Assembly: GCA_902556405.1 (NCBI GenBank)
Contig: CACDWF010000003.1
Location: 1 to 64,000 of the forward strand
Source of the DNA: an uncultured Alphaproteobacteria bacterium
GTDB taxonomy: Bacteria; Pseudomonadota; Alphaproteobacteria; Rhodobacterales; Rhodobacteraceae
DNA: 64,000 nt
Direction: 5' to 3'
The notes under the pieces were generated by a model that searched no databases, was not told the DNA's origin, and saw only the letters and a list, made by a program, of their open reading frames with translations. Shown in pieces: positions 1-64,000 of this stretch. How positions within the stretch are numbered: the stretch's first letter is position 1; each line of letters begins with the position of its first letter. The position numbers and the translations under genes were made by a program.

Positions 1-575
1 ATTTTTCCTTTGGCTTTGATTTAAAGGATAAGGAGTTTTTAAGGCTTAAAAAGCTTGGTTTTGAAGAGAATAGAAATTACTTCCAACTTGGAAAAACCAT
101 GTGTGATGCTTGGGAAAAGCTAAGCTGTCTAACTGTATGCGAAATTAAGGGATGGTGCGTGGGAGGTGGAGTTGCTCTTGCTATCTCATGTGACTTGAGA
201 CTTGCTGAAACGGCAGCAAAATTTTACGTGCCAGAAGTTGAGAGAGGGTTAAATATGAGCTGGGGCTCAGTACCTAGATTAACTGCTCTACTAGGTCCTG
301 CAAAAACAAAAAGGCTTCTTCTATTGGCAGAAAAACTAAATTCTTCAACTGCCAAAGAGTGGGGGCTAATAGAAAGTTATTTAAGTCCGAACAAACTAGA
401 GCTGGAAACTATTAAACTGGCTGAAAAAGCAGCAAAAATGCCACGTTTGCCTTTCATCTTGACCAAAGAGAGCGTAAATAACCACTCAAATGCATTGGCT
501 AAAGCCACTTCCTACAATGACCAAGATATTTTTAGTTTAGCTTATGGAAACCTTAAAGGGAATTTCTTCAAATAA
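1..575 (+). CDS. Enoyl-CoA hydratase/isomerase family protein, 5' end cut by the window
   Basis: The frame is open from base 3 through the first in-frame ATG at 99, so the gene starts outside the window. The upstream codons encode FSFGFDLKD, which matches the substrate-binding element of crotonases (usually FSAGxDLK). The second conserved element, WCVGGGVALAISCDLRLA, carries the oxyanion-hole glycines. The family hydrates or isomerises acyl-CoA thioesters in the cytoplasm. The usual catalytic Glu after the GGG motif is replaced here by Val-Ala, so the exact reaction is uncertain; it may be an isomerase or another crotonase-fold enzyme. It ends 15 bases before a convergent acyl-CoA dehydrogenase, a common fatty-acid or amino-acid catabolism pairing. 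Confidence 0.85.
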   Translation, partial: FSFGFDLKDKEFLRLKKLGFEENRNYFQLGKTMCDAWEKLSCLTVCEIKGWCVGGGVALAISCDLRLAETAAKFYVPEVERGLNMSWGSVPRLTALLGPAKTKRLLLLAEKLNSSTAKEWGLIESYLSPNKLELETIKLAEKAAKMPRLPFILTKESVNNHSNALAKATSYNDQDIFSLAYGNLKGNFFK

Positions 576-590
576 ACCGATATTACTTTA

Positions 591-1760
591 CTACATACGC
601 TTGGCTACCTCTTCCAACATTACCTCGGTAGCGCCTCCTCCAATCGATTGAGCTCTTGCATCTCTAGTTAATCTTTCAATATCGGTACCTGTCATGTATC
701 CAGTTCCACCATGTAATTGCAGACAAGCATACATTACTTCGTTTACTAGCTCTCCACATAGAACTTTAATCATTGACACTTCTTTTATCACGTCAACCCC
801 AAGCCTAACTTTATTGGCAACACCGTATACCATATAGCGCGCAGCAGTCACTTTTGATTGGAGTTCTGCAAGCTTATGTCTCACCGTCTGTTTTTCCCAT
901 AACTTCCCACCAAAAGCATCTCGATTTTTAACATAATCTAAAGTGGTATCAATAGCAGCTTGAGCCTCACCCATAGCCATTGAACCCATAACCAATCTCT
1001 CATTCTGAAAGTTTTGCATAATCGCGTAAAAGCCCTTATTTAGGGTCCCCAGCACGTCCGCTTCCTCTACTTCACACTCTTGAAAAAATAGTTCTGCAGT
1101 ATCTGAACACCTCCACCCATGCTTGTCTAACTGCTTATTTACAATTAGCCCAGGATTACCCTTTCTCACAATAAACATTGTTATATTACTTGATTGCTGC
1201 AATCCATCACTAGTTTTTGCTGCGACAAAATAGATATCAGCATGAACTCCATTCGTAATAAAAATTTTCGATCCATCAATGATATATTTATTGCCGACTT
1301 TTTGAGCCTTCGTTCGTATATTTTTCACGTCAGACCCAGCGTGTGGTTCTGTTACTGCAACGCAAGAAATTTTATTACCTAAAATTATATCGGCAAGATA
1401 CTTTTTCTTTTGCTCTATATTACCGGCATTTAATAAATGAACTGAAGCCATATCAGTATGTACTAAAGAAGCTATTGCAAAGCCAGAAAATGTTGACTTG
1501 CCGAGTTCTTCAGCAAAAACTACACTACCCCGAACATCCATTTCGGACCCACCAAATTCGGTGGGATAAGTAATGCCTAAAAATCCTAGAGCACCCATTT
1601 TTTTGAAAACTTCTCTTGGTATAAAGCCATCCTCCTCCCATTTTGTGGCTTCTGGTTTTACTTCATTTTCAACGAATTTTTTTATCTGTTCTTTTAATAT
1701 AACGTGTTCTTCTTCGAGAAATAATGCATCCTCAGACTCTTTTAAATTTATATCCTTCAT
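591..1760 (-). CDS. Acyl-CoA dehydrogenase (isovaleryl/long-chain type active site)
   Basis: FAD enzyme that oxidises acyl-CoA to 2-enoyl-CoA and passes electrons to ETF. The standard three-domain layout is visible: an N-terminal helical domain, the FAD-contact motif TEPHAGSD near residue 138, and the C-terminal helical domain. At the usual catalytic position near the C-terminus the motif is IGGGATEV, with no Glu. A Glu occurs in NERLVM near residue 254, the position used by isovaleryl-CoA and long-chain dehydrogenases, so this is probably the base. An ATG at 1760 with GGGGGAG seven bases upstream is a better start than the TTG at 1763. The start overlaps the stop of a small upstream ORF (TGATG), which indicates translational coupling. 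Confidence 0.92.
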   Translation of the reverse strand: MKDINLKESEDALFLEEEHVILKEQIKKFVENEVKPEATKWEEDGFIPREVFKKMGALGFLGITYPTEFGGSEMDVRGSVVFAEELGKSTFSGFAIASLVHTDMASVHLLNAGNIEQKKKYLADIILGNKISCVAVTEPHAGSDVKNIRTKAQKVGNKYIIDGSKIFITNGVHADIYFVAAKTSDGLQQSSNITMFIVRKGNPGLIVNKQLDKHGWRCSDTAELFFQECEVEEADVLGTLNKGFYAIMQNFQNERLVMGSMAMGEAQAAIDTTLDYVKNRDAFGGKLWEKQTVRHKLAELQSKVTAARYMVYGVANKVRLGVDVIKEVSMIKVLCGELVNEVMYACLQLHGGTGYMTGTDIERLTRDARAQSIGGGATEVMLEEVAKRM

Positions 1761-1921
1761 CAACTATCTCCCCCTTTAGAATTTTCTTTTTGACCAATAA
1801 ATATTTTCTTAATCCTTGCAAGTAACTTTAGGACATCCAGTATTTTTTTAAAAAACCCTGATATTAGCCACCAAAGCACCAAAAATGATGCTCCAATTAA
1901 TTTAAGCGCGAATCTAAACAT
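1760..1921 (-). CDS. Small membrane protein (53 aa) translationally coupled to acyl-CoA dehydrogenase
   Basis: A 53-codon ORF read on the minus strand from ATG at 1921, with AGGGAG about five bases upstream. The product has one hydrophobic segment (roughly residues 5-24, including ASFLVLWWLISGFF), then a Lys/Arg-rich tail with an amphipathic look (KKILDVLKLLARIKK). This suggests an inner-membrane anchor with a cytoplasmic basic tail. Its TGA overlaps the ATG of the acyl-CoA dehydrogenase in a TGATG arrangement. I do not recognise the family. It may tether or regulate the dehydrogenase, or only serve as a leader for coupled translation. The good ribosome site and the overlap support it being translated. 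Confidence 0.6.
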   Translation of the reverse strand: MFRFALKLIGASFLVLWWLISGFFKKILDVLKLLARIKKIFIGQKENSKGGDS

Positions 1922-1939
1922 TTGGTCTCCCTGTTCAGC

Positions 1940-1968
1940 CTATAGTAAACTACAACTATCGTAATCAA
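1940..1968 (-). promoter_or_regulatory. Candidate sigma-70 promoter for the small ORF and acyl-CoA dehydrogenase
   Basis: On the minus strand, TTGATT (1968-1963) is followed after 17 bases by CTATAG (1945-1940). It lies just upstream of the ribosome site of the 53-aa ORF and downstream of a terminator, a sensible place for a promoter. The call rests on motif match only. Confidence 0.3.
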
Positions 1969-1977
1969 ACAAAAAAA

Positions 1978-1996
1978 GGCCGCAATTAATACGGCC
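1978..1996 (-). terminator. Rho-independent terminator of the serine hydrolase transcript
   Basis: On the minus strand the hairpin GGCCG / CGGCC has a 9-base loop and is followed directly by seven T residues. It lies about 100 bases beyond the stop of the hydrolase gene on the same strand and ahead of the next gene, so it separates two transcripts. The rest of 1997-2099 holds no gene I can support. Confidence 0.7.
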
Positions 1997-2099
1997 CAGT
2001 GTAAGGGAGGAACGTTGCTAGTAGACGTTAACAACAATTTTATTGTTACTTGTCGGTGATTGTAATCACAACATGCATTTTTGCAATACCGTTATGCTG

Positions 2100-3290
2100 T
2101 CAATGCAAATACTGATTAACTAATTTTTTAAGTTCTTTTCTATTGGGGTAAGAAGCAGACGGCAACAATTGAGTCATAAAAACGGCCGTATACCTTTTTT
2201 TAAAATCAATCCAAAAATAATTACTTGCCATGCCGCCCCAACCGAAATCCCCAAGACTACTTGTGAAATCTGGATGGGGGTTGGTAATTACGCTACCTGC
2301 CAGACTATGGCCCATGCCTCTGGTTGGCATCTGTGCAAAGGTTTCTACCCCAATTGATGCTATATCTTGATCTAATGCATTCACTTTAATACTATGTATA
2401 ACCTCATCTTCAAAGATCCTCATATTTTTATATTTCCCACCGTTAAGCAAAAGACTTGCAAATTTAAGATAATCACGACCTGTCGATAAAAGGCCTGATC
2501 CTCCAGAAAAATTTGTTACTTGATCTTTGCGATAATAGAAATTTTCATATTGCTTAACCAGAGGTAAAAAGTTCTCTTGCATCTCATTGTAAAAAAAACA
2601 ATCCGTAAAACGATCAACTTTTGTCTTTGGCAGAAAAAATTGTGTGTCTTTCATATCCAGCAGATCAAATAAATTTTTCCTTAGAAAAACATCCAGGGGA
2701 TCACCCGAAATTATCTCAATTAATCGCCCAGCAATATCAATCCCGACGGAATAATTCCATTTTATTCCAGGCTTAAAGGCTAAAGGTAAACTAGATATCT
2801 TTTCAGCAAAGACCGAAAGATTATGGTTATCGGGAGCAGCTGTAAGATTTTGCTTCAAATATTCCCTCCCGATTAAATCATCATTAAAAAAGTAAGATAA
2901 TCCCGACGTGTGATTAAGTAATTGATAAATAGATGGTGCTTTTGTCTTTTCTAATTCTGTTAAGTTCTTTGCATTTTTTATAAGAGAAAAACAATTAGAG
3001 TAATTGTCAAAATAATAATCGAGCGTATCTTTGACATCTATCTTTTTGTCATGAAGTAATTGAAGCAGACATATTGAAACAATAACCTTCGTCATTGAGA
3101 AAATTCTTACAATTGATAGAGAATTAAATTCTTTGGTTTTTTCTTTGTCGGCATTACCGCTGGCTATGTCTAGTAGAGTATTACCCTCTGTATCTGCTAT
3201 ACTTAAGGAACAACCATTAAACTTATTTTTATCAACATAATCATCCATCCACTCTTTTAGTTTTTCATCATTTAAATTCAATCTTGTCAT
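2100..3290 (-). CDS. Serine hydrolase, beta-lactamase/class C fold (EstB-like)
   Basis: The 396-residue protein has the serine beta-lactamase/penicillin-binding fold signature: Ser65-x-x-Lys68 in FSMTK and a Tyr180 motif in WNYSVGID, the form seen in EstB-type esterases. A GWGG motif near the C-terminus fills the usual third box. No signal peptide or transmembrane segment is visible, so it is probably cytoplasmic and more likely an esterase or carboxylesterase than a drug-resistance beta-lactamase. The natural substrate cannot be told from sequence. It is the last of three same-strand genes (GDPD, MFS, hydrolase) and is followed by a terminator. Confidence 0.85.
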   Translation of the reverse strand: MTRLNLNDEKLKEWMDDYVDKNKFNGCSLSIADTEGNTLLDIASGNADKEKTKEFNSLSIVRIFSMTKVIVSICLLQLLHDKKIDVKDTLDYYFDNYSNCFSLIKNAKNLTELEKTKAPSIYQLLNHTSGLSYFFNDDLIGREYLKQNLTAAPDNHNLSVFAEKISSLPLAFKPGIKWNYSVGIDIAGRLIEIISGDPLDVFLRKNLFDLLDMKDTQFFLPKTKVDRFTDCFFYNEMQENFLPLVKQYENFYYRKDQVTNFSGGSGLLSTGRDYLKFASLLLNGGKYKNMRIFEDEVIHSIKVNALDQDIASIGVETFAQMPTRGMGHSLAGSVITNPHPDFTSSLGDFGWGGMASNYFWIDFKKRYTAVFMTQLLPSASYPNRKELKKLVNQYLH

Positions 3291-3326
3291 AGGCTTTTCC
3301 CAATCAGGATTTTAGATTTATTCCTT

Positions 3327-4544
3327 TCAATTTCCATTACACACCAATTGGCATTTTGATCTTAAGATCTTTGACCAGAGCCCTCCCCGGTAGCAGCATA
3401 GTATAGAAATTATACTAAGGATAAATAGGACAACCAACGCCAGCCAAAATTCACTATCTCCCCCTATAAATACTATCAAACTTCCTAAAATTGCGCCACA
3501 AAGCATTTGCATAGCACCTAGAAGTCCACTTGCAGAGGCAACGCCTTTTTGCTTCACAGATGAAAGAGCTAACACCAATACGTTTGCTAAAATGAGCCCA
3601 TTACCTAACCCGAACATAAAACAGGCTGAAGCAAGTGTTAATGGACTGCTCATTAGCGGTATTTCAGACAAAAACATCAAAGCAATAGATAATAAACACC
3701 AAGAACACCCTAAAAGGGAAAACCTTTCTAGACCTAGCCAGCTTGAGTACCTATTACTAACAATATTTCCGATTATATAACCTATGCTGGTTAAAGAAAA
3801 CCAGAGCCCAAACTCTGTTGGCGAAGCGCCTAAGCGCTCGAATTGGTAGGGCATAAAACCTGCCATTGAAAAGAAAAAAGCGGCTTGAATGGATGAAACA
3901 CCTGCAAAATAAAGAAAAGGTATTTGGCCAAATAAGTATCTAAAATCAAGAAATGTTGTTCTAAAATTTAGTCTCTTATATTTATTTTTAATTGTTTCTG
4001 GCGAATACACATAATTTAGTGAAAAAACAATGCCGCCAAAGATAAACAACGTAAAAAAGTTTATTTGCCATCCATAATTCTCACCAATATAGCCACCAAA
4101 AGCGGCACTAAGGATAGGGAAAATAGCCATAAAAGCTAATAAGGTCGACATTTTAGCTGCTGCTTTTTTTACTCCATAGCTTTCAGTCAACATTACTCTT
4201 GGCATTGAAAGACAAGCCGCTGCGCCAATTCCCTGCAAAAATCTAAAAAATACAAATACCTCAAAAGCTAAATTTAAAGATGCTAAAATTCCTCCTAACG
4301 AAAAAAGACCAGCTCCGATTATTAACACTTTACGCCTTCCAATTAAATCGGACAAAGGCCCCCAAAAGATCTGAGAAATACAAATAGCCATAAGATAAAT
4401 AGATATTGTCAACTGAACTTCATTAGAACTAACATCGTAATGATCCTTTATTAATATAATTATAGGGCTAATAAATGCTAGGCCTGTCACAGAGGCTGCG
4501 GAGGCTGTAGAGAGAGCTATTACTGAGGGATTTTTTGATTGCAA
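3327..4544 (-). CDS. MFS efflux transporter, Bcr/CflA type
   Basis: A 405-residue protein with about 12 hydrophobic segments. The loop motif GPLSDLIGRRKVL after the second segment is the MFS motif A, in the form typical of the Bcr/CflA drug:proton antiporters. It acts in the inner membrane and probably exports small molecules. The frame starts at a TTG at 4544 with only a weak A-rich ribosome site; no ATG occurs before the first transmembrane segment, so the exact start is uncertain. It lies between GDPD and the serine hydrolase on the same strand and may be cotranscribed with them. Confidence 0.87.
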   Translation of the reverse strand: MQSKNPSVIALSTASAASVTGLAFISPIIILIKDHYDVSSNEVQLTISIYLMAICISQIFWGPLSDLIGRRKVLIIGAGLFSLGGILASLNLAFEVFVFFRFLQGIGAAACLSMPRVMLTESYGVKKAAAKMSTLLAFMAIFPILSAAFGGYIGENYGWQINFFTLFIFGGIVFSLNYVYSPETIKNKYKRLNFRTTFLDFRYLFGQIPFLYFAGVSSIQAAFFFSMAGFMPYQFERLGASPTEFGLWFSLTSIGYIIGNIVSNRYSSWLGLERFSLLGCSWCLLSIALMFLSEIPLMSSPLTLASACFMFGLGNGLILANVLVLALSSVKQKGVASASGLLGAMQMLCGAILGSLIVFIGGDSEFWLALVVLFILSIISILCCYRGGLWSKILRSKCQLVCNGN

Positions 4545-4617
4545 AATATTTTTTCTTTTAGATTTATTATGATTTTAACGAGTGCAAAAGTTTGTCTATT
4601 TTAATTCATAGGGACCT

Positions 4618-5388
4618 TTAGGTAATTAAAAAGGGATCTAAAACTATTTTTTTATCGATAAATTTATATTTCCTTGCAACATCCAGGAGGGTTCGACACT
4701 TATCAGTTATTATTCCATCCACTCCTATTCCAATAAGGTTCTTCATCTCGTTTCTTTCATTAATTGTCCACACATGTACCTTTATTCCATTTTTTTTACA
4801 GTAGTCTAATAATTTTTTGGATATAAGCTTATAGCCTAGATAGCTCTTCGGAATCTGAAGATAGCTAGCGTTGTATTTCGCATCTTTATTGAATTTAATG
4901 TTCAAGATCAGTGAGAATACTTCCCATTGACTGAAAGACATTGGGAGATCTCTTTTTAAAAACTCTCTCATATAATTCACCGTTTTATAGCTAAACGAAC
5001 CCAAACAAACGTTTTGAAAGGATTTATCACTATTTAGAAGGGTTACTAGGGCTTTAGCAGCATGTATATTTTTAGCATCTAGGTTAAAGGTAACGTCAGG
5101 AAACTTTCGTAGTAATAAATCAAGTCTGGGAATCCTATGTTTGCCGCTTATTAATATTTGATCTAAATCCTCTGAGTTAAGCTGATTAATATTAATATTA
5201 ATTCCAACAATTCTCTTTAAATTATTATCATGAAAAGAGTATAGAAATCCATCTTTGGAAATTTGCACATCCGTTTCGAACCATCTATACCCTAGCGCAT
5301 AGGCATCGGCAAACGCTTCATAAGTATTTTCGCAAGCTGCCTCAGTACCTCCTCTATGAGCTATTGGTGTAAAAATATGCTTGCACAT
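4618..5388 (-). CDS. Glycerophosphodiester phosphodiesterase family protein
   Basis: The 256-residue protein has the full GDPD active-site set: AHRGG (His11-Arg12), Glu20-Asn-Thr22, FETD (Glu38, Asp40) and the FHDNN motif (His53, Asp54). The C-terminal part has VHVWTINE and GVDGIITD, as in UgpQ-like TIM-barrel enzymes. The family hydrolyses glycerophosphodiesters to glycerol-3-phosphate and an alcohol, using a divalent metal. No signal peptide is visible, so it is likely cytoplasmic, recycling phospholipid headgroups. It is the first gene of a minus-strand run. Confidence 0.9.
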   Translation of the reverse strand: MCKHIFTPIAHRGGTEAACENTYEAFADAYALGYRWFETDVQISKDGFLYSFHDNNLKRIVGINININQLNSEDLDQILISGKHRIPRLDLLLRKFPDVTFNLDAKNIHAAKALVTLLNSDKSFQNVCLGSFSYKTVNYMREFLKRDLPMSFSQWEVFSLILNIKFNKDAKYNASYLQIPKSYLGYKLISKKLLDYCKKNGIKVHVWTINERNEMKNLIGIGVDGIITDKCRTLLDVARKYKFIDKKIVLDPFLIT

Positions 5389-5461
5389 TTATGTTTTTTT
5401 TATTTTTATCATGTTCAGGATCATATTTGATATTAATACAAAAACTAGTAGAAGTTAAAAG

Positions 5462-5914
5462 ATGGCAGACCCCTCAGAGATTAGATACGCTAAAATACAA
5501 GAAAAACTTGAACCATGTGTTACAGAGCTAAACACAAAAAACAAAACTGTTAAAGTTGATTGGTATATACCTATTGAGTTTTGCCATACCAAAGGAACAA
5601 TAGCGCATGGTGGAACTGTTTCCTTTTTATTGGATGCCTCGATGTTTTTTGTGATTGATCTTATCCATAAAGGCTTTACTACCGGCCTAACTCTAGGATT
5701 AAATATACAATATTTGAACCCGTGCCAACCTGGAAAAGCAACGACAGAAGCCTCGATCCTTCGCGAGGGAAAGAATTTTGCTTTCACTCAATGCCAGTTG
5801 ATCCAAAATAACATTACTGTATCTACAGGAACTCAGCAAATGTCCCTTTACCACAATGATGTAGCTCAAGATAGCTCATGGTTCACGCCAAAACCTTACA
5901 AAGTGATTAACTAG
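5462..5914 (+). CDS. PaaI-family hotdog thioesterase
   Basis: A 150-residue single hotdog-fold protein. The segment AHGGTVSFLLDAS (HGG at 49-51, Asp58) matches the PaaI catalytic region, where the HGG loop and an acidic residue on the long helix act on an acyl-CoA thioester. It probably hydrolyses a medium-chain or aryl acyl-CoA in the cytoplasm. Its TAG stop overlaps the TAG stop of the convergent SDR gene within a shared CTAG. A second PaaI-like gene lies at 16085. Confidence 0.85.
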   Translation: MADPSEIRYAKIQEKLEPCVTELNTKNKTVKVDWYIPIEFCHTKGTIAHGGTVSFLLDASMFFVIDLIHKGFTTGLTLGLNIQYLNPCQPGKATTEASILREGKNFAFTQCQLIQNNITVSTGTQQMSLYHNDVAQDSSWFTPKPYKVIN

Positions 5915-6705
5915 ATACTGTTAGCTATATTTCTTGGAGTGTTCCACCAAGGATCATCATTATAGGCTCTAAGATCAACTTCATGCGTCCAAGCTGATCT
6001 ATGTTGATCAGCAAGATGATAATATGTCTCAGCTATTTTATCAGGCAACAATAAACCGTCTTTTTCTAAACCCTTTTCCTTTCGCAGTGCTTGATAGGCT
6101 TCTTCACCAAGCATCTTTCCCAGCGTATCGGGGGCGTCGACGGCTCCGTCAATAATAATATGGGTTGTATGAATTCCTTTACTGGAGAACTCAGCGTTTA
6201 GGGTCTGGCACAGCATTCGCCGTCCTCCCATAGAAGAAGCATGAGAATGTTGACCCTTATTGCCCCTGACGGCTGCTGTAGATGACGTTACTAAAAGGGT
6301 GCCCCTTCCCCTCTTTTCCATATAAGGAAAAAGCTTCTTGGCTGTACGAAAAAGTGCTAGTGTAGCCATTCTCCAACCTCGTTCAAATACCTTATCAGAG
6401 GTTTCAAATAGTGATCTATTACCTATCTGAGATCCTAAATTAAAAACTGCAACACTAATCGGGCCAATACTCTCCTCGACTTTTTCAATAAGATTTTCTA
6501 TGGAATTTTGTTCAATTGCATTTATTAAAAAACCAGTTGCCTTACCGCCTGCTTTCTCGATATTTTTTACTGAATTATCTAAACCTTCTTGATTAGTCCT
6601 CCTTGAGATAACTGCATGATAACCAGACATTGAAAATTTTTTGGCAACATTTACGCCAATCCCAGCTCCAGCACCAATTACTAAACAGACTTTTTTTTCT
6701 TGCAT
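5911..6705 (-). CDS. SDR-family protein lacking the catalytic Tyr and Lys
   Basis: The 264-residue Rossmann protein starts at ATG 6705 (MQEKKVCLVIGAG). The nucleotide-binding motif GAGAGIG (11-17) is intact. Ser141/Ser142 (VTSST) fit the catalytic serine region. Where classical SDRs have Tyr-x-x-x-Lys the sequence reads H-A-S-S-M (155-159), so both residues are gone; the NNAG motif is also changed (FNLG). The fold is clear but standard dehydrogenase chemistry is doubtful. It may be an NAD(P)-binding protein with another chemistry or a sensor role. It diverges from an MFS transporter across a 118-base spacer. Confidence 0.85.
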   Translation of the reverse strand: MQEKKVCLVIGAGAGIGVNVAKKFSMSGYHAVISRRTNQEGLDNSVKNIEKAGGKATGFLINAIEQNSIENLIEKVEESIGPISVAVFNLGSQIGNRSLFETSDKVFERGWRMATLALFRTAKKLFPYMEKRGRGTLLVTSSTAAVRGNKGQHSHASSMGGRRMLCQTLNAEFSSKGIHTTHIIIDGAVDAPDTLGKMLGEEAYQALRKEKGLEKDGLLLPDKIAETYYHLADQHRSAWTHEVDLRAYNDDPWWNTPRNIANSI

Positions 6706-6823
6706 TTTTTTCACCAAAACATCAAATAGTAAATTGCTAAATATTTTAACACTCTCTGGCACTATCAACAAACAAAATAAAATCAAATGTGCTAGTTCTT
6801 TTTCTAATAGGTATGATTTAGAA

Positions 6824-7987
6824 ATGATAAGAAGAGTAAACGTAGTTGTAGGTTCATTCCTTACACAGTTCATAATCGTTGGAATGTTATTCACCTATGG
6901 CGTGCTTATGACCGAACTAGAAAAAGAGTTCGGTTGGTCAAGAACGGTTCTATCATCCATTGGAGCTGCCGGTTGGCTTGCGTGGGGCATCCTTGCAATA
7001 CCAGGAGGATATTTAAATGACCGACTTGGGCCAAGAATTGTATTAGGAGTAAATGGCTTTATTTTTGGGATAGGGTTCATCCTTTTTTCTAAATCCAGTG
7101 AGGTCTGGCATTTATTTTTGATATTTACTTTCTTTATTGGGACCGGGCTGAGTACCCATGATATATCAACATTATCAACAATTGCAAAATGGTTTGAGTC
7201 CAAGAGAGGGCTAATGACTTCTATTGCCAAAATAGGAACTGCGATGGGACAAATGGTAATGCCCCTTCTAATAGCATTTCTAATTATTGGCTTCGGCTGG
7301 CGTACAGCTACATTTTACCTTGGCATTGCAGCAAGCATTGGTTTGATATTGGCCGCATCACTAATGTCAGCCCCAAACACTTCAAGCGAAAAATTAGATA
7401 GTGAAAAAACTAATCTTAAGATTTTGAACAAAAAAGTTTTTAACCTTTTGGCTTTTTGTCAGTTTTGCATTTTCTTCGCTATGTTCACCACGATGACTCA
7501 CATTGCCGCACATGGATTAAATGTAGGCTTGTCTCTAAAGGACAGTGCATTACTTTTGTCGATAATAGGTTTTTCGAGCGTTTTTGGGAGGCTTTCTGTT
7601 GGCGTTTTAGCAGACAGACTCGGAGGCAAAAAAACATACATATTTTGTTTATTTCCAATGACTATCGCTTTGCTCACGATACCTTTCACAGAGAATATCG
7701 TTTTTATTTATATTCTCCTTTGTTTATATGGGTTCTCACACGGTGGGCACTTTACAATAGCACCTTTTATTATCGCTGAAAATTTTGGTCTAAAAAATCT
7801 TGGTACTGTATTTGGGAAAATAACATTTTTTGGTGCAATAGGCTCGGTAACAGGTCCGATTGTAGCGGGGGCTATATTTGATTTAACACAAAGTTACTAT
7901 TTTGCATTTCTATTAGTAGGAGCATTGGCTCTTATCTCAATATTTTCACTAACTTATTTGCCAAATAACAAAGTAAAATTGAGTTAA
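6824..7987 (+). CDS. MFS transporter, monocarboxylate/oxalate-formate type
   Basis: The true start is probably ATG 6824 (MIRRVNVVVGSF), giving 387 residues; the longer frame would run through the divergent promoter region. About 12 membrane segments are visible. The N-terminal part (FGWSRTVLSSIGAAGWLAWG) and the motif GYLNDRLGPR resemble MFS carriers of the OFA/MCT group, which move monocarboxylates or dicarboxylates. It is divergent from the atypical SDR, so the two could share control. The substrate is unknown. Confidence 0.85.
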   Translation: MIRRVNVVVGSFLTQFIIVGMLFTYGVLMTELEKEFGWSRTVLSSIGAAGWLAWGILAIPGGYLNDRLGPRIVLGVNGFIFGIGFILFSKSSEVWHLFLIFTFFIGTGLSTHDISTLSTIAKWFESKRGLMTSIAKIGTAMGQMVMPLLIAFLIIGFGWRTATFYLGIAASIGLILAASLMSAPNTSSEKLDSEKTNLKILNKKVFNLLAFCQFCIFFAMFTTMTHIAAHGLNVGLSLKDSALLLSIIGFSSVFGRLSVGVLADRLGGKKTYIFCLFPMTIALLTIPFTENIVFIYILLCLYGFSHGGHFTIAPFIIAENFGLKNLGTVFGKITFFGAIGSVTGPIVAGAIFDLTQSYYFAFLLVGALALISIFSLTYLPNNKVKLS

Positions 7988-7995
7988 GTCCGATG

Positions 7996-9363
7996 CTAAT
8001 TCTTATTTAATTCAAGAAAATTATTGCTGACCATTTGATCCATAAAAGTATCAGAGGCTCCTTGGTTACTCTTATAAAACTTTTTAATATTTTCTACATG
8101 ACTTTCATCGAATTTCATACGTTTCTTATCGTAATAAGCTGAATCAAGAGCGGATGCTAGTTCTTTTTGTCCACCAATTTTTTTTAAAATACCAACATCT
8201 AGTGCTTCCAATGCTGGAAATTCAATGCCCCAGATGCTTGGGCCTACTATTACAGGTTTTTGCAAAGCAAAAGGCTCAATTATATTATGCGATCCTTCAT
8301 TGTTCAAAGAGTCACCCATAAAAACTAGATCAGACATTGCCATATAAAAATTCAATTCTCCAAGGCTATCGCCCCACAAAAGACTAAAGTTATTTAAGTC
8401 TTTAATTTTTTTTTCATTACATATTTTAAAATCTGTTTTTATCTCCACCATTTCACTACGTGGTTTTACATTTAGTAAACTGTCTTCAAACAAAATTTTA
8501 TATTTGCTAAAATCATTAGGGTGTCTGGGAACAAGTATAAAAAAAATATCCTTATGCTTTTTATATAGATCACTAATTATTTTACTGATTATTTCAAATT
8601 CCTGCTTCCCAATACTGGCAAAACAAATTGTAAAATATTTCCTAAGAGCTATTTTTTTTAGTTTCAAGGCCGCATTAATTTGGTCTAATGGAACCCCTTG
8701 TTCAAATCTAGCATCGCCCATAATTAAAACTTTTTTAGCCCCAAAGTACTCAAATCGTTTCTTATGCCTTTCAGATTTAGATAAAACTAAATCGAATTTT
8801 TCAATCAAACTAGCTTTCAGAAAAGGGAATTTTTTATCTCTAAGGAAACCTTTTTCAGGATATTGAGCCTGGGCAAATATTAGAGGAACTTGTTCCTTGT
8901 AAGTAGTCGTGATCATTACTGGCCATAAATCACATTCAAGAATTATACAGCACTTCGGCTTGAAATTTTTAAGGAATCTTTTCAACAGTAAGCTTATTTC
9001 AAGTGGAGCGTAAACGATTACCACCTTGTTTTCATTTATTTCTTTATGATATTCCTGCTGCGCGGCACGTTTGCCAGATAAAGTCAGTGTAGTTATTAGT
9101 AATTTTTCTCGATTGAGAAGAAGTTTATTAAAAATTGGGCGCGCAGCTCTAAATTCTCCTAGAGATACTGCATGGCACCAACAAGCTCCTTTAAAGTCTT
9201 TTTTGTAAACACTTAATCTCTCTAGAAGATTTGAAGAATATCCTGGTTCTTTTATCGACCGATAGAAGAAATACAACAATGCAATTGGCAAAAATAAATA
9301 CCAAAGAGCCTTATAAAGATAGAAAACCAATGAGGTGAGTATTTTTTTTAAACTAAATTTCAA
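7996..9363 (-). CDS. waaA: 3-deoxy-D-manno-octulosonic acid (Kdo) transferase
   Basis: Inner-membrane-anchored GT30 enzyme that transfers Kdo from CMP-Kdo to lipid IVA during LPS assembly. The N-terminus has a hydrophobic segment (LYKALWYLFLPIALLYF), then the GT30 motif HAVSLGEFRAARP with the catalytic Glu. The C-terminal domain has the nucleotide-sugar elements MGDSLNNEGSHNIIEP and PVIVGP. The track-length frame begins with TTG at 9375, but GGAG at 9370-9373 lies six bases before a TTG at 9363, so 9363 is the better start (455 aa). It diverges from neuB, another gene of CMP-linked 2-keto sugar metabolism. Confidence 0.9.
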   Translation of the reverse strand: MKFSLKKILTSLVFYLYKALWYLFLPIALLYFFYRSIKEPGYSSNLLERLSVYKKDFKGACWCHAVSLGEFRAARPIFNKLLLNREKLLITTLTLSGKRAAQQEYHKEINENKVVIVYAPLEISLLLKRFLKNFKPKCCIILECDLWPVMITTTYKEQVPLIFAQAQYPEKGFLRDKKFPFLKASLIEKFDLVLSKSERHKKRFEYFGAKKVLIMGDARFEQGVPLDQINAALKLKKIALRKYFTICFASIGKQEFEIISKIISDLYKKHKDIFFILVPRHPNDFSKYKILFEDSLLNVKPRSEMVEIKTDFKICNEKKIKDLNNFSLLWGDSLGELNFYMAMSDLVFMGDSLNNEGSHNIIEPFALQKPVIVGPSIWGIEFPALEALDVGILKKIGGQKELASALDSAYYDKKRMKFDESHVENIKKFYKSNQGASDTFMDQMVSNNFLELNKN

Positions 9364-9464
9364 TCGACACTCCAAAAAAATTAACCTATTAAAGCATTGC
9401 TTGCTTGTTAATTGAGAAATATCATCTTACTCATTCATATTTTTAAAAGATAGGCTTAAAAATT

Positions 9465-10493
9465 TTGAAAATAAAAAATAGGACTATCAGCTCTAAAGAA
9501 GCCCCTCTAATCATCGCAGAAATGGGTATCAATCATGGTGGTGATTTGCTGGTTGCAGAGCAAATGGTTAAAACTGCTGCCGATAGAGGCTGTGAAGTAA
9601 TTAAACACCAAACACATTTTCTTGATGATGAAATGACCCCTGACGCAAAACAAATCATGCCCCCTAACGCAGATGTCTCAATATGGGATGTAATGGAAAA
9701 ATGTTCCTTAACAAAAGATGAAGAAATCAAATTAAAGAGATTAGTTGAAGACTTGGGAATGATTTATATTTCCACGCCTTTTTCGAGATCTGCAGCAGAT
9801 TTTTTAAATGATATAAATGTACCAGCTTTTAAGATTGGCTCTGGGGAATGTGATAATCTTCTCTTAATTGAGCATATAGCAGATTTTGGGAAGCCAATTA
9901 TTCTTTCTACAGGCATGCAAACCTTATTATCGGTGGAAAAGCCCGTAAAAATCTTTGAGAAAAAAAATATTGAGTATGCACTTTTAGAATGTACAAACAT
10001 TTATCCTTGCCCACCAGAAGATATAGCACTTGGTAGCTTGGCACAGCTATCTAATAAGTTTCCTAATGCCGAGATAGGTTTTTCAGACCATTCAATTGGA
10101 CCAACGATGGCTTTAGCAGCTGTTGCATTAGGTGCAACAATTGTAGAAAAGCACTTCACTGATACCAAAAACCGACCCGGGCCCGATATTTCCTGTTCAA
10201 TGGACCCAGATGAGCTTGAGCACCTTATAAAAAAAAGTAAGGAAATAGCTTTTTCGAGGGATAGAAAGAAGTTTATAGCCAACGTTGAAAAAGATGTTTA
10301 TAAATTTGCACGATCTTCCATTGTTAGCGATAAAAATCTAAAAAAAGGTGATACTATTGATAGGCAAAATATCTGGGCCAGAAGACCAGGAAACGGAGAA
10401 ATACCTGCTTTCGAATTTGAAAAAGTTTTAGGGAAAATTGTTAAACGAGACATTGCTAAAAATACTCAGTTAAAGTGGTCAGATTTGGAATAA
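9465..10493 (+). CDS. neuB: Nonulosonic acid synthase (N-acetylneuraminate synthase family)
   Basis: The 342-residue protein condenses phosphoenolpyruvate with an N-acyl hexosamine to make a nine-carbon sialic-like acid. It has the NeuB TIM barrel (IIAEMGINHGGD near the start, FKIGSGECDN, STGMQTL, GFSDHSIG, VEKHFT) followed by a C-terminal SAF/antifreeze-like domain from about residue 285. Sequence alone does not tell whether the product is neuraminic, legionaminic or pseudaminic acid; pairing with NeuC favours a NeuC-derived ManNAc-type precursor. The start is TTG 9465 with AGG ten bases upstream. Ten bases separate it from neuC, so they are one operon. Confidence 0.93.
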   Translation: MKIKNRTISSKEAPLIIAEMGINHGGDLLVAEQMVKTAADRGCEVIKHQTHFLDDEMTPDAKQIMPPNADVSIWDVMEKCSLTKDEEIKLKRLVEDLGMIYISTPFSRSAADFLNDINVPAFKIGSGECDNLLLIEHIADFGKPIILSTGMQTLLSVEKPVKIFEKKNIEYALLECTNIYPCPPEDIALGSLAQLSNKFPNAEIGFSDHSIGPTMALAAVALGATIVEKHFTDTKNRPGPDISCSMDPDELEHLIKKSKEIAFSRDRKKFIANVEKDVYKFARSSIVSDKNLKKGDTIDRQNIWARRPGNGEIPAFEFEKVLGKIVKRDIAKNTQLKWSDLE

Positions 10494-10503
10494 AGAGATT
10501 GAT

Positions 10504-11661
10504 GTGAAAAAACTGCTATTCATAACAGGCACAAGAGCTGACTTCGGTAAACTTGAACCTTTAGCATCTAGCGTAAAATCAGCTGAGTTTGGCATTTACT
10601 TTTTTGTCACTGGCATGCATCTTCTAGAAAAGTATGGACTTACCAGTATAGAAGTTTCAAGGATGAAAAACATCACAAGATTTGAATTTGTTAATCAGAT
10701 GGAAGGAGATCCACCGGACAAGGTCCTTTCTCGAACTATCACTGGAATTTCTGAATATGTAAGCCGCCTAAATCCTGATCTTGTTTTGATTCATGGCGAT
10801 AGAATTGAAGCAGTTGCTGCCTCCCTCGTTTGTGCAACAAAGAACATAAGAAGTGCACACATCGAAGGAGGAGAAGTGTCAGGAACTATAGATGAAGTTT
10901 ATCGTCATTGTAATACAAAGTTATGCACAGTCCACTTTGTAAGTTCAAAATCGGCAAAAAAGCGCGTTACAAAACTTGGAGAGCATCCCGGTAGAGTTTT
11001 TGTGCTGGGGTCTCCAGAACTTGATGCACATAAAGCAAGAAATTCAATTTCGCTAAATGAAGTTTTGAATTACTATGACATTGAGTGGGATGACTATGGG
11101 ATTTTTATTTTTCATTCAGTTACTTCAGAGTTAGAGAGTTTAAAGAAAGAGATCCAGTTTTGTTGTGACTCTTTGAAAAAAACAAAAAAGAACTTCGTCG
11201 TTATTGCTCCAAATAACGATCCAGGATGTGAAATAATTTTTAAGACAATTGGAAAATTACCCAAATCTAATTTCAAACTAATACCTTCTATGAGATTTGC
11301 ATATTTTTCGACATTACTAAAACATGCTAAAGTTATTATAGGAAATAGTTCAGCGGGCGTTCGAGAAGCTCCTTTTCTTGGGGTTTCTTCTATAAACATT
11401 GGCTCTCGACAATTTAAAAGGGGTGGAGCAAAAAGTATAAAAAACTTTGATGTTCTTAAAAACGGACAACTTGAAAAGCTAGTTGAAAAACAGTGGGGTA
11501 AGCGCTTTGCTCCTGATCATAGTTTTGGAACCGGTCAATCTGCAAAAAAGTTTACAAAGATTTTAAACGAAAAAAAAATTTGGGAATTAAATTTACAGAA
11601 AACATTTTTTGAAACTTCTAGTCAGAGAGAAACCCCTGTTTTAAACAAAAAATCTTGCTAG
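10504..11661 (+). CDS. neuC: UDP-N-acetylglucosamine 2-epimerase (hydrolysing), NeuC type
   Basis: The enzyme makes ManNAc (or its bacillosamine analogue) from UDP-GlcNAc-type sugars and supplies NeuB. The N-terminal GTRADFGKL motif, the IHGDRIEAVA segment, HIEGGE and the C-terminal GNSSAGVREA are typical of the family. It is 385 residues and uses a GTG start at 10504. The last 44 bases run antisense into the end of the GMC oxidoreductase gene, so the final residues are encoded opposite the other gene's C-terminus. The nearest alternative is the GDP-linked epimerase LegG. Confidence 0.92.
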   Translation: MKKLLFITGTRADFGKLEPLASSVKSAEFGIYFFVTGMHLLEKYGLTSIEVSRMKNITRFEFVNQMEGDPPDKVLSRTITGISEYVSRLNPDLVLIHGDRIEAVAASLVCATKNIRSAHIEGGEVSGTIDEVYRHCNTKLCTVHFVSSKSAKKRVTKLGEHPGRVFVLGSPELDAHKARNSISLNEVLNYYDIEWDDYGIFIFHSVTSELESLKKEIQFCCDSLKKTKKNFVVIAPNNDPGCEIIFKTIGKLPKSNFKLIPSMRFAYFSTLLKHAKVIIGNSSAGVREAPFLGVSSINIGSRQFKRGGAKSIKNFDVLKNGQLEKLVEKQWGKRFAPDHSFGTGQSAKKFTKILNEKKIWELNLQKTFFETSSQRETPVLNKKSC

Positions 11662-13162
11662 CTGCTAAAGTAGGCAAATATTGATGTGTTGAAACGAAAT
11701 CTGGAAATATTGAGGCGTCACATACATAGAGATTTTTGGTCCCAAATACTTTAAAACTTTCATCAACTACTCCACTATCTTTATTTTTGCTCATTCTATT
11801 CGTTCCTATCAGATGGTATCCAGAAAACGTTTCTGACCCAATATTTCTTTTTATATCATCATCACTAAAATCTTTTCCACTTTTAGCAAAGCCTGCTTTT
11901 TTCAAGAGATCGATAGCGCTTTGAAAAGCTTTGCAAGTAAGTTCTACATCATATTTGTTCGACAAATAGTTGGGATCAATTTGTATCTTATTCTTATTTT
12001 CAAAAGAGATAGATCCTTCAGATCTAGGAAAAACTTGAAAGCACCCCAGTGATGCTCGCTGATCTTTTTGAAATCTAATGCCCTTGGACGATAATAAGCT
12101 TCTTTCTTGTGTAAAATGCACCAAATGATACCTTACCAAGTTGTTTATACTTGCTTTCTTATTAAAACTTGATTTATTCCAGGCGAGAGTAGCACCTGGA
12201 CTTTTAAAGATCGAATTACTTGCGGTAATATATTTGACAAATTCGAAAAATAATTTCAATCCACGTGTTTTTTGGTTAAGCGTATCGAACCCGATACAAT
12301 CAAATTCAATCCTAAAATTCGCATGATCTTTTAAATGTTTTCCTACATGTTCTTGCTGTATCATTAACGGGACGCCAGCTTTATAAACGTTTTTTTTGTC
12401 TCCGATCCCCGACCGCGTCAGAATTAAAGGTGAAAATATTGTGCCTGCCGAAAGAATAATTTTTTTTGCATTAACAACAACTTTAGCCTTAGTTACTAAA
12501 TTTTCGCACTCAACGCCTGAAGCGTTGTTGTCATTGAAACAGATCTTAATAGCACGTGTATTTGCTAGCTTTTCAATGTTTTTGTGTTTTGCATTTTCTT
12601 TGAAATCATTCGAAAAATTATACCTCTTTGATCCCTGAATATTTAAATGAATTTTTGCCCATCCTTCTATAAAATTATCTAAATCCGTGACCTCAGGAAT
12701 TGCAATCTTATTTAGGGTTTTACAAAAAATATTGGTTAGTTCGTCTGAATATCCGTACTCTCTATTATAGGAAAAATTTGTATTATCATATATGTGCTTT
12801 TTAACTCTCTGGAACATATTTTTTGGCCATATAGAAAAAATCTCTCCAAACCGTTTCTCGAAACCTAAGTATGAGACATTTCCATTGATTAAGCTTGAAC
12901 CACCAAAACCAATTCCCTGAAGAATAGGCAGTTCTCTATTTTCTAAACCAGACTGTTTCTTGGATATAAGGCTTAAACAGTGTTTATCATTTTGCAGTAA
13001 CTTTCCTGATAACAACGGTATTTTATTTAGATAGCTTTTACCCTCAGACGATCCCTGCTCTATTAAACACACTTTATAACCTGACCTACTTGCATTTTTT
13101 GCAATTTCAAGACCAGCTGTTCCAGCACCAACAATCGCTAAATCATATCTTTGGCGAGACAT
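11618..13162 (-). CDS. GMC-family (glucose-methanol-choline) FAD oxidoreductase
   Basis: The protein (514 aa from ATG 13162) has an N-terminal FAD-binding motif (IVGAGTAGLEIA), a central GFGGSSLING segment and the C-terminal GMC active-site pair: His in GYHLIGTNRM and a second in VSTHQYLP, where many members have Asn or His. It oxidises an alcohol, probably a sugar or polyol. It overlaps the end of neuC and starts inside the end of neuA, so it is cotranscribed with neuA and degT. A GMC enzyme is not a usual part of nonulosonate loci; it may modify the sugar or glycan. No signal peptide is visible. Confidence 0.85.
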   Translation of the reverse strand: MSRQRYDLAIVGAGTAGLEIAKNASRSGYKVCLIEQGSSEGKSYLNKIPLLSGKLLQNDKHCLSLISKKQSGLENRELPILQGIGFGGSSLINGNVSYLGFEKRFGEIFSIWPKNMFQRVKKHIYDNTNFSYNREYGYSDELTNIFCKTLNKIAIPEVTDLDNFIEGWAKIHLNIQGSKRYNFSNDFKENAKHKNIEKLANTRAIKICFNDNNASGVECENLVTKAKVVVNAKKIILSAGTIFSPLILTRSGIGDKKNVYKAGVPLMIQQEHVGKHLKDHANFRIEFDCIGFDTLNQKTRGLKLFFEFVKYITASNSIFKSPGATLAWNKSSFNKKASINNLVRYHLVHFTQERSLLSSKGIRFQKDQRASLGCFQVFPRSEGSISFENKNKIQIDPNYLSNKYDVELTCKAFQSAIDLLKKAGFAKSGKDFSDDDIKRNIGSETFSGYHLIGTNRMSKNKDSGVVDESFKVFGTKNLYVCDASIFPDFVSTHQYLPTLAASKIFCLKQGFLSD

Positions 13163-13943
13163 ACTCAATTCCCAAATTTTGAAGCTCTTTGATTAGCATT
13201 AATGCATCATCAAACTCCTTTTCTGTATCAATATCTATTGAGCGGTTAATCGAAAGGGGAAAACCTAAGGTCTTGGCTACAGGCATAAAGCCTTTTTCTT
13301 TTAGCGTAGACATCAAACCTAAATACAAACTTCCATCTACAAAAGCTGAATTGCTGTTTTTTTTAATGTCACGCACTTTAAGAATTTTTTTACCAACGTG
13401 GCCTATTAAAAAGTCTGATTTTGCCTCACTAAATTTAATTATCTCATAGATATCTTTTATTTCGCTGTAGTTTTTATTAACAGACACCATAGAAAAACCG
13501 CTCTCTAAGTTCTTAATCTGTTTGCAAAAAACGACTAAATCATCCTTCAGTCTAATAGGTGATGTCGGTTGCAACAATATGAAGCTCCCAGCTAAGTAGT
13601 CATCCAAACGGATCACGTCTCTCTCAGCTAGCTTGTAGATACAATCAAATATGACATCAGATAGAATTGCATTATCGTCAGAAAGTTCTGGTTTCCTTCG
13701 AACTGCTAAAATACTTGATGAATATTTCTTTTTTACTAAATCTAAAATCTGCTCATCGTCACTGGTACAAACTACTGAAATTTCTCTAAACCAACTGAGC
13801 TGTTGCTTTAGAAATAAACCCGCAGCCAAGCTCCACTCAAATAAAGGAAAACCAAAAAAATTTCTAAAGTTTTTATTTTTTAACCTTTTGGAGTTTTTAC
13901 GAGCGGGAATGACTATAACTAAATTTTCATTAAGAGCATTCAT
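13143..13943 (-). CDS. neuA: CMP-nonulosonic acid cytidylyltransferase
   Basis: Activates a sialic-like acid with CTP to CMP-sugar for transfer. The N-terminal motif IPARKNSKRLKNKN is the CTP-binding signature of the family, and LLQPTSPIR is the second conserved element. Of the possible starts (TTG 13958, GTG 13952, ATG 13943) I take the ATG; all overlap the end of the aminotransferase gene by 14-29 bases, and the 3' end overlaps the GMC gene by 20, so the three genes are translationally linked. KdsB and PseF are relatives, but KdsB is less likely in this context. Confidence 0.88.
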   Translation of the reverse strand: MNALNENLVIVIPARKNSKRLKNKNFRNFFGFPLFEWSLAAGLFLKQQLSWFREISVVCTSDDEQILDLVKKKYSSSILAVRRKPELSDDNAILSDVIFDCIYKLAERDVIRLDDYLAGSFILLQPTSPIRLKDDLVVFCKQIKNLESGFSMVSVNKNYSEIKDIYEIIKFSEAKSDFLIGHVGKKILKVRDIKKNSNSAFVDGSLYLGLMSTLKEKGFMPVAKTLGFPLSINRSIDIDTEKEFDDALMLIKELQNLGIEYVSPKI

Positions 13944-15069
13944 TAATATCACTGGCAATATTTTTGTAATCTTTAATTGACCTCAATACTAAAATCGGAA
14001 TTGCAACGCATTTGCGCAATCTATCATAGCAATTTTTTACCTCTTTATTCCTAATGTTTTTATCAATATGTTCCCAAAAATATGCACAATGCCAGTTAAA
14101 AGCATCAGGTAAATTTTTTGTACCAAAGCCAGCTTTGTTTAGTAAACTAATTACTTGATCACGTAGTTTTTTATTTTCTATAGATATCACAAAAGTATCA
14201 TAATTGGGCTCGCTCCCCGAAGAAACATGTCTGAATTGTATTTCTTTGTGGTTTATAAATTTTTTGAGGGCATGGTATCTCTTTTTTGAATCGTTTAAAA
14301 TACTCGGGAATTTTTTTAGCTGGACCTTGCCAAATGCTCCACTTATTTCTGTCATTCTGTAATTAAACCCAATCAGTCCAGCATGATCTAACCCTCTTGG
14401 CAGACTAGGAATATTTTTGTGGCCATGATCATGATACATTCTAGCATTTTTTCCATCACTTTTCTTCTTGGAAAACAGAGCTCCACCTTCACCAGTCGTA
14501 ATCATTTTACCAAAGTCGAAGCTAAAAACACCAAATTCACTCAAGCCTCCAACATATTTGCCTGCAACCTTGGCCCCGATTGCTTCGCATGCATCCTCAA
14601 CTATTGGAATTTTATTTCTTTTACCAATCCTGTTAATTAATATCATATCTGCTGGTACGCCTAGCATATGAACAGGAATTATAGCTTTTGTTTTTTTAGA
14701 TATTAAACTTTCTAAATTTTTGGGACACATATTCAACGTATCATCGATATCAGTAAAAACAACATTTGCACCAGTGTCTACAATCGCTTCAACAGTTGCA
14801 ATAAAATTAAAGGACTGAGTTATAACCTCATCACCTCTTCCAATACCGAGAGCTTTGAGAGCCACTTTAATTGCAGCCGTACCAGATGAAACGCATAAAA
14901 CGTCAGCCATTTTTGGGCTGAAAATGTTTTTCAACTTTTGTTCAAATTCTCTAACGTGATAATGCTTCCTTTTTTTATCAAAACCATGAGCAAAGAAAAC
15001 TTTCCCCTCATCGAAAATCCTGGAAATTGCTTTTTTTTCTTTTTCGTCTATAACCTCAAATCCGGGCAA
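13930..15069 (-). CDS. DegT/DnrJ/EryC1/StrS-family sugar aminotransferase
   Basis: The 379-residue PLP enzyme has the fold-type I motifs SSGTAAI (cofactor phosphate contact), VEDACEA and FDFGKMITTGEGG with the Schiff-base Lys188. Family members transaminate keto sugars made by dehydratases. In legionaminic or pseudaminic acid synthesis this makes the 4-amino group, but no partner dehydratase is in the window. It starts at TTG 15069 with AGGAG six bases upstream. It is first in the degT-neuA-GMC run. The closest alternative role is perosamine-type synthesis for O-antigen. Confidence 0.9.
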   Translation of the reverse strand: MPGFEVIDEKEKKAISRIFDEGKVFFAHGFDKKRKHYHVREFEQKLKNIFSPKMADVLCVSSGTAAIKVALKALGIGRGDEVITQSFNFIATVEAIVDTGANVVFTDIDDTLNMCPKNLESLISKKTKAIIPVHMLGVPADMILINRIGKRNKIPIVEDACEAIGAKVAGKYVGGLSEFGVFSFDFGKMITTGEGGALFSKKKSDGKNARMYHDHGHKNIPSLPRGLDHAGLIGFNYRMTEISGAFGKVQLKKFPSILNDSKKRYHALKKFINHKEIQFRHVSSGSEPNYDTFVISIENKKLRDQVISLLNKAGFGTKNLPDAFNWHCAYFWEHIDKNIRNKEVKNCYDRLRKCVAIPILVLRSIKDYKNIASDINECS

Positions 15070-15478
15070 CTTTAACTCCTGCTTTCATGACAATGTATTA
15101 ATAATTACAGTATAAAAGAAAGTAACCTTAGTTGGTAGAAAACTATGATTTTTTTTCTCTAATTTATGTGTTATGCTCATCTGTGGCATGTATTTTGCAG
15201 CCATACAGTCCCCTCATACTCCCAATATAAACCCAAACCTATGTATGAGGGGAACCTATTTTCAAATTCACTCTCAGCAATATTACAATCAAATAAAATT
15301 GAGAAATAACTTAGTTCTAAATTAAGTGGCATCCAAATATGTAATCTCGTGATTATATATCGATTTTAAGTACGGTGCACATTTAACAATTAATAGGCGA
15401 TTAAATTTAGTGCTATTTTTAATTTATTCTGAAATAATTTTTTTTTGAAAGCATTCTGTAAAATCACACTTAGAGGAA
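15070..15478. other. 409-base intergenic region without a supported gene
   Basis: The region separates the divergent degT operon and the AhpD-like gene and must hold both promoters. The only clear structure is the long inverted repeat at 15209-15253. A 50-codon ORF from ATG 15174 crosses that repeat but has no ribosome site and no recognisable features, so I do not call it. Confidence 0.6.
15209..15253. repeat. Perfect 11-bp inverted repeat with C-rich loop (possible small RNA or operator)
   Basis: TCCCCTCATAC at 15209-15219 is the exact reverse complement of GTATGAGGGGA at 15243-15253, separated by 23 bases. The stem is far more GC-rich than its surroundings. The plus-strand loop holds CCC and AACCC runs that could pair with Shine-Dalgarno sequences. 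No T-run follows on either strand, so it is not a plain terminator. It could be the core of a small RNA or a palindromic regulator site. Confidence 0.5.
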
Positions 15479-15481
15479 ATG

Positions 15482-16081
15482 ATGGAAATTGTAAAACCAC
15501 TGAATGAAAATGATATTGACCCAAGTCTATTAGAAAAGATTCAGTTCTTTAAAGGACCGCTTGGTGTTATACCGAGCTCAGTTAAAGCTATGAGTTATCA
15601 CCCCAAAGTAGCTGATGCATTCACAGATCTCAATAAGGCTGTAATGGAATGCAAAGGGAAAGTTACCCCAGAGTTTAAACGACTTATCGGATACGTAACA
15701 AGTTTTGCCTCAGGGTGTCTTTATTGCCAAGCTCATACTATTTTAGGGGCTGAACGCTTCGGCTGTACAAAAAAAAGATTAGAAGAAGTTTGGAATTATG
15801 CAAATTCTTCAGCTTTTTTAAATGCAGAAAAATCTGCCCTGGACTTCGCTTTCGCAGCCGCATCTGTCCCTAACAAAGTTACGGGAAAAGAAGCGTCTCA
15901 ATTAAAAATTTACTGGAATGATAATGATATTGTCGAAATTATGGGCGTAATTGCATTGTTTGGCTTTCTCAATCGATGGAATGACAGTATTGGTTCTGCT
16001 TTGGAAGATTTACCAATTGAAAAAGGGGAAGAACATCTCATGAAAAACACTAATTGGACACCAGGGAAATATAGGGTTTAA
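15482..16081 (+). CDS. AhpD-like / carboxymuconolactone decarboxylase family protein
   Basis: A helical protein of about 199 residues with the redox motif Cys80-Leu-Tyr-Cys83-Gln-Ala-His86 in SGCLYCQAHT, the AhpD-type active site (numbered from the upstream ATG). Such proteins reduce peroxides or partner proteins through the CxxC pair. Two ATG codons are possible (15479 and 15482). AGAGG lies five bases before the second and two before the first, so 15482 is preferred. The next gene (thioesterase) follows after three bases and is cotranscribed. Confidence 0.85.
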   Translation: MEIVKPLNENDIDPSLLEKIQFFKGPLGVIPSSVKAMSYHPKVADAFTDLNKAVMECKGKVTPEFKRLIGYVTSFASGCLYCQAHTILGAERFGCTKKRLEEVWNYANSSAFLNAEKSALDFAFAAASVPNKVTGKEASQLKIYWNDNDIVEIMGVIALFGFLNRWNDSIGSALEDLPIEKGEEHLMKNTNWTPGKYRV

Positions 16082-16084
16082 GGC

Positions 16085-16522
16085 ATGGATAAGCGAAACG
16101 AGGAAGAACTTAGAGCATCTTTCTTAAATCAACCCCTAATGCCCTATATAGGAGCTAGACTCTCCACAATATCTCCTGGGCGAGCATCGATAGAAGTTGT
16201 TTATCAAAAGAATATAACTCAACAACACGGTTTATTTCATGGAGGAGTTTCTGGAGCTATAGCTGATAATGCCGCTGGATTTGCTGCAATGACGTTAATG
16301 GATAAAGAGAAAGAGCCCCTTACAATTGAATTCAAAATAAATTTTCTTAATATTGCAGATGGGGAAAAGCTAGTTGCGGAAGCGAAAATTCTACAAGCAG
16401 GTCGAAGTATTTTTCATGGAGAGTCAAAAGTATATACGATAAAGAAAAAAGAGAAGCTTTTGACAGCTACTGCTCTCGTAACGATAAAAGCAACAAGTAA
16501 GGTATCTGAAAACCTACGCTGA
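16085..16522 (+). CDS. PaaI-family hotdog thioesterase
   Basis: A 145-residue hotdog-fold protein with FHGGVSGAIAD (HGG at 52-54, Asp61), the PaaI-type catalytic region for hydrolysis of acyl-CoA thioesters. It lies three bases behind the AhpD-like gene. It is only distantly similar to the thioesterase at 5462. A short hairpin with four T residues overlaps its stop codon. The substrate is unknown. Confidence 0.85.
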   Translation: MDKRNEEELRASFLNQPLMPYIGARLSTISPGRASIEVVYQKNITQQHGLFHGGVSGAIADNAAGFAAMTLMDKEKEPLTIEFKINFLNIADGEKLVAEAKILQAGRSIFHGESKVYTIKKKEKLLTATALVTIKATSKVSENLR

Positions 16523-16543
16523 AAGTAAAAACTACTTTCTTTT
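16521..16543 (+). terminator. Weak intrinsic terminator after the thioesterase
   Basis: GAAAGTA (16521-16527) pairs perfectly with TACTTTC (16533-16539) across a five-base loop and is followed by TTTT. The stem is A/T-rich and begins inside the stop codon. The place, between two convergent genes, supports a terminator role on the plus strand. Confidence 0.45.
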
Positions 16544-16544
16544 G

Positions 16545-17819
16545 TTAATCTTGCTTATCTAACTGCTTTTCATACGCTTCTTGGATAGACTTTAGTTCTT
16601 CAATTGCTGCACGAATATCAGAGCTATCGGTCACATTAATTTCAACTCTTTTCCCTTTATGTGATAATCTAATTTTATCTTGATTATGAGACTTTAATTT
16701 TTTGACCTTATAAACCCCTATAGGCCTGACAAAACCTTTAGGTGTAAATTCTTTGAAAAACTCAGTTTCTACTTCATTTGAAATAAGGTTTTTTGTGTTT
16801 TCATCAACAAGCATATCATCAACTTCTGCCATTGACTGAAGTCTTGCAGCAAGATTCACAGGGCTTCCAAGTATAGTATAATCTAATCGTAAATCCGAAC
16901 CAAAGTTCCCTACAGTACAAAACCCATTTGATATACCCATCCTAACTGATATACCTTCAACTGCTCCCAAGCCCCTCCAATGTGTTTGCAATTCCTTTAC
17001 TCTTTCCTGCATATCTATGGCCATTTCTATACACTTTAGAGCATCATCAGTTTCCCCCAGGGTCTCTGGATCACCAAAAAAAACCATTAGAGCGTCTCCA
17101 ATAAATTTATCAATTGTGCCGCCGTGTTTAATTGCTATTGTTGACATTTCTGACAGATAGGAATTGATGATCAGGGCCAGTTTTTCAGGCTCCATTTTGT
17201 CAGTCAAATCAGTAAAACTTACGATATCAGAAAAAAATACTGTTAAGTTCTTCCTACTATGAGAAACCCCCTGGTCTTTTTCTTCATCAAAAATATTCTT
17301 ATAAATTTGAGGAGACAGATATTTTGCTAGCCTGGTTGCTAAGCTTTCGAGTTTTTTACTTTTTTCTTCGATTATTTGTTTGTCTTTTAATTGCCCTTCT
17401 ATAAGTAAGTCTCGTTGCTTTGTTAACTCATGTTCATTCGTTCTATCTACAAATTGACCTTGAATTCCGTTTAAGTATTCAAAATCGGAACTTTTTGTTT
17501 TTGTTGAGAGTAGTGAAAAAAGTCTCTCTTTATCATCAATAATAATCTTGACCTTCGGGATTAATACAGAGCCCTTATTGTGGATTTCATTCTCAAAAAG
17601 TTGTATCTGTTCGTCTGTTATACCTAGCTGCTTTAAAATATCTGGAAAGTATGCATCTTTGACATTGCCTAGAACCGGGAAAAAGCCTTTGAAATTTTTG
17701 TTGACCTTTTTAACTCTCAAATCCTTATCTGCATAGTAACAAGCAGTAATAGCGTTCTCAAAATTGAAAAAGCTTAAATCTACGACCCTATCAGGATTGA
17801 AAAAATCTTGGAAATTCAT
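16545..17819 (-). CDS. PAS-like domain plus class III adenylate cyclase
   Basis: A 424-residue cytoplasmic protein with a PAS-like sensor (about 20-125), a coiled-coil linker (about 128-165) and a class III cyclase domain (about 190-370). Metal-binding Asp198 (FFSDIV) and Asp242 (GDALM) are present. Lys238 and Asp313 (RLDYTILG) are the pair that selects adenine, and Asn322/Arg326 stabilise the transition state, so it should make cAMP. No transmembrane segment is present. About 55 residues follow the cyclase domain, ending in a charged helical tail (SIQEAYEKQLD). The signal sensed by the PAS region is unknown. It stands alone as a transcription unit. Confidence 0.9.
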   Translation of the reverse strand: MNFQDFFNPDRVVDLSFFNFENAITACYYADKDLRVKKVNKNFKGFFPVLGNVKDAYFPDILKQLGITDEQIQLFENEIHNKGSVLIPKVKIIIDDKERLFSLLSTKTKSSDFEYLNGIQGQFVDRTNEHELTKQRDLLIEGQLKDKQIIEEKSKKLESLATRLAKYLSPQIYKNIFDEEKDQGVSHSRKNLTVFFSDIVSFTDLTDKMEPEKLALIINSYLSEMSTIAIKHGGTIDKFIGDALMVFFGDPETLGETDDALKCIEMAIDMQERVKELQTHWRGLGAVEGISVRMGISNGFCTVGNFGSDLRLDYTILGSPVNLAARLQSMAEVDDMLVDENTKNLISNEVETEFFKEFTPKGFVRPIGVYKVKKLKSHNQDKIRLSHKGKRVEINVTDSSDIRAAIEELKSIQEAYEKQLDKQD

Positions 17820-17930
17820 AAACGTTCAATGCCCTTTTGCGAGTATGATAATAGATTATCCAAATTTACCCTTACTAATGAAAACGATGACCTGGTTGAT
17901 ATTATTATTTAATTCAAAAAATGAACACAC

Positions 17931-19352
17931 CTAATTAAATTTTTGCGGCACTATTTCTGAACAAGAGAATATGGTTTCATACTTTTTTGCGAACGCAATT
18001 AAATCTATATCGGATTTTCTCTTTCCTATTATTTGCATTCCCATGGGCAGTCCATTTCTATTTAAACCCAAAGGAACGGAGATAGTTGGCAGCCCCAGAA
18101 TACTTGATAAAACCACAATATCCATCCACTGATGATATGTCTCCATTTGTTTACCATTGATGCTAGAGGGATAAGGAATGTCTTTATTGAAGGGATACAC
18201 CTGTGCAACTGGCAGCGCCAAATAATCATATTTTTTAAAAATCGAGTTAACTTCATTTTTCCACAGTGATCTCCACACTAGTGCTTCTTCAAGATCCGTT
18301 TCTCTAACCACTTGACCATTTTTAATTTCCCAATCGACGGTAAGGATTTTTTCATCTGAACTCAGATTGTAATTTAAAAATTCGTCATACAAACTTTTTG
18401 ATCGTAATATTTTCCAGCTATTGCTCAAGTGATAAGGGTTGGCTTCCGGCTCTACTTCTTCTACAACAACTTTATTTTGGGCTAGAAAAAAAAGAGTTTT
18501 CTTACACTGTTCCAATATTTCTTCTTCAACCTGGTAGTAACCACCTAAATCATTTAACCAGGCAATTTTTCGTTCATGTAATTTATCATCACTAAGGTAT
18601 ACATCATCAAATGAGAAATCTAAATCAAATGAAAAAGGGTCGGATTTATGTGACCCCGATACGATATCAAGAAAATAAGCCAAATCTTCAGGTGTTTTTG
18701 CTAAAGCGCCCAAAGTTGATAAAATGGGCAATTTTTTGTGCCTTGTCTTTGATCTTTCCTCGGGGATAAGTCCCGGTGTTGGCCTAAACCCATACAAATT
18801 ACAATAGGCAGCCGGATTTCTGCATGAGCCCATCATATCAGAGCCATCAGCTATCGGTATTAAATCAGCAGCGATAGAGGCTGCTGCACCACCACTGGAA
18901 CCACCGGCAGTTTTTGACACATCATAAGGATTGGCGGTAGCGCCAAAAGCTCTATTAAATGTGTGCGAACCAAGCCCCCACTCCGGCGTATTTGTTTTTC
19001 CAATAATCAAAGCACCACTATCAATTAACCGATCGACAATAATACTATTTTTTTTTGCTACATTATTTTTATATTTCGGCACTCCATAGGTTGTTGGTAG
19101 GCCTTTTACATCAATCAAATCTTTTACAGCCAGAGGAACGCCGAAAAGACTTTTTGTTTTTTTTTGCACGGAACAACCTTTTAAGTTTTCAAGATCCTTT
19201 ATAACTTCATCTATGCTCCTAAGAGAAACGAGCGCATTAAGACTGGGATTGAATTTATTTATTCTGGAGAAATAGTGTTGTAATAGCTCTTTCTCAGAAA
19301 TTTTTCTATCTTTCAAAAGTCCAATAATTTCTTTCAGCGAGTGTTTTTCCAT
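17931..19352 (-). CDS. Amidase signature family enzyme
   Basis: A 473-residue amidase with a complete Ser-cisSer-Lys triad: Lys77 (PLAVKDLID), Ser152 in TAGGSSGG and nucleophile Ser176 in MMGSCRNPA. The spacing of 75 and 24 residues fits the family. It hydrolyses a carboxamide or amide in the cytoplasm. It is not GatA of the amidotransferase, as no gatB or gatC lies nearby. It diverges from the acyl-CoA/betaine operon at 19497, so it could release an acid that this operon degrades; that is inference. Confidence 0.88.
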   Translation of the reverse strand: MEKHSLKEIIGLLKDRKISEKELLQHYFSRINKFNPSLNALVSLRSIDEVIKDLENLKGCSVQKKTKSLFGVPLAVKDLIDVKGLPTTYGVPKYKNNVAKKNSIIVDRLIDSGALIIGKTNTPEWGLGSHTFNRAFGATANPYDVSKTAGGSSGGAAASIAADLIPIADGSDMMGSCRNPAAYCNLYGFRPTPGLIPEERSKTRHKKLPILSTLGALAKTPEDLAYFLDIVSGSHKSDPFSFDLDFSFDDVYLSDDKLHERKIAWLNDLGGYYQVEEEILEQCKKTLFFLAQNKVVVEEVEPEANPYHLSNSWKILRSKSLYDEFLNYNLSSDEKILTVDWEIKNGQVVRETDLEEALVWRSLWKNEVNSIFKKYDYLALPVAQVYPFNKDIPYPSSINGKQMETYHQWMDIVVLSSILGLPTISVPLGLNRNGLPMGMQIIGKRKSDIDLIAFAKKYETIFSCSEIVPQKFN

Positions 19353-19385
19353 AATGTTTTTATGAGAGCCTAAGTTGAGTTTCTT

Positions 19386-19404
19386 TTAGAATTGCAATTT
19401 CTAA
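19386..19404. promoter_or_regulatory. Inverted repeat in the amidase / betaine-operon divergent spacer
   Basis: TTAGAA and TTCTAA flank ATTGCAAT-like bases between two divergent start codons. A second inverted pair, TTTGAT and ATCAAA, lies about 20-45 bases further toward the operon. The pattern suits an operator for a dimeric repressor. The region is AT-rich, so chance symmetry is possible. Confidence 0.25.
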
Positions 19405-19496
19405 TTTCTGTTACTTTTGATTTTGTTTTTTATCAAATTTAGGATTAGGATTAAACTAACTTTAAAATTTTTACAAGTTATAGGATCATCAGAGCA

Positions 19497-20657
19497 GTGT
19501 ATTTAGAATTAACTGACGAGCAATCTATGATAGTTGATACAACCAGAGATTTTCTGGAAAAAGAAATTTATCCTCACGAAAAAATTGTTGAAAAAACTGG
19601 GGAAGTTCCTAGAGAATTAGGAGCAGAAATTGCAAAGAAATGTAAAGCAATAGGCTTTTTTGCAGCTAACTTCCCGGAGGAACTAGGGGGCGGTGGAATG
19701 AATCATTTAGAGTTTACTCTTTTAGAGAGAGAACTCGGTAGAGGTTCGAATGCCTTAACGGTTTTTTTTGGTAGGCCGTCTGGTATCCTTATGGCTTGCA
19801 ATAATCTACAAAAGGATAAGTATCTTATCCCCGCAATCAAAGGTGAAAAGTTTGATGCACTAGCAATGACAGAGCCAGGTGCCGGTTCCGATGTTAGAGG
19901 GATGGAATGCACTGGACAAAGAAAGGGTGGCGACTGGATTGTAAATGGAACCAAACACTTTATAAGTCATGCCGACATAGCTGACTTTGTTATTGTTTTT
20001 ATTGCAACTGGGGAAGAGGAAACAGAAAAAGGTAAAAAGAAAAAAATCTCCTGTTTTCTTGTGGATAGAGGCACGCCAGGATTTGAAATATGTGGCGGAT
20101 ACAACTCTGTATCCCATAGAGGATACAAAAATTGTATTTTAAGGTTTGACGAATGTCGACTATCCGATGATCAAATTTTGGGTGAAGTCCATAGAGGTTT
20201 TGATATTGCTAATGAATGGCTCTACGCGACACGATTAACTGTTGCCGCGACATCAGTAGGTAGAGCAAGAAGGGCTTTCGAATTGACACTTCCCTTTACC
20301 ACTGAGAGACAACAGTTTGGAAAAAAAATTAGTCAGTTCCAAGGAGTAAGTTTTCAGCTTGCAGATATGATTACTGAAATCGATGCTGCCGACCTTCTTA
20401 CACTATCTGCTGCATCAAAATTGGATAATAAAATTCCAGCAAACAGAGAGATAGCATCAGCAAAGCTATATGCAACGGAAATGTTGGCTAGAGTAACAGA
20501 TACTTGTATTCAGCTACATGGTGGGATGGGATTGATGGATGACCTTCCTTTTGAGCGTTTTTGGAGAGACGCACGAATTGAAAGAATTTGGGATGGAACA
20601 TCGGAAATCCAAAGACATATTATTAGTCGGGAACTTCTGAGACCTTTGGGTGGATAA
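19497..20657 (+). CDS. Acyl-CoA dehydrogenase with Asp at the catalytic Glu position
   Basis: A 386-residue FAD enzyme with the family's motifs AMTEPGAGSD (about 123-132) and the C-terminal RIWDGTSEIQR. The usual catalytic Glu of YEGT is Asp366 here, and the alternative Glu site on helix G (Thr245 in ATRL) is also absent. The start is GTG 19497. It is the first gene of an operon with an ADP-forming CoA ligase (three bases downstream), a CaiD-like dehydratase and a DMGDH-like flavoprotein. By position it could play the part of CaiA (crotonobetainyl-CoA / gamma-butyrobetainyl-CoA step), but the substrate is not shown by sequence. Confidence 0.9.
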   Translation: MYLELTDEQSMIVDTTRDFLEKEIYPHEKIVEKTGEVPRELGAEIAKKCKAIGFFAANFPEELGGGGMNHLEFTLLERELGRGSNALTVFFGRPSGILMACNNLQKDKYLIPAIKGEKFDALAMTEPGAGSDVRGMECTGQRKGGDWIVNGTKHFISHADIADFVIVFIATGEEETEKGKKKKISCFLVDRGTPGFEICGGYNSVSHRGYKNCILRFDECRLSDDQILGEVHRGFDIANEWLYATRLTVAATSVGRARRAFELTLPFTTERQQFGKKISQFQGVSFQLADMITEIDAADLLTLSAASKLDNKIPANREIASAKLYATEMLARVTDTCIQLHGGMGLMDDLPFERFWRDARIERIWDGTSEIQRHIISRELLRPLGG

Positions 20658-20659
20658 AA

Positions 20660-22720
20660 TTGGCTAGGTCGTTAAATAGGCTTTTAAGACCAAAAACTAT
20701 CGCCGTTTATGGAGGGAGTTGGTCTAAAAATGTTGTGAAAGAACTAAAAAAGAATTCATTTTTAGGTGAGATCTGGGCTGTTCACCCCACAAAAAAAACT
20801 ATAGGGGGAGTCAAGTGTCATAGAACAACTTTTGACCTGCCATCGTCTCCAGATGCCGTTTTTGTTGGGGTTAATAGAGAAAAAACTGTTTCAATTATCG
20901 AAGAACTATCCGTGGTAGATGCAGGAGGAGTTGTATGTTTCGCTTCAGGGTTTTCCGAAACATCAGTTGATGATACATCAGACCAGGGTAAGACACTACA
21001 GGATAAAATTGTTAAAGCAGCCGGGCAAATGCCCATATTAGGTCCAAACTGTTACGGCTTCATAAATTATTTAGACAATGCATTTATTTGGCCTGACCAG
21101 CATGGTGGAGAACAGGTCAATAAAGGAGTCGCTATACTGACGCAAAGTTCCAATATTGCGATTAATTTGACCATGCAGTGCAGAGGCCTTCCTATTGCTT
21201 ATGTCATAACAGTTGGCAATCAGGGTCAGCTTAATCAAGCTCAAATAGCTTTGGAGTTATTACAAGACTCAAGAGTAACTGCTGTTGGCCTCCATATCGA
21301 GGGGATAGTAAATCCCAAAGATTTTGAAAAGTTGGCAAGAGAAGCTAAAACTTTAAAAAAAGGAATCGTAGCTTTAAAGGTAGGTAAATCGCGGTTAGCA
21401 GAAAATGCTACTGTTTCTCACACTGCCTCGATGGCAGGAAATTATCAAGGAGCAATAGCTCTACTCAACAAATTAGGTATTTCAACTGTTGATGGTCTTG
21501 AGAGCTTTTTAAATACATTAATGATTTTACATGTTCATCAACCGATAAGCGGTAATAAAATTGCCTCACTGTCCTGTTCTGGTGGAGAGGCAAGCCTAAT
21601 TGCTGATTTAGCTGAACAATTTAATTTTAGGTTTCCAAAACTTAGCTCTAAACAAAAAAGAAAACTTAAGTCCGCGTTAGGTGATTTAGTTCATTTATCT
21701 AATCCTTTAGATTATCAAACATATGTTTGGAATGACCAAGTCAAGCTGACTGAGGCATTTAAAAGTATGATGGAAGAAACATATGATTTCTTATTTATAA
21801 TTATGGATCTGCCAAAACAAGGTCGCTGTTCCTCAGATTCCTGGCATCCAGCAATTGCGGCGCTAAAAGAAGCTAAAAAAATTGCAAAATGCCCAGTCGG
21901 GCTAATAGCGTCACTTGAAGAAAATATGCCGGAAAAGTTTGCAAAGGACTTAATAAAACATTCAATAATTCCACTGACTGGATTAGAAAATAGTCTTGCT
22001 GCTGTAAAGGCATTACAAAATGTGAGTATACAGTGGAAAATAAAGTGCACTCCATCAATTATATGGGAACGCTGGCCGAATGAAAAATCTCGTTTACTAG
22101 ATGAGTACCAATCAAAAAAAATTTTAAGTAGAATAGGCATTAATGTTCCAAAAGGTTTTGTAATTACCGATAAAAATTCTCTCTTAAATAAATTTAGAAC
22201 TATCAAAAAAACTGTTTGCTTAAAAGCCATGGGCATTAATCACAAGACAGATGCTTCCGGAGTAGTTCTTGGAATAGATAATGAAAACGAACTGCTTAAT
22301 AAATTTAACAATATGAAGAGATTAACTGGGTCAAAAGAATTTCTAATAGAGCGCCAAGTAGATAATTGTTTAGTAGAGCTTTTAATTGGAATTGTAAGAG
22401 ATCCACAACATGGGTTTATGATAACTATAGCAGAGGGTGGAGTTCTATCAGAGTTGCGAAAAGACTCTGTTACCTTGTGTATGCCGTGTAAAAAGACTGA
22501 GATAGCAAGGGCATTAGAAAAATTAAAAATATGGCCTTTATTAAATGGGTACAGAAATAAAAAAGCTGCTAATATCGACAATATAGTTTTGGCAATATTT
22601 TCACTGCAAAGTTATGCTTTAACGGAGAGAGCTAGATTAGTTGAATTGGAAATAAACCCTCTTTTAGTAAAATCAAATCAGGTTATTGCAGCTGATGCAC
22701 TTATAAGAGAAAATTATTAA
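20660..22720 (+). CDS. Acyl-CoA synthetase, ADP(NDP)-forming, fused alpha-beta
   Basis: A 686-residue fusion with a CoA-binding Rossmann domain (about 1-130, ILGPNCYGF), a succinyl-CoA-ligase-like domain with the phosphohistidine motif SHTASMAG (His254), and a C-terminal ATP-grasp domain (about 470-686). It makes an acyl-CoA from acid, CoA and ATP with ADP and Pi as products. The start is a TTG at 20660 with GGTGGA upstream, inside the end of the dehydrogenase gene. In the operon it would activate the substrate that the dehydrogenase and CaiD-like protein use. Known carnitine loci use the AMP-forming CaiC or the CoA transferase CaiB instead. Confidence 0.92.
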   Translation: MARSLNRLLRPKTIAVYGGSWSKNVVKELKKNSFLGEIWAVHPTKKTIGGVKCHRTTFDLPSSPDAVFVGVNREKTVSIIEELSVVDAGGVVCFASGFSETSVDDTSDQGKTLQDKIVKAAGQMPILGPNCYGFINYLDNAFIWPDQHGGEQVNKGVAILTQSSNIAINLTMQCRGLPIAYVITVGNQGQLNQAQIALELLQDSRVTAVGLHIEGIVNPKDFEKLAREAKTLKKGIVALKVGKSRLAENATVSHTASMAGNYQGAIALLNKLGISTVDGLESFLNTLMILHVHQPISGNKIASLSCSGGEASLIADLAEQFNFRFPKLSSKQKRKLKSALGDLVHLSNPLDYQTYVWNDQVKLTEAFKSMMEETYDFLFIIMDLPKQGRCSSDSWHPAIAALKEAKKIAKCPVGLIASLEENMPEKFAKDLIKHSIIPLTGLENSLAAVKALQNVSIQWKIKCTPSIIWERWPNEKSRLLDEYQSKKILSRIGINVPKGFVITDKNSLLNKFRTIKKTVCLKAMGINHKTDASGVVLGIDNENELLNKFNNMKRLTGSKEFLIERQVDNCLVELLIGIVRDPQHGFMITIAEGGVLSELRKDSVTLCMPCKKTEIARALEKLKIWPLLNGYRNKKAANIDNIVLAIFSLQSYALTERARLVELEINPLLVKSNQVIAADALIRENY

Positions 22721-22731
22721 ACGGCAGGAAA

Positions 22732-23523
22732 ATGGCAATAAAGGCGAATGAATTAAAAACAAAAATCAGGGGAGCAATACTTGAGGTCACGCTCAACCGC
22801 CCTAAGGCAAATGCCATCGATCTGCTTACCAGCCAAAGGATGGGTGAAATCTTTATGGAATTCAGAGATAATCCAAAACTACGCGTAGCTATTTTACGAG
22901 CTGAGGGAGAGAAATTTTTCACTGCAGGTTGGGACTTAAAAGCAGCAGCTGATGGAGATGCTGTAGATGGCGACTATGGCATTGGAGGTTTTGGAGGACT
23001 TCAAGAACTTGGGAACCTCAATAAGCCGGTAATTTGCGCTGTAAACGGTATTTGTTGCGGTGGTGGATTAGAGATAGCTTTGTCTTGTGACCTTATTATC
23101 TGCTCAGAAAACGCTACCTTTGCATTACCCGAAATTCGTTCGGGGACTGTTGCCGATGCGGCCTCTATTAAGCTTCCAAAAAGAATACCGTATCATGTTG
23201 CTATGGACCTTTTGTTGACGGGGCGATGGTTTGATGCCCAAGAGGCAATGTCGTATGGGTTAATAAAAGAAATAGTAACACTCGATCAGCTAAGAAAAAA
23301 AGCATGGAACTTAGCCGAAATTTTAGCAAGTGGACCACCTCTAGTTTATGCAGCCATTAAAGAAATTGTGCGTGAAGCAGAGGATTTAAAATTTCAAGAT
23401 GCCTTAAACAGAATAACCAAGAGGCAATTTAAAACTGTTGATCATTTATATTCGAGTGAAGATCAAATTGAGGGTGCAAAAGCATTTGCTGAAAAACGAG
23501 ATCCAAAGTGGAAAGGAAAATAA
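22732..23523 (+). CDS. caiD: Carnitinyl-CoA dehydratase-like enoyl-CoA hydratase
   Basis: A 263-residue crotonase that resembles E. coli CaiD closely in two places: FFTAGWDLKAAADGDA with a Gly-rich stretch behind it, and the C-terminal EGAKAFAEKRDPKWKGK. The two catalytic glutamates are present, Glu114 in GGGLE and Glu134 in ALPE. CaiD interconverts crotonobetainyl-CoA and L-carnitinyl-CoA. This is remembered similarity, not an alignment, so a related beta-hydroxyacyl-CoA substrate is possible. It starts 11 bases after the CoA ligase. Confidence 0.82.
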   Translation: MAIKANELKTKIRGAILEVTLNRPKANAIDLLTSQRMGEIFMEFRDNPKLRVAILRAEGEKFFTAGWDLKAAADGDAVDGDYGIGGFGGLQELGNLNKPVICAVNGICCGGGLEIALSCDLIICSENATFALPEIRSGTVADAASIKLPKRIPYHVAMDLLLTGRWFDAQEAMSYGLIKEIVTLDQLRKKAWNLAEILASGPPLVYAAIKEIVREAEDLKFQDALNRITKRQFKTVDHLYSSEDQIEGAKAFAEKRDPKWKGK

Positions 23524-23588
23524 TTTATTAGTTTCAACTCAAGTACTGGAAATTGGAGAAAAATGTTTATTCTAAAAAGGGGGGAAGT

Positions 23589-26042
23589 ATGAAAGATAGG
23601 TATCAAGTCGTTATAATAGGTGGTGGAGTTGTTGGTGTTTCTGTTCTATATCACCTAGCCAAAAATGGTTGGACTGATTGTGTTGTTCTAGAGAGATCCG
23701 TTTTAGCTGCAGGTTCTAGCTGGCATGCTGCTGGGGGGGTACATGCACTGAATGCTGACCCAAACATGTCAGCATTACAAGGATATACCTTAGATTTACT
23801 TTCAAAAATTCAAAAAGAAAGCGGTCAGGACATTGGATTGCATATGACTGGAGGCATAACAATTGCGAGCACACCTGATAGGTGGGAATGGCTTCAATCG
23901 GCATATAGAACATATCAAACTATAGGTATAGAAGACGTTTATCTTATGACCCCAGATGAGATAAAAAACAAATGTCCGATAATGGATACAAAAGGTGTTT
24001 TGGGTGGGCTATGGGCTGATAGAGAGGGCTATGTTGATACAACAGGCACTGTTTGGGCATATGCTAAAGCTGCAAAAAAATATGGAGCTGAAATAATTGA
24101 GAATAATAAGGTAAATGAATTAAAAGAGAGAGTTGATGGTTGTTGGGCAGTATATACGGAAAAAGGAACGATAGTTGCTGAGCATGTGGTGAATGCAGGT
24201 GGCCTTTGGGCAAAGCAAGTAGGACAGATGGCAGGATTGAATCTGCCAATTTCTCCTTTAAAACATCATTACTTGGTTACTGAAAGTATTCCTACCATTG
24301 AAGCAATAGACTTTGAAGTTCCTATGACTGTAGACCTTGAGGGTTTCACGTACATGAGACAGTGGGATAAGGGTATTTTAGTTGGAATTTACGAGATAGA
24401 TCATGAGCATTGGGCTATTGATGGAGCGCCTTGGGACTTTGGGATGGAGTTATTTAAAGAGAACTTTGATAGAATAGAAAATGAATTGGCTCTCTCTTTT
24501 GAAAGGTATCCAGACTTAAAAAATGTAGGGATAAAAAATTGGGTAAACGGAGCATTCACATTTTCTCCAGATGGTAATCCTTTAGTTGGGCCAGTGAGAG
24601 GTGTGAAAAACTACTGGCTTGCTTGTGGTGTCATGGCAGGCTTTCTTCAGGGAGGTGGCGTTGGAAAGACACTAGCTGAGTGGATGATCTTTGGAGAGAC
24701 CGAAGCTGATCCATGGTCGATGGACATTGCTCGTTACGGTGATTTTGCTTCCAATAGAGAATATATAAAGCAAACAACAGGTCAATTCTACAGCAGGCGG
24801 TTTGTTATGAGCTACCCTAATGAGCAGCTGCCAGCAGGCAGAGATCTGAAACGAACAGCTGTGTGGGATATTCAAAAGAATAATGGGGCAATCTTTGGAA
24901 ACAGTTGGGGGCTCGAGATACCATTATTATTTGGACCAAAAAATTTTAAGGAAATACCCAGTTTAAAACGCTCAAATGCTTTTGAAATTGTTAAAAAAGA
25001 ACACCTAAATGTCAGGGAAAATGCTGGGATATTAGATAGTTCTGGGTTTAGTCGATTTGAAATAAAGGGACCAGGTGCTGAGATGTGGCTCAATCAACTT
25101 TTAGCTACGGACATACCAAGCAACAATAAAGTCAAGCTTGCGGTAATGTTAGGGAATGATGGAAGACTAAAGGGAGACCTAACATGCTTCAACTGGGGAA
25201 ATAATGTTTTTTGGATTATGGGAAGCTATTACCTAAGAGAGTGGCATTTAAGGTGGTTTCATGACCATTTACCAGGTGGAATAAAAAGTATTCACTCAGA
25301 TGGCGAGGTTTCACTTATAGATATAAGCGATAATATTGGCGGCTACGCAATTTCAGGTCCAAATTCTAGAAAATTGCTTGAAAGATTAACAAACTTCGAC
25401 GTATCTAACGAGAATTTAAAGTTCATGTCATGTAATGAAATCGACATTGGACTAATTAAGACAAAAATCGCACGATTGTCAGTTGCAGGTGAACTTGGTT
25501 ACGAGATAAATTGTCATGCTTTAGAATTGAACGCTCTACGAGAATTACTTATTTGTAAAGGAAAAGACCTGGGTGTCCAAGAATACGGCTATTATGCTCT
25601 TAATACTCTGAGACTAGAAAAAAGTTTTGGCGTTTGGAATAGTGAATTCATGCAATCCTACACACCTGGCGAAACGGGGTTAAATCGATGGATATCCAGG
25701 GGCAAAAATGTGGACTTTGTAGGCAAGACACCAGCTTTAAAAGAATTATCAGAAGGGAAAAAAGCACTACAAAAAACTTTGATTACCTTAGAAATTAAAG
25801 ATGCAGAGGTGGAGGCAATTGGGTATGAACCTATATGGTCAAAAAATAATAAACGAATTGGTATGACAACGTCAGGCGGTTATGGCCATAATGTTCATAA
25901 ATCATTGGCAATGGCCTTTGTTGAACCCGAATTTTCCGAACCAGGCATAGAACTTAAAACCCATATAGTAGGAAAAGAAAAGCGCTGTGTGGTGCTTGGT
26001 AATAGTCCTTGGGATCCTGAGGGATCAAGAATGCGTTTGTAG
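23589..26042 (+). CDS. Dimethylglycine/sarcosine dehydrogenase-like FAD + GcvT protein
   Basis: The start is ATG 23589 with GGGGGGAAG directly upstream, giving 817 residues. The N-terminal DAO-type FAD domain has GGGVVG (11-16) and SSWHAAG, whose His46 is the covalent FAD attachment residue in dimethylglycine and sarcosine dehydrogenases. The C-terminal half (about 430-817) is a GcvT-like tetrahydrofolate-binding region that captures the released one-carbon unit. It N-demethylates a methylated amine such as dimethylglycine. As last gene of the operon it would process the trimethyl- or dimethylamine part of a betaine. The real substrate is unknown; many paralogues of this family exist in marine alphaproteobacteria. 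Confidence 0.88.
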   Translation: MKDRYQVVIIGGGVVGVSVLYHLAKNGWTDCVVLERSVLAAGSSWHAAGGVHALNADPNMSALQGYTLDLLSKIQKESGQDIGLHMTGGITIASTPDRWEWLQSAYRTYQTIGIEDVYLMTPDEIKNKCPIMDTKGVLGGLWADREGYVDTTGTVWAYAKAAKKYGAEIIENNKVNELKERVDGCWAVYTEKGTIVAEHVVNAGGLWAKQVGQMAGLNLPISPLKHHYLVTESIPTIEAIDFEVPMTVDLEGFTYMRQWDKGILVGIYEIDHEHWAIDGAPWDFGMELFKENFDRIENELALSFERYPDLKNVGIKNWVNGAFTFSPDGNPLVGPVRGVKNYWLACGVMAGFLQGGGVGKTLAEWMIFGETEADPWSMDIARYGDFASNREYIKQTTGQFYSRRFVMSYPNEQLPAGRDLKRTAVWDIQKNNGAIFGNSWGLEIPLLFGPKNFKEIPSLKRSNAFEIVKKEHLNVRENAGILDSSGFSRFEIKGPGAEMWLNQLLATDIPSNNKVKLAVMLGNDGRLKGDLTCFNWGNNVFWIMGSYYLREWHLRWFHDHLPGGIKSIHSDGEVSLIDISDNIGGYAISGPNSRKLLERLTNFDVSNENLKFMSCNEIDIGLIKTKIARLSVAGELGYEINCHALELNALRELLICKGKDLGVQEYGYYALNTLRLEKSFGVWNSEFMQSYTPGETGLNRWISRGKNVDFVGKTPALKELSEGKKALQKTLITLEIKDAEVEAIGYEPIWSKNNKRIGMTTSGGYGHNVHKSLAMAFVEPEFSEPGIELKTHIVGKEKRCVVLGNSPWDPEGSRMRL

Positions 26043-26048
26043 CAAATG

Positions 26049-26501
26049 CTACACTGGTATCTGCTTACTGTTTTTTACCTCTTTCAAAGATATGCTTGAG
26101 GACATACCCGTAAATTGGATCTCCGATATTAATTGCTGCTGAAAGGCGTCATATTCCTCAATACTCTTTGCAATGATTTTTAACAGGTAGTCTGCGCTCG
26201 ATCCAGTCAACCGGTGTACTTCTAAAATGTTGTTGTAACGCATCACAACTTTCTCGAACTCGGCATACCAATCTGAGTTATGGTTACTCACTGAGATAGA
26301 TAGAAAAACCGTGACAGCGTAACCTACCTTTTCTTTGTCAACAAGTGATACTTTGTATTTAATGACACCCTGCTCTTCCAGCTTTTTGATCCGATTCCAG
26401 CAGGGAGTTGATGAAATACCTACTCTCTTTGCAATTTCGGATAAAGGTAGATCTGCATTTACTTGCAGTAGGGTTAAAAGTTTTCTGTCGATGTCATCCA
26501 T
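26049..26501 (-). CDS. Lrp/AsnC-family transcriptional regulator
   Basis: A 150-residue regulator starting at ATG 26501. It has an N-terminal winged helix-turn-helix (about 1-60; DRKLLTLL, LSEIAKRVGISSTPCWNRIKKLE) and a C-terminal RAM/AsnC ligand-binding domain. The family binds amino acids and acts as octamers. It is divergent from metY, with AT-rich inverted repeats between them, so metY and itself are the likely targets. Its end abuts the DMGDH-like gene (convergent, six bases apart). Confidence 0.92.
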   Translation of the reverse strand: MDDIDRKLLTLLQVNADLPLSEIAKRVGISSTPCWNRIKKLEEQGVIKYKVSLVDKEKVGYAVTVFLSISVSNHNSDWYAEFEKVVMRYNNILEVHRLTGSSADYLLKIIAKSIEEYDAFQQQLISEIQFTGMSSSISLKEVKNSKQIPV

Positions 26502-26521
26502 TCTTTTTTTATTCCAAATAA

Positions 26522-26607
26522 TAGAAAAATTTTCTAAAAAATCGCCAAATATAAAATAAATTAGAATTTTTCGTAAATATTTGTTTAAATTTAAGAAAAT
26601 TTTTCCT
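26522..26607. promoter_or_regulatory. Paired AT-rich inverted repeats, possible Lrp-type operators
   Basis: TAGAAAAATTTTCTA at 26522-26536 is a perfect odd-length palindrome, and AGAAAATTTTTCCT at 26594-26607 is a close copy. A half-site GAATTTTTC lies between them. The sites are 72 bases apart, about seven helical turns, in the spacer between the Lrp-type regulator and metY. This fits cooperative binding by an Lrp-family octamer but is inferred from pattern alone. Confidence 0.4.
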
Positions 26608-26637
26608 ATTGTCCACAAAAACTTATCGAGGTGCAAT

Positions 26638-27945
26638 ATGTCTGATTATACAAATGCGGAAACTTTGGTTTTACACGGTGGACAATACAGGAGCGACACA
26701 AACACAAACGCTGTAGCTGTCCCTATATATCAAACAACTAGCTATCAATTTAAAAATACAGAACATGCGGCTAATCTATTTGCTCTAAAAGAACTGGGCA
26801 ATATCTACACGCGCATCATGAACCCTACTAACGCGGTTCTTGAAGAAAGAGTTGCTTCGATAGAAGGAGGAGCTGCAGCACTTGCCCTATCTTCGGGCTC
26901 TTCAGCGACCGCTCTAGCGATTCAAAATTTGTGCAGCGCAGGAGATAATATTATTTCTTCCCCTCACCTTTATGGTGGTACTTGGAATTTATTCGTGAAC
27001 ACCTTTAAGCAGTTCGGAATTGAAGTTCGCTTTGCTGATCCCGAAAAACCTGAAACATTTGGGGAGCTTGTAGATGATAAAACTAGAGCTTTTTTTGGAG
27101 AAACAGTTCCAAACCCTAAATTAAAAGTTTTCCCTATTGAAGAAGTCGCCAGTATCGGCAAGGAGTTAGGCATACCTTTAATTATAGATAATACGGTTTC
27201 TCCATTAACCTGTCGGCCAATCGAACATGGCGCAGCAATTGTGGTCCATTCACTCACAAAATATATAGGTGGGCATGGTAATTCTATAGGCGGTATTATA
27301 GTTGATAGTGGGAACTTTGATTGGACAGCAAACCCTAAAAGGCAACCATTATTTAACCAACCAGATGAAAGCTATCATGGAGCTGTTTGGGGACAATTGG
27401 TGCCTGAAGCGTTAGGTGCTCCCATCGCTTTCGCTGTGAGAGCAAGAGTGGTTCTTTTAAGGGACCTAGGTTCAGCAGTATCCCCCATGAACTCTTTTAA
27501 TATAATTCAAGGACTTGAGACACTCCCATTACGTTTTAAAGCACATCAAGAAAATGCAGAAAAGTTGGCTAACTATCTTTTGGAACACAAAGCAGTACAA
27601 CAAGTCATTTATCCATCTCTTTTTGAAGGAAAAGATAAAGCTATAGCAGACAAATATCTTAAAACTGGTTATGGCCCAATTGTTGGAATGGTTTTACGTG
27701 GAGGCGCCGACGCCGGTAAGGAGTTTATTGATAATCTTAAGATGGTTTATCATGTTGCTAATATTGGTGATACACGTACTCTAGCAATCCATCCTTCATC
27801 AACTACTCATTCTCAACTTTCACTGCAAGATCAATTTAAAGCAGGAGTTACGCCTGGATATATTAGGCTGGCGGTTGGTATTGAACATATAGATGATATA
27901 ATTTCAGATATAGATCAAGCACTTCAAATTGCAGATAAAAAGTAA
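26638..27945 (+). CDS. metY: O-acetylhomoserine sulfhydrylase / cysteine synthase family
   Basis: A 435-residue Cys/Met-metabolism PLP enzyme from ATG 26638 with GAGGTG five bases upstream. Motifs seen are YTRIMNPT (57-64), LSSGSSA, and HSLTKYIGGHG with Schiff-base Lys208. The length and the insertion around TANPKRQPLFNQ fit MetY rather than MetB or MetZ. It makes homocysteine from O-acetylhomoserine and sulfide. Alternative activities in the fold (methionine gamma-lyase) are less likely at this length. No SAM-II riboswitch is seen upstream; control is probably by the divergent Lrp-type protein. Confidence 0.9.
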   Translation: MSDYTNAETLVLHGGQYRSDTNTNAVAVPIYQTTSYQFKNTEHAANLFALKELGNIYTRIMNPTNAVLEERVASIEGGAAALALSSGSSATALAIQNLCSAGDNIISSPHLYGGTWNLFVNTFKQFGIEVRFADPEKPETFGELVDDKTRAFFGETVPNPKLKVFPIEEVASIGKELGIPLIIDNTVSPLTCRPIEHGAAIVVHSLTKYIGGHGNSIGGIIVDSGNFDWTANPKRQPLFNQPDESYHGAVWGQLVPEALGAPIAFAVRARVVLLRDLGSAVSPMNSFNIIQGLETLPLRFKAHQENAEKLANYLLEHKAVQQVIYPSLFEGKDKAIADKYLKTGYGPIVGMVLRGGADAGKEFIDNLKMVYHVANIGDTRTLAIHPSSTTHSQLSLQDQFKAGVTPGYIRLAVGIEHIDDIISDIDQALQIADKK

Positions 27946-28276
27946 CTTTTTGAAATCGGTTTAGAATTTAGCCTTGATCAACTTTAAGAGGCAAAAAACA
28001 TAATAAGAGTGCGTTTGCCTTGGAAAACTGCCTTATCAGAACAATTGATGAAGATATGATTGAAAAATTTGAAATAATATTTCACTACGCAAATACCAGT
28101 CCAAGATTTTTTTGGACGCATTACGCCCCTTATATAACGTAACTATTTTAAAGCATTTTAATAGTGCCTATCGCTCATAAACAATGTCGTTTTTTAAATA
28201 CTAGACCACATTCTTTTTTTTAAATATATTTAAATACTAAAATAGGTTTAGTCGCTAATATTGAGTGGGGTATAAG
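27946..28276. other. 331-base AT-rich intergenic region with two small hairpins
   Basis: AGGCAAA (27989-27995) pairs with TTTGCCT (28014-28020), which may end the metY transcript although no T-run follows. GTCCAA (28099-28104) pairs with TTGGAC (28112-28117) across a T-rich loop. An 11-base direct repeat TTTAAATACTA occurs twice within 28185-28240, upstream of the flavoprotein gene. No gene is supported. Confidence 0.4.
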
Positions 28277-30232
28277 ATGCGAATAAATTTGGTCTGGAAA
28301 CAGTATGATGTTCTGGTAGTGGGTTCGGGCGGCGCTGGATCAAATGCTGCCGAAACTGCCTCAGAGATGGGGGCGTCTGTTCTAGTGGTAGCCAAAGACC
28401 CTCTAAGTGCATCTGACACAAAAATTTCTGAAGGGATTGCAACTGTTAGAGCGTCTGGATCGGAGGACGATAGTGAAGACACTTTATCAGAAAACTTACA
28501 ATTAGCAGGTGGTGATCTTCCAGATGTTAATATTACATCTGCTTTCGCAAAAGACAGTCAAAGGGCCTATGACAAAGTTAGAGCTAACGGACTAAGGCCT
28601 AAAATTTCTGCAATTTCGAAAAGCCCTGATCCTCTCCCTCTTCCGATGGGTGGGCATACAAAGAGGAGGAGTATTGGGCATAAAAATAGCGGCGTAGCAT
28701 TTGGCCATGCAAATTGGAACTCAATTGTGAAGGACGCAAAAATTGATTATAAAGAAGATTGTTGGTTGGTCGACATCATAACTGAAAATAATAAAGGCGA
28801 CACAAAATTAATTGTTGGAGCACTAATTTATGATGCTCAAAGGGGTGAGCTATTAGCAGTTGTATGTGCTTCGATAGTTGTTGCGTCCGGAGGGCTCTCA
28901 ACAATATATTTTCCAAAAACCGATACAATGAGAGGAAATACTGGTGATAGCTATGCCATTGCTGCTCGCGCTGGTGCTGAATTAGTAGATATGGAACAGA
29001 TACAGTTTTTACCATTTTGTCTTACTTCTCCCCCTGCTTTTGAAGGACTATTGGGAGGGGAACCAGTTACTGCAAGCTATTTAGGTGTATTAAGAGACAA
29101 GAATAAAAAAGTGATTTTGGATGGTGTATATTTGAGAACACGAGCGGAATGTTCTGCAGCAATAATGAAAGCCGTGGAAGATGGAAGAGGAACAAAGAAT
29201 GGTGGTGCATATCTGGACATGACAGCTAATAAAAGAGCGCCAAAATCAGGGGTTTACTTTATGAAATTTCTTAAAGGAAGTTTGCCGTCAGCCTATAACA
29301 ATGTAAGACAGGCTATGAATAAGAGTGAATCTCAATGTGAAGACTTATGGGAGGTCAGGCCTAGTGCGCACTATATGATGGGAGGAATAAGGGTTGATGA
29401 GAATTGTTGCTCTGTAGGTGGATCAAAAGGATTGAAAAATGAAGGAATAGTAGGATTATTTGCTGCAGGTCAAGCAATGGGAGGGCTTTTTGGAGCAAAT
29501 AGGCTGGGGTCTACCTCATTAACAGAGGGAGCTGTTTTTGGACAACGCGCCGGAAAGAATGCGGCTCTTCACGCGCGAAACGAATCTGCTATGAACCGCT
29601 TAAATAAAAAATTGTTTTTGGAAAAAGCCAAAAAAGTTAATTCATTAATTGGACAAAAAGGGCATTTACACGCATCAAGAATAAAGCTTACAGTCCAAAG
29701 AAAATGTTGGGAGAATTTAGGGCCAATTAGAGATGAAAGAAGGCTGAATAAAACTAAATTGTTTATCAGTCAAACCAAAAAAAAGCTAAAAAATGTCAAG
29801 ATTTCCAATAACACTAAATGGAATCAAAGTTTAATTGAATACCTTGAGCTTGAAAACATGCTTGACACCGCAGAACTTATGGCATTTGCAGCGCTTGAAA
29901 GAGATGGGAGCCTTGGGGGTCACGTAAGAGCTGACCGTCCTAACATCTCGCTTTTTTCCAAGCCATATTCAACGATTGTAAGATTTCTTAATGATGGTGT
30001 AGATGTTACCCGATTACCAAGAAAACAAACTGAAATTAAAAAACTAATTAAGTTTAAGTTTGAAGAACAAAGAAAGTTCTTGGGAGCAAAGATTTTAAGA
30101 CTTATGCCCATGATTTTAAAAGATAGAGTGCTCGAAAAACGTTACAAAAAAATCATGAATATTCAAAAATCTTCAATTACTGTTCAACCAGGAAGTGTTG
30201 AGGGCGCTGTCGGAGATAGAAAAATACTATGA
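28277..30232 (+). CDS. SdhA/FrdA-like flavoprotein subunit, anchorless type
   Basis: The start is ATG 28277 with GGGG six bases upstream (651 aa). It has an N-terminal FAD motif (GSGGAGSNAA, from about residue 16), the HYMMGGIRV element and ANRLGSTSLTEGAVFGQRAG, all at positions seen in succinate dehydrogenase/fumarate reductase flavoproteins. The His for covalent FAD in SdhA (SHTVAAQGG) is absent, so FAD is probably held non-covalently. The last 80 residues are basic and helical. It overlaps the iron-sulfur gene by four bases (ATGA). It oxidises or reduces a dicarboxylate-like substrate in the cytoplasm; the substrate is unknown. Confidence 0.85.
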   Translation: MRINLVWKQYDVLVVGSGGAGSNAAETASEMGASVLVVAKDPLSASDTKISEGIATVRASGSEDDSEDTLSENLQLAGGDLPDVNITSAFAKDSQRAYDKVRANGLRPKISAISKSPDPLPLPMGGHTKRRSIGHKNSGVAFGHANWNSIVKDAKIDYKEDCWLVDIITENNKGDTKLIVGALIYDAQRGELLAVVCASIVVASGGLSTIYFPKTDTMRGNTGDSYAIAARAGAELVDMEQIQFLPFCLTSPPAFEGLLGGEPVTASYLGVLRDKNKKVILDGVYLRTRAECSAAIMKAVEDGRGTKNGGAYLDMTANKRAPKSGVYFMKFLKGSLPSAYNNVRQAMNKSESQCEDLWEVRPSAHYMMGGIRVDENCCSVGGSKGLKNEGIVGLFAAGQAMGGLFGANRLGSTSLTEGAVFGQRAGKNAALHARNESAMNRLNKKLFLEKAKKVNSLIGQKGHLHASRIKLTVQRKCWENLGPIRDERRLNKTKLFISQTKKKLKNVKISNNTKWNQSLIEYLELENMLDTAELMAFAALERDGSLGGHVRADRPNISLFSKPYSTIVRFLNDGVDVTRLPRKQTEIKKLIKFKFEEQRKFLGAKILRLMPMILKDRVLEKRYKKIMNIQKSSITVQPGSVEGAVGDRKIL

Positions 30233-30957
30233 CTACAAAAGATACTAAGGATAGACAATATCTTAATGTCACCATCGTTACCCATTCAGAGGGTAAAGAT
30301 ATGCCCATCAACTTTAAATATAAAAAAAGACATGAAAGAGAAAAGCCCATGGCACTTGATGTTTTGCTTCAAGCGCAAGAAACAAAACTTCCTGACCTCG
30401 CTTTTAGGTATGGGTGTCGTGCAAGAAACTGCGGAGTTTGCACCATAGATATTAATGGATTACCTAGGATCGCTTGTCGTTCTGTAGTAAGAGAAAATGA
30501 TAAATTAAAGGCGATGTCAACTCTACCAGTAATAACAGATTTAGTCGTGAGAAGAGATCAGATATCGAGGCAGCTTAGAGGAAAGATTTATAGAAACTCA
30601 GGCGGAAATGATCTCAATGTTGATGCCTCTGAAGATTATCATGAACTTACATCGTGCATAGAGTGCTATGCCTGCCTTCATAATTGTCCGATGCATAAAA
30701 AAAATAGTATTGATCCAAGTGAAAGTGACGAAAGATACGAGTACGGAAACCCTTTTTCATTATTAAAGCTACAAACTATTGTGATGGATCCAGTCTCGAG
30801 TAATTCTCAGAAAAATGATGCTATTACGCAAGCCGTAAATCTTGGCTTAGATACTTGCCTTAATTGTCCAGGATGCAAATGTGGTATAGGTATCGATCTA
30901 AAGGGAAAGGTGGTCAATCCACTTATAACTGCTTCAAAGACAATAGCAGATAAGTAA
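30229..30957 (+). CDS. SdhB/FrdB-like iron-sulfur subunit with divergent third cluster
   Basis: A 242-residue partner of the preceding flavoprotein. The 2Fe-2S site is complete (Cys63, Cys68, Cys71, Cys83). A 4Fe-4S motif follows (Cys143, 146, 149, 153 in CIECYACLHNC). The last Cys group is LDTCLNCPGCKCGIG (210-218), unlike the usual CxxxxxC-CP arrangement, so the third cluster differs from Sdh. No membrane anchor genes (sdhC, sdhD) are next to the pair; the next gene is convergent. A soluble or ferredoxin/quinone-linked partner is likely but unknown. Confidence 0.85.
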   Translation: MTTKDTKDRQYLNVTIVTHSEGKDMPINFKYKKRHEREKPMALDVLLQAQETKLPDLAFRYGCRARNCGVCTIDINGLPRIACRSVVRENDKLKAMSTLPVITDLVVRRDQISRQLRGKIYRNSGGNDLNVDASEDYHELTSCIECYACLHNCPMHKKNSIDPSESDERYEYGNPFSLLKLQTIVMDPVSSNSQKNDAITQAVNLGLDTCLNCPGCKCGIGIDLKGKVVNPLITASKTIADK

Positions 30958-30991
30958 TCTTGATTTTTAAGAAAATAATCGTCGAAAACAC

Positions 30992-31708
30992 CTACACAAA
31001 CATTCCAATTTTATTAAGCAAATCTGGGAAGTCTATGGCGATTATATCATGATGAGGGTTTGGAGTTGGATCTGGAGGTCCTTCTACTCCCCATTCATCT
31101 GGTCTTTTTACAAAAGCTGTTTTAAACCCCACGCGCTTTGCGGCATCTAAATCAAAGTTGTGACAAGCAACCATCATGCACTCATCAGGTTTGAGTTGAA
31201 GGTACCGACTTACCGTGTTATACGCTTCTGGTAAAATTTTATATTTTTTTATACCTTCACAAGAAAAGACTGCATCCCAATCAAGAGCGTTTTTTCGTGC
31301 AGTATCAATTATTATACGATAACTAAGTATAGTAAAAGAGCATACTATTAACTTTTTTTTCAATTTAGGGAGTGTATCTGGAAAATCCTCCCAACACTTT
31401 AGATTATGAACGGTTTCGTAAGCAATATATTGAATGTCTTCCTTTGTAAATTTCGTTAAATTGTTTTCCTTGATTAGTTCCTCTAAGATAAAACTGTGAG
31501 CATCGTCAAAATTATATTGTGGTGGATCATTTTCACCTAAATTCAGCATCGACTTAAGGCTTCTTCTTCTCAGTTCATTGGCCAGAGAAGACCAATCTTT
31601 TTTATAATTATATTTATCACCAACTATCTTTAATGCATCTCTAAAACCTGAGTGCCAGTCAAGTATTGTTCCACCAGTATCGAAAGTAAGTGCTTTAATT
31701 TTGTTCAT
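30992..31708 (-). CDS. HAD hydrolase, haloacid dehalogenase type II-like
   Basis: A 238-residue protein with HAD motif I FDTGGTILDW (nucleophile Asp10, Gly at Asp+2 as in 2-haloacid dehalogenases rather than phosphatases), and the C-terminal ACHNFDLDAAKRVGFKTAFV, close to the dehalogenase consensus. The middle motif CSFTILSY carries a Ser where family II has Ser/Asn. It lies 29 bases behind the dehydrogenase gene, on the same strand. The likely job is hydrolysis of a 2-halo- or 2-substituted acid; phosphatase action cannot be ruled out. Confidence 0.82.
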   Translation of the reverse strand: MNKIKALTFDTGGTILDWHSGFRDALKIVGDKYNYKKDWSSLANELRRRSLKSMLNLGENDPPQYNFDDAHSFILEELIKENNLTKFTKEDIQYIAYETVHNLKCWEDFPDTLPKLKKKLIVCSFTILSYRIIIDTARKNALDWDAVFSCEGIKKYKILPEAYNTVSRYLQLKPDECMMVACHNFDLDAAKRVGFKTAFVKRPDEWGVEGPPDPTPNPHHDIIAIDFPDLLNKIGMFV

Positions 31709-31737
31709 TTGCTAATCCCCAGAAGACTTCTAATCGA

Positions 31738-32595
31738 TCATTTTGTTAACGGCATATTATTTATAGCTTTGATAATAGAGGCACTTAGTTCTCCTGATAC
31801 AAAATTGTCCAAATCGGATTCATTTTCAAAAAAATCAACATACGCCTCCACATCCTTTTTAAGAATTCCCATAGTATTATCTTTTTCGAAGTTTTCTTTA
31901 AACCATTCTATATCTGACCTGTTTGTACCAAACCAAGTTTGACCAGAAGAAGTGTCAATAGTCTGGAACAAAGCCTCTATATCAAGCTCAAACTTTTGAG
32001 CCTGATGCAAAACATGCCTGACGGATGCAACAGAACTTGCAGCGATAAAATTATTAAGAACTTTCACCATCATACCTGATCCATAATTTCCAATATGATT
32101 TATTCTTGTACCCATCAATTCTAAGAGAGGCTCGATATAATTGAAAAGAACTTTTTCGCACCCAACCATAAAAGTCAGTGTTGCTTCATTAGCAGCTATT
32201 GTTGCACCAGACATGGGGGCATCAATTATCGTAATGTTTTTGGGAGCCTTGCTTTTTAAATCCATCATAAACTTTGGCGATAGTGTTGAAGCAATAATTA
32301 GCACTTTAGTAGATTGCTGCTCAAATAACCCATTTTTTCCTTGACACAATTCTAAGGTATCTGCTGCATCTCTAACTACACTTATTATAATATTCCTATC
32401 ATTAAGAAATTTCTCCTTAGAAACTAAAAAGTCTTTTCCTAGGTTTAATAAAGATGTCTTTCTTTCAATATCATATCCCTTTGCATCAATTTTTTTTGAC
32501 AACATTGAATTAAGCATAGGTAAGCCCATATTTCCACAGCCAGCCAACCCTATTTTCTCTTTTAAAATGTCCTCTTGGAAGCTTTTTGAGATCAT
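31738..32595 (-). CDS. Beta-hydroxyacid dehydrogenase (3-hydroxyisobutyrate dehydrogenase family)
   Basis: A 285-residue protein with the N-terminal NAD(P) motif GLAGCGNMGLPM, the substrate-binding DAPMSGATIAANEATLTFMVG and catalytic Lys in MVKVLNNFIAA. The family oxidises 3-hydroxyacids or reduces semialdehydes. It is first in a two-gene unit with the HAD hydrolase, which suggests a joint route for a small hydroxyacid, but the substrate is not given by sequence. Confidence 0.87.
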   Translation of the reverse strand: MISKSFQEDILKEKIGLAGCGNMGLPMLNSMLSKKIDAKGYDIERKTSLLNLGKDFLVSKEKFLNDRNIIISVVRDAADTLELCQGKNGLFEQQSTKVLIIASTLSPKFMMDLKSKAPKNITIIDAPMSGATIAANEATLTFMVGCEKVLFNYIEPLLELMGTRINHIGNYGSGMMVKVLNNFIAASSVASVRHVLHQAQKFELDIEALFQTIDTSSGQTWFGTNRSDIEWFKENFEKDNTMGILKKDVEAYVDFFENESDLDNFVSGELSASIIKAINNMPLTK

Positions 32596-32676
32596 ATTGT
32601 TATCGTATCAAAAAAAAGCCATAATAAAAACCAAGATATATTGAAATGATAGACCTCTAACCAGAGAATAGTAAAA

Positions 32677-33639
32677 ATGCTTTTATTTGAAGATATAGTA
32701 CGTGCAGAGAAGATAGTTTCTGAGCATATAGTCACCACCCCATTGGTCCATTCTCAGGCTCTATCAAAAGCTATTGGGGAACGTGTATATTTGAAGTTAG
32801 AAAATCAACAAGTAACAGGCAGCTTCAAGATCAGGGGCGCGATTAATGCAATATCAAACCTAAACCCAGAACAAAAAAAAGCAGGAGTGGTCGCGTTGTC
32901 TACTGGAAACCATGGCCGGGGCCTCGCTTTTGCCGCTAATTTGATGAAGATACGATGTATAATATGCATGTCCAAGCTTGTTCCTAATAATAAGATTGAG
33001 GGAATAAAAGCTCTGGGTGCCGAAGTAAGATTAGTTGGAAAAAATCAAGATGAAGCACAACTAGAGGCTGATAGACTTTCAAGTGAGGAAGGGATGACCT
33101 ACGTTTCTCCATTTGATAATATTGACGTTATAGCTGGTCAGGGGACCTTAGGGCTAGAGATACATCAAAAAATTCCTGATCTTAATTTTGCTTTTGTCCC
33201 CTTATCTGGGGGTGGGCTGATCTGTGGAGTGGCCAAAGCCTTAAAAAGCTTGAACAGAAAATTAAAAGTAATTGGAGTGTCGATGGATAGAGGTGCAGCA
33301 ATGTATGAATCTCAAAAAGCAGGAAAACCAATTTTTGTGAAAGAAGAGGAAAGCCTTGCTGATGCTCTAACAGGAGGTATTGGTCTCGATAATAAGTACA
33401 CTTTTCAACTCACAAAACAATTAGTTGATGACATAGTTCTCGTAAGCGAAAAAGAAATTGCAGATGGAATACACCATGCCTATTGGCGAGAGTCGCAAAT
33501 AGTTGAAGGGGCTGGAGCCGTAGCTATTGCATCACTTTTGAATAAAAAGTTTAAACCCAATGGAACTTCCGTAGCTCTGGTGTGTGGAAGAAATATAAAT
33601 ATGGAGAAACATTTCTCTTTGATAAGTGGAAAGTCTTAA
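32677..33639 (+). CDS. Threonine dehydratase-like PLP enzyme (EutB-like)
   Basis: A 320-residue fold-type II PLP protein. GSFKIRGA carries Schiff-base Lys51, STGNHGRGLA is the substrate-carboxylate loop, and PLSGGGLICG binds the cofactor phosphate. The Gly-Arg-Gly after GNH and the short length without an ACT domain recall the hydroxyectoine-utilisation dehydratase EutB, but no ectoine genes lie nearby. It removes water or ammonia from a 3-hydroxyamino acid. Catabolic threonine/serine dehydratase is the alternative. It diverges from the dehydrogenase-HAD unit. Confidence 0.82.
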   Translation: MLLFEDIVRAEKIVSEHIVTTPLVHSQALSKAIGERVYLKLENQQVTGSFKIRGAINAISNLNPEQKKAGVVALSTGNHGRGLAFAANLMKIRCIICMSKLVPNNKIEGIKALGAEVRLVGKNQDEAQLEADRLSSEEGMTYVSPFDNIDVIAGQGTLGLEIHQKIPDLNFAFVPLSGGGLICGVAKALKSLNRKLKVIGVSMDRGAAMYESQKAGKPIFVKEEESLADALTGGIGLDNKYTFQLTKQLVDDIVLVSEKEIADGIHHAYWRESQIVEGAGAVAIASLLNKKFKPNGTSVALVCGRNINMEKHFSLISGKS

Positions 33640-33660
33640 TTAGCCTTTTAGAAGCATTAT

Positions 33661-35133
33661 TCAAACCAACCTGTCTTTTAGTGCTACTCTATCAACTTTT
33701 TTTGCTGGGGTTAGTGGTAAATTTTCTAAAACTATAAATTCTGAGGGAACCTTATAGGGTAGCATTGTATCCTCACAATATCTCTTAATGATGGAGATAT
33801 CTATATTGTCCTTAAGGGTAATGAATGCAACTGGTGTCTCACCACTTCGGTCATCCTGTTTCCCAACAACACAAACGGAAGAAATATTAGAATGAGACAT
33901 TAAAAGTTCTTCAATTTCTCGAGGGAATACATTGAAGCCTTTCACAAATATCACATCTTTTTTTCTATCTGTTATAGATAGAAATCCTTTGTTATCTAGT
34001 ACACCTATATCACCCGTGTAAATAAATCCATCTCTTATAGTTGTTTTAGTTTCCTTGATATTTCCTTCATATGCCATCATCATATGCGGGCCTTTAACTC
34101 GAATTTCGCCTATCTCACCAGAATTCAAAACTTTTCTTCCCGTTTCAATATCAACGATTTCAATTAAAGTATCAGGAACCGCCTTGCCTGCTGACCCTAG
34201 CTTGGTGCCTCTTTCAACCGTATTTACTGATATAGGTGCAATTTCGGTCATACCATATCCCTCATAAATTGATATTCCAGTTTTTTCTTTCCACATTTTA
34301 TGAACAGCCACAGGAAATGGTGCTCCCCCGCCAGGACACACCCTCAAATGAGGTATTTGACTTTTTTCAAATTTCTCAACAGAGAGTAAAGCTTGATATA
34401 TAGCTGGGGGACCCCCACCAAATACTGTAATTTCTTCGCTATTAAGTTTTTCAACTATAAGGTTTGGATCAAACGCGTCAGGTATAAAAACTGTTCCAGA
34501 TTTTAAGAGAGGGTTGGTCACACCTGTTAAAAACCCATAAATGTGTGTAAATGGTGCTACCACTAACCACTTTTCATTCGGATTAGTTGGCCATCCCCAC
34601 TCCATTCGATCAACCATGGAAATTATACATTTATGCGAATGATTAATTTGCTTAGGAATACCCGTTGTACCACCGGAAAACAAAATGGCGCCTACTTCTG
34701 AACTTTCACATCTAAAATCTTTTTCATCTATACTCGATGCTTCTAATTCTAAATAGTCTTCTATCTTCACGATAATACCTTCGCTTTTTAGAGGCGCTCT
34801 ATCGGAAATAAGTAGTGATGGCTCTAAATTATCTATCAGTTTAGTTAAGGCAATATCCGGTAATAAGTAATTTAGTAGTGCGGGTCTATTTCCAGACATA
34901 AGAATGGCAAAGTACGATATTAAAAATAAAATAGAGTTTGGAAGAAATATTCCAATTCGCTCATTATTTATCTTTTTTTTCGCTATCTCATTTGAAAGTT
35001 TAATACAAGCAGTGGTAAACTGCTGATAAGTGAATTCGTGATTAGGAGACTTACAGTATGTTTTAGAAGGATTACTATTCGCAGCACGAAATAATAAATC
35101 GAGAACTGTATTATTTTTTAATTTATTTTCCAT
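33661..35133 (-). CDS. AMP-forming acyl-CoA synthetase (ANL family)
   Basis: A 490-residue adenylating enzyme. The ATP-binding loop is FSGGTTGIPKQ, the A5 motif is YEGYGMTE, and the hinge and C-terminal lobe are GDIGVLDNKG, DRKKDVIFVKGFNVFP and the catalytic Lys in TPAKKVDR. It makes acyl-CoA through acyl-AMP. It is divergent from a second ANL enzyme at 35278, separated by about 140 bases. The substrate is probably a fatty or aryl acid. Confidence 0.88.
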   Translation of the reverse strand: MENKLKNNTVLDLLFRAANSNPSKTYCKSPNHEFTYQQFTTACIKLSNEIAKKKINNERIGIFLPNSILFLISYFAILMSGNRPALLNYLLPDIALTKLIDNLEPSLLISDRAPLKSEGIIVKIEDYLELEASSIDEKDFRCESSEVGAILFSGGTTGIPKQINHSHKCIISMVDRMEWGWPTNPNEKWLVVAPFTHIYGFLTGVTNPLLKSGTVFIPDAFDPNLIVEKLNSEEITVFGGGPPAIYQALLSVEKFEKSQIPHLRVCPGGGAPFPVAVHKMWKEKTGISIYEGYGMTEIAPISVNTVERGTKLGSAGKAVPDTLIEIVDIETGRKVLNSGEIGEIRVKGPHMMMAYEGNIKETKTTIRDGFIYTGDIGVLDNKGFLSITDRKKDVIFVKGFNVFPREIEELLMSHSNISSVCVVGKQDDRSGETPVAFITLKDNIDISIIKRYCEDTMLPYKVPSEFIVLENLPLTPAKKVDRVALKDRLV

Positions 35134-35277
35134 TAAGCAATTAAAAATCCAAATCTACCGTAATTTCAATAACTTTATTTTTAAATTTCTCATGTGTATT
35201 TTTGTTTACCAGACTTTTCAAGGCTATGTTACAGTTAGAGCTATGTTTTAAAGACGACAACTTAAATGGAGAAAAAA

Positions 35278-36801
35278 ATGTTGAGTCACCTAGGGTTATT
35301 GTCAGAGCATGCGGCCAAGAAGTTTTGTGACAAGGAAGCACTTATTTTTGAAGACCAAAGTTTCTCGTTTCGAAAGTTACACGATTTGGTCGAAAATTTT
35401 GGTGCAGGCTTAATATCTTTGGGCGTTAAAGAGAAAGATGTGGTAACTCTTTATGCATCAAATAGTTGGGAATGGATAGTAAGTTATTTTGCCATTGCTA
35501 GAGTTGGAGCTGTTATAAATCCTGTAAATACCATGTTGACTTCTTCTGAAATAATTTATGTCGTGAATGACTGTGGTGCAAAAACAATTATTTGTTCAGA
35601 AGACAAAATTCAAGCTCTTGAAGACATAAGAAAACATACCCAAATTAGAAACATCATTTCCTTTGGCGGGAAAAATGATGGAATTGACTCGTTTAGATCA
35701 ATTTTAGCTAGAAATCTTTCGATTGAAAAGGAACCAAACGTATCTCCTGGAGACTTATCTACAATAGCATATACCTCTGGAACGACAGGACATCCAAAAG
35801 GGGCAATGCAATCACATGAAGCTGTGATACTGAACGGAAGTATGATGAGCCAACTTCATATGAGAGGAGCAGATGATAGCGTTGTAAGTGCCCTACCCTG
35901 TCCACACGTCTATGCAAATGTTTTAATGACTGGAATGATGATGTTTGGAACTAAACTAATTTTACATAAAACTTTTGACGTAGATGAAGTTTTTGCATCA
36001 ATAAAATCTTATAAGGCAACCATTTTTGATGGTGTCCCGACAATGTATATGTTCATGTTAAATAGCCCTAATATTAAAAATGCCGACTTGTCTAGTTTAA
36101 AGCGATGCTATGTTGGTGGTCAAACAATGCCGGTTGCTACGATGACTGCAGTTGAAAAAGAGTTTAAAGTGCCTTTAATAGAACTTTGGGGAATGACTGA
36201 AATAGCTGGACTGGGAGCAACATTTCCACTTTTAGGTCCTAACAAACATGGATCAATTGGATGTGCGATCCCCTATTGTAATTTAAAAATTGCAGATGTA
36301 GATGATTGCTCAAAAGAAATGGATATGGGCGAAGTGGGGGAACTTATGGTTAAAGGCCCTATAACTATGATGGGCTATTTTGGTGATGAAGAAAAAACTC
36401 GGGAAACGTTAGAACCGGATGGGTGGTTACACTCAGGTGATTTGGCTAAGATGGATCAAGACGGTTGTGTTTATATCGTTGATCGAAAAAAAGACATGAT
36501 AATAACAGGAGGCTATAATGTTTATCCAGCCGAAATTGAAAGAGTTTTAGCTGCTAATCCGAAAGTAGCACTTGCTGCTGTTGGGAAACAAAGCGATGAG
36601 CTAAAGGGAGAAATTGCAAAGGCTTACATCGTCTTAAAAGAAGGTGAACAAGCTAGCGAGGAAGAGATGATTGCCTTTTGTCGGGAACAGCTAGCAGCTT
36701 ACAAATGTCCCAGAAAAATTCAATTTGTGATGGATGTTCCAAAGACTAGTACAGGAAAAATCATGAGAAGAGAGCTCAGCACTTTAGATGGTCTCAGTTA
36801 A
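35278..36801 (+). CDS. AMP-forming acyl-CoA synthetase (ANL family)
   Basis: A 507-residue adenylating enzyme with AYTSGTTGHPKGAMQSH (ATP loop), LWGMTE (A5), DRKKDMIITGGYNVYPAEIE (hinge) and the catalytic Lys in TSTGKIMRRE. The last ATG-like start choice is decided by GGAG at 35268-35271, which suits ATG 35278 over the ATG at 35266. It resembles long-chain fatty acid or 4-coumarate-type ligases and is more canonical than its divergent neighbour. It is probably a member of a catabolic acyl-CoA route. Confidence 0.9.
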   Translation: MLSHLGLLSEHAAKKFCDKEALIFEDQSFSFRKLHDLVENFGAGLISLGVKEKDVVTLYASNSWEWIVSYFAIARVGAVINPVNTMLTSSEIIYVVNDCGAKTIICSEDKIQALEDIRKHTQIRNIISFGGKNDGIDSFRSILARNLSIEKEPNVSPGDLSTIAYTSGTTGHPKGAMQSHEAVILNGSMMSQLHMRGADDSVVSALPCPHVYANVLMTGMMMFGTKLILHKTFDVDEVFASIKSYKATIFDGVPTMYMFMLNSPNIKNADLSSLKRCYVGGQTMPVATMTAVEKEFKVPLIELWGMTEIAGLGATFPLLGPNKHGSIGCAIPYCNLKIADVDDCSKEMDMGEVGELMVKGPITMMGYFGDEEKTRETLEPDGWLHSGDLAKMDQDGCVYIVDRKKDMIITGGYNVYPAEIERVLAANPKVALAAVGKQSDELKGEIAKAYIVLKEGEQASEEEMIAFCREQLAAYKCPRKIQFVMDVPKTSTGKIMRRELSTLDGLS

Positions 36802-36822
36802 TTTAAATTCAATTATTTGTAG

Positions 36823-36898
36823 TGGTGCCCCCAGAGAGACTCGAACTCCCGACCCACTGATTACAAATCAGTTGCTCTACCAGCTGAGCTATAGAGGC
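36823..36898 (-). tRNA. tRNA-Thr (UGU)
   Basis: A complete cloverleaf reads on the minus strand, 76 bases with encoded CCA. The anticodon arm is ACTGA-TTTGTAA-TCAGT with UGU anticodon, the T arm GGGAGTTCGAGTCTCTC-type and the D arm AGCTCAGCTGGTAGAGC. The acceptor stem is GCCTCTA with TGGGGGC, using G-U pairs. TTGCAA with TTAACT 16 bases on, shortly upstream of the 5' end, is a plausible promoter. Confidence 0.97.
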
Positions 36899-36917
36899 AC
36901 GAGACGAAGTTAAAAAC

Positions 36918-36955
36918 ATTTTGTTATTTTTGCAATAAATATTTGTTAACAAAAT
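36918..36955. repeat. 9-bp inverted repeat upstream of tRNA-Thr
   Basis: ATTTTGTTA (36918-36926) and TAACAAAAT (36947-36955) are exact reverse complements with a 20-base spacer, in the intergenic space between tRNA-Thr and a small membrane protein. It overlaps the probable tRNA promoter. It could be an operator or chance in AT-rich DNA. Confidence 0.3.
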
Positions 36956-36995
36956 TCTAATTGTATATTTTTTATACATTTTCAGGTAATAGATT

Positions 36996-37226
36996 TTGTC
37001 AATGTCACTAATTTTGGTTATTTTAGGTGTCTTTTTATGCTTTTCTGGTTTGTTAGGGTTAGGCAGTGTGATATATTTTGGATTTAAATTTCGTAAGCAG
37101 AACGAAATACTTAGCGAAGAAAAGAAAAAAAAGACCTTTGAAAAGTTAATTGTTCTAAATTATCTCGCTCTTTGTGCCTCCGCGTTTGGACTAATTATCT
37201 TAGTTCTAGCGATATTTTTAAGCTAA
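36996..37226 (+). CDS. Small membrane protein of unknown function, two transmembrane segments
   Basis: A 74-76 residue protein with two hydrophobic helices (roughly LILVILGVFLCFSGLLGLG and YLALCASAFGLIILVLAIFL) joined by a Lys-rich loop. The hairpin topology suggests that both ends face the same side of the inner membrane. A TTG at 36996 (AGG ten bases upstream) and ATG at 37002 are both possible starts. I do not recognise a family. Its end overlaps the convergent hydrolase by nine bases. Confidence 0.6.
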   Translation: MSMSLILVILGVFLCFSGLLGLGSVIYFGFKFRKQNEILSEEKKKKTFEKLIVLNYLALCASAFGLIILVLAIFLS

Positions 37227-37982
37227 AGGCATCTGCTCTACAGCTTCTTTAATCAATTCCAGGCACTCTGGTGTAGAGAACCTGTGATCTATGCCTTTTA
37301 TAATTTGAAGCTGAATATCGCTACTATTTAAAATTTCCAATATTCTGATGCTTTTAGAAATAGGTACATCTTCATCGAGAGATCCGTGGAGGAGCCTGAC
37401 AGGGCAGGTTATAGATTGCTTATTTGTCAACACTAAGTTTTCATTTCCGTCGTCAATTAAATTTTTTGTTATAACTAAAGGTTCTTCGAAATACTCAGAA
37501 TGGAAAGAAAGCTTCCCGGTAGCTTTAAGCTCTCGTCTTTTGTCTGCGGAAAGATTATTCGAAGCATATTGGGTGGTAAAGTCAGGGGCAGCAGCAATGC
37601 CGATTATTCCTGCAACCTTTTGAGGGTATAGCCTCGCAAATAATAATGATATCCAGCCTCCCAATGAAGATCCGACCAAAATCTGAGGGCCTGATGTAAG
37701 TGCCATAACAATTTGTTTTGTGTCTTCAAGCCAATCTGAAATCGACGTATCTTCGAAGTTTCCTGATGAGGTCCCATGACCTCTGTAGTCAAAACTTAAA
37801 AAGTCTCTTTTGTTTTTTTCAGCCCACTGAGAGAGGAAAATAGCCTTAGTTCCTTCCTTATCAGACTTTAAACCACTCAAAAATACAACACCTGGAGAAT
37901 TTTTTCTATTTTTGTTACCAATAACTTGTGAAAAAGCTAGTTTTTGTCCATCATCGGTTTTATAAAAATTAGTTTCAACCAT
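37218..37982 (-). CDS. Alpha/beta hydrolase
   Basis: A protein of about 254 residues with the nucleophile elbow GSSLGGWISL, the oxyanion region FLSGLKSDKEGTKA, the acid-bearing LLHGSLDEDVPI and the final His in KGIDHRFS. It fits a dienelactone-hydrolase/serine aminopeptidase type esterase of the cytoplasm. The substrate is unknown. ATG 37982 is taken over TTG 37988 because the TTG lacks a ribosome site; the difference is two residues. Confidence 0.87.
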   Translation of the reverse strand: MVETNFYKTDDGQKLAFSQVIGNKNRKNSPGVVFLSGLKSDKEGTKAIFLSQWAEKNKRDFLSFDYRGHGTSSGNFEDTSISDWLEDTKQIVMALTSGPQILVGSSLGGWISLLFARLYPQKVAGIIGIAAAPDFTTQYASNNLSADKRRELKATGKLSFHSEYFEEPLVITKNLIDDGNENLVLTNKQSITCPVRLLHGSLDEDVPISKSIRILEILNSSDIQLQIIKGIDHRFSTPECLELIKEAVEQMPLA

Positions 37983-38033
37983 TTCCAAGCTTTACTTTTG
38001 AATATGAACATTTGACCAAATAATTGCACAGAC

Positions 38034-39185
38034 ATGAACATTCTTCAACTTTTAACTAGCCTTAGTGATGAGACATCAATCAGAGCAATTGCAGCTTATT
38101 CTAAAATATTGAAAGAAAATAATTACAATCCATATGTTTTCGCTCCACTAGGTAGAGAATTATCATATTTTAAGCGATGGGGTGCTGAAATTGCGAGACA
38201 AAGCGCTTCTTCAAGAGATATTATTTATTCAAAAGCAACGATTAAAGAAATTTGTGAAGTTGTAACTTCAAAATCTATAATTACAATACATGTATATGAC
38301 CTTGCAGGCTATAGAGCCGCCATACAGGTTAGAAAAAACTGCCCTATTAAAATTATATTGTCTCTACTGAAGAACACATCGGAGCGGTCTGTCATAGGAA
38401 GATTAAACAATACTATATTTGGAGAATTTATACCCCACGTTACTACGACAGTACCCAGCAAAGCAGCTTATAAAGATTTGCTAACCAAATATTCAAGAAA
38501 AAATATAGATTTGTTCCACGTTCCGGTGCCGGTAGATTTTACAATATATGATGAAAAAAAAATAAGCCAAGAACGAACGATCTCTTTAGCAACGCAATGG
38601 GGAATGCTTGAGAGGCCTCGGCACATAATTTTTACTAAAGCCTATTTTTATTCAAAAAATTGGCAAAATCAGATTATAAAGTTATCAATTAACCTTGAGA
38701 GCCTACCTGAAAATACAAAGCCTTATATCGTTGTTTTAAAGGACAGGGCAAATAAGAAGCAACTAAAAGAATTTGAAGAAAAATACTTTAAAAACAGAAA
38801 TAGCGTTTTATGTCTGATGGATGAGATAATCGACATAGAGGCTGCTCTGAAACTATCATCTATTTACTTAGATTTAAATCCTAAAGCTGATTTCTACTCC
38901 TTAAATATACTAAATGCATTAGCTATGGGTAATGCGGTGGTTAGTTGGCAAAATGAAGTAAATAAAGAACTTGTTCCCTCAGAATTTCAAGATTATTTAA
39001 GTGGAAATGGTGACATAAAGAAACTTGTAGCAGTTTTTACTAAACTTCTAGAAATGGATGCCCATAAAAGGGATTTTACTGGACGAATAAGCCGGAATTA
39101 TGTATTAAACAATTTCAACACAAAAAATATGGAAGAGCTATTAATTGATGCATACAGAACTTTATCTTTTAGTAAAGCAAGTTAA
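38034..39185 (+). CDS. Glycosyltransferase-like protein (GT-B, GT4-like)
   Basis: A 383-residue protein with an N-terminal MNILQLLTSL start, as in GT4 enzymes, and a C-terminal ADFYSLNILNALAMGNAVVSW segment that resembles the nucleotide-sugar-binding E/x-x-ALA-x-G region of the family. The usual Glu of the EX7E motif is not clear, so sugar-nucleotide use is probable but not certain. It ends 11 bases before thrS. The link to envelope glycan synthesis is inferred from its fold alone. Confidence 0.72.
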   Translation: MNILQLLTSLSDETSIRAIAAYSKILKENNYNPYVFAPLGRELSYFKRWGAEIARQSASSRDIIYSKATIKEICEVVTSKSIITIHVYDLAGYRAAIQVRKNCPIKIILSLLKNTSERSVIGRLNNTIFGEFIPHVTTTVPSKAAYKDLLTKYSRKNIDLFHVPVPVDFTIYDEKKISQERTISLATQWGMLERPRHIIFTKAYFYSKNWQNQIIKLSINLESLPENTKPYIVVLKDRANKKQLKEFEEKYFKNRNSVLCLMDEIIDIEAALKLSSIYLDLNPKADFYSLNILNALAMGNAVVSWQNEVNKELVPSEFQDYLSGNGDIKKLVAVFTKLLEMDAHKRDFTGRISRNYVLNNFNTKNMEELLIDAYRTLSFSKAS

Positions 39186-39196
39186 AGTAGTATAGA

Positions 39197-41206
39197 GTGA
39201 GTTTAAATCTGAACGAAGACAAAAAGATAGCTATTGAACTTTCTGACGGTTCCTTAAGACGGTACCAATCTGGTGTAACATGCTATGAAATAGCAAAGGA
39301 TATATCACCATCTCTTGCGAAAAAGTCTATAGCGTGCTCTGTAAATGGCAATTTGACAGACCTGTCGACAAAACTTAACGATGATTGCTCTCTAGAAATA
39401 CATACTCAAAAAGACAAAGAAATAGCCCTTGGATTAATTCGACATGATTGTGCGCATATCTTAGCTAGAGCAGTTCAAGAAATATGGCCAAATGTAAAAG
39501 TAACGATTGGGCCAGTTATAGAAGATGGTTTTTTTTATGACTTCGATAAAGAAGAGCCGTTTTCCGAGAATGATATAGAAAAAATTGAATTACTTATGCG
39601 AGCTATAATCGAAAAGAAAGACCCAGTAAAAAAAGAAGTATGGGATCGCGAAAGTGCAATAAAGTTTTACCAGGAAAAAAATGAACCTTATAAAGTCGAG
39701 CTGGTTCGAGATATACCATTGAATGAAGATGTAAAAATGTACTGGCATGGAGACTGGCAAGACCTTTGCAGAGGACCACATTTAGTTCATACTGGCCAGG
39801 TGCCCGCCGATGGTTTTAAATTAACAAGAGTTGCCGGAGCCTACTGGAAGGGCAACAGCAAAAATACAATGCTTCAGCGTATATATGGGGTAGCCTTTAG
39901 AAGTAAAGAGGAACTGAAGCAGTATTTTTTCAGGTTAGAAGAAGCAGAAAGACGAGATCATAGAAAACTTGGAAGAGAAATGGAATTATTTCATCTACAA
40001 GAAGAAGCCGCTGGTAGTATTTTTTGGCACCCAAAAGGATGGAAACTATACTCAACATTACAAGAATATATGAGTAGAACGCTTGAAAATAATGGCTACT
40101 CAGAGGTAAAAACGCCACAAATTGTAGATAGAAGACTCTGGGAAAAATCAGGGCATTGGGATAAATTTAGGGAAAATATGTTTATTGTGGAAGTAGATGA
40201 GCAAGAAAAAGCACCAAGGATAAATGCGCTAAAGCCTATGAACTGCCCTTGCCATGTTCAAATTTATAACCAAGGTATAAAGTCTTACAGAGACCTTCCT
40301 TTACGTATGGCGGAATTCGGAGCTTGCCATAGGAATGAGCCTTCTGGAGCATTACACGGGCTAATGAGAGTTAGAGCTTTTTTGCAGGATGACGCTCACA
40401 TTTTTTGCTCCGAACAGCAAATAGAAGGTGAAACAAAAAAATTTATAGATCTTCTATCTGTAGTTTATGAAGAATTGGGTTTTGCAGAATTCAAGATAAA
40501 ATTTTCTGATAGACCAGAAAATCGAGCTGGTAGCGATGAAGTTTGGGACCGTGCCGAAAATGCCTTGAAAAGCGCTACCGAATTGGCAGGTTACAAATAT
40601 TTAATAAATAAAGGAGAGGGGGCTTTTTATGGGCCTAAGTTAGAATTTGTATTAACAGATGCTTTAGGCCGAGATTGGCAATGTGGGACATTACAAGTTG
40701 ATTTTGTTTTACCAGAAAGATTGGGGTCTTCTTACATAAACGATCTGGGAGAAAAACAAATACCCGTAATGTTACATAGAGCAATACTTGGGTCTTTTGA
40801 AAGGTTTATCGGAATTCTGCTTGAAAACACAACTGGTAGACTTCCACTCTGGCTTGCTCCAATACAAATTGTTATTGCCTCAATAACAACAAATATGGAT
40901 AACTACATTAATGAAGTCGCTAGCTTGTTTAAGAAATCTGGATTGAGATGTGCAGTGGATAATAGAAATGAAAAAATCAATTATAAAGTAAGAGAGCATT
41001 CTGTTTCAAAAATTCCAATTATTGCAGTCGTGGGCGATAAAGAAATTAAAACCCGATCTATAAACATCAGGCGTCTTGGTCAAAAAAATTCACTATCTAT
41101 GTCTTTAGATGATGCTATCAGGGAGCTTTCTCTGGAAGCCACACCACCTGATATAAAAAAAGAAAAAGAAAGTCAAAATAAGTCTTTCGCAAATAATAGA
41201 ACCTAA
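39197..41206 (+). CDS. thrS: Threonine-tRNA ligase
   Basis: A 669-residue class II synthetase. It has an N-terminal TGS domain (about 1-75), an editing domain with His83-x-x-x-His87 and CRGPH, a catalytic core with the zinc-site Cys in MNCPCHVQI and the motif 2 [11 protein letters not shown], and a C-terminal anticodon-binding domain. It charges tRNA-Thr, whose UGU member is encoded about 2.3 kb upstream. The start is GTG 39197 with no strong ribosome site. About 20 extra charged residues follow the anticodon domain. infC follows after 23 bases, the usual thrS-infC order. Confidence 0.97.
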
Positions 41207-41229
41207 AATTCAAAACAAAGGAGCTTGAA

Positions 41230-41775
41230 ATAGTAAGAAGAAATCAGGAAATAAACTCGGGACAAAAAGAAGTTGCGACCCGAGTTAACGCGTCAATTAT
41301 ATGTAAAGAAGTTCGTTTAATCGATGCAGATGGGAACATGGTAGGAATTGTTAGCCCTGAAAAGGCAAATGTTATGGCGAACGAGGCAGGCCTTGATCTG
41401 GTAGAGATTTCTCCTAATGCTACTCCTCCAGTTTGTAAGATAATGGACTTTGGAAAATTTAAATACGATCAACAAAAAAGAGAGGCTGAAGCAAGAAAAA
41501 AGCAAAAAACAATCGAGCTTAAAGAAATAAAGTTCCGACCTAATACTGACAAGCATGACTATGAAGTAAAGATGCGCTCCGTTACAAAGTTTCTAGAAAA
41601 TGGCGATAAAGTAAAAATAACGCTCAGATTTAGGGGTAGAGAGATGGCGCATCAGGAATTAGGTGCCGAATTGATGGAAAGGGTAGCAGTAGATACAGCT
41701 CACCTGGGCAAACCTGACGTGATTCCAAAAGTTGAGGGGAGACAAATGGTAATGATAATATACCCTAATATCTAA
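41230..41775 (+). CDS. infC: Translation initiation factor IF-3, AUA start
   Basis: The first ATG in frame is at 41338, but that would remove 36 residues of the N-terminal IF-3 domain. The frame is open upstream and encodes [11 protein letters not shown] and [12 protein letters not shown], the standard IF-3 N-terminus. AAAGGAG at 41218-41224 lies six bases before ATA at 41230, which gives 181 residues, the normal length. Rare start codons at infC are known to allow autoregulation, because IF-3 rejects them. It follows thrS. Motif [19 protein letters not shown] and the C-domain [13 protein letters not shown]-type segment confirm the family. Confidence 0.93.
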
Positions 41776-41808
41776 TGAAACTAATTAAGCGATTTAGATA
41801 GAAATAGA

Positions 41809-42654
41809 ATGCTGCGCCAGCTCCTTGAAATAATACCTTTCTATTTTCTTATAACAGCTTTAAAAATTCTCCCCTTTGAAAAACGTGTTCATTGGGGAGG
41901 ACTGCTCTGTGAATTAATCTTACCTCGGGTTAGAAAGTTTTATAAGAGAGTTGATGCAAATCTTAGGTTTGTATATCCAGATATGTCCTATAACGAGCGA
42001 AAAGAGTTTATAAAACAGAACTCAAAAATGATTGGTAAAAGTTTTATAGAACTTATGTTTAATAGGGAATTTCATAACCACAGCCACAAAATAAAATATA
42101 AAAAAAATCAATTAGCACCTCTTATCGAAGCAAAAAATATTGGTAGACCAATAATAATTATATCGGGGCATATTGGTTCCTGGGAAGCCGTCAGAGCAAT
42201 ACTAAGCAGACATGGGCTCACATCTGGTGCCATTTATCAACGAAACAGAAATATTTTTTATGAAAAACTCCACCTAAGAGCTATAAAAGAAGGTGGAGAA
42301 CCGATTGTTGAAGTGGGGACGTCTGGAACTAGAAAAATGATTTCCCTTATTAGATCTGGGGGAGTAATGGCTCTCATGATTGATCAAGCGGTTAGAGAAG
42401 GCAAGTATTTTGAATTTCTGGGAAGACCAGCCAAAACATCTACATCAATCGCCGAAATAGCCTTAAGATATCAGGCCTTGTTAGTACCCGCATATGGAAT
42501 TAGAGGGGATAACGATAGGATTGAGGTTAACTTTGAAAAACCCTTAGAGTTGAAAACGCCACTTTATATTACCCAAAAAATGAATCTAAGTCTCGAGAAA
42601 CGAGTAAAGGCCGATCCTACCCAGTGGTACTGGCCGCACAGACGCTGGAAATAA
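41809..42654 (+). CDS. Lipid A acyltransferase (LpxL/HtrB family)
   Basis: A 281-residue protein with the catalytic motif His121-x4-Glu126 in SGHIGSWEAV, an N-terminal membrane-associated helix (LLEIIPFYFLITALKIL), and MIDQAVREGKYFEFLGRPAKTSTS. LpxL-type enzymes add a secondary acyl chain to Kdo2-lipid A at the inner membrane. It starts 33 bases after infC and may share its transcript. The C-terminus QWYWPHRRWK is characteristic of the family. A terminator reading the other way follows it. Confidence 0.9.
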   Translation: MLRQLLEIIPFYFLITALKILPFEKRVHWGGLLCELILPRVRKFYKRVDANLRFVYPDMSYNERKEFIKQNSKMIGKSFIELMFNREFHNHSHKIKYKKNQLAPLIEAKNIGRPIIIISGHIGSWEAVRAILSRHGLTSGAIYQRNRNIFYEKLHLRAIKEGGEPIVEVGTSGTRKMISLIRSGGVMALMIDQAVREGKYFEFLGRPAKTSTSIAEIALRYQALLVPAYGIRGDNDRIEVNFEKPLELKTPLYITQKMNLSLEKRVKADPTQWYWPHRRWK

Positions 42655-42657
42655 AAA

Positions 42658-42689
42658 GGCTCCGAGTATAAATTTTAAAGCCCGGAGCC
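42658..42689 (-). terminator. Rho-independent terminator of the small lipoprotein gene
   Basis: On the minus strand the pair GGCTCCG / CGGAGCC has a loop of 18 bases and is followed by TTTTT and ATTT. It lies 25 bases beyond the lipoprotein stop. In the plus direction it ends the acyltransferase transcript only weakly, as no T-run follows. Confidence 0.75.
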
Positions 42690-42713
42690 ATATATCAACT
42701 GAATATTGAATGC

Positions 42714-42833
42714 TTAGCTGCATCCCCCTGTCTTGGAACAAGAGACGGCATCTGGCGATACCGTTGGTGCTTCACAACCAGCAACAAAAAGTCCACCGAA
42801 TGCTATAGCAAAAAGTAAAACATATTTCTTCAT
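42714..42833 (-). CDS. Small lipoprotein, entericidin-like
   Basis: A 39-residue precursor from ATG 42833 with GAGGAA nine bases upstream. The sequence begins MKKYVLLFAIAFGGLFVAGC, with a lipobox FVAGC ending at Cys20, so the mature peptide is about 20 residues with two more Cys in SCSKTGGCS. It resembles entericidin-like lipoproteins by size and lipobox only. It would be anchored in the membrane facing the periplasm. A strong terminator follows. I cannot name a function. Confidence 0.72.
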   Translation of the reverse strand: MKKYVLLFAIAFGGLFVAGCEAPTVSPDAVSCSKTGGCS

Positions 42834-42996
42834 AAAACTATTCCTCAATTCTGTTTTGTTATCACAAGGTACCATATACATTAACAGTCGATCAATCAAA
42901 AAACTTATTTAACAATCTTAATTTTAATTAACTTTTTTTATTTTTGTGGTACTTTGATAACACTAGCGCTCAACAAATAAATAGCTCAATAGAATA

Positions 42997-43479
42997 ATGA
43001 TTTTCAATTCCTGGAAAATTAGAAGAACAAAACCTGAAAGTAAAACATCATTCATGAAAGAGCAGCATGAAAAGGAAAGTAATAAAATTGTTTCTAACGG
43101 GACTTTTGAGGCCAGTTCTTCACCATCGCTGTTGGGTAAAGAAATAAAGATACTTGGTAAAATATCTTCAACAGGTGCTCTTCAATTGGATGGAGTTCTT
43201 GAAGGAGAGATAAAGGCTTCAAAACTAGTTATTGAAAAGTCAGCAAAAGTAGTTGGATCTGTCACTTCTGAAGATCTAGTTATAAAAGGCAGAATAATTG
43301 GTCCAGTGTTTGGAAAAAAGGTCAGATTTGGTGCCTCAGCAAGAGTAGAAGGCGATACTTTTCATGAAACTATCGCTATAGAAGACGGCGCTTATTATGA
43401 AGGCTCAATAAGGAGGCACAGCAATGTTTCAGGTACGCCTAATGCTGCAGCTAATGACAAACCAGCCAAAAGCAATTGA
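42997..43479 (+). CDS. Bactofilin
   Basis: A 160-residue protein with a central bactofilin (DUF583) right-handed beta-helix from about 45 to 145, shown by repeating short hydrophobic turns such as LQLDGVLEGEIKASKLVI and SVTSEDLVIKGRI. Disordered charged tails flank it. Bactofilins polymerise into cytoskeletal filaments that recruit wall enzymes to membrane sites. It is 160 residues, longer than the second bactofilin at 49407. It is followed by a convergent secreted repeat protein. Confidence 0.92.
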   Translation: MIFNSWKIRRTKPESKTSFMKEQHEKESNKIVSNGTFEASSSPSLLGKEIKILGKISSTGALQLDGVLEGEIKASKLVIEKSAKVVGSVTSEDLVIKGRIIGPVFGKKVRFGASARVEGDTFHETIAIEDGAYYEGSIRRHSNVSGTPNAAANDKPAKSN

Positions 43480-43497
43480 GGTCAAAAAACCGTTTAG

Positions 43498-44694
43498 CTA
43501 ATTGGAAACTCGTCTTATTAGAACATTTCCAACAGGAACATTGTTTACATTTTCTATAATTCTTGTTGGCTGACTGTGTAGAACTGTTTCAATACCAAAT
43601 CTGTCAACTAACGTAGCCTTTACCCTCACTTGACTTCCGACTACAGTTTGATCTAGATTTAATTTCTTCGTGTTCTCCCCTGTTAGAGAAACCCAATTTC
43701 TCCCATCTCTACTTCGTTCCCAAGCAACATCTATGGACGCTATCCCGTCATCATCAGAAAGAGAGTCAGTTCGCGCTTCTAATATTGCGCCTTCTTTCTC
43801 TTCGCCCAAAATAACAACATCACCCAGAACCGGATCATCAACATTACGTACCGCCTCACTCTCATTGGAATAAATGACTTCCCTATTATCAAAACCGTCG
43901 ACATATTCCACGCGTACGCGATAAGTGTAGGACACATGTTCTTGCCTTAAGTTCAAAACTTCGGTGTCATCTTCGGTGTAATTTTCCCAACCAGTGTTGG
44001 GCGAGGTTCTTTGCCAGGTAAAATTGAAAGGCCCCATTCCGTCCTCATCGAACACATCAGACACATCCAATATAAGCGCACTGTCTTCAGCGCTTTCTCC
44101 AGTGAGCCGAACTACACCTGTAGGTTTATCATTAACATTGACCACAGGAGTCGTTGGTTCGGAGGTTAAGGTCTCTAGGTTACCTTGCCCATCGAGATAA
44201 GTAAGAACCACTCGCAAAGTTTTGCCCACATGCTCTTGTCTTGGAGTAAATGATTGATTTGTAGCGCCTGGAATACTTCTGTAACTGTTACCATCATTGG
44301 AAATTTTCCAAACAACATTTACTTCCCCGATACCATCCTTGTCAATTATTGAGGTAAGATCCGCTATCAAAGGTTCGTCCTCCAGAACATCAACACCTCT
44401 ATCTCCTCCATCGGAAACATTTTGGTCCGCACTTGAGCTAGTATCTTTTTTCTTTGTAGAGGTTACCTCTTTGGATTCATTCGCTGCTGATTTTTGAGTT
44501 ATTCCGCTGTTCTTCTCCGAGGTACCAGCTTCTGTTTTCTTTTTCTGAGTGGTATAATTTTTTTTCAACTTTTCTAGAGTTTTGGGAGGGAATACTTCCT
44601 CATCAGAGCCTCCAGCGGAAACTGCAGATCTTAATGACAGCCCTAGCAAAACCAAAGCTACCATTGAAATTTTTAATAATAAGTTTATACGCAT
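43498..44694 (-). CDS. Secreted protein with three cadherin/Ig-like tandem repeats
   Basis: A 398-residue protein. It begins with a Sec signal peptide (1-27, ending SAVSA), then a Lys/Ser/Thr-rich low-complexity linker (about 30-100). Three repeats of about 95 residues follow (about 100-190, 193-288, 291-385), each with DKDGIG- or DEDGMG-like acidic turns, a W-x-x-S-x-D-G strand, an HVG-type turn and a final V-x-NVND- or NVDD-like end. Such repeats occur in long surface adhesins and can bind calcium through their Asp residues. Here only three copies are present and no anchor is seen. Function is unknown. Confidence 0.82.
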   Translation of the reverse strand: MRINLLLKISMVALVLLGLSLRSAVSAGGSDEEVFPPKTLEKLKKNYTTQKKKTEAGTSEKNSGITQKSAANESKEVTSTKKKDTSSSADQNVSDGGDRGVDVLEDEPLIADLTSIIDKDGIGEVNVVWKISNDGNSYRSIPGATNQSFTPRQEHVGKTLRVVLTYLDGQGNLETLTSEPTTPVVNVNDKPTGVVRLTGESAEDSALILDVSDVFDEDGMGPFNFTWQRTSPNTGWENYTEDDTEVLNLRQEHVSYTYRVRVEYVDGFDNREVIYSNESEAVRNVDDPVLGDVVILGEEKEGAILEARTDSLSDDDGIASIDVAWERSRDGRNWVSLTGENTKKLNLDQTVVGSQVRVKATLVDRFGIETVLHSQPTRIIENVNNVPVGNVLIRRVSN

Positions 44695-45004
44695 TACCCC
44701 TCCAAGCGAATACTGACCGGTCTCACTTAATTTTTACCACATATTTATTTTTTTTATAGTAAAATAATAAATTATTTTTAAATTTTTATCCTTCTTCAAC
44801 CATGTTATGCGTATATTATCTTATGCAAGCATTTACCGAATTACTTAGCCCGCAACTAAATTAAATCAAAAAACTTAATTGGGTTGATAAAAAACAAAAA
44901 AAAATATATATTTGGTAAATAAAAAATGAAGAGGCTAACTTTTGAGCAGCATAGGACGTTATTAATATCTGAGTAAAATCTGTAAAACAAAATGGTGGTA
45001 AACT
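44695..45004. other. 310-base very AT-rich intergenic region
   Basis: Between two divergent genes. It holds long A and T tracts (for example around 44740-44790 and 44880-44930) that are typical of intrinsically bent DNA or strong UP elements. Only two very short ORFs (13 and 16 codons) begin with ATG and neither has a good ribosome site. A ribosome site (GGTGG) precedes the next gene. I see no RNA gene. Confidence 0.5.
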
Positions 45005-45421
45005 ATGCTTGAAAAAGAATTAAACGAACTTTCAGACGAAACAATCTTAACACTCTACAAATCTATTGTTCCGTCTACTTCAATTATTGAGTCAGTCAAT
45101 AGAAAGCTCGAAAGACAATCAGCTGAAGGAACTTTGCGAAATAAAAAGGAGCTAAGTAAAAGAAATGATAACGACTTTAGAGCTGATAAAACCTTCCTGA
45201 ACTTTCAAAGACACTTAATTGAATTGAAACTGCTATCTGTAAAGATACTTGAAGAGATTAACAAAAGAGACTTATACGAACTGGATAGCTATCTAAGAAA
45301 AGCAGAGGAAGTAGGATACGTAGAGTCTTGTTCTGATGCAGTGGATTCTTCTCCAAACTTAACTTCTGTTCCTCAAGGAGCAGAAACATTGCCTTACTTA
45401 AACAGAGAGGCTAAATCTTAG
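45005..45421 (+). CDS. Uncharacterised helical protein
   Basis: A 138-residue protein starting with GGTGG six bases upstream of ATG 45005. It looks mainly helical and very charged (ELNELSDETILTLYKSIV, FLNFQRHLIELKLLSVKILEE), with a coiled-coil-like middle and a disordered Ser/Pro-rich end. No signal peptide or membrane segment is present. I do not recognise a family. It heads a run of plus-strand genes that ends at 48155, and the size and helicity would suit a chaperone or an assembly factor, but this is only inference. Confidence 0.65.
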   Translation: MLEKELNELSDETILTLYKSIVPSTSIIESVNRKLERQSAEGTLRNKKELSKRNDNDFRADKTFLNFQRHLIELKLLSVKILEEINKRDLYELDSYLRKAEEVGYVESCSDAVDSSPNLTSVPQGAETLPYLNREAKS

Positions 45422-45536
45422 TATATTTACAATAATTTAAATATTTTTTGTAATAAACTGTGTAAAGAGAACTAGCTGATTTTCAGAGACTTTGTTTTGT
45501 GATTTCCCTAACAAGTTATTATTTTGAAAGTTTTCA

Positions 45537-47072
45537 ATGAAAGCTAAAAATCAATCATTAGAGCAGGGAATTTTAAAAGGCATAAGAGTCCTCGATCTAA
45601 GTAGAATGTTGTCTGGCCCCTATGCTACAATGCTTTTAGCTGATCATGGTGCTGAGGTTATAAAGATTGAGAGTGCAGAAGGAGATACTAGTAGGCGAAG
45701 CGGTCCATTTGAAAAGAAAGACGTTAAGGGAGATTGGTCTGGTTATTTTATAAGTTTAAATAGAAACAAAAAAAGTATTAGTCTCAATTTAAAGAATAGA
45801 GACGACATTGTTTTTTTAAAGAAGTTGATAAAAAAAAGTGATGTATTAGTTGAAAACTTTCGACCAGGAGTCATGAAACGGCTAGGACTTTCATTTGATG
45901 AAGTTTCGAAAATCAATCCAGAAATTGTCTATGGCTCGATAAACGGTTTTGGTTCGGAAATCTTTGGAGAAAGTCCTTACAAGAACTGGCCCTCCTATGA
46001 CGTTGTTGCTCAAGCAATGGGAGGTTTGATTAGTCTAACCGGGTACAATGAGGAAACACCACTTAAAGTAGGTCCAGGTATTGCTGACATTTTTTCAGGT
46101 TCTCTTCTTTCCTTTGGTCTTTTAGCTTCAATTCTAAAATCAAGAGAAACTCGTAGAGCGCAATTCGTCGAAGTCGCTATGTATGACGCGATTGTAAGCA
46201 TGTGCGAAAGAGCAATTTATCAATATGATTTTAATAATGTTATTCCAAGACCAGAGGGTAACGGACACCCATTGTTGGCTCCTTTTGGAATTTACAGTGC
46301 AAAAGATGGTTTTGTTGCCATAGGAATTGTAGAAGACTCTTATTGGGTCGTTCTGAAAAAAATAATCAACTTTGATGATCTTCTAAATGATTTAAAATAC
46401 GGAACAATTGCACTTAGGGCGCAAAATAGAAATGAACTAAATAAGAAAATTAATCTTTGGACAAAACAGTTTAGCAAAAAAGAATTAGTTAAGTTACTGG
46501 GAGGAAGAGTACCGTTTGGCCCAGTTAATAATGTTAAAGAGATTTTTGAAGATGCCCATATTAGACAAAGAAATATGATATTGGAAATAGAGAGGCCTTT
46601 TGGTGGAGGAAAAAGTTGGAAGGTGGCTGGTAATCCAATTAAATTTAAGGGGTTTAAGTCACTCAGTTTAAGGCCGCCACTTTTAGGAGAACACAGAGAA
46701 CTTTATGTAGATAATTTTGGTTCAATTATTTCAAATGAACCAACAATTTTTTTTCAACCTCAAAAAAGAGATTATAGTTGCACGATTACTATAAGGACTA
46801 CAGATAATAGTGTTTCTGAGTTTTATGATTGTTCATATACTTGGCTAAAATCAAAAGAAAACTATCTAATATGTAGTTTAGAGAAAAATAAATTTGTTCC
46901 TTTGCAGAATAGTGTAAGCGCCGTGAGTTTCAATTTTTCAAAAGTTATCGAAGAAAAAGATAATCACAAAGAGGCAATAGATAATTTAAATATTAATCTA
47001 TCTATGAGAGATATTGCTGAAATATCTTTCGTACATACGGAAGTTGAAATACTGATAACAACCAAAACATAA
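45537..47072 (+). CDS. CaiB/BaiF-type CoA transferase with an extra C-terminal domain
   Basis: The first 395 residues are a class III CoA transferase: GIRVLDLSRMLSGPYATMLLADHGAEVIKIE-type N-terminus, VENFRPGVMKRLG, the catalytic Asp in VAMYDAIVS and the C-terminal LLGEHRELY. Family members move CoA between carboxylic acids. Normal proteins end at about 400; here 115 more residues follow (about 395-511), rich in beta-type segments such as SCTITIRTTDNSV and EVEILITTKT. I do not recognise this extension. A weak ribosome site leaves the start at ATG 45537. It lies in a run of genes with unknown function. Confidence 0.88.
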   Translation: MKAKNQSLEQGILKGIRVLDLSRMLSGPYATMLLADHGAEVIKIESAEGDTSRRSGPFEKKDVKGDWSGYFISLNRNKKSISLNLKNRDDIVFLKKLIKKSDVLVENFRPGVMKRLGLSFDEVSKINPEIVYGSINGFGSEIFGESPYKNWPSYDVVAQAMGGLISLTGYNEETPLKVGPGIADIFSGSLLSFGLLASILKSRETRRAQFVEVAMYDAIVSMCERAIYQYDFNNVIPRPEGNGHPLLAPFGIYSAKDGFVAIGIVEDSYWVVLKKIINFDDLLNDLKYGTIALRAQNRNELNKKINLWTKQFSKKELVKLLGGRVPFGPVNNVKEIFEDAHIRQRNMILEIERPFGGGKSWKVAGNPIKFKGFKSLSLRPPLLGEHRELYVDNFGSIISNEPTIFFQPQKRDYSCTITIRTTDNSVSEFYDCSYTWLKSKENYLICSLEKNKFVPLQNSVSAVSFNFSKVIEEKDNHKEAIDNLNINLSMRDIAEISFVHTEVEILITTKT

Positions 47073-47134
47073 AATCCTTATCTAAAATGGCATTAATCTT
47101 GCTCTCTGAAATACTTTAAGACAGAGGTATCAAA

Positions 47135-47452
47135 ATGCACAGAACTTACGAAGCCAACCTAAGCTCAATCACAGACAATCTCGAAAAGCTTCGGGAGAGC
47201 TTTGGGCAATGGGTTAACCTGTCAATAGAATCCGAATGTAAAGTTATCGTGACCTCAGCAGTTAAAAGTATATTTAAAAGAGGAACGCATGAGATAAAGC
47301 TAGGTGAATTATGTGAGAACAGCTCAAGAGAGGTTGCTCAGAGGATTTATTCAGGAAAAAAGATTAAGGCGAGATTATGTGATGTTCGACCTTCTTTTTT
47401 GCGTGGTTACAAGGGAACACCGGAAGTGATGATCTCTATATGGGAAAATTAA
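47135..47452 (+). CDS. Uncharacterised small protein
   Basis: A 105-residue protein with AGG eight bases before ATG 47135. The N-terminal part is helical (SITDNLEKLRESFGQWVN), and the rest looks mixed alpha/beta. No signal, metal or nucleotide motif is seen. It lies 62 bases after the CoA transferase and 73 bases before the next ORF, so these three may be one transcript. I cannot name a function. Confidence 0.6.
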   Translation: MHRTYEANLSSITDNLEKLRESFGQWVNLSIESECKVIVTSAVKSIFKRGTHEIKLGELCENSSREVAQRIYSGKKIKARLCDVRPSFLRGYKGTPEVMISIWEN

Positions 47453-47525
47453 AAACTGCTAGTATTATCATTCTTCTCATGATACGTTGAACATAGACCA
47501 CGGAGATGGTTGTAGGCGTAGGCAG

Positions 47526-48155
47526 ATGAGAGATCAGGAAACTCCAAATAGAAGAAAGCTTAATCTTGGTATAGATGCCATAGGAACAGTAGACACAATA
47601 TTGTCTTGGAATAAGTTAGAAATTTGTTTCGGAAATTCTTTCAAATTCTCTAACGAAGCTAAGTTTGAGATCACTAGAGAATTAGCTGTGCAACAAGGAC
47701 GACTTCAGAGATTAAAGTCTGAAAAGAAGTCAAACAAGATGTTTGATTTCCAAGAGGATGCAAAAAACATAGCTGAAAAGATCGAAAGCTTAATTGAAAG
47801 CAATGATAGCAGATCCTTATCCTTCGTATCGGATATAATCAAAAGAGAGACTGGTTCTGAAATAAAAGCTTTTTGTGATGCCTTGAAAGCTTTAGCAAGC
47901 ACCGATAATGTTTTTGAGACCATCAGGCCAAACGATCTATTTAGAGATATAATTAGGAAAATAGTAAAAATTTTATTAAAGGAAAAAATTCCTCTCTCCT
48001 TACATGTTCAGTCAGCTTTAAATAAGTTTATGACAGAGCTTGATCGACAGCTACCTGAAACTATTTTTCCAGTTTCTAATGCTAAATATATAGAGGAAGG
48101 GAGAATAAGGATTCTTAAAGATTATCTAAGAGGCTACTTAAGATCTAATACCTAA
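47526..48155 (+). CDS. Uncharacterised helical protein
   Basis: A protein of 209 residues from ATG 47526 (GTAGGCAG just upstream); a TTG at 47487 would add 13 residues but has no ribosome site. It is mostly helical and charged, with a coiled-coil-like part (ELAVQQGRLQRLKSEKKSN) and a Leu-rich helical C-terminus. It ends two bases before the convergent mltG gene. No family is recognised. The location between two bactofilin genes may point to cell-envelope work, but that is only guilt by association. Confidence 0.6.
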   Translation: MRDQETPNRRKLNLGIDAIGTVDTILSWNKLEICFGNSFKFSNEAKFEITRELAVQQGRLQRLKSEKKSNKMFDFQEDAKNIAEKIESLIESNDSRSLSFVSDIIKRETGSEIKAFCDALKALASTDNVFETIRPNDLFRDIIRKIVKILLKEKIPLSLHVQSALNKFMTELDRQLPETIFPVSNAKYIEEGRIRILKDYLRGYLRSNT

Positions 48156-48156
48156 C

Positions 48157-49395
48157 TCATTTTAATAATACTGGCTTGGAAGGGGGCAAAGTAACGTAAG
48201 TCATGGCTCCTGACTTAGTTGATTTGCTTTGCTCTCTCTTCCTCGTAAGTAAAATTTCAATACCCTGTTTGTGACCATCATATGTCTTCGAGAATCTATG
48301 ACCTCCGTTTCCATTAGACACGAAGAAAAGAAATTCCGTTTTTGATGGTCTAGCAGCAGCAAATAAAGACGCTACTGAAGGATTACTTATTGGAGAAATT
48401 GGTAACCCCTTTATGATATAAGTATTATACGGGCTCTTTTCTTTTATCTCCGCTTTAGTTGGACTTCTTGCAATCACATCTTTTCCCATTGTCAATCCGT
48501 ATAGGACTGTTGGGTCAGCCTGAAGCTTCATCCCCTTAGATAGTCGGTTATGAAATACTGACGAAATAAGTTGTTTCTCTGAGTCATTTCCTGTTTCTTT
48601 TTCCAAAATTGAAGCTAAAATCAGCAATTCCCGAGGACTTTTCAATTGTGTATCGGTTGATCTCATTAGCCATGCTCTTCCTAAGTTTGCTCTTTGCAAA
48701 AGCATTATCTTTGATAGAACCTTTTCTCTATCCTCCCCTTTTTTGAAAAACAATTTTCCTGTGGCTAGGCTTCCTTCCTCGGGAACGAAATCAATATAAC
48801 CGCTCAAATTTTCTGTTAAATTTATTTTATTTACTATTGCATTGGAGGTCATGCCATTCTCTAAAAATAGCTCGATTTTCTCTTGAAGGGTTTGTTCATT
48901 CGAGATATTTTCTTCGATTTTCTCAATGAGCTTGGAGTTTTCTATTTCTATCAAAGCTAATTCTGATTTCAGCTTGTGCAATTCCTTTGTCAGATTTTCA
49001 ATCTTTATGCTAAGTGGTTGGGAGACCGTTTTTACCAAAGGAGCAAGGGCATCGTCTGATCTGAAACACAACCCCTCCCAATTAGTTTTTCCTGAGATGA
49101 TCTTTATTTTGTCGTCTTCGAGAATTAAAAATTCAGTCCCTTTTTTACTAGTGCCAAGCCAGATCCCATCTTCTTGAACAAGTTTGAATAATCTATCGTC
49201 TACAAAAGCTTCTCCAGTCCCCTTCTCATTTTGTTCTATTAGGGTGACCAAATGCAATGTGAAATCATCTGATTTTCCTTTAACGCAGCTCAATACCTTA
49301 GGAAAGTTGTCGCTAGAAAAACCTTTAGAAGGTGTCTGTAACATCAAAAAAGACAAAATAATCGAGAAAAAAACTCTTAAAATGGTAGATGGCAT
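48157..49395 (-). CDS. mltG: Endolytic transglycosylase MltG with an N-terminal extension
   Basis: A 412-residue protein. The C-terminal YceG/MltG domain is complete: ILASILEKETG (catalytic Glu265), FHNRLSKGMKLQADPTVLYG, and YNTYIIKGLPISPISNPS. A LysM-like segment (about 176-205, LFLENGMTSNAIVNKINL) precedes it. MltG cuts nascent glycan strands and sets their length. Instead of the usual transmembrane anchor right before LysM, this protein has a signal peptide (1-27), a small unrecognised domain (28-120) and a coiled coil (128-172). It follows a bactofilin gene by 11 bases. Confidence 0.92.
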   Translation of the reverse strand: MPSTILRVFFSIILSFLMLQTPSKGFSSDNFPKVLSCVKGKSDDFTLHLVTLIEQNEKGTGEAFVDDRLFKLVQEDGIWLGTSKKGTEFLILEDDKIKIISGKTNWEGLCFRSDDALAPLVKTVSQPLSIKIENLTKELHKLKSELALIEIENSKLIEKIEENISNEQTLQEKIELFLENGMTSNAIVNKINLTENLSGYIDFVPEEGSLATGKLFFKKGEDREKVLSKIMLLQRANLGRAWLMRSTDTQLKSPRELLILASILEKETGNDSEKQLISSVFHNRLSKGMKLQADPTVLYGLTMGKDVIARSPTKAEIKEKSPYNTYIIKGLPISPISNPSVASLFAAARPSKTEFLFFVSNGNGGHRFSKTYDGHKQGIEILLTRKREQSKSTKSGAMTYVTLPPSKPVLLK

Positions 49396-49406
49396 TTTGC
49401 GACCGA

Positions 49407-49763
49407 TTAAATTTTGTGAAAATTTACATCTAACAGGGCGCCATTGTCGATAGCAACCCTTTTATACGATAAATGCCCCTTAACACTAGCGGTTGATGCT
49501 ACCGTTATTTTGTTTGCAGAAACTTCCCCTTCGAACTTCCCGATAATTATTAGGTGTTCAGCAAAAATAGATCCGTTTACTAACCCTTCCTTATCGATTA
49601 CTACCTCGGAGGCATTAAGTTCACCTTTTACATAGCCTGATACGGATATTGTACCGGGAGCCGTTATCCTTCCCTCGATAGTCGAACCATTTGCTATAAC
49701 TGTACTAGAACCAGCTGGATTAGTAAGGAAGTCAAAGTCTGAGAATTTCGATCTAACGTTCAC
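49407..49763 (-). CDS. Bactofilin, upstream of mltG
   Basis: A protein of about 118 residues made almost wholly of the bactofilin beta-helix (GSTIEGRITAPGTISVSG, NGSIFAEHLIIIGKFEGE, ASVKGHLSYKRVAID). GTG 49763 has AAGGG eight bases upstream and is preferred over GTG 49772. It shares its transcript with mltG. Bactofilins of other alphaproteobacteria recruit wall hydrolases; here the enzyme next door is a lytic transglycosylase, so BacA-like recruitment of MltG is a sensible inference. It is shorter than the bactofilin at 42997 and lacks its N-terminal tail. Confidence 0.92.
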   Translation of the reverse strand: MNVRSKFSDFDFLTNPAGSSTVIANGSTIEGRITAPGTISVSGYVKGELNASEVVIDKEGLVNGSIFAEHLIIIGKFEGEVSANKITVASTASVKGHLSYKRVAIDNGALLDVNFHKI

Positions 49764-50002
49764 GGCGTTCACCCTTTACTGTCAAAACTTAATACTGCCA
49801 AATAGGTTAGCGTCTTCCGCGCCATGCCTCATATTACCAAAGTGGCAAAACGTAGCAACGATTCGTTCTCTGCACCCTTCTTTGCGTCCTTATATTCGCT
49901 TCTTAGTCTATATATAAATAACGTTTAAAGAAAAATGATATTTAAAAGATTAAATACCTGCTATCATGGTATGTAATTTGTTAAAACGCTCATAAGAAAA
50001 AA

Positions 50003-52300
50003 ATGAAATTCACAGCGGCCCACTGGGGAACCTATAAGGTAAGCAAAGACGAAGGGGGGGGATTTAAATTACTCCCTTTTTCTCAAGACAAGGATCCGTC
50101 GGATATAGGTAGGGGAATAGAATCTGCGATACGACACAGCTCGCGTATACAAAAGCCGGCAGTAAGAAGAGGATGGCTCGAGTATCAAAACAAACAAAAA
50201 AAAACTCAAAGAGGAGAGGATGAATTTGTAGAAGTCTCATGGGAAACCGCATATGAATTAATTGGTAGAGAGATAAAACGAGTTATCTCCACCAATGGGA
50301 ACGAAAGTATTTATGCTGGCTCATACGGCTGGGCAAGCGCCGGCCGTTTTCACCATGCCCAAAGCCATTTAAGGAGGTTTCTGAACCTTATAGGAGGATA
50401 TACTTACTCGAAGAATACCTACAGTTATGCTGCGGCTGAAGTAATAATTCCGCATGTATTGGGTAATTTTTATAACTTTCTTTTTGATACTACAACTTGG
50501 GAGTCAATTTCAGAAAATACTTCACTGCTCCTGGCATTTGGAGGGATTCCCTTAAAAAATGGACAAATAAATCAGGGAGGAGTTGGTTCACATAATCAGA
50601 GAGATTATTTAAAAAATGCATCCTCTAACGGTGTGAGATTTATAAATGTAAGTCCATTAAAATCAGATTTGGAAACCGTTAATGAAGTGGAATGGATCTC
50701 AATTAAACCCAACACAGATGTTGCTTTGATGCTAGCTCTTTGTTACGAGATTTATAAATCGGGCGCAACGGATAGAAAGTTTATAGATAAGTATACAGTA
50801 GGGTTTAAAAAGTTTACCAAATACCTAAACGGAGATACCGATGGCGTTATCAAGAACGCAGAGTGGGCATCACAAATTACTGGCCTTAGCAGTGACGCTA
50901 TTTTTGAACTAATCAAAGAAATAAAAGAATCCAAAAGAACAATGATTTCAATAAGCTGGTCACTAACTCGACAATCTCATGGTGAACAGCCGTACTGGGC
51001 AGCGATTGCTCTGGCTAGTATAATTGGTGACATTGGGAAACCAGGTGGTGGAATCGGATTTGGGTACAGTGCTATGAATAGTATTGGCGACCATTACAAA
51101 AAAATACCTGCTGTTTCCCTGCCTCAAGGAAAAAACAGCGTTAAGAAATTTATTCCCGTTGCAAGAATTTCAGAGATGCTTGAAAGCCCTGGGACTAGCT
51201 TTGATTACAATGGATCAAAGTTAACCTATCCAGATATAAAATTAATTTACTGGGTGGGAGGTAACCCCTTTCACCACCACCAAGATTTAAATAGGATGAT
51301 TAAAGCATGGCAACTACCCGAAACTATTATTTCACATGAATGGTGCTGGAATGCTTTGGCAAAGCATAGTGACATTGTTTTACCAGTTACAACTTCTTTG
51401 GAAAGAGAAGATATCGCTCTTGCACCACGAGACCCGTATATGGTTTTTATGTCAAAAATTATTGACCCTATCGGAATGAGTAAGTCAGATTTTGAAATTT
51501 TTTCAGACCTTGCAGAAACATTCAATATAAGAAAAGAGTACACCGAGAACAGAACAGAACAGGAATGGATCAAATGGATCTATGATGAAAGTAATACTTT
51601 ACAAGAAACTAATCATAAGTTTCCAGATTTTGATCTTTTTAAAAAAAAGGGATGGTATAAACACCCAAAACCAATAGATCATCAAATATTTCTTCGAGAA
51701 TTTATAGAATCTCCTTCAAAAAATCCTTTAGATACTCCTAGCGGGAAAATTGAACTATTTTCTAAGAAAATCGATAGTTTCCAATATTCAGACTGTGTTG
51801 GTCATCCCAAATGGTATGGAGACAAAGAGTATCTTGGTAACGCATCAAAGTACAAACTGCATCTTCTTTCAAATCAACCTAAATTCAAACTTCATTCTCA
51901 ATTAGATCAAGGTAAAGTTGCGGATGGCGAAAAGTCAGATGGAAGAGCAATAATTGAGGTGAACATAAGAGATGCCGAAGCTAGAGATTTATCAGAGGGA
52001 GCGCTGGTGAGGGTTTTTAATGACAGAGGCTCTTGCCTTGCCGTAATGAAAATTTCGAAAGACATTATGCAAGGTGTTGTGAATATTCCGACTGGAGCCT
52101 GGTTAGATCCTTCAAAAAGTGATAGTATAAGTTGCGTTCATGGAAATCCGAATGTGTTAACTTTGGACGCAGGCACATCCAAGCTGGCTCAAGGCCCGTC
52201 ATCGCATACTTGCTTAGTAGAGATTGAACAATTCAAAGAAGAACCCCCAAAAATCAAGGCTTTTAATCCTCCGAAAATTATAAAATCTAAAAGGAATTAG
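50003..52300 (+). CDS. Molybdopterin oxidoreductase, BisC/TorZ-like (DMSO reductase family)
   Basis: A 765-residue molybdoenzyme. The molybdenum ligand is Ser112 in SYGWASAGRFHHAQ, as in DMSO/TMAO/biotin sulfoxide reductases. GGNPFHHHQD, LPVTTSLEREDIA and the C-terminal DAGTSKLAQGPSSHTC segment are typical. No Tat signal (RR motif) and no 4Fe-4S N-terminal motif are seen, so it is cytoplasmic and closest in layout to BisC. It would reduce biotin- or methionine-sulfoxide, or a related N- or S-oxide. katG follows 103 bases later, which may hint at oxidative stress repair. Confidence 0.88.
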   Translation: MKFTAAHWGTYKVSKDEGGGFKLLPFSQDKDPSDIGRGIESAIRHSSRIQKPAVRRGWLEYQNKQKKTQRGEDEFVEVSWETAYELIGREIKRVISTNGNESIYAGSYGWASAGRFHHAQSHLRRFLNLIGGYTYSKNTYSYAAAEVIIPHVLGNFYNFLFDTTTWESISENTSLLLAFGGIPLKNGQINQGGVGSHNQRDYLKNASSNGVRFINVSPLKSDLETVNEVEWISIKPNTDVALMLALCYEIYKSGATDRKFIDKYTVGFKKFTKYLNGDTDGVIKNAEWASQITGLSSDAIFELIKEIKESKRTMISISWSLTRQSHGEQPYWAAIALASIIGDIGKPGGGIGFGYSAMNSIGDHYKKIPAVSLPQGKNSVKKFIPVARISEMLESPGTSFDYNGSKLTYPDIKLIYWVGGNPFHHHQDLNRMIKAWQLPETIISHEWCWNALAKHSDIVLPVTTSLEREDIALAPRDPYMVFMSKIIDPIGMSKSDFEIFSDLAETFNIRKEYTENRTEQEWIKWIYDESNTLQETNHKFPDFDLFKKKGWYKHPKPIDHQIFLREFIESPSKNPLDTPSGKIELFSKKIDSFQYSDCVGHPKWYGDKEYLGNASKYKLHLLSNQPKFKLHSQLDQGKVADGEKSDGRAIIEVNIRDAEARDLSEGALVRVFNDRGSCLAVMKISKDIMQGVVNIPTGAWLDPSKSDSISCVHGNPNVLTLDAGTSKLAQGPSSHTCLVEIEQFKEEPPKIKAFNPPKIIKSKRN

Positions 52301-52355
52301 GTATCTAGACAAAGTGTCGCAAATATTTGACTAGCGTGCATATATGGTTGACTAA

Positions 52356-54530
<2,175 letters not shown>

Positions 54531-54587
54531 ATCTCAAGCACTTCACATAGTCCAGCAATTAGTGGGTCTGGTTGCAAACTTACGTTT

Positions 54588-54603
54588 TGGCATGATTATT
54601 GAT
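54588..54603 (+). promoter_or_regulatory. Sigma-54-like promoter of the flagellin gene
   Basis: TGGCATGATTATTGAT matches the -24/-12 consensus TGGCAC-N5-TTGC at all bases except the last C of each element. It is 35 bases upstream of the start codon, so transcription would start around 54615. Alphaproteobacterial class IV flagellin genes are often RpoN-dependent. The downstream Cys-to-Ala-type change (TTGA for TTGC) lowers confidence. Confidence 0.4.
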
Positions 54604-54613
54604 TGGGGGTACT

Positions 54614-54629
54614 CTTTTATTAATAAAAG
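54614..54629. repeat. Perfect 16-bp palindrome in the flagellin leader
   Basis: CTTTTATTAATAAAAG is an exact palindrome between the predicted transcription start and the flagellin ATG. In the mRNA it could form a short hairpin beside the ribosome site. Flagellin leaders in this class are targets of post-transcriptional control (FlbT), so a regulatory role is possible but not proved. Confidence 0.35.
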
Positions 54630-54637
54630 TTATTTGA

Positions 54638-57229
54638 ATGACCTCAATTTTTCCTGGTGGTAATGCTTTAAAAGCTGCAAACATTACAAAGAAGCAGCAA
54701 GATCAGTCTGCTGCACTAATGGAAAAAATTTCCAACGGAAAGAGGTTGATAACCGGTGCGGATGATGCTGGTAACATTAATAAAGTAAATAACTTAAAAG
54801 CAAAAGTGTTAAGCACTAAAGCTGCTGTGCGAAGCTTAACAGACATAATGTCTATGGCTCAATTGGCCGAGCAAGGCTATAATAATATCAATAAAGTGCT
54901 ATTAAGGGCAAACGAACTAGCACAACAATCCACTAATAAGATTTACAAAGATTCCAATCGAATTGCCCTAAATAATGAAGTTCAAAATATAATAGATGAA
55001 ATTGACAATATTGCTAATGGAATTGGCTTTAACAATACTTCGTTGATAAACAGTTCTATTAAGCAAATTAACGCTAACATGGGCACCGGCAGAACCGGTG
55101 AGATATCTTTAGATTTAACCAATATCGATACGAAACACCTAGGTCTGTATTCCCAAAGCTCATTGAATTTTAGTACCGATCTGAGCATAGATACTTTTGA
55201 TGGAACAGATAACGATAACTTTATATACAGAGACGTTTCAGCAAATTCTAGTAGATTGATAGATTTGGGAGACAGCCAAGTACCATCATATGGAAAAGCA
55301 TTTTTCTCTGGATCACACATAGATTTATCATTGAATGACTCTGAGTTGAACAACGAGACAACTAAACTTAAAACGGTTGCTTCACCATCAACATCTCTTG
55401 ATAGTGTCTCTGTTGTTGGCACCAAAGTATACGTTGGTAACGGCAGCTCAGCCGACCATATAGCTACGATAGATGGCACTTTAGATGGAACAAACGGAAA
55501 GAAACTGCGTATAAATATTGAGGAACCCTCTTTTACGAATGGTGATTTTGAGTCCGCAAATAATTTAGAGGGATGGAGTTTGAAATTGGAAAGAGCATTC
55601 CTCGATGGAAGTTTCACAATTGATCAAAAACCTACACCTATTGACCCAGTCTACCCAAATTTTGGTGATGGTGGGAGTAGTAATGTGGCAAAGGGGATTA
55701 CTGACAAAGATACACTAGTAGATGAAGGAACATTAAGTGGTGGGATCACTACTACACAAGTTAATTCTGGAAACAAAGCAGTACGACTTACGAGTACGAA
55801 TTTAGAGGACACAACTGGGCACTCAGTTATAAGAGGACCCTATCTATACAGTAATTCTTCAGTTACACTCGGCACGGCTAGTTCCGTATCTTTCGCATGG
55901 AGAGCAGAAGGTGGTCGAGATGCTTATGACGTCTATGCTTACCTCGTTGACGTAGATAATCCCAGTAATACAATTGAGCTACTTAATGAAACTCAAAACG
56001 CAAGCTCGGGAAATACAAATTGGGCTACTCGCACAGTAAATATAAATAAACCTGGTACTTATCAATTCGTTTTTGTTTCTGGTTCGTATGATTATAGTGG
56101 GGGCAATATATTAGGAGCTCAGTTATTTATTGATGATGTCAAGGTAACAAATGCCGCAAGAAAATTAAGTGGTTCAGTTATTGAAAACATCGGTTCGCTG
56201 CTATACGGCGAAGTAGATGTTAATTCGAAGGGCAATCTGTCCGCTGGATCATCAGCGTCCTTAACTGAGAAAATCATAAATACTGGACAAGATGTCAGCA
56301 TATTTGGAGCCCTTGGTAAAAAACAACTAAATGTGAAAAGTGGCGATATAGCTGAGATAATTGCAAATAAAATAAATGTTTTGGCGGATGATACTGGCGT
56401 GGAGGCAACATCTTCAACACAAGCAATGCTGTCTTTTGAAAATACTAGTAATACTAATTTAAGTGATACAGTTTCATTCAATCTGTACGGTATTGATGGA
56501 ACAATGAAAAATATTAGCAGTAAGATAAATTTTGGTTCAGGCAACCAAAATATGGACCTAGGTCCTCTAAGAACCGAGATCAATAATTTTTCAAGCCAAA
56601 CAGGCATAACGGCATATATATCTGATGACAAGCAGGCAATTACTTTAAAGACGAGGCAGGGCTTTGACATATTAATAGAAGATTTCAACTTAAAAAATGA
56701 TACAAATAGCGTCTTCATGTATCTAAATGAGATGAAATCATCGGGGCAAGTATCTCCCTGCTCATTGAAGCTCAGCCAGAGTTCAAACGGTATAAGCGTC
56801 AATGACTCAGGTAGAATTTTTGGTGAGGTTATTCTCAAGAGCCATAAGCACTTCTCTCTGAATTCTACTCAAGCTGATAGCATACTTTCACTTCGCGAAA
56901 AAAATCTCGACTTTGTTTCTTTGTCAACAATAGCGGCTAGGTCTTTCGAGACAGCAAAAAAATCTATTGACGTAATAAAGTTTTCGATGAAATCCATAGC
57001 TGCTGAACAGGGTAAAGTTGGCGGTCTTTCTAACCAACTTCAAAAAACAGTAAATAATCTTAGTAAAAATAGTTCCTTAGATAAGATTGCTATAGGAAAA
57101 TTGGAGGATGTAGATGTTCCCAAAACAGTTGTCTCCTTACAGAAAGCAAACTATATTCAAAGTATTGCGACTGCGATGGTTAACAGAGTTAAATCAACAA
57201 TGGAAGCTGTCCTTCAAATACTAGATTGA
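54638..57229 (+). CDS. Flagellin with large central insertion (863 aa)
   Basis: Filament subunit exported by the flagellar type III system. Residues 1-145 match flagellin D0/D1 (SAALMEKISNGKRLITGADDAG, MAQLAEQGYNNINKVLLRANELAQQS, DEIDNIANGIGFNN). The last ~110 residues form the C-terminal D1/D0 helices ending MEAVLQILD. Typical alphaproteobacterial flagellins have 270-400 residues; this has a middle of about 600. Within it, about 298-505 (FTNGDFESANNLEGW to AQLFIDDVKV) looks like a jelly-roll carbohydrate-binding-type domain. No flaF or flbT gene is in the window. A nonulosonate locus in the window could supply glycan. Confidence 0.93.
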   Translation: MTSIFPGGNALKAANITKKQQDQSAALMEKISNGKRLITGADDAGNINKVNNLKAKVLSTKAAVRSLTDIMSMAQLAEQGYNNINKVLLRANELAQQSTNKIYKDSNRIALNNEVQNIIDEIDNIANGIGFNNTSLINSSIKQINANMGTGRTGEISLDLTNIDTKHLGLYSQSSLNFSTDLSIDTFDGTDNDNFIYRDVSANSSRLIDLGDSQVPSYGKAFFSGSHIDLSLNDSELNNETTKLKTVASPSTSLDSVSVVGTKVYVGNGSSADHIATIDGTLDGTNGKKLRINIEEPSFTNGDFESANNLEGWSLKLERAFLDGSFTIDQKPTPIDPVYPNFGDGGSSNVAKGITDKDTLVDEGTLSGGITTTQVNSGNKAVRLTSTNLEDTTGHSVIRGPYLYSNSSVTLGTASSVSFAWRAEGGRDAYDVYAYLVDVDNPSNTIELLNETQNASSGNTNWATRTVNINKPGTYQFVFVSGSYDYSGGNILGAQLFIDDVKVTNAARKLSGSVIENIGSLLYGEVDVNSKGNLSAGSSASLTEKIINTGQDVSIFGALGKKQLNVKSGDIAEIIANKINVLADDTGVEATSSTQAMLSFENTSNTNLSDTVSFNLYGIDGTMKNISSKINFGSGNQNMDLGPLRTEINNFSSQTGITAYISDDKQAITLKTRQGFDILIEDFNLKNDTNSVFMYLNEMKSSGQVSPCSLKLSQSSNGISVNDSGRIFGEVILKSHKHFSLNSTQADSILSLREKNLDFVSLSTIAARSFETAKKSIDVIKFSMKSIAAEQGKVGGLSNQLQKTVNNLSKNSSLDKIAIGKLEDVDVPKTVVSLQKANYIQSIATAMVNRVKSTMEAVLQILD

Positions 57230-57256
57230 TAACAACTTTTACGCTAAGGATAATAC

Positions 57257-57919
57257 ATGTTTTATACAACTCAGGCAAACGATCATGGGTTCCCACACGA
57301 CCCTTTCAAAGCAATAGTAACACCAAGGCCTATCGGTTGGATTGGATCAGTTGATAAAGATGGAGTTGCCAATCTAGCGCCACATAGTTACTTTAATGCA
57401 ATTTCAGATAACCCCTACTTTGTTATTTTTGGTTCTATCACTTATAAAGATACCGTACGTAATATTGAAGACACAGGTGACTTCACCTGCTCTCTAGTTT
57501 CTGAAGATATGTTTGATGCTATGAACTCATCATCCATTCCAGTTGAACCGAAAGTAGACGAATTTAATTTAGCCGGAATTAAAAAGCAAGAAAGTAATTT
57601 AGTCAAATCTCCTTTTGTAAGTGGTTGCTGTGCTGCTTTAGAGTGCAAACTATGGAAAACTATTGATATTCCTGGGACTGATCGATCTAACTTGACAGGC
57701 AATTATTCAATAATTGGCGAAGTAGTGGGAATCCATATCAATGACGAATACATTGAAAATGGTATGTTCAATACCAGGAAAGCAAGACCTGTTGCGAGAT
57801 TAGGCTATATGGACTACGGGGTTGTAGGTGAAGAAAATATTTTCTCTAAAAATAGACCAAAAATTAACTCTGAAGGTAAATTGGAACAGGTTGACAATTG
57901 GGACGGCGTGTATCGCTGA
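57257..57919 (+). CDS. Flavin reductase-like (DIM6/NTAB) family protein
   Basis: A 220-residue FMN-binding protein with TPRPIGWIGSVDKDGVANLAPHSYFNA at its start (in part the TxRPV-x-WV flavin motif) and GEVVGIHI near residue 155. The family binds flavin and serves as flavin reductase or oxidoreductase. AAGGA lies six bases before ATG 57257. It starts 28 bases after the flagellin gene but is not a flagellar protein type. It ends two bases before convergent thyX. Confidence 0.87.
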   Translation: MFYTTQANDHGFPHDPFKAIVTPRPIGWIGSVDKDGVANLAPHSYFNAISDNPYFVIFGSITYKDTVRNIEDTGDFTCSLVSEDMFDAMNSSSIPVEPKVDEFNLAGIKKQESNLVKSPFVSGCCAALECKLWKTIDIPGTDRSNLTGNYSIIGEVVGIHINDEYIENGMFNTRKARPVARLGYMDYGVVGEENIFSKNRPKINSEGKLEQVDNWDGVYR

Positions 57920-57921
57920 AA

Positions 57922-58842
57922 TTATTCCATTTCTGGGAAATGCTCTAGAAGTTCGTTCCATTCTCTTTTTGACATTCCAGAATTTTCAAAGGCTATCCTC
58001 TCACCTTTTAGTTTCTTTTTAAGGCACTCGACCGCCTGATTAGATAACTGAATCGAATTTAATTGATAATCTAGAAACGCTTGGAAAGCTTTAGGAACCC
58101 ATTTTTGCACTATCTTACCGATTATTTCTGCGTATACTCTTATCTCATATTGGGCATGTTTATCTGCTCTCAGCCTCAGAAAATTAAATAAGTTGTGTAG
58201 GTCTATTTTCCAGTACCATTGTGTGTAAATATTGGTAGGTAAATTCATTCTGGCAAGTTCTCTCGCTAGACCAGGTTTGTTATCAGACGATAGTAAATAT
58301 TCGTAATTTGCATAACTACGATCACTGTCTCTTTTTAAAATATCTAAGACTTCCTGTGCTTTATCAGCTTCCAAAACACTTCCCCTACCCTGGTTATTAA
58401 CCTTCGATTGGGCAGCTAAGTTACTTGGATCTGGAATATAAAACTCTTTATCAAGAATAGAGTATCTAGCTGAGTACTCATTAACATTTGCTGTTCTGTG
58501 TCTAATCCATTGCCTCGCCACAAATACAGGAAGTTTTACATGTAACTTTATTTCACACATTTCAAATGGTGTCGAGTGCCAGTGCCGCATCAAATAACGA
58601 ATTAAGGAATTATCGTCTTGCGCTTTCTTGGTGCCTGCACCATATGAAACACGTGCTGCTTGAACAATTGCGTCATCATCTCCCATGTAGTCTACTACGC
58701 GTACTAGCCCATGATCTAAAACAGGAAAGATCGTAAAGAGACTATTTTCGAGATCCTCGACGGTGGCTCGTTTAGTAGTGAAAGATTTCTTTCTCTCTTC
58801 CTCTACTGAACTTTTATCTTCTTCAGATATTGTCATTTGCAC
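57922..58842 (-). CDS. thyX: Flavin-dependent thymidylate synthase
   Basis: A 306-residue protein that makes dTMP from dUMP with FAD and methylene-tetrahydrofolate. The ThyX signature is [15 protein letters not shown] (114-128); the third variable residue is Asn where many have Ser. Conserved Arg and His residues follow ([24 protein letters not shown] region). No thyA is seen in the window. The N-terminal 20 residues are charged and extra. It diverges from gloA. Confidence 0.95.
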
Positions 58843-58893
58843 GCTTTCTCATAGAATATACTCATAATTAGTTTTAACAAGGATAGGAATAGA

Positions 58894-59322
58894 ATGGCAA
58901 TCAAATATTTGCACACAATGGTAAGGGTAAGAGATATTGACGCATCACTAAACTTTTATTGCGACCTGCTTGGACTAAAGGAAGTTCGCAGAAAAGACTA
59001 TGAACAAGGTAAATTCACACTTATTTTTCTTGCACCACCTGATCAACCTGATGCAATGATTGAGTTAACATATAACTGGGATAGCTTAGAAACATATTCA
59101 GAAGGACGAAATTTTGGCCACTTAGCTTTTGAGGTTGATGATATTTATAAAACCTGTCAGCATTTGCTAGATAGTGGTGTAATTATAAACAGACCACCAA
59201 GAGATGGGCGTATGGCTTTTGTTAGATCACCAGATAATATCTCTGTAGAACTTTTGCAAAGGGGTGAGCCTAAAGAGATTCAATCTCCCTGGGACACGAT
59301 GGAAAATATTGGCCACTGGTAG
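58894..59322 (+). CDS. gloA: Lactoylglutathione lyase (glyoxalase I)
   Basis: A 142-residue VOC-fold enzyme that converts the methylglyoxal-glutathione hemithioacetal to S-lactoylglutathione. The four metal ligands are in place: His7 (YLHTMV), Glu57 (MIELTYN), His76 (GHLAFEVDD) and Glu119 (SVELLQ). Short length without extra loops fits the nickel/cobalt-dependent bacterial type. AGGATAGGA precedes ATG 58894. Its stop overlaps the -35 box of the probable tmRNA promoter. Confidence 0.92.
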   Translation: MAIKYLHTMVRVRDIDASLNFYCDLLGLKEVRRKDYEQGKFTLIFLAPPDQPDAMIELTYNWDSLETYSEGRNFGHLAFEVDDIYKTCQHLLDSGVIINRPPRDGRMAFVRSPDNISVELLQRGEPKEIQSPWDTMENIGHW

Positions 59323-59351
59323 TTGATAATTTTGATTAATTATACCATAAT
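59323..59351 (+). promoter_or_regulatory. Candidate promoter of the tmRNA gene
   Basis: TTGATA (59323-59328), 17 bases, then CATAAT (59346-59351). Initiation near 59358 would give an acceptor piece of about 76 bases, close to the 80 or so known for two-piece alphaproteobacterial tmRNA. A second choice, TTGACT (59364-59369) with TGTAAT (59387-59392), would leave the acceptor piece too short. Confidence 0.45.
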
Positions 59352-59357
59352 GGTGTG

Positions 59358-59660
59358 GTCTTTTTGACTATGGTAATAAACGCGCATGTAATAAACGGAT
59401 CGGACCCGGGGGCGGTACCCGGCGGCTCCACCAAAAAAATTTTAGGGGGCCGAAATAGGATCGACGGACGTCTAAAGATGTTTGCTTTTACTCGGCGGGA
59501 CGCCACCGTTATCGGCACAAATTGTATAATTGCAAATGACGATTATGCTCCGGTTGCAGTTGCAGCGTAAGCAGTAACGAATACCGAAACTTAACTCCAA
59601 TCTGTTTGCACAGATTGGCGGGGTTTGTAGGCACCTGGCAACAGAAGCCTACGCTTACTA
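59358..59660 (+). ncRNA. ssrA: Transfer-messenger RNA, circularly permuted two-piece type
   Basis: The acceptor piece comes first: T arm CCGGG-GGCGGTA-CCCGG (59406-59422), acceptor strand CGGCTCC (59423-59429) and ACCA to 59433. A short spacer follows, then the coding piece starts at GGGGCCG (59446-59452), which pairs with the acceptor strand, including the G3-U70 identity pair for alanine. GGATCGACGG is the D-loop region. The resume codon is GCA at 59532 and the tag reads ANDDYAPVAVAA, stop at 59568-59570. GTAAGC (59567) pairs with GCTTAC (59653), CCAATCTGT with ACAGATTGG (59597-59618), and GTAGGC with GCCTAC (59627-59652). The 5' end is set by the promoter guess. Confidence 0.93.
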
Positions 59661-59677
59661 GGATAGGGGATTGCGTG

Positions 59678-60145
59678 ATGGCGGACATGAATTATAAAGT
59701 ACTTATAGAAGACGCTATGCTAAATATGGTACGGGATATTTTGAAAAAGATATCAAAGGATGGCTTGCCAAAAAAGCACCATTTTTTAATAACCTTTTCT
59801 TCACGTACAAAAGGCGTAATCATTCCCGACTGGATGAAGGAAAAGTATCCAGATAGGATGACGATCATTATTAGAAATTGGTTCGAAAACCTTAATGTGA
59901 CTGACAAGAAGTTTGAAATATCACTTAATTTCAACAATAATGTGGAAAGATTAACTGTTCCATTCAATAGCCTTGAATTATTTGCAGATCCCTCAGTTGA
60001 CTTTGCGATAAGTTTCAATCAATTCAATAGTATGCTAAGCAAACCCGAAGTTGATAAAGAAACCAGTGATCAAATTGCAACAAAAAAAGAAGCCTTGAGT
60101 AAGAAAAGCGAAAACGTAATTGATTTAAAAAATTTCAAAAAATAA
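59678..60145 (+). CDS. sspB: ClpXP adaptor SspB, alphaproteobacterial type
   Basis: The protein is 155 residues from ATG 59678 (MADMNYKVLIEDAM), with GGGG eight bases before it; a longer frame would start inside the tmRNA gene and is rejected. The folded part (about 1-125; HHFLITFSSRTKGVIIPDWMK is its best segment) resembles SspB-alpha, which binds ssrA-tagged proteins and hands them to ClpXP. The C-terminal tail (NVIDLKNFKK) matches the ClpX-docking tail. It directly follows ssrA and precedes fumC. Confidence 0.92.
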   Translation: MADMNYKVLIEDAMLNMVRDILKKISKDGLPKKHHFLITFSSRTKGVIIPDWMKEKYPDRMTIIIRNWFENLNVTDKKFEISLNFNNNVERLTVPFNSLELFADPSVDFAISFNQFNSMLSKPEVDKETSDQIATKKEALSKKSENVIDLKNFKK

Positions 60146-60165
60146 TAGAATAATGGGAGTAAAAA

Positions 60166-61548
60166 ATGAGACCAACACGAGTAGAATCCGACAGTTTTGG
60201 AGAGCTAGAGGTGCCTACGGAAAAGTTTTGGGGTGCTCAAACGCAAAGATCACTAAAAAACTTTGCAATTGGACACGAAAAACAACCCTTCCCCTTAATT
60301 AGGGCGATGGTAGCAATCAAACAAGCCGCGGCAAAAGTCAATATAGCTGAAGGGAAGTTGGATAAAAAATTAGGCTCTGCAATTATAAAAGCTTGCAAAA
60401 AACTACGTAAAAAAGGTTTTGAAGATAACTTCCCTCTTTCAGTTTGGCAAACCGGCTCCGGCACACAGACAAACATGAACGTCAACGAGGTAATTGCAAA
60501 CTTAGCAATAGAGGATTTAGGAGGTAAGGTAGGTTCAAAGGACCCAATACATCCAAACGATCATGTCAATATGTCTCAAAGCTCAAACGATACGTTTCCT
60601 TCAGCAATTCACATTGCAATAGCTACAGAATTTTTGGAACATACGCTACCAAAAATGAAGTTTTTACATAAATGCCTTAAAGAAAAACAGTATAAATTTC
60701 AAAAAATAATAAAAATTGGTAGGACTCATACTCAAGATGCAACACCGCTCACACTTGGCCAGGAATTTAGTGGTTATACATTTCAAATAGAGCAAGCTAT
60801 GAAACGCTTAAACCATTCGTTACAGGATATATTGTTTTTAGCGCAAGGCGGAACGGCGGTTGGGACTGGAATAAATGCCTCAAAAGCTTTTGCAAAAAGC
60901 GTAGCACAAGAAATCTCTGAAATAACAAAAATAAATTTTAAGACGGCTCCTAATAAATTTGAAGCATTAGCTGCCAATGACCCTATAGTCGAATTTTCTG
61001 GCTCATTGAAAACCGCCGCCTCAAGCTTATTTAAGATTGCCAATGATATTCGATTTCTAGGTTCCGGTCCTAGATGTGGTCTCGGTGAACTTAGTCTGCC
61101 CGAGAACGAACCAGGTAGTTCTATAATGCCGGGGAAGGTAAATCCGACTCAGGTGGAAGCCACGACAATGGTCTGCATTCAGATAATGGGTAATGATGCC
61201 GCGATAGGATTTGCTGGAAGCCAGGGTCATTTTGAGTTAAATGTTTACAAACCATTATTGAGCTACAATACACTTCAATCACTTCAATTACTGGGTGACG
61301 CTTGCAATTCTTTCGCAAAAAATTGTGTAAAGGGATTAAAAGCGAACGAGGCTGAAATTAAAAAGCATCTTGATAATAGTTTAATGCTTGTTACTGCTTT
61401 GGCACCAAAAATTGGTTATGATAATGCGACTAAAATTGCAAAAAATGCGCATAAAAATAATACAACTCTCAGAACAGAGGCTATTAAATCAGGATTAATT
61501 GATGACAAAGAATTTACTAAAATTGTTAATCCCAAAAATATGATTTAG
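60166..61548 (+). CDS. fumC: Fumarate hydratase class II
   Basis: A 460-residue homotetrameric enzyme of the citric acid cycle. The fumarase/aspartase signature [13 protein letters not shown] is complete, and the upstream [13 protein letters not shown] and [10 protein letters not shown] and RTHTQDA elements are present. It is soluble and oxygen-stable. GGGAG lies six bases before ATG 60166. It ends six bases before the convergent ccdA. Confidence 0.97.
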
Positions 61549-61553
61549 TAACG

Positions 61554-62312
61554 CTAGCCGAATACACTCAAAAAAGGTAGATACTCCAAAATAAAAAAAC
61601 CTATTAACTGAAAAGATCCACTTAAAAATAGAAGACCAATAATTATTAGGAACCCACCAGTGAAACGCTCAATATATAAAGAATACTTCGATATAAACCT
61701 TGTTATAAATACACCCCTAATCAAAAGATAGGCCAAACCTATAAATGGAAGGCTAAGTCCTAAGGAATAAAATATCATTAAAACCAAACCTCTTAACACT
61801 GATACATCTTGTGCTATTATTGCCAATATCGAGCCAAGTATTGGTCCTATGCATGGAGTCCACCCAAAAGCAAAAGTTAACCCTAAAAAAAATGGTGACA
61901 GAAAATTTCCTCTCTGCTTAATGTCAACGTTTAGTCGAAATTCTTTTTGCAAAAAAGTTAATCTTAGAAGTCCGATAAAATGTAGCCCAAATATTATTAT
62001 TAAAATCCCTGACCCAATTCTCAATTCATTTTGATAAATAATAAATATTGATGCCATTGAATTAGCAGCTAAACCTAAAAGTATAAAGACAACTGAAAGA
62101 CCAATTGAAAAGCTAATGGCACTCAGCAATACACCTCTTTTAATTATCTCATTATTATTTTTGATTTCACTAACGGTTGTCCCAGCCATGTATGCTAAAT
62201 ATGGAGGGAGTATGGGTAAGACACAAGGCGAAAGAAAACTCAGAACACCTGCAAATAAACAAAGTATTGCGCTAAGAAGAATTGACGAAGAAAATATATC
62301 TATCCCGAACAT
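61554..62312 (-). CDS. ccdA: Cytochrome c biogenesis/thiol transport protein CcdA
   Basis: A 252-residue membrane protein with six helices in two related halves. The redox Cys pair is Cys30 in FLSPCVLP and Cys154 in GWTPCIGP, so it moves electrons from cytoplasmic thioredoxin to periplasmic thiol partners, for cytochrome c assembly or related reduction. It stands alone between fumC and the large oxidoreductase. Confidence 0.93.
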   Translation of the reverse strand: MFGIDIFSSSILLSAILCLFAGVLSFLSPCVLPILPPYLAYMAGTTVSEIKNNNEIIKRGVLLSAISFSIGLSVVFILLGLAANSMASIFIIYQNELRIGSGILIIIFGLHFIGLLRLTFLQKEFRLNVDIKQRGNFLSPFFLGLTFAFGWTPCIGPILGSILAIIAQDVSVLRGLVLMIFYSLGLSLPFIGLAYLLIRGVFITRFISKYSLYIERFTGGFLIIIGLLFLSGSFQLIGFFILEYLPFLSVFG

Positions 62313-62347
62313 ACGCTTTTATATAGTTTGGTTAGAGCGAATTCCAG

Positions 62348-64000
62348 TTATTCAGCTGCTGAAAGTTTTTGATTAGGGTGATCACCAGAAATGATCTCTT
62401 TAAGGTTTGATCTAATCTTGTTAGATTTCGATATTGCTTCCTCTTTAACGTGACCAAACCCTCTAATTTGTAAAGGTAGAAGAGCTAGGTTGATACAGGT
62501 ATCATGATTATTTTGATTATAATTTTCAATTATATATTCAACATCTCTTTCGTATTCACTAACCAAATTCCTCTCTGTCATACGCTCCTTTGAAAAATGA
62601 AAAGGGTCTAGCCAAGTACCACGTAGATATTTGCCCTTTGCTAGTAGCTTCATTAATGTAAACATCCAAGGACCAAACTCTCTTTTTATAAGATGTCCAT
62701 TCTTGTCCCTCTTAGAAAACAATGGAGGTGCCAAATTAAATCTCAATTGTTTATATCCTGAGAAACTATTTTTAACTTGGTTTTCCAAATACTCGGTGTG
62801 TAGTCTAGCAACTTCGTACTCGTCTTTATAAGCAATCAGCTTATAGTAACCCCGAGCAACAGCCGATCCCAAGTTGTCATTTAAGTCTTTTGCTTTTTTG
62901 CAAAGCGCTTCATATTTCCTTGATAGCTTTTTACTCTGATACCCTTCAATTCGCTTAGATCTGTATGATAGAATTGATTCATAAGTATAATTGGCCTGAT
63001 TGATCTCTTCCACTTTAGTTTCCTGGAAAAAATCAGGCTGATGTACATAATATCTTCCCAATTCAAAAGCTAATAGGTTTCCATCCACAGCGGCTCCATT
63101 CAACCTAATAGCCTCTAATAGACTTTCTCTCTTTAAGGGCAACAACTTGGATTGGTATGCCATTCCCAATAGGACAGTGTTAGAAAATATAGTATCTCCT
63201 AAATACTTTGATGCAATTCTATTAGCGTCAATATACTGCACGCTATCGGGACCGACTTTGGCATTAAGAGCTAATTTCATTCCATCTGATGGCAATGTAA
63301 ACTCGGTGTCACGAGTAAAATCACCCGTAATTGCTTCCATTTCATTACAGACAACTTTAGATCTATCTCTTCTTAAAAGGGAAAGTGTTTTATCACCAGC
63401 TGTCACTAAAAGGTCGCCACCAATCAAAGTATGCGCTTCACCTGATGCCACTCTGACAACGCTTATATCTCCTGGGCTTTCCGCTATTCTACAATGAATA
63501 TGAACTGCTCCACCTTTCTGTGCAAGTCCAGCCATTTCCATTACCCCTGCCCCTTTTCCCTCTATATGTGACGCCATCCCCAACAGCGCTCCTATAGTAA
63601 CAACTCCAGTCCCACCAATTCCCGTTACAACTATGTTGTACGTTTTATCAATATCTGGCACGGTTATGTCGGGAATATCTGGTATTTTTAGCTGTTCAGT
63701 TGCCTTTTTCTTTATCTCAGCTCCAATAATCGAAACAAAACTGGGACAGAAGCCATTAACACATGAAAAATCTTTATTGCATGAACTCTGGTCAATTTTT
63801 CGTTTTCTGCCGAGCTCCGTTTCCTCCGGAAGGATCGAAACACAATTTGATTTTATACCACAATCACCACAGCCTTCACAAACTTCAGAATTTATAAAAA
63901 TTCTTTTATCTGGATCTGGAAACAAGCCTTTTTTCCTTCGGCGTCTTTTTTCAGCGGCACACGTTTGAATATAAACAATTGCAGTCACACCCGAGGTTGA
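62348..64000 (-). CDS. Indolepyruvate ferredoxin oxidoreductase, fused type, N-terminal part cut off by the window
   Basis: The frame stays open to the window edge (STSGVTAIVYIQTCAAEKRRRRK), so at least 551 residues of a protein of roughly 1,100-1,200 are here. A CEGCGDCGIKSNC iron-sulfur motif, a second Cys set (SCNKDFSCVNGFC) and a gamma-type domain (VVTGIGGTGVVTIGALLG) are followed by a long C-terminal helical domain. The family oxidatively decarboxylates aryl or branched 2-oxo acids to acyl-CoA with ferredoxin as acceptor. In aerobic alphaproteobacteria the fused form probably works in amino acid breakdown. The thiamine diphosphate part lies outside the window. Confidence 0.92.
   Translation of the reverse strand, partial: STSGVTAIVYIQTCAAEKRRRRKKGLFPDPDKRIFINSEVCEGCGDCGIKSNCVSILPEETELGRKRKIDQSSCNKDFSCVNGFCPSFVSIIGAEIKKKATEQLKIPDIPDITVPDIDKTYNIVVTGIGGTGVVTIGALLGMASHIEGKGAGVMEMAGLAQKGGAVHIHCRIAESPGDISVVRVASGEAHTLIGGDLLVTAGDKTLSLLRRDRSKVVCNEMEAITGDFTRDTEFTLPSDGMKLALNAKVGPDSVQYIDANRIASKYLGDTIFSNTVLLGMAYQSKLLPLKRESLLEAIRLNGAAVDGNLLAFELGRYYVHQPDFFQETKVEEINQANYTYESILSYRSKRIEGYQSKKLSRKYEALCKKAKDLNDNLGSAVARGYYKLIAYKDEYEVARLHTEYLENQVKNSFSGYKQLRFNLAPPLFSKRDKNGHLIKREFGPWMFTLMKLLAKGKYLRGTWLDPFHFSKERMTERNLVSEYERDVEYIIENYNQNNHDTCINLALLPLQIRGFGHVKEEAISKSNKIRSNLKEIISGDHPNQKLSAAE

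Follow-up and report, generated by a model that had tools for sequence, protein, structure and literature searches.

The window, a stretch of 64,000 nucleotides from an uncultured member of the Rhodobacteraceae, carries on its forward strand a gene for an 863-residue flagellin in which a predicted jelly-roll module lies between ordinary flagellin ends. We assigned the following features to this locus.

54588..54603, + strand: sigma-54-type (-24/-12) promoter-like site, TGGCATGATTATTGAT, 50 bases ahead of the ATG
54638..57229, + strand: flagellin gene with the module; open reading frame of 863 aa
54638..55162, + strand: N-terminal D0/D1 core, residues 1-175, from Flagellin_N; the limit at 175 is approximate
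55274..55528, + strand: 'pre' region, residues ~213-297, from profile matches to loci L049-L052
55529..56152, + strand: predicted jelly-roll module, residues 298-505, from AlphaFold2, Foldseek, VIA-align and the family alignment
56228..56842, + strand: Flagellin_IN-type outer domain, residues ~531-735, from a profile of 531-735 and Flagellin_IN at 611-670
56873..57226, + strand: C-terminal D1/D0 core, residues 746-863, from Flagellin_C; the limit at 746 is approximate

Pfam searches matched Flagellin_N to residues 10-138 (E 2e-16, 60.7 bits against a cut-off of 26.6) and Flagellin_C to residues 778-862 (E 7.5e-9, 36.2 bits against 23), confirming the initial annotation of the frame at 54638-57229 (+) as a flagellin with normal termini, and additionally placed Flagellin_IN at residues 611-670 (E 1.5e-7). 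The best NCBIfam rows for the whole protein were likewise flagellins, each under its own curated cut-off, and flagellins were the matches listed in a sequence search of the PDB. The frame is full length in 13 of the genus's 22 genomes, and the 12 copies besides that of the window are 63-95% identical to it, so it is not a chance ORF. We dropped the label 'giant' that had been attached to it, since the excerpted text of PMC6248924 applies this term to flagellins of >1000 aa and the window protein has 863.

The source genome (G000) comprises 2.19 Mb in 65 contigs and is 80% complete. The bacterium is probably marine, and probably open-ocean. We found in G000 a single intact flagellin together with a short flagellin remnant with two stops (C1:126562), as well as rpoN. 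The flagellar export protein FlhA is encoded on the same contig as the flagellin, 77 kb away (C3:134085), and the contig end holds flagellar-looking genes, named by eye except for FlhA, before breaking inside a long FlgK-like frame. In a relative, G004, the same gene order runs on to a gene of 428 aa that resembles FlgL by eye and to flagellins, one of 720 aa and the others short, and the module flagellin lies ~90 kb from this main flagellin cluster. Because the order in G004 continues into the cluster, the assembly of G000 probably misses its main flagellin cluster, with the window flagellin most likely being an additional one of this genome.

The neighbourhood of the gene is stable across the genus: the downstream gene is present in 14 of the 22 genomes and directly follows the flagellin in 13 of these 14, while the fourteenth (G012) retains a C-terminal remnant only (residues 781-863, in two pieces) between katG and the downstream gene. 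A search of 15 same-family genomes outside the genus found no match to the window flagellin at E 0.001; the flagellar genes of the genus might be of foreign origin. Two side observations concern other flagellin-like frames in the genus. A short orphan flagellin with in-frame stops occurs in three genomes (G000:C1:126562, G003:C1:201908 and G019:C5:24264), and intact frames of about 275-288 aa in other species of the genus look like its counterparts. A 2434-aa open frame (L128:1627-8928, on G010:C10), far longer than the 863-aa flagellin, has Flagellin_N near its start, a flagellin-like C-terminus by eye and many repeated segments between; our module, 'pre' and IN profiles did not match it.

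Upstream of the gene, the promoter-like site TGGCATGATTATTGAT fits a relaxed sigma-54-type consensus that we composed after the site had been seen, and that has 2 matches in the window against 0.15 expected; the sole other match lies at 15184-15199. Across the orthologues, TGGCAYR-N4-TTG starts 42-52 bases before the ATG in all 13 (10 of them aligned), and the pattern also occurs in the flagellar cluster, immediately upstream of the FlhA frame and ahead of a gene that by eye is of rod/hook type. A sigma-70 scan did no better than shuffled sequence (12 versus 9.6). The recurrence of such sites at orthologues and at flagellar genes makes sigma-54 control of the flagellin gene likely.

Predicted fold and relatives of the insert

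The insert spans 208 residues (298-505), and the motifs by which it had been recognized, NGDFE from residue 301 and LFIDDV ending at 501, both fall within it. Conserved positions of the insert include G400/P401, W421, D428, Y435 and D485. AlphaFold2 modeling of the insert with 10 orthologues predicted a beta jelly roll at moderate confidence (pLDDT 66.5, pTM 0.71); averaged in tens of residues, pLDDT was 71-89 between protein residues 397 and 506 and lower ahead of 397. A full-length AlphaFold2 model (pLDDT 46, pTM 0.32) was unusable for domain packing. Searching the PDB with Foldseek, we obtained 29 matches of 1808 at E up to 0.001, led by the CBM4 of CelK (E 6e-5, query TM 0.40) and including CBM30, CBM22, CBM6, CBM61 and CBM16 as well as MAM, a gingipain adhesin and other jelly rolls; query-normalized TM-scores were at most 0.40 in the best 50 of the 1808. 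VIA-align scored a Cry toxin domain and MAM domains at Z 10.1, a porphyran-binding CBM at Z 10.0 (rmsd 2.9 over 130 residues) and CBM4-2 at Z 9.4 (rmsd 3.1 over 147 residues), and we treat these Z values as ties; phage tailspikes, too, were among the folds matched at tied scores. Families missing from the Foldseek or VIA-align results are not counted as excluded. Against a viral structure library, 98 of 1786 matches reached E 0.001, with several tail and tail-host-specificity proteins among the named top rows.

Given the moderate confidence of the model and a query TM of at most 0.40, the prediction goes no further than a fold class, the jelly roll, and a role cannot be read from that class. 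No flagellin outer-domain model matched residues 298-505, and the results do not point to an ordinary D2/D3 domain unrelated to binding modules. At the sequence level, no Pfam or NCBIfam entry passed its cut-off over the insert (best E 6e-4 and 1.4e-4, respectively), and no PDB relative was found by sequence. Searches with Pfam CBM families, in which the HMMER filters drop most weak matches, returned none at E up to 10 for 10 orthologous inserts and none at E up to 0.1 for 20 wider module members. The members shown thus belong to a module family with no Pfam or NCBIfam entry over cut-off. A similarity to the choice-of-anchor J domain (NF038128) over residues 409-503 was sub-threshold (E 4e-4, 20.7 bits under a curated cut-off of 30) and was rejected as an identity, as were Kre9_KNH, LTD, PLAT, EMP24_GP25L and bile salt hydrolase, each a sub-threshold or chance match. 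The original proposal of a carbohydrate-binding-like module therefore survives as a predicted jelly roll with CBM4/30/22/16/6/61 structure matches, but not as membership in a CBM family by sequence, and even as a fold the CBM likeness is shared with MAM, phage tailspike and Cry-type domains.

Among 385 genomes of the class the insert profile had matches in 5, and among 398 of the phylum in 4; with a wider profile these counts were 6 and 5 (own genome included each time). In the order of G417, the module was present in 15 of 136 genomes, all 15 from a second alphaproteobacterial family (f109). We passed 18 of the 20 f109 loci found to Pfam, leaving out a weak match (L064) and a duplicate frame (L067, same as L053); six further matches of the order scan without a locus stayed outside these 18. 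Flagellar Pfam cut-offs were passed by 14 of the 18, some frames being cut by the locus end: 12 have Flagellin_N and/or Flagellin_C, with L053 adding Flagellin_IN, and the hook-type proteins L052 and L063 match FlgE_D2 and FlgE/F/G D1 (29.2 bits against a cut-off of 27), respectively. L044, L056, L061 and L062 fell under the flagellar cut-offs.

Some f109 module proteins also have adhesin-type parts. The Cadherin cut-off was passed at five loci (L048, L058, L059, L065 and L062), of which the first four encode flagellins that combine the jelly roll with cadherin repeats (in three cases within an open frame >1400 aa), so that filament parts and adhesin-type parts occur within a single protein. 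Tandem module copies occur in two flagellar axial proteins, two in L053 and up to three in L063 (the third at E 0.004). Outside flagella, the module is present in two DUF4347 proteins with cadherin-like matches under cut-off (L050, open frame of 1624 aa, and L051, 781 aa) and in long VCBS-type proteins (L045 and L046, by eye). Across 72,556 plasmid records, the window insert had one match, a C. sphaeroides protein annotated as VCBS domain-containing, and the L050 module had none. From their architecture, we infer that the DUF4347 and VCBS-type relatives are adhesins.

The module also occurs on 31 uncultivated viral contigs, with 31 loci drawn from 57 candidate stretches, some of the loci being near-duplicates. 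We ran PHROGs on 10 of these proteins. L115 is a clear tail fibre (E 6e-31 over its C-terminus, with the module at 521-726 of 1304), L107 has tail-spike similarity in its N-terminal part, L120 is a protease, L094 matches a family of unknown function, and six of the 10 match nothing. Some of the contigs may be misassigned as viral, for instance L097, which resembles a bacterial surface protein. Among 50,697 named phage records, neither the window insert nor two viral modules found a match. Two further arrangements were seen on the viral contigs: free-standing frames of 217-240 aa that hardly extend beyond the module (L104, L108, L110, L117 and L102), and subtilisin-like proteases with the module at or near the C-terminus (L111, L113, L119, L120 and L101), identified by PHROGs for L120 and by eye for the other four.

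The likeness to the DUF4347 proteins extends beyond the jelly roll. A composite profile of residues 176-545 matched L050 (E 7e-72) and L051 (E 2e-68) from residue ~213 to 501, and a profile of 176-297 alone matched L050 (E 4.5e-18), L051 (2.1e-16), the plasmid VCBS locus L049 (3.4e-8) and the hook-like L052 (7e-7), these E-values counting the ORFs of fetched loci only. The 'pre' region is thus common to two DUF4347 proteins, a hook-like protein and the plasmid VCBS locus, and together with the jelly roll it matches the DUF4347 proteins as a single piece. The limits first given to the insert hold for its motifs, but the shared stretch starts earlier, at ~213. L050 and L051 differ from the window flagellin in having DUF4347 ahead of the module and sub-threshold cadherin-like repeats behind it, without flagellin ends. 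Behind the module, a profile of 531-735 matched nine ~715-aa flagellins of the genus (L016-L018 and L027-L032, E 4e-32 to 5e-28); the composite profile found nothing in these nine paralogues, which are without the jelly roll. As the stretch 506-560 alone matched nothing beyond the orthologues, we do not read the jelly roll as an insertion within a cadherin-like domain.

Module phylogeny and probable exchange within the genus

We built a module tree of 44 rows, leaving out members <150 residues, viral matches starting after profile position 15, and duplicates. In it, a clade with support 100/99 joined the window-type modules to L052, L053, L050, L051 and two viral rows; the f109 flagellin modules fell elsewhere. 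A single clade of all flagellin modules, a natural group tested after the tree had been seen, was rejected by the AU test (p 0.0002), and the flagellin modules of the two families do not form one clade. For a narrower group of the window-type modules plus only L050, L051 and L052, the test spoke neither for nor against (p 0.30). For the flagellin cores, whose trees excluded one short flagellin of uncertain start, and the later tree FlgL as well, one clade of window-type and f109 sequences was not rejected (p 0.35); independent uptake of the module by flagellins is therefore claimed from the module test only.

Within the genus, we compared 13 rows, the 10 aligned orthologues and L011-L013. Two orthologues, L038 and L039, have modules at 68-69% identity to the window module and other regions at 67-92%. 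In nucleotide blocks against the window, L038 shows 57-76% inside residues 301-500 and 77-100% outside, and L039 56-72% inside and 73-93% outside. The flank tree places both with L035-L037 (99/100), and the module tree places both with L011-L013 (100/99). Each placement is rejected on the other alignment, the module grouping on the core (p 0.0006) and the flank grouping with L035-L037 on the module (p 4e-27). The core likewise rejects the group of type I (window-type) modules, as distinct from type II (L038-like) ones (p 0.004); groups for these tests were chosen once the trees were known. Finer blocks of L038 against L035 gave 90-95% in 521-620, 53-77% in 321-480 and 67-83% in 181-300. The 3' edge of the swap is clear, and its 5' edge is blurred because residues 181-300 vary too. 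The likeliest reading of this conflict between module and flanks is that recombination between species of the genus replaced the module.

Both parts of the protein are conserved. The module has dN/dS of 0.06-0.15 in seven of nine comparisons, dS being too large in the other two, and the core has a similar 0.08-0.16; the module is under purifying selection, as is the filament core.

Candidate roles of the module on the filament

We lean towards an accessory flagellin whose outer surface holds a recombining adhesion or recognition cassette, predicted to bind a ligand on surfaces. The intact flagellin end domains suggest that the subunit would join the filament through its D0/D1 ends, and each subunit would then place one jelly roll at the filament surface, where the modules could make numerous weak contacts with the ligand. 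This would likeliest be a polysaccharide of particles, mucilage, algae or neighboring cells, and it may vary by module type, given that species of the genus appear to exchange the module by recombination. Attachment is suggested by the company that the module keeps, as its relatives are flagellar, DUF4347, VCBS-type and viral proteins including a tail fibre, and glycan binding is plausible from this company and from the fold. Glycan contact need not stem from the insert, however, since E. coli FliC binds alginate in vitro, as cited in the review PMC8286568. More tentatively, and in our judgment with somewhat less than an even chance of being right, a single mobile recognition cassette may serve phage tail fibres, large surface adhesins, and the hook-type proteins and flagellins of probably open-ocean alphaproteobacteria; swapped on the filament, it would make the flagellum an attachment organelle of switchable specificity that draws on a pool overlapping that of viruses.

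Alternatively, the module could be a structural part without any ligand outside the filament, its bulk making the filament thicker or stiffer, or its dimerization linking subunits along protofilaments. Effects of outer domains on filament thickness, or on motility through viscous media, are described in the excerpted texts of PMC6248924 and PMC8931119, and a packing role would also call for conservation equal to that of the core, as we observed. Yet the same module occurs in a viral tail fibre, in DUF4347 proteins and in hook-type proteins, which have no common filament lattice, and it is swapped between species; we regard a purely structural role as unlikely. It is rather unlikely, too, that the protein is a junction or minor axial component, FlgL-like or a proximal flagellin, with few module copies in place of a filament flagellin. 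The protein has a divergent D0/D1 core, with a branch of 2.19 leading to the genus clade in the core tree, its gene in G004 is remote from the main flagellin cluster, and hook-type relatives bear the module, but the protein scores 37.4 bits with the FlgL (HAP3) model TIGR02550 against an equivalog cut-off of 127.2, and the relative has its separate FlgL-like gene in the main cluster. An exposed variable antigen, swapped under pressure from flagellotropic phages or grazers with binding incidental, would be expected to show interspecies module replacement and variation in the adjoining stretch 181-300, but is improbable given the low dN/dS of the module and its relatives in viral tail proteins, where such pressure acts differently.

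We compared the adhesion cassette that we favor with systems described in the literature, as far as the excerpted sources go. Flagellinolysin is a proteolytic flagellin with its functional domain within the variable region, and before it only structural and adhesive flagellin functions had been observed in nature (PMC5595980). As in the window protein, a functional domain is inserted there between normal flagellin ends and has partly spread by domain-only transfer; there it is a metallopeptidase, whereas the window protein has no HEXXH motif anywhere in its 863 residues and its insert is a predicted jelly roll. The giant flagellins of Oceanospirillales (PMC6248924) share a large outer region, and the host here is probably marine as well, but they exceed 1000 aa and have duplicated DE regions and an insert matched only among Oceanospirillales flagellins, in contrast to an 863-aa protein whose module has relatives beyond flagellins. 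P5 of Sphingomonas sp. A1 (PMC8286568) is likewise an alphaproteobacterial flagellin homologue, one that binds the polysaccharide alginate; it differs in being described as an outer-membrane receptor, its alginate binding is regarded there as perhaps general to flagellins, and the excerpted text mentions no jelly-roll insert. For the variable region of the Clostridium botulinum flagellin CBO0798, a jelly-roll fold was also proposed, by threading with a weak match (E 0.34; PMC2605760).

Among the matches listed in open-licence literature, seen in excerpt, none described a carbohydrate-binding insert in a natural flagellin. Already known were protease-bearing flagellins, a polysaccharide-binding flagellin homologue and a weakly supported clostridial jelly-roll proposal; what appears new here is a flagellin with a domesticated adhesion-type module that is conserved within an uncultured genus and exchanged between its species.

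In the excerpted published work, the protease family is the example of naturally occurring flagellins into which a functional domain has been inserted. The module swap makes our proposal testable, as it predicts different ligands for the two module types, which occur on closely related flagellin backbones. If the proposal is true, a module of adhesin or tail-fibre type in every subunit would join swimming to attachment in free-living bacteria, and the swimming filament may double as a sticky one.
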